The notes beneath the pieces are model-generated. The model did no database searches. It was not told the DNA's origin and was given only the letters and a program-made list of their open reading frames with translations. A DNA stretch of 54,863 nucleotides from Candidatus Omnitrophota bacterium (GTDB lineage Bacteria; Hinthialibacterota; Hinthialibacteria; Hinthialibacterales; Hinthialibacteraceae). Within the stretch, counting starts at the first letter, position 1; each line of letters begins with the position of its first letter. Shown piece by piece: positions 1 to 54,863 of this stretch. Both the position numbers and the translations under genes were made by a program. The DNA is taken from the NCBI GenBank assembly GCA_003598175.1, contig QZKN01000069.1, forward strand, positions 1 to 54,863. The letters run 5' to 3'.

Positions 1-748
1 GTTCGCGAGCGAACACCAGCGTGCAGGTGCGATGGTTGTCCGGCGTGAGCGGATGATGAAGAAAGGGACGATGCATGTCGGATGTTCCGATCACCGTCAA
101 ATTCTTTTCCACTGCATAGTGATGCGCTTCGAGAAAATAAGTGTCGCCGTTACAAATCTCGATGCCATTCAACCATTTGTTTTCGTACATTGTCGTTTGC
201 ACGTCGCCCCAGCGGCCGCGTTCGACTCCCTTCCAGCCGGGATGGTTCCAAAAAATGAATGCGCCCTGCTCGTGTGCGCGCCGCATGACTTCGATCAGAT
301 CTTCCGTATCCAGCGGATCGATGTCATCCAAAAATATGGCGTTGAAATGGCCGGGAGGGGTGTCGCGAGTGATTTCCGTGCCGCGCGGCAGTAGAATATT
401 CTTTTGTTTGGCCATCGCTTCGACTATTTCGAAGGGACGATTGTGTTTTGTGGGGACGTCGTCCTTGTGCGGTTGATATTCGATGTGATCCGTGATGGAA
501 ATCGCGTCCAAGCCCTCGCGCCAAGCCTCATCCACTCGCACCGTCGGCCATACCTGCCCGTCCGAGAACATCGTGTGCAGGTGAAAATCGCACACCAAGG
601 TCAGATAACCGGGAATATCGGGAAACTGAATCTCCGGTTTGGGCTCGGAAAACACCGACCAGACCGTCTCTTCCGCACAAAATACAAACGGAGTGAGCAG
701 GAAGAGCGCAACCACAGACACAAAAAGCAAATATCTCGACAATTTCAT
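1..748 (-). CDS. Secreted PHP-domain phosphoesterase-like protein (C-terminus cut by window edge)
   Basis: The reading frame opens at an ATG at 748 and runs off the left edge without a stop, giving about 249 residues. The N-terminus has a hydrophobic signal segment (residues 5-24). It is followed by a PHP metal-binding fold: DFHLHTMFSDG at 54-64 (the HxH motif), ITDH at 85-88, GTEIT at 123-127, WNHPG at 167-171 and GTSDMH at 221-226. These spaced His, Asp and Glu residues are the usual metal ligands of PHP phosphoesterases. Exported PHP proteins often act on phosphate esters, but the substrate is not evident here. It lies 130 bp downstream of the ABC permease on the same strand and could be the last gene of that cluster. 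The missing C-terminus prevents finer assignment. Confidence 0.85.
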   Translation of the reverse strand, partial: MKLSRYLLFVSVVALFLLTPFVFCAEETVWSVFSEPKPEIQFPDIPGYLTLVCDFHLHTMFSDGQVWPTVRVDEAWREGLDAISITDHIEYQPHKDDVPTKHNRPFEIVEAMAKQKNILLPRGTEITRDTPPGHFNAIFLDDIDPLDTEDLIEVMRRAHEQGAFIFWNHPGWKGVERGRWGDVQTTMYENKWLNGIEICNGDTYFLEAHHYAVEKNLTVIGTSDMHRPFLHHPLTPDNHRTCTLVFARE

Positions 749-877
749 TGGTAAAGATCTCCCTTTTTGTAAATGGGATTCATTCACGATGGAATGAACC
801 TGTTTCGCGATTGTGACGGGATGCAATGCGATCTGTCAAGAGGTTCGGGTTGATGGCCGATACGTTAACGAGATACG

Positions 878-3800
878 TCATTCACTTCGTATAGCGTCAA
901 GAATCCGTTCACGAACTGCCAGCTGCGCAGACACGTAAATCCAAAACATACCAACCAGAAACATGACGATCAAAGTGATCGATATGGAATAATACGGCAG
1001 ATCATGCATTCGCGACGTTACGGCCGGGAAGATGGCAAGCAGGCCGGAAACGAGTCCGCAGGCCAATCCGAATCCCAATAGAAACAGATGTTCGACCAGA
1101 ATCATGCGAAGGATGGATGAGTTGGAAAATCCAACCGCTTTCATTACGGCGATTTCGGAACGGCGTTCCCACAGGTTGCGCAGTACGACGACGCCCAAGC
1201 CGACGCATCCCAAAATGAGGCCGAAGCCGCCGAGGATTTGGAAAATCGATAAATAGGTGTTTTCAACCGCGAAAAATGCGGCAAGACGTTCGCCGGTGGG
1301 TGTGAGTTCAAGGCCGATATCCCGTAAAGCGCCGGTTAAAATTTCACGGTAATCTTGTCGTTGTGATGGAGGGATATCCAGAAGCAGAAACAGATACCCG
1401 TTGGCGGAAGGGAAGCGTTGGATAAAATTGTCTTCGGCGATGAGAAGGCTTCCTTGCAGGATCGAGTTCGACAACGCGCCGACCAATTTGACTTGAAACG
1501 AGTTTCCCTGATCGTCCTTGTATTCAATCGTATCCCCCAACGACTTGCCCAGCGCCCATACAATCGTGGACTGATCCGCAATGGCGGGAACCACATTGTC
1601 CGGGAGTTTTTCGTTCAATAACAGCCAGGCGTTTTCCGTCTCGATTGTTCCGTTTATCGTTTTTACGAATTGGAACGATTTCCGTTGCGCGAATGCGGAT
1701 GGATCGACGCCGATCACTTTCGGATTCTGCGCGCGATTCAGATTCAGGCAGCTGGCATCGTCGCCTTCCCGCAGGCGCAGGGGAACGACTTGCAGTTGCG
1801 CAACCTCCTCGCGAGACAATCCGAAGTGATTGCAGCCGGATTCCGTGTGCAAATCGTGCAGCAAGGGCAGAGTGGTCTCGCCGACGAAGGCAAATCCACC
1901 GGTTCCCGAAGAACGCGAATCGGCGTTTGACAATGCGTCATGCCGATTCGCGCCGACGGCGATCATTAAGAAACAACCACAGGCCAACAAACCGATTATC
2001 GACAAACTTCGTGTGCGTCGCCGCGTATTGTTGCGTATGCCCAGTTCCCACAACGTCAGATGCGATTCGGTCGATCGATCCGACATGCGCACGAGAATGG
2101 TTTGGCAAAAGGCAAGCGCGGCGATCAAGAGGAATGCGCCGACGCCGAAAAATTTGCCGGCTGTCTGCACGGCATTTTCGTCCGGAACAAAGAGAAAGAG
2201 CAGAACGCCGATCAGCAACGATCCTCCGGCAATCCATCTCCCGCGATGGGGTGTTTTCATCTTTTGCAAGAGATCGAGGTTGTAAAATCCCTTCGCCGCC
2301 AACAAGAAACCGATCGGTTCGTTGGACACGTTGCGTATGCCGAACCAGATGGCGACGACCGTGACGGCAATCCCGCCGGCAAACCCGGCGACCAGGGTGG
2401 AAGGGAGTATCGCCAGGTGAAACGGAATCGCGGAGACGGCGCCTTTCCACACCGTGGTCAACGCCCAGATCATCAGGCGGGAATACAGGATCGCCGCCAG
2501 TGCGCCGCAGAGACTCCCGATTCCCGCGAGAAGGACGCCTTCGCATACAAACAATTTTCGCACCTGTCTGCGAGTGAAGCCGAGCGCGTACAATACTCCG
2601 ATTTCCCGCGATCGTTGTTCCAATCCAAACACAAAGAGAAGCATGGTTAGAATCAAGGCGGCGGCAATCAGAAAAAAACTCAATCCGATGAATAGAGGAC
2701 TAAAACTCATGGCCTGCGTTACGGCTTGCAATGCCTGCTCGCGAACCGCAAGAAACGAGAGCCCCAAAGCGGCGGGATTCAGATGAGACGCGAGTTGGGT
2801 AGCGATGTCCGTACTCGTTTGCTGAGGATCGATCCAACGGATCGTGGTTAAATTGCCATAACGATTACTCCATAACCGCTGACCGGTTTGTAGAGTTATG
2901 AACGCCTTGGGGGTTCCACGATACTGGTCCCAATAGTCTTCGTCCTTATCCCGAATCTTGTCCAGATCGATTACAAATCCCGGATCCCAATCCCGGCAAT
3001 GCTCGCTTTTGGATATGCCGGGGAAATCCGGCATCATTTCCGCGTCGCAGAGCGGATCCGTCATGGGAACGATCGCTTTGACGACAACGGTATGTTCCTG
3101 TGTAATCAGTTTGCGCATCGGTCCGAGGATATTGTATGTCAATGTCACCGAATCGCCTTCGCGCGCGCCGAGATCTTCGCCGGCCCATTCATTCAAAATA
3201 ATTTCGTTATCCCGCAAATTGTTCAACGCAGGATATCGCGACCGGCTTAGTGGATTGTCGGCGATGGCAGTCGCCATCGAATAGGGCGTCGTCTTCGAGC
3301 CAAGGCGGATTTCGTCCACAAAATAGGTGAGAATTCCGATGGGGTGGTTCTCCGGAGCATACGTCGCGAAGCATCGATCGATTCCGGCTTTGATCGACGG
3401 TTCGATAAAGATCCGTTCCGTTCGCAATTCGGTAAAATCGGAATGGGCCAGTTTTTGTAGCTCGAGCTGAGCATCCTCAATCCGCCATATTTTATGCAAC
3501 GCGTCATTGACTTGCTCGACGGCAAGTGGATTCGCGCGCTGTTGTCCGATCAACAACATATTTATTTTTTGCAGACGTTCCGTTTTTTCCTGCAATAGTG
3601 AGAGCGGTAAAAAAGCGTTATCGGGAGGCGTTTGATTGGCGCGCAGATCGAAGCGGCCCAGCTGATTGTCGGCAAGAATGGCGGAAATCGGAATCCGGAA
3701 GGCGATCGAGGTATCCTCCACGGTCGATAACGGCACTTCGCGCGAGACCGCGGAAGGATTTTCAATACGAACGATGACGATATCACCTTCCCCCACTCCC

Positions 3801-4228
3801 AATCGTTCGGCCAGTTTCCGGTTGATCCACAAACCGTCGCGGTTCTCGTTGCCATTCGGGAGCGGCGTCGCGCTCAATTGGCGGAATGTCTCATTCACGC
3901 CGTAAACGGAAACGTGATTCGCGCTTTCACCGCCGCCGTCTTTTCGCACGATTCCTCTCACGTGAAAAACCGGAGCGACCGGCGCGGCCAGTTCCTTTTC
4001 CAGATCGACGGCCAATTGTTCGCGGAAAAACCGGCTTTGATGCGACAACGCGAAGTGAATTTCGCCCAAACGGTCAACGGCAATCGCATGCAACGTGAAT
4101 TTCACGCAATCGCCGACGATCAACGAACCGGTCAACACCATGGCGGCGACGGCAACGCCGCAGATCACACCGACATGAGTTTTCCAATAATGGGAAAGGT
4201 TATTGAGAGAAAGTTTCAGTATAGTCAT
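878..4228 (-). CDS. FtsX/MacB-type ABC transporter permease, long duplicated form
   Basis: This 1116-residue membrane protein has the layout of LolC/MacB/FtsX permeases, doubled in one chain. It has an N-terminal membrane helix (about 15-40), a long extracytoplasmic domain, and three helices at roughly 510-650 with the FtsX-like stretch SREIGVLYALG. A second N-terminal-like helix follows RRRTRSLS, then a second periplasmic domain and a final three-helix block with RRSEIAVMKAVG. Such permeases usually move lipids, lipoproteins or peptides, or transmit force to periplasmic partners. The ATPase partner is encoded immediately upstream with a 16 bp gap. No clear Shine-Dalgarno precedes the ATG; the short gap follows a palindromic repeat that forms the end of the ATPase gene. 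The substrate is unknown. Confidence 0.9.
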   Translation of the reverse strand: MTILKLSLNNLSHYWKTHVGVICGVAVAAMVLTGSLIVGDCVKFTLHAIAVDRLGEIHFALSHQSRFFREQLAVDLEKELAAPVAPVFHVRGIVRKDGGGESANHVSVYGVNETFRQLSATPLPNGNENRDGLWINRKLAERLGVGEGDIVIVRIENPSAVSREVPLSTVEDTSIAFRIPISAILADNQLGRFDLRANQTPPDNAFLPLSLLQEKTERLQKINMLLIGQQRANPLAVEQVNDALHKIWRIEDAQLELQKLAHSDFTELRTERIFIEPSIKAGIDRCFATYAPENHPIGILTYFVDEIRLGSKTTPYSMATAIADNPLSRSRYPALNNLRDNEIILNEWAGEDLGAREGDSVTLTYNILGPMRKLITQEHTVVVKAIVPMTDPLCDAEMMPDFPGISKSEHCRDWDPGFVIDLDKIRDKDEDYWDQYRGTPKAFITLQTGQRLWSNRYGNLTTIRWIDPQQTSTDIATQLASHLNPAALGLSFLAVREQALQAVTQAMSFSPLFIGLSFFLIAAALILTMLLFVFGLEQRSREIGVLYALGFTRRQVRKLFVCEGVLLAGIGSLCGALAAILYSRLMIWALTTVWKGAVSAIPFHLAILPSTLVAGFAGGIAVTVVAIWFGIRNVSNEPIGFLLAAKGFYNLDLLQKMKTPHRGRWIAGGSLLIGVLLFLFVPDENAVQTAGKFFGVGAFLLIAALAFCQTILVRMSDRSTESHLTLWELGIRNNTRRRTRSLSIIGLLACGCFLMIAVGANRHDALSNADSRSSGTGGFAFVGETTLPLLHDLHTESGCNHFGLSREEVAQLQVVPLRLREGDDASCLNLNRAQNPKVIGVDPSAFAQRKSFQFVKTINGTIETENAWLLLNEKLPDNVVPAIADQSTIVWALGKSLGDTIEYKDDQGNSFQVKLVGALSNSILQGSLLIAEDNFIQRFPSANGYLFLLLDIPPSQRQDYREILTGALRDIGLELTPTGERLAAFFAVENTYLSIFQILGGFGLILGCVGLGVVVLRNLWERRSEIAVMKAVGFSNSSILRMILVEHLFLLGFGLACGLVSGLLAIFPAVTSRMHDLPYYSISITLIVMFLVGMFWIYVSAQLAVRERILDAIRSE

Positions 4229-4244
4229 TTTTCATTGAGTATTG

Positions 4245-4280
4245 TTACGTAGGGGCGGTTCGCGAACCGCCCCTATGTAA
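4245..4280. repeat. Palindromic dispersed repeat, copy 1 (overlaps end of ABC ATPase gene)
   Basis: A 36 bp palindrome with 18 bp arms and one mismatched pair. The core is AGGGGCGGTTCG followed directly by its reverse complement. The core recurs at 17321-17346 in this window. It contains the stop codon of the ATPase gene. GC-rich palindromes of this kind are scattered through several bacterial genomes as miniature repeats; whether this genome holds many copies cannot be seen here. Confidence 0.85.
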
Positions 4281-4976
4281 GGCATTTTCATATAAACATC
4301 CGTTCTTCAACTCATAAACGCGATCCAGGTTTTTGACCAGATCGACCGCGTGGGTGACGATGATGGAAGTCAGACCGCGATCTTTGTTGATTTCCGTCAG
4401 CAGTTCCATCAAGCGAATGGCGTTGTCCCGATCCAGCGCGCCTGTCGGTTCGTCGGCCAAAAGCAGGATCGGTTGATTGATCAAGGCGCGGACGTACGCC
4501 ACGCGCTGGCGTTCTCCGCCCGACAAGCGAGCGGGTTTATAGTGGAAGCGATCCGACAATCCGACGCGATCCAACAGTTCTTTCGCGCGTTTCAGACACG
4601 CGGATGTGTTGGCGGCTGGATGGATGATCGTGGGCACAAGAACATTTTCCAGGACCGTGCATTGAGGCAGTAAATGGTGGTCCTGAAAGATGAAACCGAT
4701 CTTTTGATTGCGGATGGCGGCCAACTGCTTTTCTTCAAACGACAAAAGATTCTCGTTTTCAAGAAAAATTTTACCCGCGGTCGGACGATCCAGCGCGCCG
4801 ATTATATTCAAGAGCGTGCTTTTTCCCGATCCGGACGGACCAATGACGGCAATGCTTTCGTTTCGGCGCACTTCCAGATTCACATCGGTTAATACGGGAA
4901 GAGAAGCGCCCCCTTCCGGGTTCGCATAGGTTTTCGCAACCGATTCCAATTTGAGTTGCGTGGGTGATTTTTCCAT
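4245..4976 (-). CDS. ABC transporter ATP-binding protein, LolD/MacB family
   Basis: This 243-residue cytoplasmic ATPase should energise the FtsX-type permease encoded next. Visible motifs are Walker A GPSGSGKST (about 46-54), signature LSGGERQR, Walker B ILLADEPTGALD and the switch histidine in IIVTHAVDL. Length and motifs fit the LolD/MacB group. The gene sits 6 bp after the glycosyltransferase stop. The last residues, RGGSRTAPT, and the TAA stop are encoded entirely by a 36 bp palindromic repeat. The native tail was probably lost or extended when the repeat arrived. ABC ATPases of this group usually end soon after the switch region, so the repeat likely replaced only a dispensable tail. Confidence 0.95.
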   Translation of the reverse strand: MEKSPTQLKLESVAKTYANPEGGASLPVLTDVNLEVRRNESIAVIGPSGSGKSTLLNIIGALDRPTAGKIFLENENLLSFEEKQLAAIRNQKIGFIFQDHHLLPQCTVLENVLVPTIIHPAANTSACLKRAKELLDRVGLSDRFHYKPARLSGGERQRVAYVRALINQPILLLADEPTGALDRDNAIRLMELLTEINKDRGLTSIIVTHAVDLVKNLDRVYELKNGCLYENALHRGGSRTAPT

Positions 4977-4982
4977 TACTCG

Positions 4983-6302
4983 TCATTCTCCTCCTGTTTG
5001 ATGGGCGGAATGAGAGGAGCGGATACGTTCGAACACACGAAGAATGTCCCGCGTCATTCGTTCGAGGCTAAAATTTTCGTAAACCGCTTTTCTTCCCTGT
5101 TCACCCATGCGGCGAGCGGCTTGCGGATCGGAGAGTACGTTTGCCAGAGCGGCGACGTACGAATCCATCTGATCCGCTGCGAAAAGGACGCCGCCGTTCG
5201 TGCGTTCGAGGATTTCCGGAAATCCGCCATGCCGCGGTTGAACCACGGGAACGCCGGCAGCCATGGCTTCGAGGACGTACAGACCGAACGATTCGCCGTA
5301 CGTGGCGGGGACGGAGAAAACGGAGAGTGATTTCAGGAATTGGATTTTTGCGTCCCGCGTCAGATTGGGATGAAAGCTGACCTGATCGAGAAGTTGGCGT
5401 TCACGCAGGCGGTTCTCAAGATCGCGGACGAAGGGTTCATCGGCGTTTGTCTTTGATCCGGCGATTTTCAACGTGAGGGATTGAAATTCCGGATTTTGTT
5501 TCAAGCGGATAAACGCTTCGACGAGCGTATCCAGTCCTTTCATCTTGCACATGCGCGCCAGATACCCTAAAACAGGGACGGCGGGCGGGGATTCCAACTC
5601 GCCGTACCCATCCAGTGTAATCCCGTTTTGCACGGTGAAACAAGGATGCGATGCGAGATGAAGTTTTTTTTGCAAGACTTCCGCATAGTAGTGGCTGACG
5701 GGGATCAGCGCATCGACGTTTCGAGCTTGGGAGGATAGCAACCGCCAGACTTCGGTTCGGTAGGGTTCCAACAATGCATCCAGAAAGGCATCTTCTCCCT
5801 GCAACGTGCAGGCGATGGGGATGTTGAGCGCGGTTTTGATTGGGCCGGCCAGTCCCAACAACATGCCGTTGGAAAGCAGGGCCACGTCGAATGGTTCTTG
5901 TTCCTTCAACCACGCGAGCAATCGTTTCAGTTCCTTGGCCTGCCGCCCTTCTTCCCCTTTCAGCATCGAAACGGTCATCTCCCCCAATTCCGACGCTTTG
6001 GTCATGTCGGCTTTCTTTGCCGAGGCTTTCAGAAGCCACTCCGCGTCGAACCAGCGGTCGAACCAGCGGGGCGTCGTATGAAATATATTCGATTTTTGCT
6101 GTAAATAAACATTGATGCCCCCGAAAAAGATCGTATGGTTCACGTCGATTTCCTGTTCGTCGCTATAAAGAGGGAGATACATCGGCGCGATAACCACATC
6201 GTGTCCGAATGTTTTCAGTCCTCGCGCCAGCGCGGTGTCGCGGATGCAGCTGCCACAATAGAAATTGGCCGTGCCGGGGATGATTTGGAGTATTCGCATC
6301 AT
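4983..6302 (-). CDS. Glycosyltransferase family 4 (GT-B fold)
   Basis: A 439-residue retaining glycosyltransferase. The N-terminal Rossmann domain begins MMRILQIIPGTANF and contains GSCIRDTALARGL, the usual acceptor-side glycine-rich region. The C-terminal donor-binding domain has the GT4 EX7E signature within GESFGLYVLEAMAAGVP and then GGFPEIL. There is no signal peptide, so it should act at the cytoplasmic face of the membrane. Two ATG codons lie in tandem at 6302 and 6299. It lies between two PQQ-like secreted proteins upstream and the ABC pair downstream (6 bp gap to the ATPase). It may therefore build a glycan or glycolipid that the transporter handles, but the sugar and acceptor are unknown. 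Confidence 0.9.
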   Translation of the reverse strand: MMRILQIIPGTANFYCGSCIRDTALARGLKTFGHDVVIAPMYLPLYSDEQEIDVNHTIFFGGINVYLQQKSNIFHTTPRWFDRWFDAEWLLKASAKKADMTKASELGEMTVSMLKGEEGRQAKELKRLLAWLKEQEPFDVALLSNGMLLGLAGPIKTALNIPIACTLQGEDAFLDALLEPYRTEVWRLLSSQARNVDALIPVSHYYAEVLQKKLHLASHPCFTVQNGITLDGYGELESPPAVPVLGYLARMCKMKGLDTLVEAFIRLKQNPEFQSLTLKIAGSKTNADEPFVRDLENRLRERQLLDQVSFHPNLTRDAKIQFLKSLSVFSVPATYGESFGLYVLEAMAAGVPVVQPRHGGFPEILERTNGGVLFAADQMDSYVAALANVLSDPQAARRMGEQGRKAVYENFSLERMTRDILRVFERIRSSHSAHQTGGE

Positions 6303-6361
6303 TCAACCGCCAAAAAAATTATGTATGGTATGGGTTCGATCCACTCGCAGCTATCCGATCT

Positions 6362-7600
6362 TTATTTTTCTTTTTTGCCGAATGCATACACCCCGCCATC
6401 TTCCGCTCCGACGATGATGACTCCATTCGCAACGGCGGGGGAGCCGACGATATCCGAACCGATCTCATACGATAGCACTTCTTTGCCGTCCTGCAATTGC
6501 AGGCGGTACAAACGGCCGTCTTCCGATCCGACCACCACTTCGTTTCCGCAGATGACGGGGGAGGAATCCACATTTCCTTGTGTGCGAAACGTCCATATTT
6601 GTGCGCCGGTCCTTCGATTCACGCAATGCACTCTGCGATCGCGGGAGCCAAACACGACCACGTCATCGTTCACGGCGGCGGAAGAGAAAAAAGGAAAGTT
6701 CCGATCCTTGTATTCCCAAACAAGCTTTTGATTGGGAATGTCGACGCAAAGGAATTGATTGGCGAAGTTTCCAACAAACGCATAGGTTCCATCATACACG
6801 ACGGAAGCGGCAATGTAGGCTTTCGTATCAAAGGAGGAAACAGCAAATCCGTCGCCGGCGGAAAGGCAGTGGATCATGGCGTCGCACCCGCCGATGAGGA
6901 TGCGATGATTCACGACGGCGGGGGAACCGTTGATGTAATTTTGCGATTCATACCGCCATTTCATTTCTCCGGTTTCCGCATCGAGCGCGTATAAGGCGCC
7001 GTCGTAGCTGCCGAAAATAATGATCCTACTTTTTCCTGAATCCAGCGTCGTCCAATTGGCCGAACCGACGATTTTGTCGTTGGATTCGAATTGCCATTTC
7101 AACGAACCGCCGGCGGCGGCGATCGCGTAAAATATGCTGTCCGTTGAACCGACGTAAACCGTATTTCCCAACACCATCGGCGGCGCTTCCACCGACGCCT
7201 GCGTCGGAAACGTCCAGAGTTGATTGCCGGTTTTGAAATCGATTGCATGGACATGGTTATTGCCGGAGCCGATAAATACCCTGCCGTCGGAGACGACGGC
7301 GGAGGAGAGGACGGGACCGTCGGTTTTGTATTTCCAGAGCAAATCCATGGCATCCGGCAACGATTTCGGGGATAGGCCCTGCGTCGGCTGGGGCCTTATC
7401 TTCCTGGTTTCCGACGCGACTCCGGTCTGCGATTGTCCGCCGCGGAACATCGGCCATTCCTGTGAGAACGCCCTGGAATCGGCGGCAAAAACGGTCCAAC
7501 CGATCAACAGACTCCATGCATTGAGAGAGGAAACGATGCGCAGATGGCCATGCATCCGCGCGCATGGCCATCTGCTTTTTAGTGTTTTCAGGGATTCCAT
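6362..7600 (-). CDS. Exported PQQ-binding-like beta-propeller protein
   Basis: A 412-residue protein with repeated propeller blades of the PQQ/WD type. Motifs such as ALDAETGEMKWRYES, VNRRTGAQIWTFRT and AIDFKTGNQLWTFPT recur about every 40 residues, and the WPMFRGG opening is typical of this family. A hydrophobic export segment lies near residues 28-46 (LNAWSLLIGWTVFAA). This makes the first 15-20 residues unusual: they are encoded by a perfect inverted repeat (7540-7575), and the true start may be the internal ATG at codon 16. It starts 6 bp after the stop of a second PQQ-like gene. Without quinoprotein dehydrogenase residues it is more likely a binding or scaffold protein than an enzyme. 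Confidence 0.85.
   Translation of the reverse strand: MESLKTLKSRWPCARMHGHLRIVSSLNAWSLLIGWTVFAADSRAFSQEWPMFRGGQSQTGVASETRKIRPQPTQGLSPKSLPDAMDLLWKYKTDGPVLSSAVVSDGRVFIGSGNNHVHAIDFKTGNQLWTFPTQASVEAPPMVLGNTVYVGSTDSIFYAIAAAGGSLKWQFESNDKIVGSANWTTLDSGKSRIIIFGSYDGALYALDAETGEMKWRYESQNYINGSPAVVNHRILIGGCDAMIHCLSAGDGFAVSSFDTKAYIAASVVYDGTYAFVGNFANQFLCVDIPNQKLVWEYKDRNFPFFSSAAVNDDVVVFGSRDRRVHCVNRRTGAQIWTFRTQGNVDSSPVICGNEVVVGSEDGRLYRLQLQDGKEVLSYEIGSDIVGSPAVANGVIIVGAEDGGVYAFGKKEK
7371..7400. repeat. Hairpin inside the PQQ-like gene
   Basis: GATAGGCCC and GGGCCTTATC form a nine-pair stem with a one-base bulge and an 11-base loop. It encodes the charged and Pro-rich stretch KIRPQPTQG between the mature N-terminus and the first blade. 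It may be a second in-frame repeat insertion, but could be chance. Confidence 0.35.
7540..7575. repeat. Perfect 14 bp inverted repeat at the 5' end of the PQQ-like gene
   Basis: GCAGATGGCCATGC at 7540-7553 and its exact reverse complement at 7562-7575 flank the 8 bp loop ATCCGCGC. It encodes part of the N-terminal extension that precedes the export signal. It could be a translational control hairpin or an inserted palindromic element. Confidence 0.75.
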
Positions 7601-7606
7601 ATTTAT

Positions 7607-8827
7607 TTATTGTTTCCGCACATCCAAACAAACCAGATCGCCGGCCGCATTTCGGCAGAAGATCTTTCCATGCGAGAGCACGGGAATGGTCCAACAACGT
7701 CCCGATAAAACCTGTTTTCTCGTAATCGGTTTCCATTCTTTTTCCGACGCCTCGGCGATGACCAATTCTCCCCGCTCGCCGAGAATGATCAATTTCCCGT
7801 CGGCAAGCATCAAGGAACCTTTTCCCAGGCTGCTTTCCGACCATTGATCTTTCCCGGTTTTGAAATCGATGCATTTCAAATTGGATTCGTCGAAACCATA
7901 TAAGTAATTGTTCCACAAGACGCAGGCATTCATATGATTCCGCATCATTCGATTGTGCCACACTTCTTTGATTTGGCCATCTTCGCTCATCTCCAACAGG
8001 GAGCCGCCGGAGCCGTACCCGGAAGAAATAAAGAATTGATTTCCGCTGACAATCGGAGTGGCCGCATTGATTTCATACCGTGTTTTCCATTCATATTTGC
8101 CTATTTCCGCCCCGGTTTGCGCATCGAGGATTACGAGACCAAACGCGGGAAAGATCGCGAGATATCGTTTTTCTCGGAGCGTAAACGCGACCGGCGAGGA
8201 ATACGAAGCGCCATAATCCTTCGTTTTCCAAATCACATCGCCGGTGATTTTATTCAGCGCAATGGCCGATCCCACGTCCAGGATCACGTGTTCGTTCTCC
8301 AGCAGCGGAGAAACGGAAAAATGCCATGTCGGTATTTTTACACCGAATTCCTCCGGGAGATTCTTTTCCCATAACTTCGTCCCCGTGGCCACATCGAGAC
8401 AAAACATTCGGCCTTCTTTACTGACCGTGAAAACCGCATGCGCATCGACCGTGGGCGTGCCGCAGGGACCTCCCTCGTGCATGTTGGCGAATCGTTCACA
8501 GGGATACGTATATTTCCAGATTTCTTCGCCCGTGTTCGCATCGAAACACCAGACGGTATCCTGATTGTCCTGATTCCCCATCGTGTAGGCGCGATTTCCA
8601 ACCACGGAGATGGAAGCAAATCCGACTCCAATCGTTTGACGCCACAATTCCGGCGGACCCTCCTGATCCCACTTTGCCTGCCAGTCGGATTCCCGGGAGA
8701 TTCGGTTTCTTTGCGGTCCGTGAAATTGATGCCAATCTTCGGCAAAAATCGGATCGGCAATGCATAGCACACAAAAAAGGAATACGCCAAAATGTCGGTT
8801 TTGTACTATCATCCCTTGTTTTTTCAT
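7607..8827 (-). CDS. Exported PQQ-binding-like beta-propeller protein
   Basis: A 406-residue secreted protein. The ATG at 8827 is preceded by AAGGAG about 9 bases upstream. A signal peptide (FGVFLFCVLCIADPIFA, about 13-29) ends before EDWHQFHGPQRN, the usual start of this propeller family. Blade motifs include CFDANTGEEIWKYTYP, CLDVATGTKLWEKN, ALNKITGDVIWKTK and CIDFKTGKDQWSES. It is the first gene of the minus-strand cluster that runs through a second propeller, GT4, the ABC pair and the PHP protein. Family members in related phyla are common secreted outer-membrane or periplasmic proteins with no fixed enzymatic role. No catalytic Asp or Cys pair of true quinoproteins is apparent. Confidence 0.88.
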   Translation of the reverse strand: MKKQGMIVQNRHFGVFLFCVLCIADPIFAEDWHQFHGPQRNRISRESDWQAKWDQEGPPELWRQTIGVGFASISVVGNRAYTMGNQDNQDTVWCFDANTGEEIWKYTYPCERFANMHEGGPCGTPTVDAHAVFTVSKEGRMFCLDVATGTKLWEKNLPEEFGVKIPTWHFSVSPLLENEHVILDVGSAIALNKITGDVIWKTKDYGASYSSPVAFTLREKRYLAIFPAFGLVILDAQTGAEIGKYEWKTRYEINAATPIVSGNQFFISSGYGSGGSLLEMSEDGQIKEVWHNRMMRNHMNACVLWNNYLYGFDESNLKCIDFKTGKDQWSESSLGKGSLMLADGKLIILGERGELVIAEASEKEWKPITRKQVLSGRCWTIPVLSHGKIFCRNAAGDLVCLDVRKQ

Positions 8828-9183
8828 CCTGATTTCTCCTTCGGGTTCACCTTGAGTTGGTTTGATTGTAGCCTCGGATAGGTTTCGAGGAAGCGCAACA
8901 TCAATTATGAAATTCCAGAACCTCGTTGCAGATTCAGTCCCTTACCCGCGTCTCCTGAAAAATTGTATAATCCATTAAAAAAACAAGAAACCGGCAGAAG
9001 GGATTTGCGTGTAAGGAAACGCCTCCATTCGAGGAACGAGAATTCCGGTTTCCATAATTGTTGAACAGATCGCGCATGGAGCAACGTTTGCGGAACTCCT
9101 TTCCGATCATCCCGACCTTGAGATCGAAGATATTCGACAAGCAGTGGGATAGTAACAATGAACCGTGAACGATAGGAGACACT
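8828..9183. other. Divergent intergenic region
   Basis: 356 bp between the minus-strand PQQ-like gene and the plus-strand FG-GAP/SUMF1 gene. It must hold both promoters. A clear ribosome binding site (TAGGAGACACT before ATG) lies at its right end. I see no convincing RNA structure or small gene; short minus-strand frames here lack ribosome binding sites and recognisable composition. Confidence 0.6.
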
Positions 9184-13755
<4,572 letters not shown>

Positions 13756-13803
13756 CGCCATTCTTGTTTACGACAGATGGCTGACATATGGTCGGTCCAT
13801 CCC

Positions 13804-14733
13804 TTATAACGGAAACAATCGGTTGACAATCCATAAAAGTCCCGGCATGGTGGCGAAACTCAGCAGAACCGTGAATAGGACGCAGAGAACAACGAATCGC
13901 CGATCCTGCGGTTGACCGTAAAAACTGACCAACACCGCGGCGATGACGCCGGTGGGAACTCCCGCGGAAAGGATAAGGCCGCGTTGGAGATCCAGCTGGT
14001 CGATTCCCATCAATTCCACAATGAGCAACGCCAACGCCGGGGAAATGATGAGTTTAAAAAAGACGCACAGGAATACGCCGGGGAACATGCCGGTGTATTC
14101 CTTCGTTTCGAAGAAAAAGATATATTTGCCGATGATGACGCCGAAAATAAGCAGAATCAAAGGATCGGATACATTGTGAAGCGAATTGATGGCGTTGAGA
14201 AAATCGTAGGTGAGAGAATCGCTGAAACCGGCGAGTAAAAGCCCGGCCGCGGCGGCGTAGAGCAATGGGATTTTCAACAATTCAATGAAATTGAGAAGAA
14301 TTTTTTCTTTTCTCAAACACAAATAGATTCCAAAAATCGCCGCCAGGGCAAGTTGATAAAAGATCAGGAGATTCACGGTTTGCAGCGCTTCCGCCGGCGC
14401 TCCGATTTGTGGCGTCAAGTATCGCAGGTACGATTGCCCGCTTAGGATCATACAAAGCAAAAATAAATGGCGTGTCTGTGTGCTGAAACCGATGGCTTTC
14501 AGGATTCCCGAGATCGGGAAATACAAAATTGCGGTGTGAAACACGTAAAAGAAAAATAAAAATGTGAATTGCGCATCACGCAGATTTTGCCCGAGTGCCT
14601 GCAGGAAGAGAGTGAACGACAGAAAGATAAACAGGCATACGGCGGAGAGAGAGCGATCGTCCAAACGATTCACGGTTCTCGCCAGATAGAATCCCAGCGC
14701 GATGATCACCAGCTGATAAACGATTTTTTCCAT
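13804..14733 (-). CDS. AEC-family (auxin efflux carrier-like) transporter
   Basis: About 309 residues with roughly ten hydrophobic helices. The first half ends near a hydrophilic loop (LRKEKILLNFIELLKIP) and the second half has the re-entrant-type stretches GLILSAGVPTGVIAAVLVSFYG and LFTVLLSFATMPGLLWIV, as in AEC/bile-acid-symporter-fold proteins. These export or import organic anions; the substrate is not evident. The frame is open to a TTG at 14820. I prefer the ATG at 14733, just before the first helix; a TTG at 14757 behind GAGAAAG is an alternative. The gene ends convergently with the giant secreted protein 48 bp away, and 331 bp of sequence without a gene lies upstream. Confidence 0.82.
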   Translation of the reverse strand: MEKIVYQLVIIALGFYLARTVNRLDDRSLSAVCLFIFLSFTLFLQALGQNLRDAQFTFLFFFYVFHTAILYFPISGILKAIGFSTQTRHLFLLCMILSGQSYLRYLTPQIGAPAEALQTVNLLIFYQLALAAIFGIYLCLRKEKILLNFIELLKIPLLYAAAAGLLLAGFSDSLTYDFLNAINSLHNVSDPLILLIFGVIIGKYIFFFETKEYTGMFPGVFLCVFFKLIISPALALLIVELMGIDQLDLQRGLILSAGVPTGVIAAVLVSFYGQPQDRRFVVLCVLFTVLLSFATMPGLLWIVNRLFPL

Positions 14734-15065
14734 GAAAGGGGCGATTACAAGGCTCAATGTTTCTTTCTCGCTCTCATTAAAAATGGGTACTTTGGAGGTT
14801 GTGGATTGGTCAATCAACAAATTTGATCATCCCAAAAAACGCTATCGGATTTTTTCGAATTCTAATACAACGAATTTTTTTGCTGCCGGAAATAGGAGAA
14901 AATTCGATGTAAACGCTTTTTCATGTTACAAATCCGATTTCACTTTACCATGAAACCAGCGGGAAAAAAACCGTTGAGATGACGTTGAATCTTCCTTTTC
15001 ATGATAAGATTTGAATCGATTTTTCCGATCATTCTTATCGATCGGTTATTACTGCATTTTATAAA
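14734..15065. other. Intergenic region without a recognised gene
   Basis: 332 bp between the AEC transporter start and the hpnE stop, AT-rich from about 14821. It probably carries the transporter promoter. A weak CCGATC/GATCGG hairpin near 15026-15047 has A rather than T residues after it on the minus strand, so I do not call it an hpnE terminator. Confidence 0.5.
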
Positions 15066-16391
15066 TCAGCCGTAGACAATAGTGAAATCCGCGCATCGGT
15101 GGCCGCTGAGCGTTGCTCCTTCAATCGTGGCGGGCAAGCCGGTATCGGTCCAGTCGCCGGCGAGAAACAGGTTTTGTAATGACGTCATATGCCCCGGCCG
15201 ATTGCGGACGTTTTGCGGGGTGGCAGAGAACGTGGCGCGGGGTTCCCAAAAAACACAGGCGGAGAGAGGCGCCAGGGATCGAGTTTGCGGATAGGTTGTG
15301 CGAACATCTTCTATTGCCGCCCGGATCAGCGCCTGTCGGCTCATTTTCTGCTGCCCGTGGGCGGCGCTGGCGAGCAGGCAGACGCAATAGTGTTTGTGCT
15401 CGCCGGGTTTCATGAAGTTCGAGCGATGGAGAATCCATTCATAATGTGTTCCCAACAGGCAGCAGATTTGATCGTGGGAAAACGGACGTTCGTACCAAAG
15501 ATAGACGCTCAAGATCGGCGACGCGCCCAGCGAAGGAAGGGGAATGCGATCAACCAGGCCGGAACGCTTCAACAATTCGCGAAGATTCGGTTCCGGAACC
15601 GCCGTGATACAGGCATCACAGGGAATCGATTCGCCGGTCGTAAGTTCGACGGCGTTTATGGCATTTTTATCGACATGAAATTGATTCACCCGAGAATGGA
15701 AGAGAACCCGGCCGCCTCGTTCCTGCAAAAATCGTGTCACGTGCTCGCCATGCAGATCGCTTAATGATATGACGGGAAGCCCCATGCGTGAGTTGCCGGC
15801 GTTTCCCATAAATCCCTGCCGTAGCACGGTGATCAGGAGGGCCGCATCGGCATCGTCCGGATGCTCGTTGAGAGCGGAGAGGGTGATGGGATTCCACATC
15901 AGGTCTGTCAAGGTTGTGGGTTGTTTCAAACGCCGGCAAAGAGCGGAAACCGTTTTTGCTTTTTCTGTGATACGCGGAAAACGGAGCGCCGTTCCAAAAC
16001 GAAGCAGCGCGAGAGTTTCCTTGACGCCGATCGAATCCATGCGCAGGAGTCCGGCCAGAAGATGAAAGGGGCCGGGAAGAGAAGGGCATTTCAATTTGTC
16101 GTTCCATCCGTCCGGACCGCGGTAGGTAATTTCGAGTGTGCTTTGCAGACGGACGCCTCTATCTGTACCCAATCGCCGCAGCAATGCGAACGTTTCATGA
16201 TAACAGCCCATCAACAAGTGCTGGCCGTTATCGATGCGGTCGCCGCTGAGGCGGTCGCGGATGGAATAAGCGCGCCCACCAAGAAAGGATTTCTGTTCGA
16301 CAAGCGTGACGCGAATCCCCGCCTCGGCCAGTTTTGTCGCCGCCGCGATACCGGCAAACCCGCCGCCGATGACTACGACGCCGGATTCCAT
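15066..16391 (-). CDS. hpnE: Hydroxysqualene-reducing FAD-dependent desaturase HpnE
   Basis: A 441-residue flavoprotein of the phytoene-desaturase family. The N-terminus carries the FAD dinucleotide motif VVIGGGFAGIAAATKLAEAG (residues 5-24) followed by the E and GGR region (VEQKSFLGGRAYS). The C-terminus has LFLAGDWTDTGLPATIEGA, the usual FAD-closing motif. In the HpnC/HpnD/HpnE pathway it reduces hydroxysqualene to squalene. The gene overlaps hpnD by 19 bp, which indicates translational coupling, and lies last in the hpnC-hpnD-hpnE order on the minus strand. Carotenoid desaturases have similar sequence, but the adjacent pair of squalene-synthase-like genes makes the HpnE assignment strong. 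Confidence 0.9.
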   Translation of the reverse strand: MESGVVVIGGGFAGIAAATKLAEAGIRVTLVEQKSFLGGRAYSIRDRLSGDRIDNGQHLLMGCYHETFALLRRLGTDRGVRLQSTLEITYRGPDGWNDKLKCPSLPGPFHLLAGLLRMDSIGVKETLALLRFGTALRFPRITEKAKTVSALCRRLKQPTTLTDLMWNPITLSALNEHPDDADAALLITVLRQGFMGNAGNSRMGLPVISLSDLHGEHVTRFLQERGGRVLFHSRVNQFHVDKNAINAVELTTGESIPCDACITAVPEPNLRELLKRSGLVDRIPLPSLGASPILSVYLWYERPFSHDQICCLLGTHYEWILHRSNFMKPGEHKHYCVCLLASAAHGQQKMSRQALIRAAIEDVRTTYPQTRSLAPLSACVFWEPRATFSATPQNVRNRPGHMTSLQNLFLAGDWTDTGLPATIEGATLSGHRCADFTIVYG

Positions 16392-17263
16392 CGGGTCACC
16401 CTCCGCCAGCGGCTACCCAGCCACTCTTTCAGGGCAATGCGGAGTTTTTTCTTATTGGAAATACAAATACGATTGGAAAAAACATCGTAATTCGCTTCGA
16501 CGATTTTCTGGTATAGACGGTAATAGATTTTGCGCATGATTTCCGCCGGAAACAACAAATGATGATCGCGCTTTTCATACAATTCGAGCGCACGATCAAA
16601 AAAAACCTGCGCGCGCTCGGCCTGAAATTGCATCAATTCGACAAACGCGGGCGAATAGGTTCCACTAAAAATATCTTTTTCAGAATAACCGAAGCGCTCG
16701 ATTTCATCCTGCGGAATGTAAATGCGATCGATGCGGGCGTCTTCGGCCACGTCGCGCATGATATTGGTCAGCTGCAGCGCTTTGCCGAGACTGATGGCAT
16801 ACTCTTTTGTATGCGGGGAGCTGTAACCGAATATTTCGATGCAAATCAGGCCGACAACGGATGCGGCGCGATAACAGTAGGTTTCCAATTCCGTAAAGGT
16901 GGGGTAGCGCTTGCAGGTCAGATCCATCTCCATCCCGTCGATGAGATCGTGCAAATAGTCTTTGGGAATGGGGAAATTCTCGCTCACACGATGAAGCGCG
17001 TGGGTGATGGGATGAGAGGGCCGATGCTCGTAACAGGCATCGAGTTCTTTGCGCCATTCATCCAGCTGCCTTCTGGCTTCGATCGGATCCTTGTTTTCGT
17101 CGACGATGTCGTCGGTATGGCGGCAAAACGAATAGATGGTAAAAATCGCTTCCCGCTTTTTTTTCGGCAGGAATAAAAAGGAATAATAAAAATTCGTTTT
17201 ACTATCCTTGGTTTTCGCCCGGGTGTAATGATAATCGTTCACGCTGGATTTCCCTTGCATCAT
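16373..17263 (-). CDS. hpnD: Presqualene diphosphate synthase HpnD
   Basis: A 296-residue trans-isoprenyl diphosphate synthase. The two Asp-rich metal-binding motifs are visible: HTDDIVDE near residues 50-57 and DVAEDARIDRIYIP near 167-180. FYYSFLFLPKKKREAI is the typical N-terminal signature of phytoene/squalene synthases. HpnD joins two farnesyl diphosphates to presqualene diphosphate, which HpnC converts to hydroxysqualene. Tandem ATG codons occur at 17263 and 17260, with no strong ribosome binding site. A palindromic repeat lies in the 96 bp between the hpnC stop and this start. No squalene-hopene cyclase is in the window, so the end product (hopanoid, sterol or squalene itself) is open. 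Confidence 0.92.
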   Translation of the reverse strand: MMQGKSSVNDYHYTRAKTKDSKTNFYYSFLFLPKKKREAIFTIYSFCRHTDDIVDENKDPIEARRQLDEWRKELDACYEHRPSHPITHALHRVSENFPIPKDYLHDLIDGMEMDLTCKRYPTFTELETYCYRAASVVGLICIEIFGYSSPHTKEYAISLGKALQLTNIMRDVAEDARIDRIYIPQDEIERFGYSEKDIFSGTYSPAFVELMQFQAERAQVFFDRALELYEKRDHHLLFPAEIMRKIYYRLYQKIVEANYDVFSNRICISNKKKLRIALKEWLGSRWRRVTRWNPAS

Positions 17264-17320
17264 TTCATGTCAATATAAATATAACCGGTTGGTCACAAAC
17301 AAACAAATGAATATTCCCTG

Positions 17321-17346
17321 TAGGGGCGGTTCGCGAACCGCTCCTA
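17321..17346. repeat. Palindromic dispersed repeat, copy 2
   Basis: TAGGGGCGGTTCG followed directly by CGAACCGCTCCTA: a 26 bp palindrome with a single mismatched pair. It shares the 21 bases from TAGGGGCGG to AACCGC with copy 1 at 4245-4280. It sits between hpnC and hpnD and has no T run on either side, so it is not a typical terminator. Confidence 0.85.
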
Positions 17347-17359
17347 TTTCTCTTGCCCC

Positions 17360-18313
17360 TTACTTCATTTCAAACAGGCGTCGCAGTTTTTGCCGCCGGC
17401 CGGCAATCCGTCCGAAAGAACGAAAACCGAATCGTAGAAAGTCCAGTTTAGAGAGTTTTGGACGATGATGAAAGACGTTGTAACCGTTTTTTGCCAGACG
17501 CGCGAGAATGGCGGCGCCACCCAGCCACGTGAAACGCAGTTCGGATGACAACGGCCAGGCGACGCGATCCAGCAGCGGATAGCCGCGATCGAACAACTCC
17601 CACGTTTGTATGCCCAGGAGGCGCATGATACGAAGGAAACGTTCGTCATAGACGTGCGCGAAGAGCTCGTCGACGGTGTATTCCTCCATTTTCATCATTT
17701 TTTGTGGAATGTAGACGCGATCCTTTTTTTGGTCGATGGTGATATCCTGCCAAAAATTCGTGAGCTGCAGCGCGGTGCAAATATGGTCGGAACAAGTGAA
17801 TAACTCCGCGTCGCGGTATCCGAATAAATGCAGAATCAACCGTCCGACCGGATTGGCGGAAAATTGGCAATATTGGTGGATGACGTCCTCCAACGTCTCG
17901 TAGCGTTTGACGGTGACATCCTGCTTGAAGGCGCGAAGAAGGCCTTGAAACAGCGAGATCGGCAGTTCCTGCCGTTCGACGGTGTCGGCGAGTGCGAGGA
18001 AGATGGGATGATTCGCCTTCCCGGCGTAAGCGTCAATCAAGGTTTCATTCCATGCATTCAATAATGGAATCCGCCGGCCTTCGTACTGCGGTTCGTCGGC
18101 GAAATCGTCGGCGACGCGAGAAAACGCATATATGGCGTGAACATGCGGACGAAGATGTTTGGGAATCAAGATAGAGCCGACGGGAAAATTTTCATAATGG
18201 GAAACGGTTAGATCGCGGCAATACTCGTACGCTTCCTCCACCGTCCAGCTCACGCCGGCCGGTCGGGAGGGAATTTTATAAAAAGAAGCGATGGTTTCGG
18301 CTGTCGGAATCAT
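17360..18313 (-). CDS. hpnC: Hydroxysqualene synthase HpnC
   Basis: About 317 residues from the ATG at 18313 (MIPTAETIASFYKIPSRPAG). Asp-rich motifs are RVADDFADE and DITIDQKKDRVYIP, both needed for Mg-diphosphate binding. The N-terminal YCRDLTVSHYENFPVGS stretch is characteristic of HpnC rather than HpnD. The frame is open to 18406, but the extra 31 codons cross a GC-rich hairpin (18377-18399) and read as low-complexity GGPPPNNSN. I therefore place the start at 18313. HpnC converts presqualene diphosphate to hydroxysqualene. It is the first of the three hpn genes on this strand. Confidence 0.9.
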   Translation of the reverse strand: MIPTAETIASFYKIPSRPAGVSWTVEEAYEYCRDLTVSHYENFPVGSILIPKHLRPHVHAIYAFSRVADDFADEPQYEGRRIPLLNAWNETLIDAYAGKANHPIFLALADTVERQELPISLFQGLLRAFKQDVTVKRYETLEDVIHQYCQFSANPVGRLILHLFGYRDAELFTCSDHICTALQLTNFWQDITIDQKKDRVYIPQKMMKMEEYTVDELFAHVYDERFLRIMRLLGIQTWELFDRGYPLLDRVAWPLSSELRFTWLGGAAILARLAKNGYNVFHHRPKLSKLDFLRFGFRSFGRIAGRRQKLRRLFEMK

Positions 18314-18376
18314 GTGTGTTTTTTCCCGACGATATGGTACCATATTCGCGGCGAGAAAACCACGGTTCGAGTTGTT

Positions 18377-18399
18377 GGGAGGCGGACCTCCGGTCTGCG
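18377..18399. repeat. GC-rich hairpin upstream of hpnC
   Basis: GGAGG-CGGA-CCTCC overlaps an alternative stem GCGGAC/GTCTGC with one G-T pair. It lies just upstream of the hpnC start. Its two mutually exclusive stems resemble the miniature palindromes found elsewhere in the window, but only one copy is seen. Confidence 0.45.
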
Positions 18400-18432
18400 T
18401 GTGCAAGATGGAAATCCGGACGGCAAAACAGA

Positions 18433-18771
18433 TTAAAATTGCGTCTTCTTATTTACATACGAAGCGATACTCTCAGGAAAATCTCGGATTCTCGTCGTTC
18501 CGTCTTCACAGGTAATCATGACTTTGGATTGATCAATCGTTTCGGCATTCTGCTTAACCAATGGAAAAGCGATGGGAACCGCGTCGATCACCGGCCGCGG
18601 ATTTTTATTGACCGGTTTGTCGTACACTTCAAAGGGCGGCGTTGTTTTGGGCGCGACGTAGAGTATGACGCAGATAAAAATCAAGGTTATCAGGAGTGAG
18701 AGTGCAATCATCCCACCGATCACATTTTTCGGCGTCAGCTTCATCTGACGATAATGGCCTGGCCGTTTCAT
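18433..18771 (-). CDS. Small single-pass membrane protein, function unknown
   Basis: About 112 residues from the ATG at 18771 (MKRPGHYRQMKLTPK), which follows GGAAAGAAAG. One strong transmembrane helix (VIGGMIALSLLITLIFICVILYV, as adjacent hydrophobic residues near 17-39) separates a short basic cytoplasmic head from a 70-residue external domain with one Cys-Glu-Asp-Gly turn. I do not recognise the family. The frame is open upstream to 18855, but that extension lacks a ribosome binding site. It precedes hpnC by 119 bp on the same strand. Confidence 0.6.
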   Translation of the reverse strand: MKRPGHYRQMKLTPKNVIGGMIALSLLITLIFICVILYVAPKTTPPFEVYDKPVNKNPRPVIDAVPIAFPLVKQNAETIDQSKVMITCEDGTTRIRDFPESIASYVNKKTQF

Positions 18772-19020
18772 GATGATATTCTTTCTTTCCCATCCACGCC
18801 TTATTTTAAAAGGATAAAACGATCTCAGGAATGATTCGTAACCGTTTTTATTCAAGCGCTTGGACTTGAGCCGGCGTTATTTCGTTACGCGCCGTTTTTT
18901 TTCTTTCGGAGCAACACTTGTAATAGGATGGGAGCAATATCATTTTTCGCGGATGGCATAACGTGGGAGTAAAATGAAGACTTTCTTGCAATTCTCTGTT
19001 AATCTAATCTTCTCGAGGAA

Positions 19021-19102
19021 TGCGAGGAGGGGGACTCGAACCCCCACGGATTGCTCCACTAGATCCTAAGTCTAGCGCGTCTGCCAATTCCGCCATCCTC
19101 GC
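19021..19102 (-). tRNA. tRNA-Leu, anticodon UAG
   Basis: Read on the minus strand, an 82-base cloverleaf. The acceptor arms GCGAGGA and TCCTCGC pair perfectly with discriminator A. The anticodon arm is CTAGA-CTTAGGA-TCTAG with TAG at positions 34-36. A long variable arm (class II) is followed by the T arm GGGGGTTCGAGTCCCCC. The 3' CCA is not encoded. It lies 36 bp downstream of the aspartate kinase stop on the same strand. Confidence 0.97.
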
Positions 19103-19138
19103 GTTGTTGCTCAATCCTCCCTGCAATGAACATTCAAA

Positions 19139-20362
19139 TTATTCCCCTTCGCCTTTTTCAAGCCCGAATTCCTCGCAAAGAGCGCGTACGGCGAGTTCGG
19201 TATAGGCTTCCTCGATCACGCAGGAGATTTTGATTTCGGACGTGCTGATCATCAGAATATTGATGCCCTTGGCGGCGAGTACGTCGAACATGCGAGCCGC
19301 GACGCCGGCATGGGTGCGCATGCCGACGCCGATGGCGGAAATTTTGGCGATCTTGTCATCATACGTCAATTTTTTCGCGTCGACCAAACTGCGCAGTTCC
19401 ATTTCCACTTTTTTGATGTAGGGAACATCGGTGCGTTCGACGGTGAAGGAAATATCGGCGAGATCGCCTTCGGCCACGTTCTGCACGATCATGTCCACGT
19501 TGATGTTCTTTTCCGCCAAAAATTTAAAAATCGTTGCGGCCGTGCCGGGTTTGTCAGCGATGCCGCTGAGTGTGACTTTCGCTTCTTTCATACTATGGGT
19601 AATCGCACTGACGACAACTTGTTCCATCGTTTTAACCTCCTGAATGATCATGGTGCCCGGTTTGTCATCGAAACTGGAACGGACCTGCAAGGGAACATTG
19701 TATTTTGCGGCGAACTGGACGGAGCGGGTGTGCAGCACTTTCGCGCCGGACGAGGCCATCTCCAACATCTCTTCATACGAAAGGACCGGAATGCGTTTGG
19801 CTTTGGGCACAATGCGGGGATCGGCCGCATAGACGCCGTCCACATCTGTATAAATATCGCACTGCGCGCCCAACACGGCGGCGATAGCCACTGCCGTCGT
19901 GTCCGAACCGCCGCGGCCGAGTGTCGTGATTTCGCCCTCGTCGGTCACGCCTTGAAATCCGGCGATAACCACGATTTTGTCTTCGTTCAACGCGGTCTGA
20001 ATTTTGGCGCCGTCGATGCTTTTCAGACGCGCTTTCTGATGGGCTCTGTCCGTTTTCATATCGATCTGCGGCGCAATAAAGGAAATCGCCGGATATCCCA
20101 GCTTTTGCACCGCGATCGAAAACAATGCAATGGAAACCTGTTCGCCGGTGGAGGCCAGCATGTCTTTTTCGCGGGGAGAACCGGCCGGATCGATTTCGTT
20201 GGCCAGATTCAGCAGCCGGTCGGTCTCGCCCGACATCGCCGAAACCGTCACCACAACCTGATGACCCGCTTCCTTTTCCCGAATGGCCTTCTCTGCGGCG
20301 GCCAGGATTTTTTGGGTGGATCCCACGGAAGTGCCGCCGAATTTCATAACCAGGATGCTCAT
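19139..20362 (-). CDS. lysC: Aspartate kinase
   Basis: A 407-residue enzyme that phosphorylates L-aspartate, the first step to lysine, threonine, methionine and diaminopimelate. The kinase domain begins MSILVMKFGGTSVGS and contains TTLGRGGSDTTAVAIAA and YTDVDGVYAADPRIVPKA, the family's ATP and aspartate sites. Two C-terminal ACT domains (about 265-405; for example VTLSGIADKPGTAATIF and ISAIGVGMRTHAGVAARMF) suggest feedback control by lysine or threonine. Length and order match monofunctional bacterial LysC. It is followed by tRNA-Leu and is monocistronic as far as can be seen. Confidence 0.96.
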   Translation of the reverse strand: MSILVMKFGGTSVGSTQKILAAAEKAIREKEAGHQVVVTVSAMSGETDRLLNLANEIDPAGSPREKDMLASTGEQVSIALFSIAVQKLGYPAISFIAPQIDMKTDRAHQKARLKSIDGAKIQTALNEDKIVVIAGFQGVTDEGEITTLGRGGSDTTAVAIAAVLGAQCDIYTDVDGVYAADPRIVPKAKRIPVLSYEEMLEMASSGAKVLHTRSVQFAAKYNVPLQVRSSFDDKPGTMIIQEVKTMEQVVVSAITHSMKEAKVTLSGIADKPGTAATIFKFLAEKNINVDMIVQNVAEGDLADISFTVERTDVPYIKKVEMELRSLVDAKKLTYDDKIAKISAIGVGMRTHAGVAARMFDVLAAKGINILMISTSEIKISCVIEEAYTELAVRALCEEFGLEKGEGE

Positions 20363-20568
20363 GTTTTTCCTCGTAAACGAAATGAAATGAATATCCCCTG
20401 ATTTTATCCGCTTCTATGGAAAGTACCTAGCGCCGTAAATACAGTTTTTCGAAGACCACCAAAGAATGTAGAATCCATATTGACGAATGTAAGGTTGTCA
20501 TGAAAATGCCTGAAGTATCTTCTATTTTATTCCATAAATGTTTGTTCTATTATTTTTTGTAACAAGAC

Positions 20569-20598
20569 TTGACTTGTTTTATATTTTCCATGTATTCT
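20569..20598 (+). promoter_or_regulatory. Possible sigma-70 promoter for the 932-residue secreted protein
   Basis: TTGACT at 20569-20574 and TATTCT at 20593-20598 are separated by 18 bp, 57 bp before the start codon. The -35 matches five of six consensus bases; the -10 is weak. Confidence 0.35.
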
Positions 20599-20654
20599 CA
20601 TTTTTCATAACCATCAACGTAACGATGTGATCTCAAACGGCAAAGGAGAATTCG

Positions 20655-23453
20655 ATGAAGTTTCATTTCGTATATCGCAACTGCAACGAACGCGATTTTT
20701 TCTTCCATTTGATGCCGGTGATTATCGCAGGGATAACGGGACTCGCGAGTTTGCCTGTAAATGCAAATGCGCAGGGCGGCTCGGTCGGCGGTGATCATAT
20801 CTATTTTGAGAGCAAGGATTTTTATGGCCTGAAAACCTCCGAGGTTGATTTGCGGTACAATTCCGCAACCAACCAATATGAAGGCAGCGGGCACGTCATG
20901 TTTCCGTATTTTATCAATCCGACCACCTATGGCATGTACCAGTTTGACGGCCACTTTATCTATGACGCCGACAATGATAATTTCACCCAAATTGACGTTG
21001 CAACCAGTGGACTCAACATTCCCATCGGCAACACGGGCGCGGTGCTCGATTCGATCGCGATCCATTACGACATTAACAACGCCAAAACGCTCCTATGCGC
21101 GCCCATGACCATGCAGGTCAGACGTTTTCCCGTTTCCCCTGTATGCTGGGAAGCAACGAATCTTAATTACATGCGTTTCGAGGGAGAAATCGGCGTTACG
21201 GCCGGTCCCACCATGCCAACCTTGGACGGTCGACTCGTTAGCGCCTTTCAGTTGATCGGTCATCTCTCCATGTCCAATACGGATGGATTTACGATTACGG
21301 GTAAACCGTACGTATTCGGGCAGGAAACCGAGGATGAATGCACTGTGAGCTATAATGACGGGCGGCTTGTCCTGGACGCGCATGTGATTTTCGCGCAGGT
21401 CTTTGATTCCCGCGTTCACATGGTTATCGCTTCGGGCGGCATCTCCGGCAGCGCCAAAGGATCGCTGCAAATCCCTAACGTTCCGGTAGTCGGGAATTTT
21501 ACTGTGGGAGAGGTGGAAGTCTCCATCAATAATCACGGATTTTCGGGTAGCGTGGGGATCGCTCCGCTTCCCCGAGAAATTTGTACGCCCGGCGGGTGGC
21601 ATCAGGATTGTACGGACGTGTGCATTCCCTTAATCGGCTGCCACGAAGTCTGCGGACCGCCGTATTATATCCCGGATATCTGTATCCCCAATCCGGCGTA
21701 TTTTACGCTCAATGTCGGTTTTAGTTTTTATGACGGACAATTTTCCTTTCATTTCAAACGAGAACGGGAAAACCGTGACGAAGCATCGTCTCCGTTCCGG
21801 TCCGACGCCGATTATCACTTTATGACCAATTGGTATCTCCTAGCTCAAACACAGGTTTCTCCGCAGGGCGAACCAATAACGAGTCCGGACATTCCCGACG
21901 GATTGCCCGGCGTGATCTTCCACATCGCCTATGCCAATGAAAATGCACAGCAAGTCTCCGCGAAACTCACTCTGCCGGATGGGACGGAATTGATTCTGGC
22001 GGAAGGCTTGTTGCCGAACGGCTACGCTTCCGTGGAAGGATTCACCCTCCATAATCCCAGCGTAAAGGATGCGATATTCTTTCTCAACAATCCGAAAGGC
22101 GGAACGTATGTCGTCACGATCCTCAATCCGGAGGAACTGGGAGATTTCGAAGTAAAAGCGATTGCGCAGAATCACCACCCACACGTGGAAATCGTATCCC
22201 TCGAATCGACGGACGTGGACGGCATGTACCGTATCCGTTGGATCGATCGCGATCACGACGACGATGCCGTCATCGGCTTTTATTTGGATAACAACCGACA
22301 GGGATACGACGGGTATTTCCTGACACAAATCAACGAGGATGAGGAAGAAGACACGCTGCTGCTCGACATCGGTTCCCTGACGATTCGTCCGGGGTATTAC
22401 TACGTCATGCTCAAGATCGAGGACGGCGTCAATGCGCCGCGATTTGCGTATTCGGACGTACCGATTCACGTCGCCAATCCCCGTCATCCCGCGCCGGTCA
22501 CGGAGTTGGCCGTGGATGCGCGCGATGGAGAATTCACGCTCTTCTGGCTGCCGGTCGACGCGCCGAATATCAGTCGGTATCAAATCCTGGCAACGAATGA
22601 ATGGGCATTGGAAGATTTTACGCCGCTGTTGAGCGTGCCGGCCTCCGTGAATTCGTTCACGTTCAGCGGCGTGAGGAACGGATTGCCGTTGTTACTCACC
22701 GTCGTCGCCATCGACGAGGACGGGCTTTCGTCCGAACCGGCGACGACGCTGCGGGTGGTGACTCGCGCCGAGAAAGGACGGTCGCATCCGGTGATCGTGT
22801 CCCTGCCCGATACGGATGCCCTGGCGGGTCGTCTATATTACTATTACCCTCAATTTTTCGACGCGGATCTCCACCATTTTCAAGAACTGCTTCCGGCGGG
22901 AGAAAGCGAATTCGTGTACGATTACCGCTGGGATCTATTGGAAGGTCCGGAAGGAATGGAGATCCAGGATAGCGGCTTGCTCCTCTGGACGCCGCGCGAG
23001 GATCAGGTGGGAACGCATCGCGTGGCGATCAAATTGACGGATGCCTACGCGGTGGGCGGAGGCGAATCCGAGCCGGACAGCGTGATTCAAGAATTTTTCG
23101 TCCACGTTCAGCCCGGGCATTTCACCGCGGGAGCGGAGGAGCATCCGTACGTCTTTTTGACGCATCCGGCGGTCACGGCAATGGAAGGAACGACGTACCG
23201 ATACAAACCGCGAGTCTGGGCCGACGAAGAGTCGGTGAGAATCGAACTGGTGTACGGGCCGGAGGGAATGACGGTCGCCGACGATCATATCCTGCAATGG
23301 AACGTTCCGAAAAACGCCAACGGTTCACTGGTGCGGATTTTCGCGATTATCCATGATGAATACGTGATCGAACAGGATTTCTATTTGCATACGGTCACCC
23401 AGGCGAATACGATGGGTCCTTCAAAAACAAATGGGTGGGAAACGTTGAAATAA
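20655..23453 (+). CDS. Large secreted protein with Fn3-like and putative-Ig domains
   Basis: 932 residues; ATG at 20655 behind AAAGGAG. A signal peptide (about 17-40, ending ANA) precedes a beta-rich N-terminal half of unknown family. It contains a cysteine cluster near residues 310-350 (CTPGGWHQDC, DVCIPLIGCHEVCG, PDIC). Then follow a pre-peptidase-like beta domain (about 405-520), a fibronectin-III-like domain (PVTELAVDARDGEFTLFWLP onward, about 610-700) and two putative Ig/cadherin-like modules (about 710-820 and 825-925; LLLWTPREDQVG and ILQWNVPKNANG are typical). No anchor or sorting tail is seen. The role is probably surface binding; no enzyme motif is visible. It stands alone in a plus-strand transcription unit. 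Confidence 0.75.
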   Translation: MKFHFVYRNCNERDFFFHLMPVIIAGITGLASLPVNANAQGGSVGGDHIYFESKDFYGLKTSEVDLRYNSATNQYEGSGHVMFPYFINPTTYGMYQFDGHFIYDADNDNFTQIDVATSGLNIPIGNTGAVLDSIAIHYDINNAKTLLCAPMTMQVRRFPVSPVCWEATNLNYMRFEGEIGVTAGPTMPTLDGRLVSAFQLIGHLSMSNTDGFTITGKPYVFGQETEDECTVSYNDGRLVLDAHVIFAQVFDSRVHMVIASGGISGSAKGSLQIPNVPVVGNFTVGEVEVSINNHGFSGSVGIAPLPREICTPGGWHQDCTDVCIPLIGCHEVCGPPYYIPDICIPNPAYFTLNVGFSFYDGQFSFHFKRERENRDEASSPFRSDADYHFMTNWYLLAQTQVSPQGEPITSPDIPDGLPGVIFHIAYANENAQQVSAKLTLPDGTELILAEGLLPNGYASVEGFTLHNPSVKDAIFFLNNPKGGTYVVTILNPEELGDFEVKAIAQNHHPHVEIVSLESTDVDGMYRIRWIDRDHDDDAVIGFYLDNNRQGYDGYFLTQINEDEEEDTLLLDIGSLTIRPGYYYVMLKIEDGVNAPRFAYSDVPIHVANPRHPAPVTELAVDARDGEFTLFWLPVDAPNISRYQILATNEWALEDFTPLLSVPASVNSFTFSGVRNGLPLLLTVVAIDEDGLSSEPATTLRVVTRAEKGRSHPVIVSLPDTDALAGRLYYYYPQFFDADLHHFQELLPAGESEFVYDYRWDLLEGPEGMEIQDSGLLLWTPREDQVGTHRVAIKLTDAYAVGGGESEPDSVIQEFFVHVQPGHFTAGAEEHPYVFLTHPAVTAMEGTTYRYKPRVWADEESVRIELVYGPEGMTVADDHILQWNVPKNANGSLVRIFAIIHDEYVIEQDFYLHTVTQANTMGPSKTNGWETLK

Positions 23454-23619
23454 AGACGATCGGATAAATCAATTCATATGGTTGAAACAATCGGAAAGAG
23501 AAAATTCTATGAACATATCATCTCAACAAAGAAATAGAAAGCGCTGAAAATAGTGTTTTTTTGAATCTCTATTCTTCTGATTTTTCATTAATCATCCCAA
23601 ACAAAAGCGACAGACGCGT

Positions 23620-24042
23620 TCACCGACAAATTCCTTTTTCGTAAGATTTGATCAACGTTGAAATAAGTTTATCCACGCTGCAATTCTCCCGCCGCGCCAG
23701 ATGATTCAGCTTCTTGAAGTTCACGGCGGATATGTTTTTGTCGAGCGGGACCGTTTTTCCGTCGTTCCATTGCAGAACCATTCGATCATTCAACAGGAAC
23801 CTATCCGGGTAATCTTTGGCGGCCTTTTTCTTTGTTTGTTTCCAGGCTTCGTCGATGTCGCGAGTGGGAGACATCTCTCCCAACAGACCCAAACGAGCAA
23901 CGACTGCCTCTTTTAGGTTGGACGAGCCGGGCGGTAACTGAATGAGGATTTCCAACATCCCTTGCGCGAGTTTCGTTTTTGATGATCCGACTTTCATACC
24001 GGCTCTTCTCATATCCGCAAAATCTTTTCTACCTAACAACAC
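23620..24042 (-). CDS. Small protein of unknown function, GTG start
   Basis: 140 residues. The GTG at 24042 is preceded by a near-perfect ribosome binding site (AAAGGAGG, 8 bases upstream), so this is very likely a real gene. The sequence is basic and soluble. The C-terminal third (NFKKLNHLARRENCSVDKLI) resembles a helix-turn-helix or ribbon-helix-helix arrangement, but I cannot assign a family. It lies 87 bp downstream of murD2 on the same strand and could be the distal gene of that operon or independent. Confidence 0.65.
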   Translation of the reverse strand: MLLGRKDFADMRRAGMKVGSSKTKLAQGMLEILIQLPPGSSNLKEAVVARLGLLGEMSPTRDIDEAWKQTKKKAAKDYPDRFLLNDRMVLQWNDGKTVPLDKNISAVNFKKLNHLARRENCSVDKLISTLIKSYEKGICR

Positions 24043-24129
24043 GATCGTTTCCTCCTTTGTGGTTATTACGTGAGTATATCATGGAAGAAATATTATGGAA
24101 CCGAATGAAATGCAGTCAAGAATCTATTC

Positions 24130-25575
24130 CTACTTGTTCATCGGATTTTGAATCATCTCATCCACTTCTCCCGATTCCCCGATTTCCTTGACGTACTGCT
24201 TATAATATCTTCCTCTTTCCTTAAAATTTTTAAAAAATTCATAACTTGACGCCGCCGGTGAGAGCAGACAGATCTCGCCGGGCGCGGTGTGTTCATAAGC
24301 GAACGACACGGCTTCGCGCATGGTTGTCGTTTCCAAACAGCGCGTCGTTTCCACAATCGCGGGATTTGCCTTTTTCATCAAATTCCAGATTTTGGGGCCG
24401 GTCGATGGAAACAGAATCACGTTTTTCAGGGATTTTGCGGCGAGAAACTCGCCCAATTCCGTGTAATCGACGCCGCGATCGTGGCCGCCGAGAATGATCG
24501 TTTTCACGTTTTCACCCAACGCATTCATCGCGGCCATCGTACATTGCGGAACGGTGGAGATGGAATCGTTATAAAACAGGACGCCGCGATACACGCCGAC
24601 CGGTTCGATTCGATGTTCCAGCGGCGTGAACGTTCGCAGCGCCTCACGAATCACATCGCTGGAAACGTTTACAATTCGAGCGGTGGACACGGCGGCAAGC
24701 GCATTGTATAAATTGAAGGAACCGATCAATGGAACGTCGCCGGTAGATGCAATAACATTCTCACGATCGGCATCCACCCATTCCACAATGGCATCGCCGG
24801 CAATGGAATATCCCGGAAAATGCTTCGATTGCAAGGAAAAGGAAATCTTGTGCGCCCGACATACATTGTGAATCTTTTGCGACAACTGCGGACAATCCTG
24901 GTTGTAAATCAGAAAATCATTTTCGCATTGAAAGCGAATCAGATTGAGTTTGGCGTCGGCATAGGCGGAAAAACCGCCGTGATAATCGAGATGCTCGGGC
25001 ATGATGTTCAGCAGCACGGAAATATGCGGCCCTTTTTGTAACGTTTCAAGTTGATAACTGGACAGTTCATAGACGTAAATGGAGTCCGGTTGGTCGTCGC
25101 GCAAACAATCCAAAGCGGAAATCCCGATATTCCCAATCAACCGCACATTTTTGTTCGCGCGCTTTAAAATCGTGAAAATAAGCGAAGAGGTTGTGCTTTT
25201 GCCTTTGGTGCCGGAAACGCCGATAATCGTTCCCCGGCAATAGTCAAAAAAAAGGGTGGTGTGTGAGAGGAGTACATGTGTTTCCCGCAGAACGTTTCGT
25301 TCCCGCAATACATTGATGGAAATGCCTGCCGATTTGACGATCACATCATAGTTTGCGACAGAGGATAAATAGGATTCACCGCAATGTACGTTCACATGCG
25401 GATGGGCGTCCACCAACGCCCGCAAATCGGGTTGCAGCCGATCAAAAGGCAACCGGTCCGCAATGCCGATGGTTTTTCCCGGAAACGTGGATAACAGAAA
25501 GCGCAGAGTGCCGCATCCTTCTATCCCCATTCCCAACACCACAATCGAATGCCCCGCAAGTTCGTCGATTTTCAT
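24130..25575 (-). CDS. murD2: UDP-N-acetylmuramoyl-L-alanine-L-glutamate ligase, MurD2 type
   Basis: A 481-residue Mur ligase. The N-terminal Rossmann domain (VVLGMGIEGCGTLRFLL) binds the UDP sugar. The central ATPase has the P-loop GVSGTKGKSTT with Lys where classical MurD has Asn. HDRGVDY and the C-terminal LLSPAAASSYEFFKNFKER correspond to the MurD amino-acid-binding domain. It would ligate glutamate to UDP-MurNAc-L-Ala. The adjacent murL gene (4 bp ATGA overlap) indicates that, as in Xanthomonas, L-Glu is added and epimerised afterwards. L-Glu specificity is inferred from context and not from residues I can prove. An ordinary MurD is the alternative; whether another murD exists elsewhere is unknown. 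Confidence 0.85.
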   Translation of the reverse strand: MKIDELAGHSIVVLGMGIEGCGTLRFLLSTFPGKTIGIADRLPFDRLQPDLRALVDAHPHVNVHCGESYLSSVANYDVIVKSAGISINVLRERNVLRETHVLLSHTTLFFDYCRGTIIGVSGTKGKSTTSSLIFTILKRANKNVRLIGNIGISALDCLRDDQPDSIYVYELSSYQLETLQKGPHISVLLNIMPEHLDYHGGFSAYADAKLNLIRFQCENDFLIYNQDCPQLSQKIHNVCRAHKISFSLQSKHFPGYSIAGDAIVEWVDADRENVIASTGDVPLIGSFNLYNALAAVSTARIVNVSSDVIREALRTFTPLEHRIEPVGVYRGVLFYNDSISTVPQCTMAAMNALGENVKTIILGGHDRGVDYTELGEFLAAKSLKNVILFPSTGPKIWNLMKKANPAIVETTRCLETTTMREAVSFAYEHTAPGEICLLSPAASSYEFFKNFKERGRYYKQYVKEIGESGEVDEMIQNPMNK

Positions 25576-26999
25576 CGTTCATCATCCATCAATCGCGCGA
25601 TTTGATTGTGCATCGTTTCCATGACCCGGCGTTTCAGGAACACCGCCCATTCTGTCGGCAGAAGGTGTTCCTCGTTCCATGAAAACAGGATGGATTCGAG
25701 ATCCGAGGTGGATACCGGATATTTTGCCAGCAATTCACGTTCCGCGTACTGCAACAAAGGCGGTAAGGGAGTCCGTTCGCAACGATGTTTGGAAACGGCG
25801 AGATGCAGTGCAACCGACATTTCCTCTTTCGTGGCGATGCATTCGAACGGCCGATGGCCCTTTTCTCCCATAATCTGCAACAAAATTTCAACATTGGCCC
25901 TGTCATCCGAAACATGGCCGCCGAAAATCTCCGTCATCTCGCTGGATGTGAGAAACGGGTAAAACAACGTATAGACGGCGATGCACTTCGCGCAGCGCAG
26001 GCACCATGCATCCTGTTTTTGTTGCTTGTTGCAGCTGCGAAAATGGCGAAGCAAATGCGTATGGTTGGAAAAACAGCCGACGACCTGAATTTCACGCAAC
26101 GGACGCAGCAAACTGAAATATTCGACGTTGGAAATCAGATGGGAGCGAACGTAGCGGTTGAAGAGATGTTCAAACGGGTACGATTTGGAATATTGATGAT
26201 TGATATCCTTGTCGAGATAGCGCACATACGGCGTATTGCAACCGGCTTCGTTGGATGCGATGGCGAAATCATATCCGAACGCGGCGCAGCCAATAATCCC
26301 TAGCATCCCCAACAGCGCCGAAAACGGAGTATGGCCGTTTAAATACCCCATTTCGTTGAGTTGAAGAAGTTGCGGGCAGATTTCACGGCGAATCACGATG
26401 GGAGAACGGCATCCGGCCAGTTCGGCGATCCGCCGGGCGGATTCTGTCGGATTCAAAATCATGGCGTTGAAGTTCACGCCCAGTTCGTTCAGGATTCCGG
26501 CGCTCAATGCGGAATCTTTTCCGCCGCTGATCATAAGCAGCGGCCGCCGGGAAAGCGGTTCGCGATGAAATGCCTCAAAAGCCGTATCACTCCCGCTTGA
26601 TGCGGTTCGCAAATGCATCAAATCGGGATCCTTGAAATCGATTTGATTCATAAAAAAATACTCGCCCATCCCGCCGTAGAACAACTCGCGGAAGAACGTA
26701 GACGTTTGCGGGGGAAACGGCGTCGGTTTGATGAGGATTTCCGGCGAACAGGCGGCTTTCCAATAGCTTAGCAACTCGATGAGGCCGAGATGGAAGATCA
26801 GGCGATCGAGAATGGCCGGCGAAGGCAAACAAAAAGACTCGGAATCCGCGACCATCTCGATTCGAGGATGAAAATGAATGTCCGGTTCCAGTACGAAGTG
26901 AAAAGAAATCGACAGTTTTCCCTCCTCTCGCTTCCACGAAAAATTTTCATAGGTGAAGCGGGGATGGTTTTTACGCAACATCTGAAAAATCGGCGTCAT
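25572..26999 (-). CDS. murL: UDP-MurNAc-L-Ala-L-Glu epimerase MurL
   Basis: 475 residues. The diagnostic features are a nucleotide-binding SGGKDS motif at 158-163 (adenine nucleotide alpha-hydrolase-like fold), IASNEAGCN near 247-255 and CLRCAKC at 333-339. MurL converts the terminal L-Glu of UDP-MurNAc-L-Ala-L-Glu to D-Glu in an ATP-dependent reaction, replacing glutamate racemase MurI. The gene overlaps both neighbours by 4 bp (ATGA), placing it in one translationally coupled operon with murD2 downstream and a DUF4392 gene upstream. A thiouridylase or asparagine-synthetase-like role is less likely given the murD2 partner. Sequence recognition is from memory of the family and not from a search. 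Confidence 0.85.
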   Translation of the reverse strand: MTPIFQMLRKNHPRFTYENFSWKREEGKLSISFHFVLEPDIHFHPRIEMVADSESFCLPSPAILDRLIFHLGLIELLSYWKAACSPEILIKPTPFPPQTSTFFRELFYGGMGEYFFMNQIDFKDPDLMHLRTASSGSDTAFEAFHREPLSRRPLLMISGGKDSALSAGILNELGVNFNAMILNPTESARRIAELAGCRSPIVIRREICPQLLQLNEMGYLNGHTPFSALLGMLGIIGCAAFGYDFAIASNEAGCNTPYVRYLDKDINHQYSKSYPFEHLFNRYVRSHLISNVEYFSLLRPLREIQVVGCFSNHTHLLRHFRSCNKQQKQDAWCLRCAKCIAVYTLFYPFLTSSEMTEIFGGHVSDDRANVEILLQIMGEKGHRPFECIATKEEMSVALHLAVSKHRCERTPLPPLLQYAERELLAKYPVSTSDLESILFSWNEEHLLPTEWAVFLKRRVMETMHNQIARLMDDER

Positions 27000-27868
27000 T
27001 GGATTCCCTTATGCCTCGAGTTTGCAATGCAGATCGATTTCAATGAATTTACAATTTCCCTTTCCCTATGAATATCAAATCCATCGACAGACAGAGAGGG
27101 GATTTCCTTCACGCCATCGACGGCGCCCATCGCAACGATGGATTGCAGGAAATTGCATACCATCTCAATGTCCGGCAAAAGAGAAATGTCGGTGATCGTT
27201 TCGAGGGAGGCGATCAAACCATACGCGCCCCAATTTGACGTCGTTGCGATGATGGTAAAATCCGTTTCAACGACAGACGGGATGATGCACAGATTTGATT
27301 CGATCACCCGCGCAAATTTCCCCATGCCGATTTCGTTGCCGCCGTCGCCGACGCCGATGGTCACGACCTCATCCGCGAGCAGAAAAAAACGATCGAGAGG
27401 AGCGGTGAACGGCGTAATATCGTTTCCTCGCATGTTGTAGTATCGCCCGTCTGTCGCCCGTCCGCAACGTTCGACGGCGATTAGGCAAACCGGTCGGTAT
27501 TGGTTAAGTAGATGATCATATTGATCATCCGCCGGCTTTTTCGCAATGGGCAGTTCGATTGTCTCGATGGGCGGCACCCGTTTGAAATAATCCTTGCAGT
27601 AGCGATCGGTGATCACAATCGGTTCATAATTCAACGTTTGCAGAGCGCGAGCCAGAAAATAGGCGCCCGGCGGTCCATCCGTTTCCGCCGTTCCGTTCAC
27701 ATAAAAACCGGTGACGATAAAAACCGCGCCTCGATTGCAGCCAAGCAGATGATCGGCTGCTTGCCGGCAAAAATGGGCGGGCAGATGGGATCGCAGAGTT
27801 TCCATCCCTCTGTTCGAATGTCGAAGAATCACATTTTCGATTGTGGTGATCCGTTTTTCTTTCATCAT
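26996..27868 (-). CDS. DUF4392 protein, D-glutamate cyclase-like
   Basis: 290 residues with the hallmarks of the DUF4392 / D-glutamate cyclase C-terminal domain: TGF at 53-55 followed by ETDGPPGAYFLARAL (62-76), AVERCGRATDGRYYNMRG and the glycine-rich GVGDGGNEIGMG at 172-183. The animal enzyme DGLUCY with this domain converts D-glutamate to 5-oxo-D-proline. Here it heads the operon and overlaps murL by 4 bp (ATGA). An enzyme that removes free D-Glu fits beside MurD2/MurL, which can neither make nor reuse the free amino acid. Activity is inferred from family and context; an alternative is another reaction on the glutamyl precursor. MMKEK gives two possible starts one codon apart. Confidence 0.8.
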   Translation of the reverse strand: MMKEKRITTIENVILRHSNRGMETLRSHLPAHFCRQAADHLLGCNRGAVFIVTGFYVNGTAETDGPPGAYFLARALQTLNYEPIVITDRYCKDYFKRVPPIETIELPIAKKPADDQYDHLLNQYRPVCLIAVERCGRATDGRYYNMRGNDITPFTAPLDRFFLLADEVVTIGVGDGGNEIGMGKFARVIESNLCIIPSVVETDFTIIATTSNWGAYGLIASLETITDISLLPDIEMVCNFLQSIVAMGAVDGVKEIPSLSVDGFDIHREREIVNSLKSICIANSRHKGIQ

Positions 27869-28131
27869 GTGCGTTTAATACACTTTCATTGAACTCTACC
27901 ATCTTAAACGCAAAGACTCGGCAAGGAGAGACCGGAATTCCAACCGACGGGAGCCTATCCATTCGATCAGGATAGGACAAACAGTAAGCCGCCGATTTCG
28001 GGTAAACACAGAAATGCAAGTGGAAGAGAAACGCGGATCGGAAATTTGGGGAGCCTCGAATACGGTAAATCAAAAAAACACGGGTGTTCAGTAGCGCCGT
28101 CATCCAACCAATCGGTAAACCAAGAGGCATT

Positions 28132-28902
28132 TTAACGATTGGTGCTATTGGGAGTGCGCGCCACGCGTTTGCGCGAGCTGTTGTACCCCCCTCTGCTCGG
28201 CCCTTTTCCCGGCCCGCTTCGTGGAGGTCGCCCCGAACCTCCCCCGCCGCCGCCGCGACGAGGCTGGCGTCTTCGGGAAGGATCCGATCGTTCCGCCGAT
28301 GCAATCACAACCCGTTTTCGCGCTCCCTCGCCGATACTGAAGGTCGTGACCGCGGTATTTTCCTTGAGCGTCATATGAATAATTCTACGTTCGGGAGCGG
28401 TGAGCGGTTCCGTGCGCACATCTCGCTTGGTCCGTATGACCTGCTCGGCCAATCGTTCCGCCAAACGTTGCAAATCGTCTTCCCGCCGGTCACGGTAATT
28501 GTCAATGTCGATGATGACCTTTCGCCAATCCTCTCGATCTTCATTCAAATAACGGGCGACCAGGTATTGGAGGGAATCCAATGTCTGTCCCCGATGCCCG
28601 ATCAAAGGAGCGGCTTCCTCGCCCAAAACCACCACCAGCGACGAATCTTCCTCGCGCACTTCCATTTTTGTATCGATATTCATGTAAGCCAGAATATTCC
28701 GCAAAAAAACGATCGTTCGTATACGATCATCCTGCCGAAGGATGGCTTTCACCTGCGCCGGACGTTTGCCAATACCCAAAAATCCTTTTTTTCCGACATC
28801 CAGAGGATAGATTTCGACTTCTTCCCGTTCCGCCGATAAATGTTTCAGTGCATCCTGCACTGCCTCGTCCATTGTAATTCCTGAACCAATCGCTTCTTTC
28901 AT
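28132..28902 (-). CDS. jag: Jag/KhpB RNA-binding protein (Jag_N, KH, R3H)
   Basis: 256 residues. The order is a Jag_N domain (about 1-52, with GKKGFLGIGKRPAQVKAIL), a KH domain (about 60-140, with GEEAAPLIGHRGQTLDSLQYL) and an R3H domain (about 145-205, ending FSIGEGARKRVVIA). A Gly/Arg/Pro-rich tail (RRGGGGGGSGRPPRSG) follows. Jag proteins bind RNA and lie beside yidC in most bacteria. The gene is last of the rpmH-rnpA-yidD-yidC-jag series on the minus strand. The ATG follows GAGGTG. The disordered RGG-like tail is longer than in the common Firmicute form. Confidence 0.93.
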   Translation of the reverse strand: MKEAIGSGITMDEAVQDALKHLSAEREEVEIYPLDVGKKGFLGIGKRPAQVKAILRQDDRIRTIVFLRNILAYMNIDTKMEVREEDSSLVVVLGEEAAPLIGHRGQTLDSLQYLVARYLNEDREDWRKVIIDIDNYRDRREDDLQRLAERLAEQVIRTKRDVRTEPLTAPERRIIHMTLKENTAVTTFSIGEGARKRVVIASAERSDPSRRRQPRRGGGGGGSGRPPRSGPGKGPSRGGYNSSRKRVARTPNSTNR

Positions 28903-29034
28903 GATTGCACCTCATTGTATTCCGAAGAAAAATGTACCCGGAAACCGCCGTCCCTCGATTACAAGTCCGTTTCACACCGATCAACGTGAACGAATCGACA
29001 AAAGTATGAGTTGGACATGTTCGCTCCCTTTAAA

Positions 29035-30924
29035 TTATTTCTTTTTGCTTACGACCACCGGCGCTTCCGTCTGGAACTTATCCATGACCATTCGTTGAAT
29101 CAAATCGATAAAAATACTGATGACAAAGTAGAGAATGACGCCGGACGCGATTCTCCAGAAGAAAAACACAAAGATCAGGGGAAACACTTTCATCATCGTG
29201 GCATTCGGTCCTTCGATCTTCTGCTGGCTGGTGCTGATCAGCATGAGTACGGCATAGGCTATGGGCAAAATATTAATTGTAAAAATATAGTTTCCGATCG
29301 GGATATAAAAAGCCTGATCGGGAGCGGAAAGATCATGGATCCAACCAAAGAACGGCGCGCCGCGCAATTCGAGAGCCATCCCAAACGTGGCGTACAAGGC
29401 AATGAAAATCGGAATCGTGGGCAGCATGGTCAGGCAGCCGCCCAGCGGATTGACTTTATGCTTGCGAAAGAGTTCCATCTGCTCTTTCTGCATTTTCTGA
29501 GGCTCATCCTTGAATTTCTCTTTCAATGCATTGATCTGCGGTTGAAGAGCTTGCATCTTTTTCATGGACCCCATCTGTTTTTGATACAGGGGCAGCATGA
29601 ACAACTTGACGATCAACGTAATCAGAATAATCGCGACGCCATAATTCGGAACGATCGTATACAGTCCCTGCAATAGGCGCAGCATCAAACGCGTGATCGG
29701 GCCGACGAAACTGCGGAGAAAAATTTGTTGTGCATTCGTGAGCGCCGGATGCGCGTTGGTCAACGGTTCGTCTTCCAGCGGACCGACGTACAATTTGAAT
29801 CGATCGAGATGCGTGGCTCCCGCCAGAATCTGATTGACCGGCATCCGTACGCCGACGAGAGGTTTTTGCACGGAATCGGCGCCGTCGCCCGGGCTGGAGA
29901 TTCCCTTGAAAGCAAAGTTTGTTTCCATCACCGGCACGATGGCCGACAGAAAATATTTTTGTCCGACGCCGACCCAATTGACGGTTTTTTCGGTCATCGA
30001 TAATGCCGGAACATGATAATCCGGCAGCCAATTAAACTGATTTTTGCGGATTTCATTCCACAAACCATCCGTCGGCAGAATGCCGGTGCTGCCTCCCACT
30101 TCCGTAAAAACATTGTTCATGGCATCCGTTCGCAACGAAGGAAAGCCAAATCCCCCAAACCAGGCGACGTCGTAATAATTTTCACCCGCAAACGAAACCG
30201 TTTCGTTTGTGCCATTGGTAATCCGGATCTGCAAATCCACATAATATTGATCGGGATAAAACCGAAATACCTTTTCCAGCCTCATCCCGCCGTTCTCGAA
30301 CAGGAAAACGATCTCTTTCGGTGAATCGACAACGAAATGATCGGCGTCACTTTGATACGGAATCGAAGGATCGGAAAATTCTTTTCCCCATTTCAGAATC
30401 AACCCGGCTTTCCCGTTCGCAAAAGTGGGATCAATGGCGTTCACCGGTCGAGCGCCGTTTTGCATTTTATCTTCGTAAAATTCCAATTCCAGGCCGCTGA
30501 TTTGCTGTTCGGCAGGGCTTCCGGCTTTGCGCGCCATTCGTAAATAACGCGGATCTTCGAAAAGTTCGTTGTATTTCAGCAATTTCCAGGAAATCGGAAC
30601 CGCGCCTTTTTTGGCAAACTGAACGCGATACAAGTCGCTCTCCACGATGACCGTTTCCGGATCGCTCTCTTCGTCCGACGCCGCTAACCAACCCCATGCG
30701 CTCTCCGACGAACGGAGCGATGGTTTCGGTTTTTCCGATGGAGATTTTTGTTCCGCGATGACCTCTGGGGTATCGGAAGGAGTCGGAGTCGATCGGCTCA
30801 CAACCGGCGAAGAAACCCGTGGGCGGGTTGGTTGAGGATTCATTTTATTGTTGTACCAGCTGAAAAGAATAATAATCAGCATGGACAACGCAAAACACAA
30901 AGCCAAACGCTTTTCCGTTTCCAT
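29035..30924 (-). CDS. yidC: Membrane protein insertase YidC
   Basis: 629 residues, the long Gram-negative form. There is an N-terminal membrane helix (about 8-24), a Pro/Ser-rich linker, a large periplasmic P1 beta domain (about 70-380) and the five-helix core. The core has PNYGVAIILITLIVKLFMLPLY, the cytoplasmic coiled hairpin (QKQMGSMKKMQALQPQINAL) and GGCLTMLPTIPIFIALY. The C-terminal tail is lysine-rich. YidC inserts inner-membrane proteins alone or with Sec. The gene follows yidD by 22 bp and precedes jag by 132 bp. The presence of the P1 domain supports a diderm cell envelope. Confidence 0.97.
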   Translation of the reverse strand: METEKRLALCFALSMLIIILFSWYNNKMNPQPTRPRVSSPVVSRSTPTPSDTPEVIAEQKSPSEKPKPSLRSSESAWGWLAASDEESDPETVIVESDLYRVQFAKKGAVPISWKLLKYNELFEDPRYLRMARKAGSPAEQQISGLELEFYEDKMQNGARPVNAIDPTFANGKAGLILKWGKEFSDPSIPYQSDADHFVVDSPKEIVFLFENGGMRLEKVFRFYPDQYYVDLQIRITNGTNETVSFAGENYYDVAWFGGFGFPSLRTDAMNNVFTEVGGSTGILPTDGLWNEIRKNQFNWLPDYHVPALSMTEKTVNWVGVGQKYFLSAIVPVMETNFAFKGISSPGDGADSVQKPLVGVRMPVNQILAGATHLDRFKLYVGPLEDEPLTNAHPALTNAQQIFLRSFVGPITRLMLRLLQGLYTIVPNYGVAIILITLIVKLFMLPLYQKQMGSMKKMQALQPQINALKEKFKDEPQKMQKEQMELFRKHKVNPLGGCLTMLPTIPIFIALYATFGMALELRGAPFFGWIHDLSAPDQAFYIPIGNYIFTINILPIAYAVLMLISTSQQKIEGPNATMMKVFPLIFVFFFWRIASGVILYFVISIFIDLIQRMVMDKFQTEAPVVVSKKK

Positions 30925-30946
30925 TTACATATCCAATATCGACAAA

Positions 30947-31234
30947 TCATGATGCATCGAACGAGCTGGTCCGATTTTTCGTTTCGGGAAGGCATGGGGG
31001 TAAATCGATCCCGCCGGGATGGAAGGGATGACATTTCAAGAGACGTTTGAAGGTCAGCCAACTCCCCTTGATCACACCGAAAGAGGAGAATACTTCTATG
31101 GCGTAAGCGGAACATGTCGGGTGGAACCGGCAAACGGAGCCGAGATAAGGTGAAATCCAACGTTTATACAACTGTAACAACCAAATGACCACCCTCGTCG
31201 GTATGCAAAACATACTATTCCGGACCGTACTCAC
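30947..31234 (-). CDS. yidD: Membrane protein insertion efficiency factor YidD
   Basis: 95 residues. The conserved YidD core is present: [36 protein letters not shown], then [16 protein letters not shown] with the conserved cysteines. It is thought to help YidC and Sec at the membrane through an amphipathic helix. The gene overlaps the 3' end of rnpA by 20 bp, a classical arrangement. Confidence 0.95.
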
Positions 31235-31712
31235 GATTTCTCATCTCGAGTTTCGTTTTCGGCGCATTCCGCTGTTCGTTCGAGGCTATGATACCACTTT
31301 CATCATGTATCGGCGCGACTAACAACCTTTTTTGCCGCAACAGATCAACCAGATCGCCGGCGATTTCACCATACGTCGCATCTTTAATACCCGGTTTTGC
31401 TCGAACTACAATATCCACTGTCTCTTCCAGACGACTTTTTAACCGTCTGAACACCTCGCGAAACCGTCTCTTTGTCCGGTTTCTTACCACGGCCTTTCCA
31501 ATTTTACGGCTGACTATGACGGTAAAGCGAGACGCCGGGCCATCGGTCCGTTTCGAATACAGAACGCAAAAAGTCCCGCTTCTTCCCCGCGTCCGGAGCA
31601 CATCGTTTATTTCTTTCCGTGCCCGTAAGCGTTCAATCCTGCAAAGTTGCTCGTTCAATCGCTTTTTTATCAAGATGAACAAAATGTAACCGTCTGTAAA
31701 ACCATCGGCCAC
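31215..31712 (-). CDS. rnpA: Ribonuclease P protein component
   Basis: Up to 165 residues. The RNase P signature is [23 protein letters not shown]. The N-terminal [15 protein letters not shown] matches the family's first helix and strand. This basic protein assists the RNase P RNA in 5' maturation of tRNA. The frame opens at ATG 31712, but the first 18 residues ([18 protein letters not shown]) look atypical. A TTG at 31658 would give a more usual N-terminus, so the start is uncertain. The C-terminal tail after LLRQKRLL is longer than normal because the yidD start overlaps it. Confidence 0.92.
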
Positions 31713-31789
31713 ACCCGAAACTTTTTAGATCAGAGAAAATGCAAAGAACTTGGAGTAACTTGTTTACCGACTCTTTGCTTCTTTCTGTT

Positions 31790-31942
31790 TTACTTATGTT
31801 TGGTATCCGAAACCGTCAATCGATACCGGCCTTTTTGTCGTCTTCGCCGCAATACGTCGCGTCCGCCGCGCGTTTTCATGCGGGCGCGAAATCCATGAGC
31901 ACGTACACGTTTAATTTTGCTGGGTTGATAAGTTCTTTTCAT
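31790..31942 (-). CDS. rpmH: 50S ribosomal protein L34
   Basis: 50 residues: [18 protein letters not shown] followed by [20 protein letters not shown] and ending DTKHK, nearly the complete L34 consensus. It is a small basic protein of the large ribosomal subunit. It is the first gene of the rpmH-rnpA-yidD-yidC-jag cluster. dnaA, its common divergent neighbour, is not beside it here. Confidence 0.98.
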
Positions 31943-31983
31943 GGTTCTTATTAATCGATTTATTTGAATTGTTCGAACTAACT

Positions 31984-32011
31984 AGCATACTACCCCAATT
32001 GCAGTAGTCAA
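31984..32011 (-). promoter_or_regulatory. Sigma-70-type promoter of rpmH
   Basis: On the minus strand, TTGACT (32011-32006) and TATGCT (31989-31984) are separated by 16 bp. Transcription would start near 31976, leaving a leader of about 35 bases before rpmH. Confidence 0.5.
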
Positions 32012-32029
32012 GGAGCGATATCGTTTCCT

Positions 32030-32698
32030 TCAATCCTCTCTTCTCGACGCCCACACAATTGAATTCAGCAGGATTTTACGCACCGTGTCATCGAAGAAAA
32101 TCGGATACGTTTCGTGTCCCGGGCGGAAATAAAAAATCCGCCCCTTCCCACGCGTCCAGCAACATCCGGAACGAAACGACTCGCCGGATTCCCACGTCGA
32201 ATGGAGCACAACCGTTTCCGGCGGTGGAACATCGAACGGTTCGCTGTACATTTCCGTCTGCGGCAACGTGAAATCATTCACGCCACGCGCGATCGGATGA
32301 TCCGGCGACGAAATCGCAATTCGCTCACTTCCTGCGTCCTCGCGCCACGTCGGAAACGTGCACGATGTATCCATCAACATCCGGAATGGTTTGCATAAAT
32401 GCGAGGAATGCAGAGGAATGAATCCCATCCCTCGTTCCCGCACGTGGCGCACAACCCGTTCCGCATGTTCATCCGTAATCGTTTCGTGCAATGAATGGCC
32501 GAACCAAATCAGGACATCGCAGGCGAGAAGCCGTTCCTCCGCCAGCCCTTGCTCCTGGTCATCCGGGTATGAAGTCGACGCATGAAAACCACCGTGCTCA
32601 AGAAATCTTGCGATTTCGCCATGAATCCCAATCGGATATACCGACGGGGGTTCCGTCCATTCGGACCAGACGAGGACATGCGGTCGATCGGAATTCAT
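32030..32698 (-). CDS. ThuA-like domain protein (trehalose-utilisation family)
   Basis: 222 residues from the ATG at 32698 (MNSDRPHVLVWSEW). The frame can be read from a TTG 12 bases upstream. The glutamine-amidotransferase-like fold shows CDVLIWFGHSLHETI (about 60-75), GFIPLHSSH, and RIFYFRPGHETYPIFFD, the ThuA C-terminal motif. ThuA domains are found with sugar-oxidising and 3-keto-sugar enzymes. This gene follows a DUF1080 gene by 25 bp, a common pairing in Planctomycetes-like bacteria. A role in carbohydrate processing is likely but the substrate is unknown. No signal peptide, so it should be cytoplasmic. Confidence 0.88.
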   Translation of the reverse strand: MNSDRPHVLVWSEWTEPPSVYPIGIHGEIARFLEHGGFHASTSYPDDQEQGLAEERLLACDVLIWFGHSLHETITDEHAERVVRHVRERGMGFIPLHSSHLCKPFRMLMDTSCTFPTWREDAGSERIAISSPDHPIARGVNDFTLPQTEMYSEPFDVPPPETVVLHSTWESGESFRSGCCWTRGKGRIFYFRPGHETYPIFFDDTVRKILLNSIVWASRRED

Positions 32699-32723
32699 GA
32701 TGCAAAACAATCAGCTTTCTTGA

Positions 32724-33380
32724 TTAATCTTCCAAGCTTTTGGCGCGGATATTTTTAAAGTATACCGTCTTTTTGTAATCGTTCCGTTGAATGGCGATGC
32801 CGCCTTTGTCGAATTTGTGTTTCAATCCTTCGATGGCGGAAATATCCACACCGTCCTGAACCACTTCTCCATTGATGGTAACCCAAATTTTCGGCTCCAC
32901 ATATTTGACTTCGACGCTATTCCATTCACCAAGAGGTTTCGCCGCATTTTTTGTGGGCGCAACGAATCCAAAGATGGCGCCCGTGGATTTCTTGCTCGCA
33001 TCCGCGCCATAATCCGCATCCAATTGGATTTCGAAGGATGATTTGTAGACCTCTTTTTTCGGTGTATGAATCAGAATGCCGCTGTTTCCGCGTTCGTCGA
33101 ATTTCACATCAAAGCGGAAAATAAAGTTTTTGAACTCTTTCTTCGTGATCAAGGCCCAATAATCCCACCCGCCGACGGAAAGAACGCCGTCTTCCAGAAT
33201 TTTCGGGCCGGCTTTTTCCAATCCCTGAATAATCCAGCCATCCAAATTCGTTCCATTGAATAATGGTTCAAATCCTTCTTCGCTTTCCGCCGCCGGCGCA
33301 CTTAACGAAACCGTTAACAACACAAGTAAAAGCAAAATTGAAGCTCTCGGCATAATAAATGAGTGATGATTGATACGCAT
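32724..33380 (-). CDS. Secreted DUF1080 (3-keto-disaccharide hydrolase) protein
   Basis: 218 residues, ATG at 33380 behind GCAGGAGGA. A signal peptide (about 10-31, ending SAPAAE) precedes the concanavalin-like DUF1080 fold: FEPLFNGTNLDGW, VLSVGGWDYWALITKKEF, RFDVKFDERGNSGILIH, then a tail with FKNIRAKSLE. The family includes enzymes that hydrolyse 3-keto-disaccharides and proteins that only bind glycans. It is the upstream gene of a probable two-gene unit with ThuA. This supports extracytoplasmic sugar use; the exact sugar cannot be read from the sequence. Confidence 0.92.
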   Translation of the reverse strand: MRINHHSFIMPRASILLLLVLLTVSLSAPAAESEEGFEPLFNGTNLDGWIIQGLEKAGPKILEDGVLSVGGWDYWALITKKEFKNFIFRFDVKFDERGNSGILIHTPKKEVYKSSFEIQLDADYGADASKKSTGAIFGFVAPTKNAAKPLGEWNSVEVKYVEPKIWVTINGEVVQDGVDISAIEGLKHKFDKGGIAIQRNDYKKTVYFKNIRAKSLED

Positions 33381-34005
33381 GGGATCCTCCTGCTTTAAAG
33401 TAATGCTTTTTGGGAATGCAATCCGTAACTTTGACGAATTGTACAGGCAATATATTCACGATTCGAGTTGAAACGAAACGGAATCTCGTGAATCACACCG
33501 TTTCCTCTCATCAACAAACGAATCAGCCTCTTGTGACGAAGTTTGTATCCACTCTCGTCAATTTTTTCAAGGAGTATGGCGCATTTTCATGAGTATCTGT
33601 ACAGAACAAACGGTAAAATTGGAAATAAAAAATGCGTTCCGGATCCATTTCCGCTTCGCGATATGTCTTTCCGGATAAATAAGATACGTTCTGGAACAAC
33701 GCAAGGAGCCGACCTGGATGTCCGGTCGTTTGATAAGCAAAATTTTTTTTCCTTCATCAGGAGTGACGAAAATTCGATACGGTCTTGTGGAATTTTCCCG
33801 GACAGGAAAATCGCTTCTTTCGTATAGGTTCTCAAAATTATTGTCGCTATCGCTGAATTATGAATCGTATCCTGTTTTTGCATGAAATAACGGATACAAT
33901 AGTCTGTTACGTCATAGATCAATCGATTCACATATGCAATTAGCGAAAAAATGGCAATTGTAACGATTGAAAACCATCACGAAACCGGATGGAAAGGAAG
34001 AACTA
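33381..34005. other. Long intergenic region with one inverted repeat
   Basis: 625 bp between divergent genes. An inverted repeat at 33454-33493 pairs ATTCACGA with TCGTGAAT; the inner GATTC/GAATC can pair instead with a two-base bulge, and it lies 75-115 bases upstream of the DUF1080 start. Short frames on both strands here (for example minus 33587-33931) lack a ribosome binding site and recognisable domains. I see no RNA gene. Confidence 0.55.
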
Positions 34006-34728
34006 ATGAAACGAAAGTATTATTGGATGAAAAGTGGAATGCTCGCACTCCTTTGCGTGTGCTTCATGAGCATTTCCTATTCGCAGGAAATCGATTATAT
34101 CGAATACGCGCGTTATAATAATCCCCCGCTGCAGGCGAATTTCATTGGGCATACGGTGGGGGGCACTTCGTTTGTCAGTCGTATGGTTTACACGAAAGAC
34201 TTCACCTATCACAACGTCCGAACATTGAAAATCGAATCGTTGGATGGCGAAACAACGCCGGATAAAATATCGAACACCATTTTCGTCAATTACGATGACG
34301 AACACTTCATCTTCGTCGGCTCCACCTTCAATAATGACACCTTCGGCAGCATCGATTTATTCCTGAGCGAACCCACTTTGATCCCGCGATTCGTCGCCGT
34401 GGGAGAAACCATCACGCAAACCGGAGAATCCAGAGTCTCGTTAGGCCCGATTCCGGCCATGGTAAACGTTTCCCTGACCGTCGACGTTCTTGGGATGGAA
34501 ACCGTCGTGGTTCCGTTGGGGACCTTTGAAAACGCGGTGAAGGCGAATATTAAAATCGCGGTTTTGTTGGCCGGCATTGAATTGGGTTCTGTCGACACGA
34601 CCGATTGGTATCACCCTCTCGTCGGTCTCGTAAAGCAGATCAGCAACGCATCCGGAAAAACGTCCGAACTCTCGGCGATAAATCCGCCCGTGGAGATAAC
34701 CGATATAACCGGCTGGATGTGTTATTGA
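34006..34728 (+). CDS. Secreted protein of unknown function
   Basis: 240 residues from the ATG at 34006, which is preceded by GGAAAGGAAG; the frame is open upstream to 33967 but without that site. A signal peptide (GMLALLCVCFMSISYSQ, about 9-25) precedes a soluble beta-rich domain. It contains FIFVGSTFNNDTFGSIDLF, then VVPLGTFENAVKANIKIAV and DTTDWYHPLVGLVKQIS. The last two resemble the end of small lipoprotein-like domains in which a fitted 'LGTFEN' loop precedes a 'WYHPLVGLVK' strand. I do not recognise the family with certainty. It ends convergently with the MFS transporter. Confidence 0.65.
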   Translation: MKRKYYWMKSGMLALLCVCFMSISYSQEIDYIEYARYNNPPLQANFIGHTVGGTSFVSRMVYTKDFTYHNVRTLKIESLDGETTPDKISNTIFVNYDDEHFIFVGSTFNNDTFGSIDLFLSEPTLIPRFVAVGETITQTGESRVSLGPIPAMVNVSLTVDVLGMETVVVPLGTFENAVKANIKIAVLLAGIELGSVDTTDWYHPLVGLVKQISNASGKTSELSAINPPVEITDITGWMCY

Positions 34729-34815
34729 AGATTCGTTAATTCTGGCGCGTCTTATTCCGGTTTTCGCATCATTCTTTCATTCACGATGCCTATATCATTG
34801 ACTTGTCGACCGCCG

Positions 34816-36546
34816 TCAAACCTCTTCCGGCAGCGGTTTGTCTTTGGTTTCCGGCGCCCAGATCAATGCGACCATGCCTAAAACGTAAATAGAGGCCATT
34901 ATCATCGCCGCGACGCGGAAAGGCGCGGAAAAATTCATGGTTGCTAGCGCGGCGCCCAACGAACCCAAAATTCCCGGCGCCGGCGCGGCCAAATAGCGAA
35001 CCGTGTTGTAACAGAATCCGACTCCCGTGCCTCGAAATCGAGTCGGGAATAATTCCGGAAAGTAAATCGAGTACCCGGCGAACAAAGCCAGCTGGCAGAA
35101 TCCCATCATCGGCAACATCCAATACGCATCGAATTCGGAATTGAGCGAGTTGTAGACGAAGATCGTTACCACCAGGCAAAGAATGAACGATATCAGAAAC
35201 GCAAGACGCCGGCTCAACAACGTGGCGATGAGCGTAAAGGCGACCATCCCAAAAAACGAACCCACATCCTGCAGCATGGTTCCGTTCGATTTGACGTCCG
35301 AAACGTATTTTTTGATTTTTCTGATTTCATCCGGATAGACCTGCTCGAGCAGGGCGCGATTCAGCCGGACCAGGTCCGGACCTTCCTGCAGTATGGCGAC
35401 TCGATTTTGGGTTTGCTCGGTCAATTCAATGTTCACAAATAATTCCGGTTGATAAATGCAATCCCCCATCAGCATAGTATTCAACGGATCCAGCAACGCC
35501 ATTTTCTGTTCAACGGACAATGCAACCGTTTCGTTATATTCGGAAAGCCACTGTCGATCGGCTTCGGGCAATTGCTCTTTTACCCGCTGCGAGAATGGAT
35601 CCTGCGCATCCCGCAAGCGAATTACCAGCGGATAGGAGCCGGCCGGATAGTCTGCAACTTTCTTGCCTTCCTCCACCTGCACCAAATCTTCCACGATCAA
35701 CGGCTTGTCGCTGAGAGCGGTTTCGATCAATTCCGGCGAGAAGAAACCAATGCCCCACAATCCGATCATGCCGGCGACGCCGAGACCGAGCCCTACCATC
35801 GTATGCCGCCGCCACGGATTCTTTTTAAACAAATCCGATATGGTTCCCATTTGTTTTGTCGATTCGCCGCGATCCGCTGTCTCTTTTGCCTTTTTCCACG
35901 CTTCCGGCTCGCGAAGGATGGTGATGATGGGAATCACCAACAACGAGGGAAGAATCCCGACCAGAAAAATTGCCCTCCAGCCGGACATACTGATACCGAA
36001 GAAGGAGACCATTAATTCCGGCTCGATCCATTTGCTGATGTACGATCCTAAAATGTTGCCGGTCGCGGACAACGCTTGCAGCGAGCCTAAGGCGACGGAC
36101 CGGAAATTACTCGGCACGGTTTCCGCAATCAGCGTCGTTGCCGCGCCGAACATGCCGCCGACGCCCAATCCGACGAGAAAACGGTAAATGAAAAAATCCA
36201 CCCAACTTATGGACAGCGCCGATAAGCCGGTAAAACCGGAATAAATCAGGAGCGTGGCGATCATGGTTTTGACGCGACCGATTTTATCGCTCATCATGCC
36301 AAAGATGATGCCGCCGGTCGCCCATCCCAAAATCAAAAAGGTCGTCGACCACCCCCCATAATTCATGATCGTTTCGCGAGCGGCTTCCGCGCCGAGCAAT
36401 TCTTCCATGGCCGGAAAGCGGGCCAATATGAAAATTCGCTGATCCATGCAATCGAACAACCACCCGCAGGATGCGATGATCAACACCATCCAATGGTAAC
36501 GAGTGACTCCTTCAAAAATGCTTTGTTGTCGCGCCAGTTGTTCCAC
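34816..36546 (-). CDS. MFS transporter with an enlarged central loop
   Basis: 576 residues, GTG start at 36546 behind GGGAGAGG. The MFS hallmarks are GIIFGMMSDKIGRVKTM (loop 2-3, about 75-92) and RFLVGLGVGGMFGAATTLI in helix 4; FPELFPTRFRGTGVGF is the loop 10-11 signature of the sugar/aromatic-acid group. Between the seventh helix and the eighth an additional stretch of about 150 mostly hydrophilic residues (roughly 283-430) is inserted, raising the length from the usual 430. Standard members carry organic acids or sugars. The loop probably faces the periplasm by helix count, but that should be tested. It stands alone, divergent from tolC-pepP. Confidence 0.9.
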   Translation of the reverse strand: MEQLARQQSIFEGVTRYHWMVLIIASCGWLFDCMDQRIFILARFPAMEELLGAEAARETIMNYGGWSTTFLILGWATGGIIFGMMSDKIGRVKTMIATLLIYSGFTGLSALSISWVDFFIYRFLVGLGVGGMFGAATTLIAETVPSNFRSVALGSLQALSATGNILGSYISKWIEPELMVSFFGISMSGWRAIFLVGILPSLLVIPIITILREPEAWKKAKETADRGESTKQMGTISDLFKKNPWRRHTMVGLGLGVAGMIGLWGIGFFSPELIETALSDKPLIVEDLVQVEEGKKVADYPAGSYPLVIRLRDAQDPFSQRVKEQLPEADRQWLSEYNETVALSVEQKMALLDPLNTMLMGDCIYQPELFVNIELTEQTQNRVAILQEGPDLVRLNRALLEQVYPDEIRKIKKYVSDVKSNGTMLQDVGSFFGMVAFTLIATLLSRRLAFLISFILCLVVTIFVYNSLNSEFDAYWMLPMMGFCQLALFAGYSIYFPELFPTRFRGTGVGFCYNTVRYLAAPAPGILGSLGAALATMNFSAPFRVAAMIMASIYVLGMVALIWAPETKDKPLPEEV

Positions 36547-36891
36547 GTGACCTCTCCCTTCGCCTCGATCGAACTTTGAATAGGATATTTACGCATTCTT
36601 TTAAACAAGATGGGCTCTGTCAAGTTGTCGAGTCTTTTTTTCTCTATTTTTGATTCCTGCGGAAAAGATCGCCGCTCCCTTTCCACCGAAAAAAGTATCC
36701 GATTCAAAAGAGAAACAATTCATCCTACCTGTATTCTCTTGGATTATTTCCACGGCTGGAATTCCACACGGGAAATGGGTAAGGTAATACGATTTCTTGT
36801 TTGCGAAATCGCGGGATTTCCACCAGCATCGCGTTACGAACACCGAAAGGAAATGCCCTTGCGATGATTTAGTCCATTGAGAGGAGAAGAA
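36547..36891. other. Divergent intergenic region
   Basis: 345 bp between the MFS gene and the TolC-like gene, holding the promoters of both. The GAGAGGAGAAGAA ribosome binding site of the TolC-like gene is at the right end. I see no RNA gene and no convincing palindrome beyond a weak GATTTC/GAAATC pair near 36790. Confidence 0.5.
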
Positions 36892-38334
36892 ATGATGTTT
36901 CGTTTCCATGCCGTCGTGTTTCTGATAACCATTCTCATTTTTCCGCCCGGAATCCGGATCACCGATGCCGAGGAACTCTCTCTTTTGACGCTTTCCGAAG
37001 CGGTTGGCATTTCGTTGGAACATAATCGGGAATTGAGAGCGGTGCGCTTCGATCGCATGGCTGCCGCGACGGCGAAAAACGAAGCGTTGAGTCCCCTCTT
37101 TCCTCAACTTTCCTTCAAAACCGATGCTTCGAAAATCAAATCGGATAAATACAGTTTTGACATGCCCGCCGCCGCTCCCGGTCAGCCGGATTTCGGCCAA
37201 TTTTTCGATTTCGATCAAATTGGTTTCACCGGCCCCCAATATCAAACAAAGATTCAGATGGGACAACTGATTTTCGACCATTCCGTCCTCGGCAACATCC
37301 GTCTTTCGAATCTGCGCGACGAAGCCGCCCATTGGCAGGAAATCGGACAGGAACAAGCCGTCGTTTTCAGCACGGTGGCGGCTTATCTGGATATCTTGCA
37401 AGCGCAGGAGCTTCTGGGGGTGCAGAATCAACGGCTGAAACTGGCGGATAAACAGTTACAGACCGCGGAAACCAATTTCGCGGTCGGGCTTCGCATTCGG
37501 ACCGATGTGCTGCGCGCAAAACTGACGCGCTCTTCCGCGCTTCGCGACGTGGTTTCCGCGGAAATTCAGCTGGAAAAGGCGCAAGCCGCATTGAACCGAA
37601 TTTTGGGAATTCCTCTCGAGGCGCGCCACGAATTCGAAGGAGGCGCTTTGGCCGCCTACGACCCGCCGGACGAACTGATCGATGAATTTAAGAATTATGA
37701 GCGGTATTTTGAGGTCGCCAATGAAAAACATCCGTCCATTAAAGTTGCGCATATCCTGGTAAAACAGTCGGAGGAATCCGTCGGCATCGCTCGCGGTGAA
37801 TTTATGCCGAAAGTATCCGCCGGCGCCTCGTGGGGATGGAATGACAGCGGCAATCCGGATTTCAAGGCGGAAGAATGGGCGGTGCAGGCCGCCATTGAAA
37901 TTCCGATTTTCGAAGGCGGTCGAAAAGTCGCCAAAGTCAGGCGTACGAAGGAACAGTTGGATGCGGAAAAGATGCGTTTCGAAGATACGGTGCGCGCCGT
38001 TCAGAATCTGGTGGAGCAATCGGCGCTGGCCTTGCAGGAGGAACAGCGCAATCTCGAAATCGCCATCGAAGCGGAACAGGTCGCGCAGGAAAACTACGAT
38101 CGCTTTTCGAATCTGTATGAAGAAGGATTGGCTGACAGCCTGGATCTGACTCAAGCGCTCACCGAACTGGTCGTGGCGCAAACCAGCGTGGTCACGACGC
38201 GATATGGTTATCTGCTGGTATTCACGCAAATGTTGCAGGCGTTGGGAATCATACCGACGGATGAGGCCGTTTATGCTTCTCTCGAATGGCTGGATTTGAT
38301 GCGCCAAATGCAGGAGAAAGGCAAGACGGAATGA
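36892..38334 (+). CDS. TolC-family outer-membrane efflux protein
   Basis: About 480 residues from the ATG at 36892 (MMFRFHAVVFLITILIF), which sits right behind GAGAGGAGAAGAA. A signal peptide (about 4-26, ending TDA) precedes LTLSEAVGISLEHNREL, the typical opening of outer-membrane efflux proteins, with long helical hairpins and the repeated pattern LRIRTDVLRAKL and LADSLDLTQALTEL in two halves. It should form a trimeric channel for type I secretion or efflux. No adaptor or pump gene is next to it; instead a peptidase follows with an ATGA overlap. This makes its pump partner uncertain. Confidence 0.9.
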   Translation: MMFRFHAVVFLITILIFPPGIRITDAEELSLLTLSEAVGISLEHNRELRAVRFDRMAAATAKNEALSPLFPQLSFKTDASKIKSDKYSFDMPAAAPGQPDFGQFFDFDQIGFTGPQYQTKIQMGQLIFDHSVLGNIRLSNLRDEAAHWQEIGQEQAVVFSTVAAYLDILQAQELLGVQNQRLKLADKQLQTAETNFAVGLRIRTDVLRAKLTRSSALRDVVSAEIQLEKAQAALNRILGIPLEARHEFEGGALAAYDPPDELIDEFKNYERYFEVANEKHPSIKVAHILVKQSEESVGIARGEFMPKVSAGASWGWNDSGNPDFKAEEWAVQAAIEIPIFEGGRKVAKVRRTKEQLDAEKMRFEDTVRAVQNLVEQSALALQEEQRNLEIAIEAEQVAQENYDRFSNLYEEGLADSLDLTQALTELVVAQTSVVTTRYGYLLVFTQMLQALGIIPTDEAVYASLEWLDLMRQMQEKGKTE

Positions 38335-39407
38335 ACTACGATTCGCGAACGATTAAGATTCTGTCGCTGATGGCGGAATTTAAGGCGGATTGGTTCTTTG
38401 TCACCAGCCTTTTCAACATTCGTTACCTTTCCGGTTTTACCGGCAGTCACGGCGTGCTGCTCATCGGTCGGGAGAAACGTTATATTCTGACCGACGGGCG
38501 ATATCAGGAACAAGTAAAAAACGAGGTTTCCGGCTATGAACCTGTCATTCAGGGAAACCGGCAGGAACTGGACGCCATCGCCGAAACGGTGGGCGATTTA
38601 TCGAATCAAACCGTCTGGTTCGAATCCGACCACTGCACGTTTTCCCGTTATAAAGGGATGAAAAGCAAGATTCCCGGCGCGAAATTTGTCGCGAAAAAAG
38701 ATATCGTCGAATCCTTGCGCAAAATCAAGGATGAAGAGGAAATCGCCGAGATTCGCCGCGCTCTCGAAACCGCCGAACATGCGTTGGAAGGCGTCGTCGG
38801 ACAAATCCGCGAAGGCATGACGGAACGGGAACTGGCCCATCTCCTCGAAGATGAAATGTGGAGAAACGGAGCGCGAAAAGAATCCTTCGAAACGCTGGTT
38901 CTGTTTGGACGCCGCACGTCGTTGTGCCACGGCAAACCCTCCGACAACCGCCTCCAATTCGGCGAAGCGGTGCTGATGGATTTTGGATGCATTTTGGACG
39001 GTTATTGCTCGGACATCACCCGCATGGCTTTTCTGGGACGCCCTGACGACGATTTTCGGAATATGTATGCCGCTGTTCTGGCCGCCAACCGTAACGTCGA
39101 GGAAAAAATCAGGCCGGGCATGTCCGGCGTCGAAGCCGACATGCTGGCGCGACAAGTCACTCGCGGCGCGGGATATGAAGGCTTGTTCCTGCACAGTCTG
39201 GGGCACGGCGTAGGCCTGGAAATTCATGAATACCCGCGTTTATCTCCCATTTACGAAACGGCCTTGTGCGCCGGCAGCGTCGTGACGGTCGAGCCGGGCC
39301 TTTACATCCCGGACCAGGGAGGAATCCGAATCGAAGACATGATCGTGATTCGGGAAGATGGATGTGAAGTATTCAATCGAATCTCGAAAGATTTAATACT
39401 GCTGTAA
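38331..39407 (+). CDS. Xaa-Pro aminopeptidase, M24B family
   Basis: 358 residues from the ATG at 38331, overlapping the tolC-like stop (ATGA). An N-terminal creatinase-like domain (about 1-130, with FNIRYLSGFTGSHGVLLI) precedes the pita-bread fold. The five metal ligands are visible: Asp in MDFGCILDGYCSD (two Asp), His in LHSLGHGVGLEIHE, Glu in VTVEPGLYIP and Glu in GIRIEDMIV. It should cleave the N-terminal residue ahead of proline in the cytoplasm using two metal ions. The coupling to an outer-membrane channel gene is unusual. PepP-like and PepQ-like activities cannot be separated from sequence alone. Confidence 0.93.
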   Translation: MNYDSRTIKILSLMAEFKADWFFVTSLFNIRYLSGFTGSHGVLLIGREKRYILTDGRYQEQVKNEVSGYEPVIQGNRQELDAIAETVGDLSNQTVWFESDHCTFSRYKGMKSKIPGAKFVAKKDIVESLRKIKDEEEIAEIRRALETAEHALEGVVGQIREGMTERELAHLLEDEMWRNGARKESFETLVLFGRRTSLCHGKPSDNRLQFGEAVLMDFGCILDGYCSDITRMAFLGRPDDDFRNMYAAVLAANRNVEEKIRPGMSGVEADMLARQVTRGAGYEGLFLHSLGHGVGLEIHEYPRLSPIYETALCAGSVVTVEPGLYIPDQGGIRIEDMIVIREDGCEVFNRISKDLILL

Positions 39408-39563
39408 TATCATTGCGCATTCAGAAAAAGTACATGTTTTTCATCATCCGCTTTTTTACCAACCATTCATCTTGATCTCTGGAAAAAGAATGATAAGTTA
39501 ATCGAATGTTAACTCTGAATGAGCAGAGATTGACAAATATTTTTCTTTGGGAGGTATTGTATT

Positions 39564-40319
39564 ATGAAATGTGTATGTAAACGATTGGTAGGACAGGTGT
39601 TATGGGGTTGTCTCGTGCTGTGTCCGATGGTTACGGCGCAGGAGATTCAGCCGGCTTTGCCTGGCGATCCCTTTTTCGAGGGCCATGCGGACATCTATGA
39701 CGCCATCGAAAATTATGGGCCGTTAGGCAGCGCAAGTTATGATCCGAGCACGAAAACATACGAAATTTCGGGCGCGGGTATCGATATTTGGAACAATTTC
39801 GATCAGTTCCATTTCCTGTTCAAGCAAATCAGCGGCGATTTTACATTAACAGCGAGAATGGAACATGATGTTTCCGAACGAAGCACGAGTACGGATGCCT
39901 GGATCAAAGGAATGCTGATGGCGCGGCAAAACCTGACTGCCGGTTCTCCTAACTTTGGCAACCGGATACGACGTGACGGCCAGTACAGCTGGCAGATGAG
40001 AACTGCGCAGGATGGCGCCAGCACCAGCGACGGCAGCAACCGTCTGGTCCTGTCAGACTGGGGATATTTCGCTAATGAATGGCCGCCGGTCAAGATCGAG
40101 AAAATCGGCAATCAATGGAGCATTTATGTGCAGGATACCCTTGGCGATAACCAATGGGTACAGATTCAATCCACGCAAACTCTCACGTTGGAAGATCCGT
40201 TTTATGTCGGTCTGGCGGTCACCTCTCACCTGGTGAATACGATTCAGTTCACGTGGTTCCGGGAAGTGGAATTGGACTTTGATGAGACCGATGTCGAAAA
40301 CTGGATGATTGTCGAATAA
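39564..40319 (+). CDS. Secreted concanavalin-like (DUF1349-type) protein
   Basis: 251 residues, ATG at 39564 with GGGAGG upstream. A signal peptide (about 7-26, ending TAQ) precedes a lectin-like beta sandwich. FDQFHFLFKQISGDFTLTAR and AWIKGMLMARQNLTAGSPN match the DUF1349/regulation-of-enolase-like family, with a strand WPPVKIEKIGNQWSIYVQD and GLAVTSHLVNTIQFTWF near the end. Such domains bind glycans or sit next to glycosidases. No catalytic residues are recognised. The transcription unit ends in the terminator at 40342. Confidence 0.8.
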   Translation: MKCVCKRLVGQVLWGCLVLCPMVTAQEIQPALPGDPFFEGHADIYDAIENYGPLGSASYDPSTKTYEISGAGIDIWNNFDQFHFLFKQISGDFTLTARMEHDVSERSTSTDAWIKGMLMARQNLTAGSPNFGNRIRRDGQYSWQMRTAQDGASTSDGSNRLVLSDWGYFANEWPPVKIEKIGNQWSIYVQDTLGDNQWVQIQSTQTLTLEDPFYVGLAVTSHLVNTIQFTWFREVELDFDETDVENWMIVE

Positions 40320-40341
40320 GAATAGCGCTATTCATTTGATG

Positions 40342-40385
40342 AGGGATCGAGAAACGGTTTGATATTCTCGATCCCTTTTATTTTT
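40342..40385 (+). terminator. Rho-independent terminator
   Basis: AGGGATCGAGAA and its reverse complement TTCTCGATCCCT form a perfect 12 bp stem around an 11-base loop, followed by a T-rich run (TTTATTTTT). It closes the plus-strand unit ending at 40319. On the minus strand no T run follows, so it is one-directional. Confidence 0.9.
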
Positions 40386-41529
40386 CAATGCCGTCTTTTA
40401 ATCGTGAGAAAAACTCTTCCCAAACACGTTCTTTCATACCACCGGTTTGAACCTGGCCGCCCGGCGTGGGTGATAGTCGTACGATGACCATGCTCCATTC
40501 GGGAATCACAAAAAGGTAATTCCGCCCCGCGCCGTGCGCCGCGAATGTTTTTGCCGGCGCCGAAGGCCAGGGCCGCGTTCCATCCGCTTTGACGCCATTG
40601 GTCCACCAATAAAAACCGTATCTGCCGGTGAGATCAAAATATTTCGTCCGCACGGCAGCGGAAACTTGTGTCGAAGTAGCTCTTTCCACAAACACGCGAT
40701 CGAGAATCCGGATTCCCTTCCAATTTCCCTTGTTCAGATACAACCATCCATATCGCGCCAAATCCAGCGAATTTGAATACACTCCTCCCTGATTTTCACC
40801 TGGCGTCCCGGCCGGATTGTTGAAAATGACGCCGTCTTTGCAGCCATAATCCGACCAGTTGAAATGCTTCATTCCGATGGGATCGGCAATTCGTTTTCGA
40901 AATATCTTTTCCAACGATTCCCCCGCTGTTTTTGTCAAAATGTAGCCCAGCAGATGAACGCCCGGATCGTGATATTTGAACGATGTTCCCGCGAGAAACA
41001 AGGGGGGACCCGGCGTGGTATAGGATAAGACGCATTCAAGATGCCTGGCGCGATCATTCGAATAAAATTCCCACCCAGCGCCCATCCCGCCATCGTATCC
41101 GGACGTCATGGTCGCCAGATGACTCAATTTGATTCCGGCATAATCGGGATAATGGTCAACCAAGGCAGGAAAATATCGAACGGCGTAATCATCGATGTCC
41201 ACAATTCCGTCCATCGCCAAAAGGCCGAGAACCGTGCTGGTGAAGGTTTTTGTGCAGGAATAGAGTACATGGACCTGATCGGCTTTGGAACCTTGCCAAA
41301 TCAGATAACCGTTGCGAATGATCACCATTTCATCCGTTCCCACACCGCTCGAATTTGTTGCCAGATAGTGCAAGGCGTTATCCATGGTTTGCGGGTTGAT
41401 GCCTTGACTTTCCGGTGTGGCAGTCTGCCAGTCATCGCCGGGGAAAAGAGCCGTTTCCGCCGCTATCGTTTGAACCAACGCGATGACATTCAATAAAAAG
41501 GAGAGCGAAAACCGAGAGTATACATTCAT
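40378..41529 (-). CDS. Exported serine hydrolase of the beta-lactamase/transpeptidase family
   Basis: 383 residues from the ATG at 41529; a longer open frame upstream only reads the antisense of mqnC. A signal peptide (FSLSFLLNVIALVQTIAA, about 6-24) precedes the class C beta-lactamase-like fold: catalytic SCTK in LYSCTKTFTS (near residues 90-93), YSN in GGVYSNSLDLARYG, and HGAG in AAHGAGRNYLF. The three motifs SxxK, YxN and HxG are complete, so it is likely active as an esterase, peptidase or low-activity beta-lactamase. It lies 41 bp after the mqnC stop and may share its transcript. Confidence 0.9.
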   Translation of the reverse strand: MNVYSRFSLSFLLNVIALVQTIAAETALFPGDDWQTATPESQGINPQTMDNALHYLATNSSGVGTDEMVIIRNGYLIWQGSKADQVHVLYSCTKTFTSTVLGLLAMDGIVDIDDYAVRYFPALVDHYPDYAGIKLSHLATMTSGYDGGMGAGWEFYSNDRARHLECVLSYTTPGPPLFLAGTSFKYHDPGVHLLGYILTKTAGESLEKIFRKRIADPIGMKHFNWSDYGCKDGVIFNNPAGTPGENQGGVYSNSLDLARYGWLYLNKGNWKGIRILDRVFVERATSTQVSAAVRTKYFDLTGRYGFYWWTNGVKADGTRPWPSAPAKTFAAHGAGRNYLFVIPEWSMVIVRLSPTPGGQVQTGGMKERVWEEFFSRLKDGIEK

Positions 41530-41570
41530 AACCGATTTCTCGTGTTTCTGTATGGAATCATAAACACAAA

Positions 41571-42614
41571 CTAATTCAGAAATTGATAAAGCGTATTCCG
41601 TTTCTGCGGGATGAAACCGGCGTCTGCGACCAGCCGGCGGACTTCTTTTTCGTTGCTGCAGTTGTGAATGCCGGTCGCGGCGACGACGTTTTCCTCCATC
41701 ATGGTACCACCCATGTCGTTGGCGCCGAAGAAGAGCGCCATCTGGCCGACTTGTTTGCCCTGCGTGATGAAGGACGCTTGAATATTTTGCACATTGTCGA
41801 GAAACAGGCGGGCGATAGCGAGCGTTTTGAGGTATTCCACCGCTCCGGCTTCGGGAACGGATTCCATGCGGGTATGGCGTCCTTGAAAGGTCCAGGGAAT
41901 AAAAGCGGTAAAGCCGCCGGTGCGATCCTGCAAGTTGCGAATGTGATTGAAATGCTCGGCACGCTCCGCATAGGTTTCCACATGGCCGAACATCATCGTA
42001 GCGGTGGTGCGCATGCCGATTTTGTGGGCTTCTTCGTGCACGGAAAGCCATTCCGCCGTGGAGCATTTCCCCCGCGTGATCGCGTTACGGACACGGTCGC
42101 TCAAAATTTCCGCGCCGCCGCCGGGAATGGTATCCAATCCGGCTGATTGCAATTCCTTTAACACTTCCGCAACGGATTTCTTGTTAAGCCGTGAGAAATG
42201 GATAATTTCCGGAGCGGAAAAAGCGTGTAAATCCACCCCGAATCGATGTTTGATTTTAGCTAGCAGATCACAATAGTAGGAAAGAGTCAATTTCGGATGA
42301 TGGCCGCCCTGCAAGAGAATCTGCGTACCGCCGGTGCAAACGAGTTCGTCGATTTTGTCGAAAATTTCCTCGTTGGACAGAACGTACCCGTCATCCTCTT
42401 TGACAGTGCGATAAAATGCACAGAAATCACAACTTGCGGAACAGATATTGGTATAATTGATGTTTCGGTCCACCACATAGGTCACGATTTTCGGTTCTGC
42501 GATCCGCAGGCGGATTTCGTGCGCCCGTCTTCCCAACTCCATCAGGTCGCTATGGGCAAATAACGCAACAGCTTCCTCACAGGATAATCGCGAGGGGCGA
42601 GGATTAGAATTCAT
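41571..42614 (-). CDS. mqnC: Cyclic dehypoxanthinyl futalosine synthase (radical SAM)
   Basis: 347 residues. The radical SAM cluster motif CSASCDFCAFYR binds the [4Fe-4S] cluster; LLQGGHHPKLTLSYY and IPGGGAEILSDRVR are typical of MqnC/CofH enzymes. MqnC converts dehypoxanthine futalosine to its cyclic form in the alternative menaquinone route. The ATG overlaps the preceding stop (TAATG), which suggests translational coupling to the lipoprotein gene. The paralogous MqnE and CofH differ in substrate; the QGGHHPKL motif and absence of F420 genes favour MqnC. No other mqn gene is in the window. Confidence 0.9.
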   Translation of the reverse strand: MNSNPRPSRLSCEEAVALFAHSDLMELGRRAHEIRLRIAEPKIVTYVVDRNINYTNICSASCDFCAFYRTVKEDDGYVLSNEEIFDKIDELVCTGGTQILLQGGHHPKLTLSYYCDLLAKIKHRFGVDLHAFSAPEIIHFSRLNKKSVAEVLKELQSAGLDTIPGGGAEILSDRVRNAITRGKCSTAEWLSVHEEAHKIGMRTTATMMFGHVETYAERAEHFNHIRNLQDRTGGFTAFIPWTFQGRHTRMESVPEAGAVEYLKTLAIARLFLDNVQNIQASFITQGKQVGQMALFFGANDMGGTMMEENVVAATGIHNCSNEKEVRRLVADAGFIPQKRNTLYQFLN

Positions 42615-43204
42615 TATTTCAAGTCCTGCGTGGGAGGAGAGGATGATGTGATGTGCGGAGAGGCGGCTTCGATTTGCCGAGCCAACTCTGCAGCGCGCGC
42701 TTTCTCAATCCAATTCAGAACATCTTTTTTATCTTGTTTAAATTCCGAATCCTGATAGGCAAGAATGAAGCGCGTCACGGCGTTTTCCAAATCGCCTTCC
42801 TTCATCAATTGTTTTCCATACACGATATTGGCGTAACGATCCCACGGACGCAGACGCAACAACTCCCGGCACCAATGATTATGTTCATCCGTGGCGTTCG
42901 ACAACCGGGTTGCGTCGACCATCCCCTGTATGGCTACGGCGTCGAATGGATCCTGTTGCAGTATACTTTCATACCATCGCTTCGCGGCGTCAATATCGTT
43001 GTTTTTCAACGACTCTGCCGCTTTTGCATGAAGAGTATCCCGATTTTCACCACACCCGATCAACAGGCAGATGAGCCAGAAAAAAGGAACTATCGAATAA
43101 ACGGAGAACCTTCGTATCAAACAATTTTTATCTGAGAACGGCAACAATGGATTCGAATCGGGAATGGGGTGAGAATTGGAATCGCCATTGTATTCAATAG
43201 GCAT
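42614..43204 (-). CDS. TPR lipoprotein of unknown function
   Basis: 196 residues. The N-terminal hydrophobic segment ends in a lipobox (LLIGC near residues 47-51), so it is likely lipidated, although the 31-residue hydrophilic head before it is long and a TTG start just upstream of LIRRFSVYS is possible. TPR-like helical repeats follow (KAAESLKNNDIDAAKRWYES, then KQLMKEGDLENAVTRFILAY). It overlaps the end of the sugar transferase gene by 11 bp and couples to mqnC through TAATG. The role is probably envelope assembly or EPS-related scaffolding; nothing more specific can be read. Confidence 0.75.
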   Translation of the reverse strand: MPIEYNGDSNSHPIPDSNPLLPFSDKNCLIRRFSVYSIVPFFWLICLLIGCGENRDTLHAKAAESLKNNDIDAAKRWYESILQQDPFDAVAIQGMVDATRLSNATDEHNHWCRELLRLRPWDRYANIVYGKQLMKEGDLENAVTRFILAYQDSEFKQDKKDVLNWIEKARAAELARQIEAASPHITSSSPPTQDLK

Positions 43205-44621
43205 TTTTGAATGAGACCAACGTTTTCAAAAGAATCTTGAGATCGAAAAGAAAGGACCAATTTTCCACATAATATAAATCGTATTGTGTGCGCTCCACAA
43301 CCGATGTGTCTCCCCGCAAACCGTTAACCTGCGCCCAACCGGTGATTCCCGACTTGACCATGTGGCGACGCATATAATGCGGGATTTCCTCTTTGAATTT
43401 ATTCACGAAGTAAGGCCGTTCCGGCCGCGGTCCGACGACGCTCATATCGCCGCGCAACACGTTGACGAACTGAGGCAGTTCGTCCAAATTATAACGCCGA
43501 ATAAAGCGACCGATTCGCGTGGTGCGCGGATCGTTGGAAGTTGCCCACTTCGGGCCGGTTCCCTTTTCGGCTTCGTCGATCATCGAACGGAATTTATAGA
43601 TGAGAAACTTGCGTCCATCGTTTCCGACACGCTCCTGCACATAAAATACCGGGCCGCGTGTATCCAGTTTAATCAATATGGCAACCAGCATCATCAACGG
43701 ACCGGTAATCGTCAAGGCCACACCGGATACAATAATATCCATCAGCCGTTTCACCATTTGACCAAATCCGTATAGCGGCGTTTCTCCAAATAAGATCGTC
43801 GGCAAGCGGTCGAATTCATCCACTTGAATCCGCAAGGACAACAAATCGAAAATCTCGGGAACGATGCGGTAAGGTATTTTATTATCCGTGCACAAGTGGA
43901 TGATTTTTATGATTTCCCCATGATCCTTCGGGGGCATGGCAATGATGACGTTGTCGATCATTCCTTTTTTAAAAATTTCAATGAATTGGCTGATGGAACC
44001 AAGATATGGAATGAGTGGTGTGGCTTCCGTCTTTTTATTTTCCGTGTTGATATACCCTAAAATTTGAAATTTGGATCCATGATGCTGCTGTAGTTTCGCG
44101 TTGATTTCCTCGCAACGCCAAGCCGGACCGATGAGAATGGTTTTTTGAAAACCGATTCCGTTTCGAATCATAAGGAATTGGGCGCGTTTCAACATGTAAT
44201 ACGCAAAAATAATTCCCACACAGGAAATCGGGACGGCCAGGCCCACGGTGAAGCGGGAATAGGAAAAACCGCGATAATTGAACAACAAGGCCATCAGGAA
44301 GATATAGGAAACCAGAATGGCCAATATGAGTGAACCGGGAGGAACGTAGCGATCCAGTCCCACGCGTCGTTCATACAATCCAAACCGTTCAAAAATCAGG
44401 CAGCCGATCACTCCGATGATGAGGGACAGAGAGAAATAGGGATACAGTTCGGGAATATAGGGCGGCGGCGTTGGGGGAAACCATTCATACAGAAACGAAT
44501 GGAAACGGATATAATAAGCGCCCAGCATCGATCCGGAAAAGACCATGAAATCCGCGCTGAGCAAGATGATGAACGGAAGACAGTATCTATCTTTTATGTC
44601 TGTATTGTGTATGCTGTTCAT
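43194..44621 (-). CDS. Undecaprenyl-phosphate sugar phosphotransferase
   Basis: 475 residues of the bacterial sugar transferase family (WcaJ/WbaP-like). Four or five N-terminal helices (about 10-135), a CoA-binding-like Rossmann domain (ILIGPAWRCEEINAKL onward) and a C-terminal catalytic domain with FLIYKFRSMIDEAEKG, the Asp-Glu motif LDELPQFVNVLRGDMSVVGP and RPERPYFVNKF. It transfers a sugar phosphate (often glucose or galactose) to undecaprenyl phosphate to start exopolysaccharide synthesis at the inner membrane. No wzx, wzy or other EPS genes are nearby. A consensus promoter lies about 190 bp upstream. Confidence 0.93.
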   Translation of the reverse strand: MNSIHNTDIKDRYCLPFIILLSADFMVFSGSMLGAYYIRFHSFLYEWFPPTPPPYIPELYPYFSLSLIIGVIGCLIFERFGLYERRVGLDRYVPPGSLILAILVSYIFLMALLFNYRGFSYSRFTVGLAVPISCVGIIFAYYMLKRAQFLMIRNGIGFQKTILIGPAWRCEEINAKLQQHHGSKFQILGYINTENKKTEATPLIPYLGSISQFIEIFKKGMIDNVIIAMPPKDHGEIIKIIHLCTDNKIPYRIVPEIFDLLSLRIQVDEFDRLPTILFGETPLYGFGQMVKRLMDIIVSGVALTITGPLMMLVAILIKLDTRGPVFYVQERVGNDGRKFLIYKFRSMIDEAEKGTGPKWATSNDPRTTRIGRFIRRYNLDELPQFVNVLRGDMSVVGPRPERPYFVNKFKEEIPHYMRRHMVKSGITGWAQVNGLRGDTSVVERTQYDLYYVENWSFLFDLKILLKTLVSFKNAY

Positions 44622-45140
44622 TGCAGGTCAAAAAGTCCCACTCAACTCATCAAATTTGATTTATTCACGGTTTTCTGTACCTTTTAAAATCCAAATTCAC
44701 TTCGGATTGCGATAAATTCAACGGTGAAAAGAAGTTTCATCAGTTGCAACTTACTCCCTTACGAGCAAACGTCGATCAACAGGAATAAATTATTATAATT
44801 CAATGACCTGCATGATTATAGACCCATGTACGAAAGTTTGTCAATAAAAATATACTCGAAGTGAGCCAATTTGTTTCTTTCTTTTCCTTCTCTGAGGGAA
44901 TGGTTTATATGGTATCCGCATAGATCATTGAAAATAATAGATTTAGGTCAAATTTGGCACGAAAACATCCCAAAAGAGACATCGGTCGAATCATCAGAAC
45001 AGGTTTTTCAGATAACGTTTTCATCGATAGAACGTCACGCGCATTATTTCATAAACAATGAAAATAACGGTTGATCCTGTGCTCATTTCCATCAATTCGG
45101 TTAAAAATGAAATGGATCCGAAATAAATACCTTATTTATT
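44622..45140. other. Intergenic region holding the sugar transferase promoter
   Basis: 519 bp, AT-rich. It holds the consensus minus-strand promoter (44815-44844) and a leader of about 187 bases ahead of the sugar transferase. An AT-rich hairpin (AATAAATA and TATTTATT around 45122-45140) lies just after the yqeK stop and might slow transcription. No RNA gene is recognised. Confidence 0.5.
44815..44844 (-). promoter_or_regulatory. Consensus sigma-70 promoter for the sugar transferase operon
   Basis: On the minus strand TTGACA (44844-44839), 18 bp spacer, TATAAT (44820-44815): both boxes are perfect. Predicted transcription start is near 44808, leaving about 187 untranslated bases. Confidence 0.75.
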
Positions 45141-45746
45141 TTATAATCTTTCTTCACAAAGCATCGTCATTTGTTCCAAATGAGTTTTGAATTGTTCCGC
45201 CATCGGGTGAACGTCTTTCCCTTTTTTCAAAACCATGGAGATGCGGAGATCGGTTACCATGCGCAGGCCGGTCAATGGATCATTGCAGGCCGCATCGAGA
45301 ATCTCATCGCGATTTTCGACATAGGCGCGTCCCGGTTCAAGATAATCGGCCATATAGACGATCCATCCAATCGGCGTCAGATCGCTGTGTCCCGTCGGAT
45401 GATAGGCGACCGCCATGAGCACCTCCGGATGATCCATCCCGTATTTTGTCTGCAAAAGCAAGGCGCCAAGAGGCGCATGAGACAGTTTTGAGGTATGTAT
45501 CAATTCCCGCCCATAAATTAAATTTCCATTGTTTACCAATCGTATTTGTTTCGATTTGGTCAGTTCCTTTGCACAATCATGAAAAAGCGCAGCCCAGGCC
45601 AATAAACGGCGGTCGATGTCGTAATGTTCCCACGCATCGGCCAACCGGAATGATGCTTCCAATACGCCGAGACAGTGGCGAAAGCGCTTCTCCGAAATGG
45701 ATGATTGCAAGGCAATGATGGCGGATTGTGGAAGAAGATCGATCAC
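45141..45746 (-). CDS. yqeK: YqeK-family HD-domain nucleotide hydrolase
   Basis: 201 residues from a GTG at 45746 that overlaps the preceding stop (GTGA). An upstream reading to 45854 would overlap the TPR gene by 112 bp and is unlikely. The HD ligands are visible: RFRHCLGVLEASFRLADAW, ALFHDCAKEL with the HD pair, HAPLGALLLQ, and AVAYHPTGHSDLTPIGW followed by IVYMADYLEPGR. YqeK proteins cleave diadenosine tetraphosphate in the cytoplasm. In many bacteria they pair with NadD and RsfS; neither is beside it here. Confidence 0.88.
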   Translation of the reverse strand: MIDLLPQSAIIALQSSISEKRFRHCLGVLEASFRLADAWEHYDIDRRLLAWAALFHDCAKELTKSKQIRLVNNGNLIYGRELIHTSKLSHAPLGALLLQTKYGMDHPEVLMAVAYHPTGHSDLTPIGWIVYMADYLEPGRAYVENRDEILDAACNDPLTGLRMVTDLRISMVLKKGKDVHPMAEQFKTHLEQMTMLCEERL

Positions 45747-47929
45747 GGTTTTAACAAAGTCTCCGCCGAATGGATTTTTTGGTTGACGCGCAATTGAAAT
45801 TCGGTGGTAAATTCGGAAGGATATTTGGGGCCGACCTCCAGAACCTTTTTCCAATACAGAATCGCTTTATCAACATCCCCATTGACCTCATAGGCGTCGC
45901 CGAGATGATCCAAAATGACCGGATGATCCCGCATGTGCTCCAATGCGCGCTTCAAATGGGAGATCGCTTCCTGGTTTTTGCCCAACCGGAAGTAGGTCCA
46001 ACCTAAACTGTCGATATAATTGCCATCGTTCGGATTGGTTTTTAAGGCTTTCTCAATCAATACCAATGCTTCCTCTAGATGAATATTTCGATCCGCGTAG
46101 GTATAACCGAGAAAATTATACGCCTCCGGATCGTTCGGGAATCGCTCCATCGCTTCTCGCATGACCCGTTCAATATCGGCAATGCGATTCATTTTATCGT
46201 AGACAAAAGCCAGCTGAAACAAAAGGTCTTTATATGCCGGGGTATTTTCATCCAATTGTTCCAACACTTCCCGGAAGTGGGATTCGGCCGCCTGCCAGTC
46301 GCCGATATCCCCACAAACCAAACCCAACGTGCGAATAACATCCAAATTGTGGGGGAAAATGCTCTGACATTTCTGCAATAACTCCGTCAATTCGCGGGAT
46401 AATCCTTGTTGTTGGAAGGCGTGACGGACCAGAAACCACAATCGTAACTCGATGGCCGATGCTTCGATTACGTTTTCGTTCCCACTCATTTCCGCTTTTT
46501 GCATCATTTCGAGAATGTTGAACAAGCGTTCCCGCAGGTTCCCGCTTTCGGTATACAGAGCCAATTTCGCATGTGCAAAAAGAATGCGGGGAACATTCGA
46601 CATGACTTCGGAAGCTTTTTGGAGTAATTGATTCAGCTGATCCAATCGGTGATAGGATGCCAAACTGTCAAAATAGGCGTCATCGAGAGATAGTTTCCAC
46701 AGAAAAAGCATGACGTCATTTTGCATGTGATGTTCGAACGCATATTGGAACGAAGCGAGCAATCCGTTCCACGCTTCCTCGCCACGATCCAATTGTTCCA
46801 GCAATTCTTTGCGCAACAGTTGAATCTGAAAATCACCCGGCGCGTTTTTCGCCAACGCCTCGACTTCCGCCAGAGCATTCTCATAGAGATTCTGATCGAC
46901 ATAAAGAGAAATCAATTGCTGTTTGATCCGGAGATTCTCCGGCTCGATTTCCATGATGCGATTGTATTGGTGTTGCGCTTCGGTATAGGAGCCTCGCTCG
47001 TGATACAATTTTCCGAGTTGGCCGCGAATCATGACTTCGTCCTGAACGGTTCGCACATGATTCAACGCCGTTAAATACGAATGGATTGCGTCCTCGGTTT
47101 TCCCGAGTAATTCATCGATCCGCCCGATGCTGAGATGAACTTTGGGGGAATTCGGAATGATTTCGGCTATGGATAAAAATTCCTGTTTTGCCTCATCCAA
47201 CCGATTCAATTTCAAAAGCAGAATATCCGCGACAATCAATCGAAAAAGATAAGCTTGTTCCGGATGCAGCTCGGCAATTCGGCGATAAATACGAATGGCA
47301 TCGTCATAACGGCCGGCTTTGTAATATAACTGTGCAAGTCCGTCCAAAACGGATAACGAGGAGGGATCGAAATCGAGTAAAATCTCATATTGTTCCAGCG
47401 CTTTATCCCATTGCTGAGCCGCCATGTAGGCTTGTGCAAGCGCCTGGCGATTATCCATGTCGTTTGTGGCCGAATGGATTGTGTGCTCGGCTACCTGTAT
47501 GGCCTCATCCACTCGTTTCGCCTGTAGGAGAGCCGTGCTGGTCAATGCGCCGAGAAAGGGCGATTCCGGCGTGATTTCCAACGCTTTCGCAAAGGCGATC
47601 CCGGCGTCATCGTATTTTCCGTTTTTTTCGAGCAGGATTCCTTCCAGAAAATATTTATATAAGGTGATGCGTTCTTCATCCGCGATGATTTCCTCTTCCG
47701 GTGGATGGATTTCCGTGGGTGGTGTTTCTCCAGTCGGTTTTTCATCCGGAAGAGAGTCCGGAATCATGGAAATCGCTTTTTCGTCCGCATTCTCTTGCAA
47801 AATTGGTTTTTGTGGCGAAGAGGATTCCACAACGTGATTCTCATCCCCTTTCTTGATGGAACGGGTGACGCATCCCGAAAGCGGTATAATTAAAAGTAAT
47901 AGGAAAAGAAGAATCACGGAACGGATCAT
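45743..47929 (-). CDS. Long TPR-repeat lipoprotein
   Basis: 728 residues; ATG at 47929 behind AGGAATAC. An N-terminal lipobox (PLSGC, near residues 16-20) predicts lipidation, then a Glu/Pro-rich linker (about 30-80) and at least a dozen TPR units, for example AFAKALEITPESPFLGAL, QYEILLDFDPSSLSVLDGLA, IYRRIAELHPEQAYLFRL and near the C-terminus LIEKALKTNPNDGNYIDSLG. Such proteins organise envelope complexes such as secretion or polysaccharide-export machines. yqeK follows with a GTGA overlap. No partner in the window points to a specific complex. Confidence 0.88.
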   Translation of the reverse strand: MIRSVILLFLLLLIIPLSGCVTRSIKKGDENHVVESSSPQKPILQENADEKAISMIPDSLPDEKPTGETPPTEIHPPEEEIIADEERITLYKYFLEGILLEKNGKYDDAGIAFAKALEITPESPFLGALTSTALLQAKRVDEAIQVAEHTIHSATNDMDNRQALAQAYMAAQQWDKALEQYEILLDFDPSSLSVLDGLAQLYYKAGRYDDAIRIYRRIAELHPEQAYLFRLIVADILLLKLNRLDEAKQEFLSIAEIIPNSPKVHLSIGRIDELLGKTEDAIHSYLTALNHVRTVQDEVMIRGQLGKLYHERGSYTEAQHQYNRIMEIEPENLRIKQQLISLYVDQNLYENALAEVEALAKNAPGDFQIQLLRKELLEQLDRGEEAWNGLLASFQYAFEHHMQNDVMLFLWKLSLDDAYFDSLASYHRLDQLNQLLQKASEVMSNVPRILFAHAKLALYTESGNLRERLFNILEMMQKAEMSGNENVIEASAIELRLWFLVRHAFQQQGLSRELTELLQKCQSIFPHNLDVIRTLGLVCGDIGDWQAAESHFREVLEQLDENTPAYKDLLFQLAFVYDKMNRIADIERVMREAMERFPNDPEAYNFLGYTYADRNIHLEEALVLIEKALKTNPNDGNYIDSLGWTYFRLGKNQEAISHLKRALEHMRDHPVILDHLGDAYEVNGDVDKAILYWKKVLEVGPKYPSEFTTEFQLRVNQKIHSAETLLKP

Positions 47930-48103
47930 CGTATTCCTGTAACGATCTGATTTGCCGTTTTGATACGCATGTGCATCACAATACGGAAATCAGGCCCATG
48001 TTTTTTCGAGGTTATGGCGTTTGGACAGATCATGGTTTCCCTTTGAGAAGTATACCTTCTCCACGGACAAGAAGAAGAGAGCACGAATTTCCGGATGATG
48101 AGA

Positions 48104-48463
48104 TCAACCGGGAGGCCAACGCATAAACCGCCCGCCAAGAACATGAACGTGAAGATGATAGACCGTTTGCCCGCCGTTATCACCCGAATTGATGACCAAT
48201 CGATATCCCGTCTCATCGATTCCAAGTTTCTGCGCCAGGTGTTTGGCGGCGGATGTCATTTGGTCGAGAAGTCCCCGATCCTCCTCGGTCAAATCGCCGA
48301 TTTTAGGGATATGCTTTTTAGGAATAACCAGAAAGTGAACCGGCGCCTGCGGATTGATATCCTTGAACGCGACGACGTGGTCGTCTTCATACTCAAGCGG
48401 CGTTGGAACTTCTCGTTTTACAATCTTACAAAAGATACAGTCCCGGGTGTCATGTTCGGACAT
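48104..48463 (-). CDS. HIT-family nucleotide hydrolase (HinT-like)
   Basis: 119 residues with ATG at 48463 after GAAAGGAAC. CIFCKIVKREVPTPLEYED is the N-terminal HinT signature with its Zn-binding cysteines, and the active site HIT motif is YHLHVHVLGG near residues 100-110. HinT proteins hydrolyse nucleoside phosphoramidates and acyl-adenylates. Length and motif placement are standard. It is monocistronic on the minus strand, 174 bp upstream of the TPR gene. Confidence 0.96.
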   Translation of the reverse strand: MSEHDTRDCIFCKIVKREVPTPLEYEDDHVVAFKDINPQAPVHFLVIPKKHIPKIGDLTEEDRGLLDQMTSAAKHLAQKLGIDETGYRLVINSGDNGGQTVYHLHVHVLGGRFMRWPPG

Positions 48464-48933
48464 GATGTTCCTTTCTTATTTTTGATTGTCGATGGCGAAA
48501 ACCGACCGTGTTGTATCGAGTCGCGCGAAATCATGATCCACTTTGTGAAAAAAAACTCCGACCGTCAACACGATTGCGCAATTTTTCCGTGGATGACCCC
48601 ACGCTTTCCTTCCATAAATACGTTGAATGAATTTTATGAACGATCTTCTTGATTTCCGCACGATCGATCGATATCGTTCTCTTTACATTAGACTTAAATA
48701 CATGTTGCATACGGCATGGGATTTGGTCAAGAGCTTACGGGTTTTCGCAGTCGTCCCCATTTGGCCAGATAAGATGCGCCGGCAACAAGTCGGATGAAAT
48801 TTTGAAACCAGCACATATTGTGGTATTAATGAACAATCTGCCACTATATATTGTTCAGACAGGATGTCCGCACCACAAATTTTGACTTTTTGCCGGGGCA
48901 TCAGATAAATATGTTTGGAAACGGAAGCATTCC
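48464..48933. other. Divergent intergenic region with a nested inverted repeat
   Basis: 470 bp between the HIT gene and the prepilin peptidase. It holds promoters of both and a nested hairpin at 48818-48878 (separate entry). Short frames on either strand (for example minus 48683-48955) lack a ribosome binding site or recognisable domains. Confidence 0.5.
48818..48878. other. Nested inverted repeats, possible RNA structure or operator
   Basis: An outer 7 bp stem TTGTGGT (48818-48824) / ACCACAA (48872-48878) encloses an inner perfect 8 bp stem TGAACAAT (48830-48837) / ATTGTTCA (48850-48857) with a 12-base loop. It lies 55 bp before the prepilin peptidase start. Confidence 0.45.
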
Positions 48934-49755
48934 ATGAATGTGCATCATTTACCAATGGAATTCATCATCATTGCCGCCGGATTATTCGGAGCGGCCGCCG
49001 GAAGTTTTCTTCATGTTTGCATTTGGCGAATTCCCCGGGAAACCTCCATTGTAACTCCCGCATCCCGCACTCCCTGCTGCGATGTTTCGATTCGTTGGTA
49101 TGACAATATCCCGATCCTGTCTTATTGCATTCTGCTGGGTCGGTGTCGGTATTGCCGTTCTTCAATTTCCCTGCGTTATCTCATTTATGAGATAGTAACG
49201 GCGTTGTTATTCGCGGGCATCGTGTATAAATTCGGAATTTCCTTAACGACGTTGCTTTATCTGATCATGACCATGAATCTGATCGTGGCTTCCGGGATCG
49301 ATTGGGATCATCAATACATTCCCGATTTTCTCTCGTTGCCGATGATTCCGGCCGCTTTGGTGGTTGCCGCACTCGTTCAATGGACCGGGATGTTTCCTCA
49401 GGCATTGGTTCAGAACATCCGGCAGGCTATTGTGGGTTGTGTCGTCGGAGGAGGGATTATTTGGGGGATTCGCATTATCGGAGCGTGGGTATTTCAACAG
49501 GAAGCAATGGGATTCGGTGATGTAAAACTCATGGCGTTTATGGGCGGCTTCCTCGGATGGGATGAGACTTTATTATGCATCTTTTTAGCCTCCCTGCTCG
49601 GCTCCTGTGTTGGAATCGGTTTGAAAATGGCGGGGAAGATCGATAAATACGGACGAATCCCGTTTGGTCCCTATCTTTGCGCGGGAGCTTATTTGTGCCT
49701 TCTTTTTGGTCCGGAGATCATCCAATGGTATACAAATCCGTTGTTTTCCCCATAA
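48934..49755 (+). CDS. Type IV prepilin peptidase (A24 family)
   Basis: 273 residues with eight predicted helices. The GFGDVKLMAF motif near 191-200 carries the second catalytic Asp; the first is in SGIDWDHQYIPD. The cytoplasmic zinc region shows only one standard CxxC (GRCRYC); the first pair reads TPCC instead of CPxC. The N-terminal GSFLHVCIWRIPRE is typical. It cleaves prepilins of type IV pili or type II secretion and methylates their new N-terminus. No pilin or secretion gene is near, so the target system is elsewhere. GGAAG lies about 6 bp ahead of ATG 48934. Confidence 0.92.
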   Translation: MNVHHLPMEFIIIAAGLFGAAAGSFLHVCIWRIPRETSIVTPASRTPCCDVSIRWYDNIPILSYCILLGRCRYCRSSISLRYLIYEIVTALLFAGIVYKFGISLTTLLYLIMTMNLIVASGIDWDHQYIPDFLSLPMIPAALVVAALVQWTGMFPQALVQNIRQAIVGCVVGGGIIWGIRIIGAWVFQQEAMGFGDVKLMAFMGGFLGWDETLLCIFLASLLGSCVGIGLKMAGKIDKYGRIPFGPYLCAGAYLCLLFGPEIIQWYTNPLFSP

Positions 49756-49762
49756 TTTCCAA

Positions 49763-49789
49763 TTGATACGGTACAAAAAGTGATATAAT
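49763..49789 (+). promoter_or_regulatory. Possible promoter of the lpxD-like unit
   Basis: TTGATA at 49763-49768 and a perfect TATAAT at 49784-49789, separated by 15 bp, shorter than the preferred 17. The predicted start near 49796 falls at the first base of the inverted repeat that opens the leader. Confidence 0.45.
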
Positions 49790-49797
49790 TATACAAT

Positions 49798-49889
49798 AAT
49801 GAATGATGTTTGGAGACTTCGATTCTCTGTTAGAGAATGGTTATCGCACTTTTCAGAGTGGAAAGTTCCTTGTATGATGTTCATTCATT
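49798..49889 (+). ncRNA. Candidate structured leader upstream of the lpxD-like gene
   Basis: A closing 9 bp stem pairs AATGAATGA (49798-49806) with TCATTCATT (49881-49889). Inside are a perfect 7 bp hairpin ATTCTCT-GTT-AGAGAAT (49822-49838), CACT/AGTG (49847-49860 region) and GGAA/TTCC. The arrangement resembles a multi-branched junction. No known riboswitch class is recognised. About 330 further bases separate it from the coding start. Confidence 0.4.
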
Positions 49890-50223
49890 GTTCGGGAATG
49901 TAAAAAAGTGGGATCATGAAAATATTTTGTTGATTTTTTTGGAATTATGTGGTTTGATATGACAGAGGATGAGAAGTTGGTATTCATTCGAATGGTATAT
50001 TGAGAATTGGGATAGGCCAGGGATTGCATGAAAGTGATTTTTCAAAAAGAAGCGATGAAATACTGATTACGGACGAGAGGAAAGGACTCGATAATTTCCG
50101 AGAAAGAGCAGGAAAATCAATTCGGAATGGTATAAGCGGTAATAGAAAAGAGGGTCTTGTTTTTTTACATGCGTATGTTCATTGTTGAAACAAGCAGGAA
50201 AGATATCAGGGGGATTACAACAG

Positions 50224-51027
50224 ATGAAACAAAGTATGGCGACTTTAAATCTGGCGTCATCACTGACGGAAACGTCTGATCATGAAAGTATGTGCGTCAT
50301 TCATCCCTCGAGTGTTGTGGATGCGAGTGTACGTTTGGGAGAAGGCGTCCACATCGGACCGAATGTAGTGATCGAGCGTGGCGTCCGTATCGGCGATAAA
50401 ACCAGGATTTATGCAAACTGCTATATTGGGGAAGACTGTGCGGTTGGATCGGATTCCGTGTTGCATCATTCCGTTACTCTGCGCGAAAAAACCCAGGTCG
50501 GAAGCCGCGTGGTGATCGAAGCGGGTGTGGTGATTGGAAGCGATGGCTTCGGATATGCGAAAGAAAACAATGGTGTGAATTGCAAAGTCCCACAAGTCGG
50601 TTTCGTCATCATCGAGGATGAAGTCCGTATCGGGGCGAATTCCACCATTGATCGCGCGACGTTAGGTAAAACCATTGTCGGAAAGGGAACACAAATCGGA
50701 AGCCTTGTCCAGGTTGGACACAACGTCGTGATCGGCGAGCAATCCACAATCAGCGACGGTGTGGGAATTTGTGGAAGTTGCAAGATCGGCTCGGAAGTAT
50801 TGATCGGGTATGGCGTGGGCATGGTCGGCCATATCCGCATCGGCGACAAAGCCAATGTCCGCAGCGGCTCTGGAGTTAGTAAAGACGTCGCCGATGGTTC
50901 CACCATCACCGGCGCTCCCGCCATGGAAGAAGAGCAATACCAATTCCACCATTCTTTTATCAACAAACTTCCTGAATTCGTCGCTCGTTTAAACGCCTTG
51001 GAAGAATCAATCCAGAATCAAGAATGA
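50224..51027 (+). CDS. lpxD: LpxD-like N-acyltransferase lacking the N-terminal domain
   Basis: 267 residues from the ATG at 50224, about 10 bases after AGGGGG; a longer TTG frame to 50182 exists. Left-handed beta-helix hexapeptides (VHIGPNVVIERGVRIGDKT, EVRIGANSTIDRATLGKTIV) run through most of the chain. The LpxD-specific GFGYAKENNGVNCKVPQVG and the catalytic His in LVQVGHNVVIG are present. LpxD acylates UDP-3-O-acylglucosamine in lipid A synthesis. The usual 100-residue N-terminal uridine-binding domain is absent and no remnant is found upstream. The C-terminal helix (HSFINKLPEFVARLNALEES) is retained. A different nucleotide-sugar N-acyltransferase is the alternative. Confidence 0.78.
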   Translation: MKQSMATLNLASSLTETSDHESMCVIHPSSVVDASVRLGEGVHIGPNVVIERGVRIGDKTRIYANCYIGEDCAVGSDSVLHHSVTLREKTQVGSRVVIEAGVVIGSDGFGYAKENNGVNCKVPQVGFVIIEDEVRIGANSTIDRATLGKTIVGKGTQIGSLVQVGHNVVIGEQSTISDGVGICGSCKIGSEVLIGYGVGMVGHIRIGDKANVRSGSGVSKDVADGSTITGAPAMEEEQYQFHHSFINKLPEFVARLNALEESIQNQE

Positions 51028-52010
51028 GGATGAGTGATTGTTTTTCTGCCGCAGTAAATAAAACTTCGAATTTTGATCGCGAATTGTTTCTGTTCGGCCG
51101 TTTCTTCGATCGGGGATAATCCTTCAATCCATCGCGGATTCACCAGCCCCGCATTCGTGAACCAGCGCTGCATATCGTTTTTCTCGAATCCCAACCAAAG
51201 ATCGGCTAATTCGTCCCGCATCCATTCATCCGCATGTTTTTGTAAATCGACGATGATCACACACCCTCTCGGTTTGACCACTCTTGCCAATTCCTGGATG
51301 GCTTTTGCCGGATCGGGCGCGTGATGCAGAACCAGACAGGCGAACGCCGCGTCGACCTCCGCATCGTGTAAAGGCAATTCATCGATTTCCCCCAAACGAA
51401 ACTCGACATTGCGAATAGCGAGTTTTTGTGCATTTTGCTTTGCCAGTTTCAACATTTGGGGCGAATGATCGATCCCGATGACTTTTTGCACCACTTTTGC
51501 CAACGGCAGCAGGAGCTGACCGGTTCCGGTTCCCACATCGACCACGGTCAAATCGGGAGGAATCAAGGCTTCCAATGCTTGCAGGGTGACGAGTTCGCTG
51601 CACAACGTCGCGCGAATCGCATCCCAGCGCGACGCATGTTTTCCAAAAAAAGTACGGCTGCGGTTGCGTTTGTTCTGCAATACTTCCCGCACTTTTTCGC
51701 GGTCGAGATTCGCTTCCTCCCGATCAATCGCCCATTCGTGCAGCAGATTCCACGCCTGCTCGATTTCCGGCGTCATTTTTTCTTTTTCCGCCTTGCGATA
51801 ATATATCCACGTGCCTTCCCGACGGGAATCCAGGAAATCCGCCTCTTTTAAAACAGTCAAATGGCGGGAAACGCGGGATTGGGTGGAACCGAGTATTTCC
51901 ACCATGTCGTTGACGCTCAATTCATGGGTATCCAGCAGCCATAGAATACGAAGCCGGGTTTCGTCGGAGAGCGCTTTGAAAATTTTGGTCGGATCGTTGT
52001 GTGTTTTCAT
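51018..52010 (-). CDS. ArsR-family regulator fused to a SAM-dependent methyltransferase
   Basis: 330 residues. The N-terminal winged helix (about 5-95) has IFKALSDETRLRILWLL and VSRHLTVLKEADFLDSRREG, typical ArsR. The C-terminal class I methyltransferase (about 130-310) has the SAM motif VVDVGTGTGQLLLPLA, then FRLGEIDELPLHDAEVD and LVLHHAPDPAKAIQEL. The gene is divergent from metK-ahcY and 144 bp away, with a palindrome between them. ArsR-type SahR regulators control the SAM cycle in some bacteria, so this protein may sense SAM or SAH through its methyltransferase-like domain. That function is inferred. It ends convergently with the lpxD-like gene, overlapping by 10 bp. Confidence 0.9.
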   Translation of the reverse strand: MKTHNDPTKIFKALSDETRLRILWLLDTHELSVNDMVEILGSTQSRVSRHLTVLKEADFLDSRREGTWIYYRKAEKEKMTPEIEQAWNLLHEWAIDREEANLDREKVREVLQNKRNRSRTFFGKHASRWDAIRATLCSELVTLQALEALIPPDLTVVDVGTGTGQLLLPLAKVVQKVIGIDHSPQMLKLAKQNAQKLAIRNVEFRLGEIDELPLHDAEVDAAFACLVLHHAPDPAKAIQELARVVKPRGCVIIVDLQKHADEWMRDELADLWLGFEKNDMQRWFTNAGLVNPRWIEGLSPIEETAEQKQFAIKIRSFIYCGRKTITHPHS

Positions 52011-52021
52011 TGTTCTTGCAT

Positions 52022-52041
52022 ATAACCGAATATACGGATAT
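52022..52041. promoter_or_regulatory. Palindromic candidate operator between the ArsR-methyltransferase gene and metK
   Basis: ATAACCGAATATACGGATAT is a 20 bp imperfect palindrome with 16 of 20 bases symmetric; the core is CCGAATATACGG. It lies 12-31 bp upstream of the ArsR-type gene start and about 115 bp before metK, and AT-rich palindromes of this size are typical of ArsR sites. Confidence 0.5.
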
Positions 52042-52154
52042 ACTTGTATCCAACATCTCCAGAAACGTCAAGACCTCAATCAACGCTGGAGCGGCAGTAC
52101 CGAATTTTCAAATTACCCGACTGCTGATAACAATAATAAAAGAAAGGTTAGCTG

Positions 52155-54612
<2,458 letters not shown>

Positions 54613-54832
54613 GTTATCTGTTTATTATAAATATTGATGTAACTTCATTATTGAGATGTTCTGGTCAACCGGCGCGGGCGGGGGGTTTTGCGTCGGTTGC
54701 CGGTGACTGTTGTGGATTTTGCCAAGCGCCAAGCCATAATTGAAGTGAAAAACCAAGTGTCTGGCTTGTTTTGCTTCAGTCGAAAGTGGAGAAATCCTTC
54801 ATTTGAGTTAGCATATTCAAATGGAGGAGATC

Positions 54833-54863
54833 ATGAAGAAACGCAAGCATTATACCCCGAAAG
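54833..54863 (+). CDS. Start of a probable transposase (cut by window edge)
   Basis: Only ten codons are visible: MKKRKHYTPK, preceded by GGAGGAGA. This basic start resembles orfA-type transposases that begin with KxxxYTPEEK. The 220 bp before it (54613-54832) hold an imperfect GTCAACCGG/CCGGTGAC hairpin near 54663-54707 and no other gene. The assignment depends on sequence beyond the window. Confidence 0.4.
   Translation, partial: MKKRKHYTPK

What the first reader, a model, noticed from the sequence alone, without database searches (positions are those of the whole stretch)
24130..27868. Three-gene D-glutamate system: DUF4392 protein + MurL + MurD2 in one coupled operon
All three genes overlap by ATGA, so they should be translated together. 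MurD2 and MurL add L-Glu to UDP-MurNAc-L-Ala and then epimerise it, so no free D-Glu is needed. A cell using this route cannot put free D-Glu, released by wall turnover, back through an L-Glu-specific MurD2. The first gene carries the DUF4392 domain of D-glutamate cyclase, which would convert that D-Glu to 5-oxo-D-proline. The operon thus looks like synthesis plus disposal of D-Glu in one unit. To my knowledge the disposal step has not been described as part of the MurL route.
Basis: partly seen in the sequence, partly recalled or inferred. Interest (0 to 1): 0.85.

Follow-up and report, generated by a model that had tools for sequence, protein, structure and literature searches.

The report
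Cell-wall pathway swap with helper gene
In this bacterium the two usual genes for putting D-glutamate into the cell wall are missing from the places they hold in its relatives, and the genome carries a three-gene unit that likely does the job by another route and whose first gene is predicted to deal with leftover D-glutamate.

Summary
In detail: DUF4392, murL and murD2 genes overlap by ATGA. The DUF4392 protein keeps all six metal ligands of TON_0340, and MurD2 carries the Glu/Arg pair of L-Glu-specific MurD2. Of 13 held class relatives none shows MurL or DUF4392, while 11 have MurD and 11 MurI over cut-off. In the window's genome murD is missing between mraY and ftsW (267 bp left), and murI between spoVG and a sigma-factor gene. 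So MurD2-MurL very likely replaced MurI-MurD. The same three-gene order, with overlaps, occurs in 1 of 80 other MurL loci (Rokubacteriota), built from different DUF4392 and MurL lineages, which suggests two recruitments. D-Glu handling is my preferred, moderate reading.

The parts
26996..27868 (-). DUF4392 (PF14336, GLUCM-like_C) gene, 290 aa, first gene of the unit
   Evidence: PF14336 E 3e-77; 114 bits to TON_0340; AF2 model pLDDT 93.8, the 15 best Foldseek hits all TON_0340 (E 5e-22, TM 0.79/0.85 for the first); E62 D64 E133 D175 E179 D262 invariant in all 29 aligned sequences and aligned with the six TON_0340 ligands
25572..26999 (-). [quoted passage not shown]
   Evidence: PF26298/PF26299; NF041275 200 bits; SGGKD (158-162) invariant in all 28 aligned sequences; AF2 model pLDDT 92.1, nearest PDB folds QatC, QueC and TtuA, with low TM-scores
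24130..25575 (-). murD2, 481 aa, predicted L-Glu-adding MurD-type ligase
   Evidence: TIGR01087 317 bits; E194 and R367 at the two positions that set L-Glu specificity in X. oryzae MurD2 (PMC8788868)
26996..26999 (-). ATGA overlap DUF4392 stop / murL start
25572..25575 (-). ATGA overlap murL stop / murD2 start
28132..28902 (-). jag/khpB, upstream neighbour; anchors the contig in this genome
   Evidence: Jag_N, KH and R3H domains; 53-66% identical in 4 same-family genomes, 53-54% in 2 same-order, 33-41% in 5 same-class genomes
29035..30924 (-). yidC, part of the conserved block (rnpA, yidD, yidC, jag) upstream
   Evidence: matches in the 6 relatives fetched, 40-55% identity; names rnpA, yidD and yidC given by eye

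Best explanation
[quoted passage not shown] Shown by sequence: the genes, their overlaps, the MurD2 specificity residues, the DUF4392 metal site, the two empty slots, and the same unit in a Rokubacteriota genome built from different sub-lineages of DUF4392 and MurL. Inferred: that the unit was imported, that it carries the essential flux, and that MurD2 and MurL act as their characterised relatives do. Most tentative: that DUF4392 acts on D-Glu (by cyclisation to 5-oxo-D-proline or another metal-dependent step). Confidence about 0.85 for the route swap and about 0.4 for the D-Glu role of DUF4392.
For: Swap: canonical MurI over cut-off in 11 of 13 class relatives (5 of 5 same-family), none in the window's genome. 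MurD over cut-off in 11 of 13 relatives (4 of 5 same-family); the window's genome has only the unit's own. MurL in 0 of 13 and DUF4392 in 0 of 13. murD slot: MraY - 267 bp - FtsW - MurG - MurC in the window's genome, against MraY-MurD-FtsW-MurG-MurC in relatives. murI slot: spoVG and sigma-gene frames 745 bp apart without murI, against 1629-1904 bp with murI in 4 same-family genomes; no N in either slot. Contig membership. Specificity: 71 of 76 MurL-linked MurDs carry Glu+Arg, 6 of 6 canonical MurDs of relatives Asp+Lys; window Glu194/Arg367. DUF4392: the same order with overlapping starts in L028, whose genome has no MurI over cut-off. A Pseudoalteromonas plasmid places DUF4392 between PxpA and a D-amino acid aminotransferase, with a putative hydro-lyase, a glycoside hydrolase 3 and a dipeptidase nearby; in two other plasmids it lies next to an alanine racemase.
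Against: No activity is shown. PF07286, which Pfam names D-Glu_cyclase, has no match in the genome. TON_0340 was described as a probable phosphatase. 79 of 80 MurL loci examined have no DUF4392 in the fetched stretch, so MurL does not generally need it. MurI or MurD also fails to show over cut-off in three relatives without MurL (G002, G009, G011), so a missing call alone proves little in such assemblies. D-amino acid transaminase was not searched. The genome also has an Asp/Glu-racemase-type gene (L008; TIGR00035 134 bits, cut-off 93) and a MurI-like gene with an N-terminal signal-like stretch (L009).
Confidence: 0.45

Rival explanations
1. The route swap is real, but the DUF4392 protein is a Mn-dependent phosphatase that removes AMP, or a dead-end adenylate or phosphate ester, made by MurL, so it pulls or repairs the MurL step rather than acting on D-Glu.
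For: MurL makes AMP; TON_0340 was most active on AMP among 20 phosphate compounds, with kcat/KM 190 per M per s; all six metal ligands are kept here.
Against: The authors call that activity very low but detectable. Several DUF4392 neighbours on plasmids are amino-acid or D-amino-acid enzymes, and DUF4392 occurs there without MurL.
Confidence: 0.2
2. The MurD2-MurL pair replaced MurI-MurD, and DUF4392 is only a co-transcribed passenger with an unrelated metabolic role.
For: 79 of 80 MurL loci examined lack it; DUF4392 was not found in the 13 relatives.
Against: Two distinct DUF4392 lineages sit directly in front of two distinct MurL lineages, with overlapping starts in both.
Confidence: 0.2
3. 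The genome still makes free D-Glu by the MurI-like protein or the Asp/Glu racemase, and the unit's MurD uses D-Glu.
For: L009 keeps DSG, CNT and GCTH motifs; L008 is over the amino acid racemase cut-off.
Against: L009 is below the cut-off of all three MurI models it matches (87 of 328, 82 of 147 and 38 of 408 bits) and has a hydrophobic N-terminus like a signal peptide; L008 is of the Asp/Glu racemase type. The MurD carries the L-Glu residue pair.
Confidence: 0.07
4. Artefact: the contig is a contaminant and murI and murD are merely missing from an incomplete assembly.
For: Completeness 91.8%, contamination 4.1%; some relatives also lack one of the two calls.
Against: The neighbouring jag follows the genome's kinship, and both murI and murD are missing inside contiguous, N-free stretches whose flanking genes are present.
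Confidence: 0.03

Closest known systems
MurD2-MurL alternative route of Xanthomonas oryzae (PMC8788868)
   Same: Adjacent murL and murD2; Glu/Arg specificity pair (Glu197/Arg358 in X. oryzae); no canonical murI or second murD found
   Different: Far outside the Xanthomonadales MurL model (200 of 700 bits); has a DUF4392 gene in front, where the X. sacchari locus has a 150-aa hypothetical protein; relatives keep the old route, so the replacement is visible
TON_0340-type DUF4392 protein (PMC5132392)
   Same: Fold and six acidic metal ligands
   Different: Here coupled to wall-precursor genes; the physiological substrate of either is not established
Mammalian D-glutamate cyclase (PMC5339696)
   Same: DUF4392 domain
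   Different: No PF07286 (DUF1445) match in the protein or in the genome; activity untested
Pseudoalteromonas plasmid cluster with DUF4392, PxpA, putative hydro-lyase and D-amino acid aminotransferase (NZ_CP045419.1)
   Same: DUF4392 among D-amino-acid and possible wall-breakdown genes
   Different: No murL or murD among the annotated genes of the stretch; looks catabolic

Membership tests
[quoted passage not shown]
   precomputed domains of P0001, the window's own protein; the local Pfam copy showed no family for it
MurL of Xanthomonadales (NF041275 equivalog) | score over the curated cut-off of 700 bits | tested here: not met
   200 bits, E 4e-59 over 14-452: a wider-family MurL, not that equivalog
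MurL | ATP-dependent L-to-D epimerisation of the precursor, AMP released | not testable with these tools
   PP-loop-like fold and invariant SGGKD fit it only indirectly
MurD2 | Glu and Arg at the positions that are Asp and Lys in canonical MurD | tested here: met
   E194, R367
MurD2 | L-Glu as substrate | not testable with these tools
   needs an assay
MurL-MurD2 organism | no canonical MurI and no canonical MurD in the genome | tested here: met
   genome 91.8% complete; both slots contiguous and empty
MurL-MurD2 organism | no D-amino acid aminotransferase | not tested
   no genome search left
DUF4392 / TON_0340 | fold and six acidic metal ligands | tested here: met
D-glutamate cyclase | DUF1445/PF07286 (Pfam name D-Glu_cyclase) with DUF4392 | tested here: not met
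   protein: only PF14336; genome: 0 matches
D-glutamate cyclase | D-Glu to 5-oxo-D-proline activity | not testable with these tools
   needs an assay

The most novel reading that the evidence does not exclude
DUF4392 is a dedicated third component of the MurL route, recruited at least twice on its own: a metal-dependent enzyme that removes free D-glutamate, which becomes a waste product once a cell gives up MurI and D-Glu-specific MurD.
Probability: 0.35. Interest if true: 0.75.

Novelty: new variant of a known kind. Interest (0 to 1): 0.6.

Why it matters
An essential, near-universal step of wall synthesis appears to have been replaced in one lineage, with both empty slots still readable; this makes the swap from free D-Glu to on-precursor epimerisation open to study. 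The recurrent DUF4392 partner gives a testable substrate class for a protein family found from archaea to humans whose bacterial role is unknown, and asks how cells on the MurL route deal with D-Glu from wall turnover.

Tried and rejected
Contaminant contig: rejected by the kinship of jag. Canonical murI hidden in the genome: two PF01177 matches only, an Asp/Glu-racemase-type gene and a signal-bearing MurI-like gene. murD relic in the slot: an 11-residue in-frame stretch resembling a relative's MurD scores 25.4 bits, reached by 1 of 500 dinucleotide shuffles; suggestive only. murI relic in its slot: none (best 20 bits). Recent import by composition: the three genes' GC 0.49-0.51 and GC3 0.57-0.61 are like their neighbours'. 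Empty insertion site: downstream of jag the six fetched relatives share no gene with the window; three same-family genomes share a gene of about 750 aa there, so no clean before-and-after comparison was possible. A single exclusive origin of DUF4392 in both units: the nine-row set of the window's row and eight L028-type rows (L028's own protein among them; one row is named from a Terriglobales MAG) is rejected (AU p 2.6e-6, quick tree); the set was named after an earlier tree had been seen, and an old unit with later partner replacement is not excluded. The MurL tree also keeps them apart (no AU test made). Wider linkage: the 386-genome survey gave matches in 11 genomes, 4 strong (over 400 bits: the window's genome and three genomes of one family) and 7 weak (31 bits or less). 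MurL on plasmids: 4 records matched, one opened, no DUF4392 annotated there. Two tables agree in contig length (7629) for a MurL, P0117, and a DUF4392, P0307: probably one contig, not read. Structure of MurL: PP-loop-like by fold search, but with low TM-scores (query/target: QatC 0.35/0.39, QueC 0.31/0.61, TtuA about 0.2).

Papers: PMC8788868 (parts 1-2 of 3 read), PMC5132392 (parts 1-3 of 4), PMC5339696 (passages), PMC5808125 (passages), PMC11580864 (one passage); all others search listings only. No paper in the held library has both terms DUF4392 and MurL; two papers hold DUF4392.
Full report
Observation. The window is a whole contig (G000:C33) of a 6.88-Mb genome, 91.8% complete with 4.1% contamination. 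Three minus-strand genes, DUF4392 (26996-27868), murL (25572-26999) and murD2 (24130-25575), overlap by ATGA. They match PF14336, the MurL domain pair PF26298/PF26299 (precomputed; the Pfam copy showed nothing for MurL) and TIGR01087 over its cut-off. The MurL is far from the Xanthomonadales MurL model (200 bits, cut-off 700).

Is MurD2 an L-Glu ligase? PMC8788868 (parts 1-2 of 3 read) reports that Glu197 and Arg358 of X. oryzae MurD2, in place of Asp182 and Lys348 of E. coli MurD, set the specificity. In an alignment of the window's MurD2, X. sacchari MurD2, 74 further MurL-linked MurDs and six canonical MurDs of relatives, the window has Glu194 and Arg367. Of the 76 MurL-linked rows 71 have Glu+Arg, 4 Asp+Arg and 1 is a gap; all 6 canonical rows have Asp+Lys.

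Is the old route gone? I compared the genome with the 13 other held genomes of its class. MurL: 0 of 13 (single-protein query; alignment query). DUF4392: 0 of 13. MurD over cut-off: 11 of 13, not in G002 and G009. MurI over cut-off: 11 of 13, not in G009 and G011; 10 of 13 have both. So such calls can fail in relatives too, which is why the slots below matter. In the window's genome the unit's MurD is the only MurD over cut-off; the other matches are MurC, MurE, a MurF-like and a second MurC-like protein. PF01177 gives only an Asp/Glu-racemase-type protein (L008) and a 496-aa MurI-like protein (L009), which scores 38-87 bits against three MurI models with cut-offs of 147-408.

The empty slots. 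Six relatives' division clusters were fetched. In four of six (L120, L122, L123, L124) the listing shows MraY-MurD-FtsW-MurG-MurC in full; in the other two (L121, L125) MurD lies between MurE and MurC, but one or more neighbours' frames are hidden by longer chance frames in my listing (most names by eye, MraY-type and FtsW of L120 checked). In the window's genome the cluster reads MurE-MraY-267 bp-FtsW-MurG-MurC, the 267 bp counted to a GTG start that I chose for ftsW (domains). murI: in all five same-family genomes a sigma-factor gene lies about 0.6-0.8 kb from it, and in four of the five (not L158) spoVG lies within 0.2 kb on its other side. In the window's genome the spoVG and sigma frames are 745 bp apart without murI, against 1629-1904 bp in the four (SpoVG and sigma-70 domains). 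Neither slot holds an N. The upstream neighbour jag matches in 11 of 13 relatives: 53-66% identical in four same-family, 53-54% in two same-order and 33-41% in five same-class genomes (no match in G004 and G007), so the contig belongs here. Replacement of MurI-MurD by MurD2-MurL is the simplest reading; that the unit was imported is inferred from its absence in relatives, with no composition signal.

DUF4392 and MurL elsewhere. MurD-type genes follow murL on the same strand within 150 bp in 62, farther off in 10, in one reading frame in 2, and were not found in the stretch in 6, one of which ends inside murL. DUF4392 was found in 1 of 80: L028, Candidatus Rokuibacteriota, same order, the DUF4392 stop overlapping the murL start and the murL end overlapping the murD2 frame's first start. 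Some stretches are short, so 1 of 80 is a lower bound. That genome has no MurI over cut-off (one 23-bit match). L028's DUF4392 and the window's are in different parts of the family; holding the window's row together with eight L028-type rows is rejected (AU p 2.6e-6, quick tree; the set was named after the tree). The MurLs are also apart: the window's joins P0002 and P0003, L028's joins P0117. P0117 and the DUF4392 P0307 share a longest contig of 7629 bases, probably one contig. So the partnership probably arose more than once, which argues for function, though an old unit with later partner replacement is not excluded; and it is rare.

What DUF4392 may do. The protein matches TON_0340 by sequence and by predicted fold, with all six ligands. 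TON_0340 showed very low phosphatase activity, best on AMP. The mouse D-glutamate cyclase carries DUF4392, and PMC5132392 says that such animal proteins join it to DUF1445; Pfam names that other domain (PF07286; its identity with DUF1445 is recalled) D-Glu_cyclase, and it has no match here. Of nine plasmid regions with DUF4392 that I opened (of 50 records matched), one has PxpA and a D-amino acid aminotransferase on either side, with a putative hydro-lyase, a glycoside hydrolase 3 and a dipeptidase near; two have an alanine racemase next door; one a threonine/serine dehydratase and RidA; two an aminotransferase or selenocysteine-synthase gene by annotation; two mainly transporters; one nothing telling. 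This favours an amino-acid substrate, D-Glu being the natural one beside MurL, over AMP; neither is shown.

Verdict. I found no paper in the held library with both names.

Noticed in passing
L009 1030-2517 (G000 contig C3): A 496-aa MurI-like frame with a hydrophobic, signal-peptide-like start keeps DSG, CNT and GCTH motifs; it could be an exported glutamate racemase. No relative showed a second TIGR00067 match.
   Followed up: partly
L052 4812-7472; L059 4941-7262: MurL and MurD2 lie in one reading frame (probable natural fusions) in two genomes.
   Followed up: no
window 25572-26999: The predicted MurL fold is nearest to QatC, QueC and TtuA (PP-loop proteins, recalled), which fits ATP going to AMP; an invariant CX9CX2CX2C motif (C323, C333, C336, C339) looks like a metal site (likeness to QueC recalled).
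   Followed up: partly
L169 1591-10504 (NZ_CP045419.1): Pseudoalteromonas plasmid cluster: glycoside hydrolase 3, putative hydro-lyase, PxpA, DUF4392, D-amino acid aminotransferase, MFS transporter, dipeptidase; looks like a D-Glu or wall-fragment catabolic set.
   Followed up: partly
L119 9896-10162: Possible 11-residue murD relic in the empty slot (1 of 500 shuffles as good).
   Followed up: partly
L119 8420-9895: The MraY of this genome is 491 aa against about 370 in relatives: an insert of about 120 residues.
   Followed up: no
L006 1159-2541 (G000 contig C65): A second MurC-like ligase, TIGR01082 249 bits, below the cut-off of 335; not Mpl by score.
   Followed up: no
window 23620-24042: 140-aa ORF just downstream of murD2, same strand, no Pfam match.
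   Followed up: no
G094:C72, G235:C68, G364:C44 (L127-L129): The three other strong MurL matches of the survey, all in one family, show one or two stop codons inside the match.
   Followed up: no
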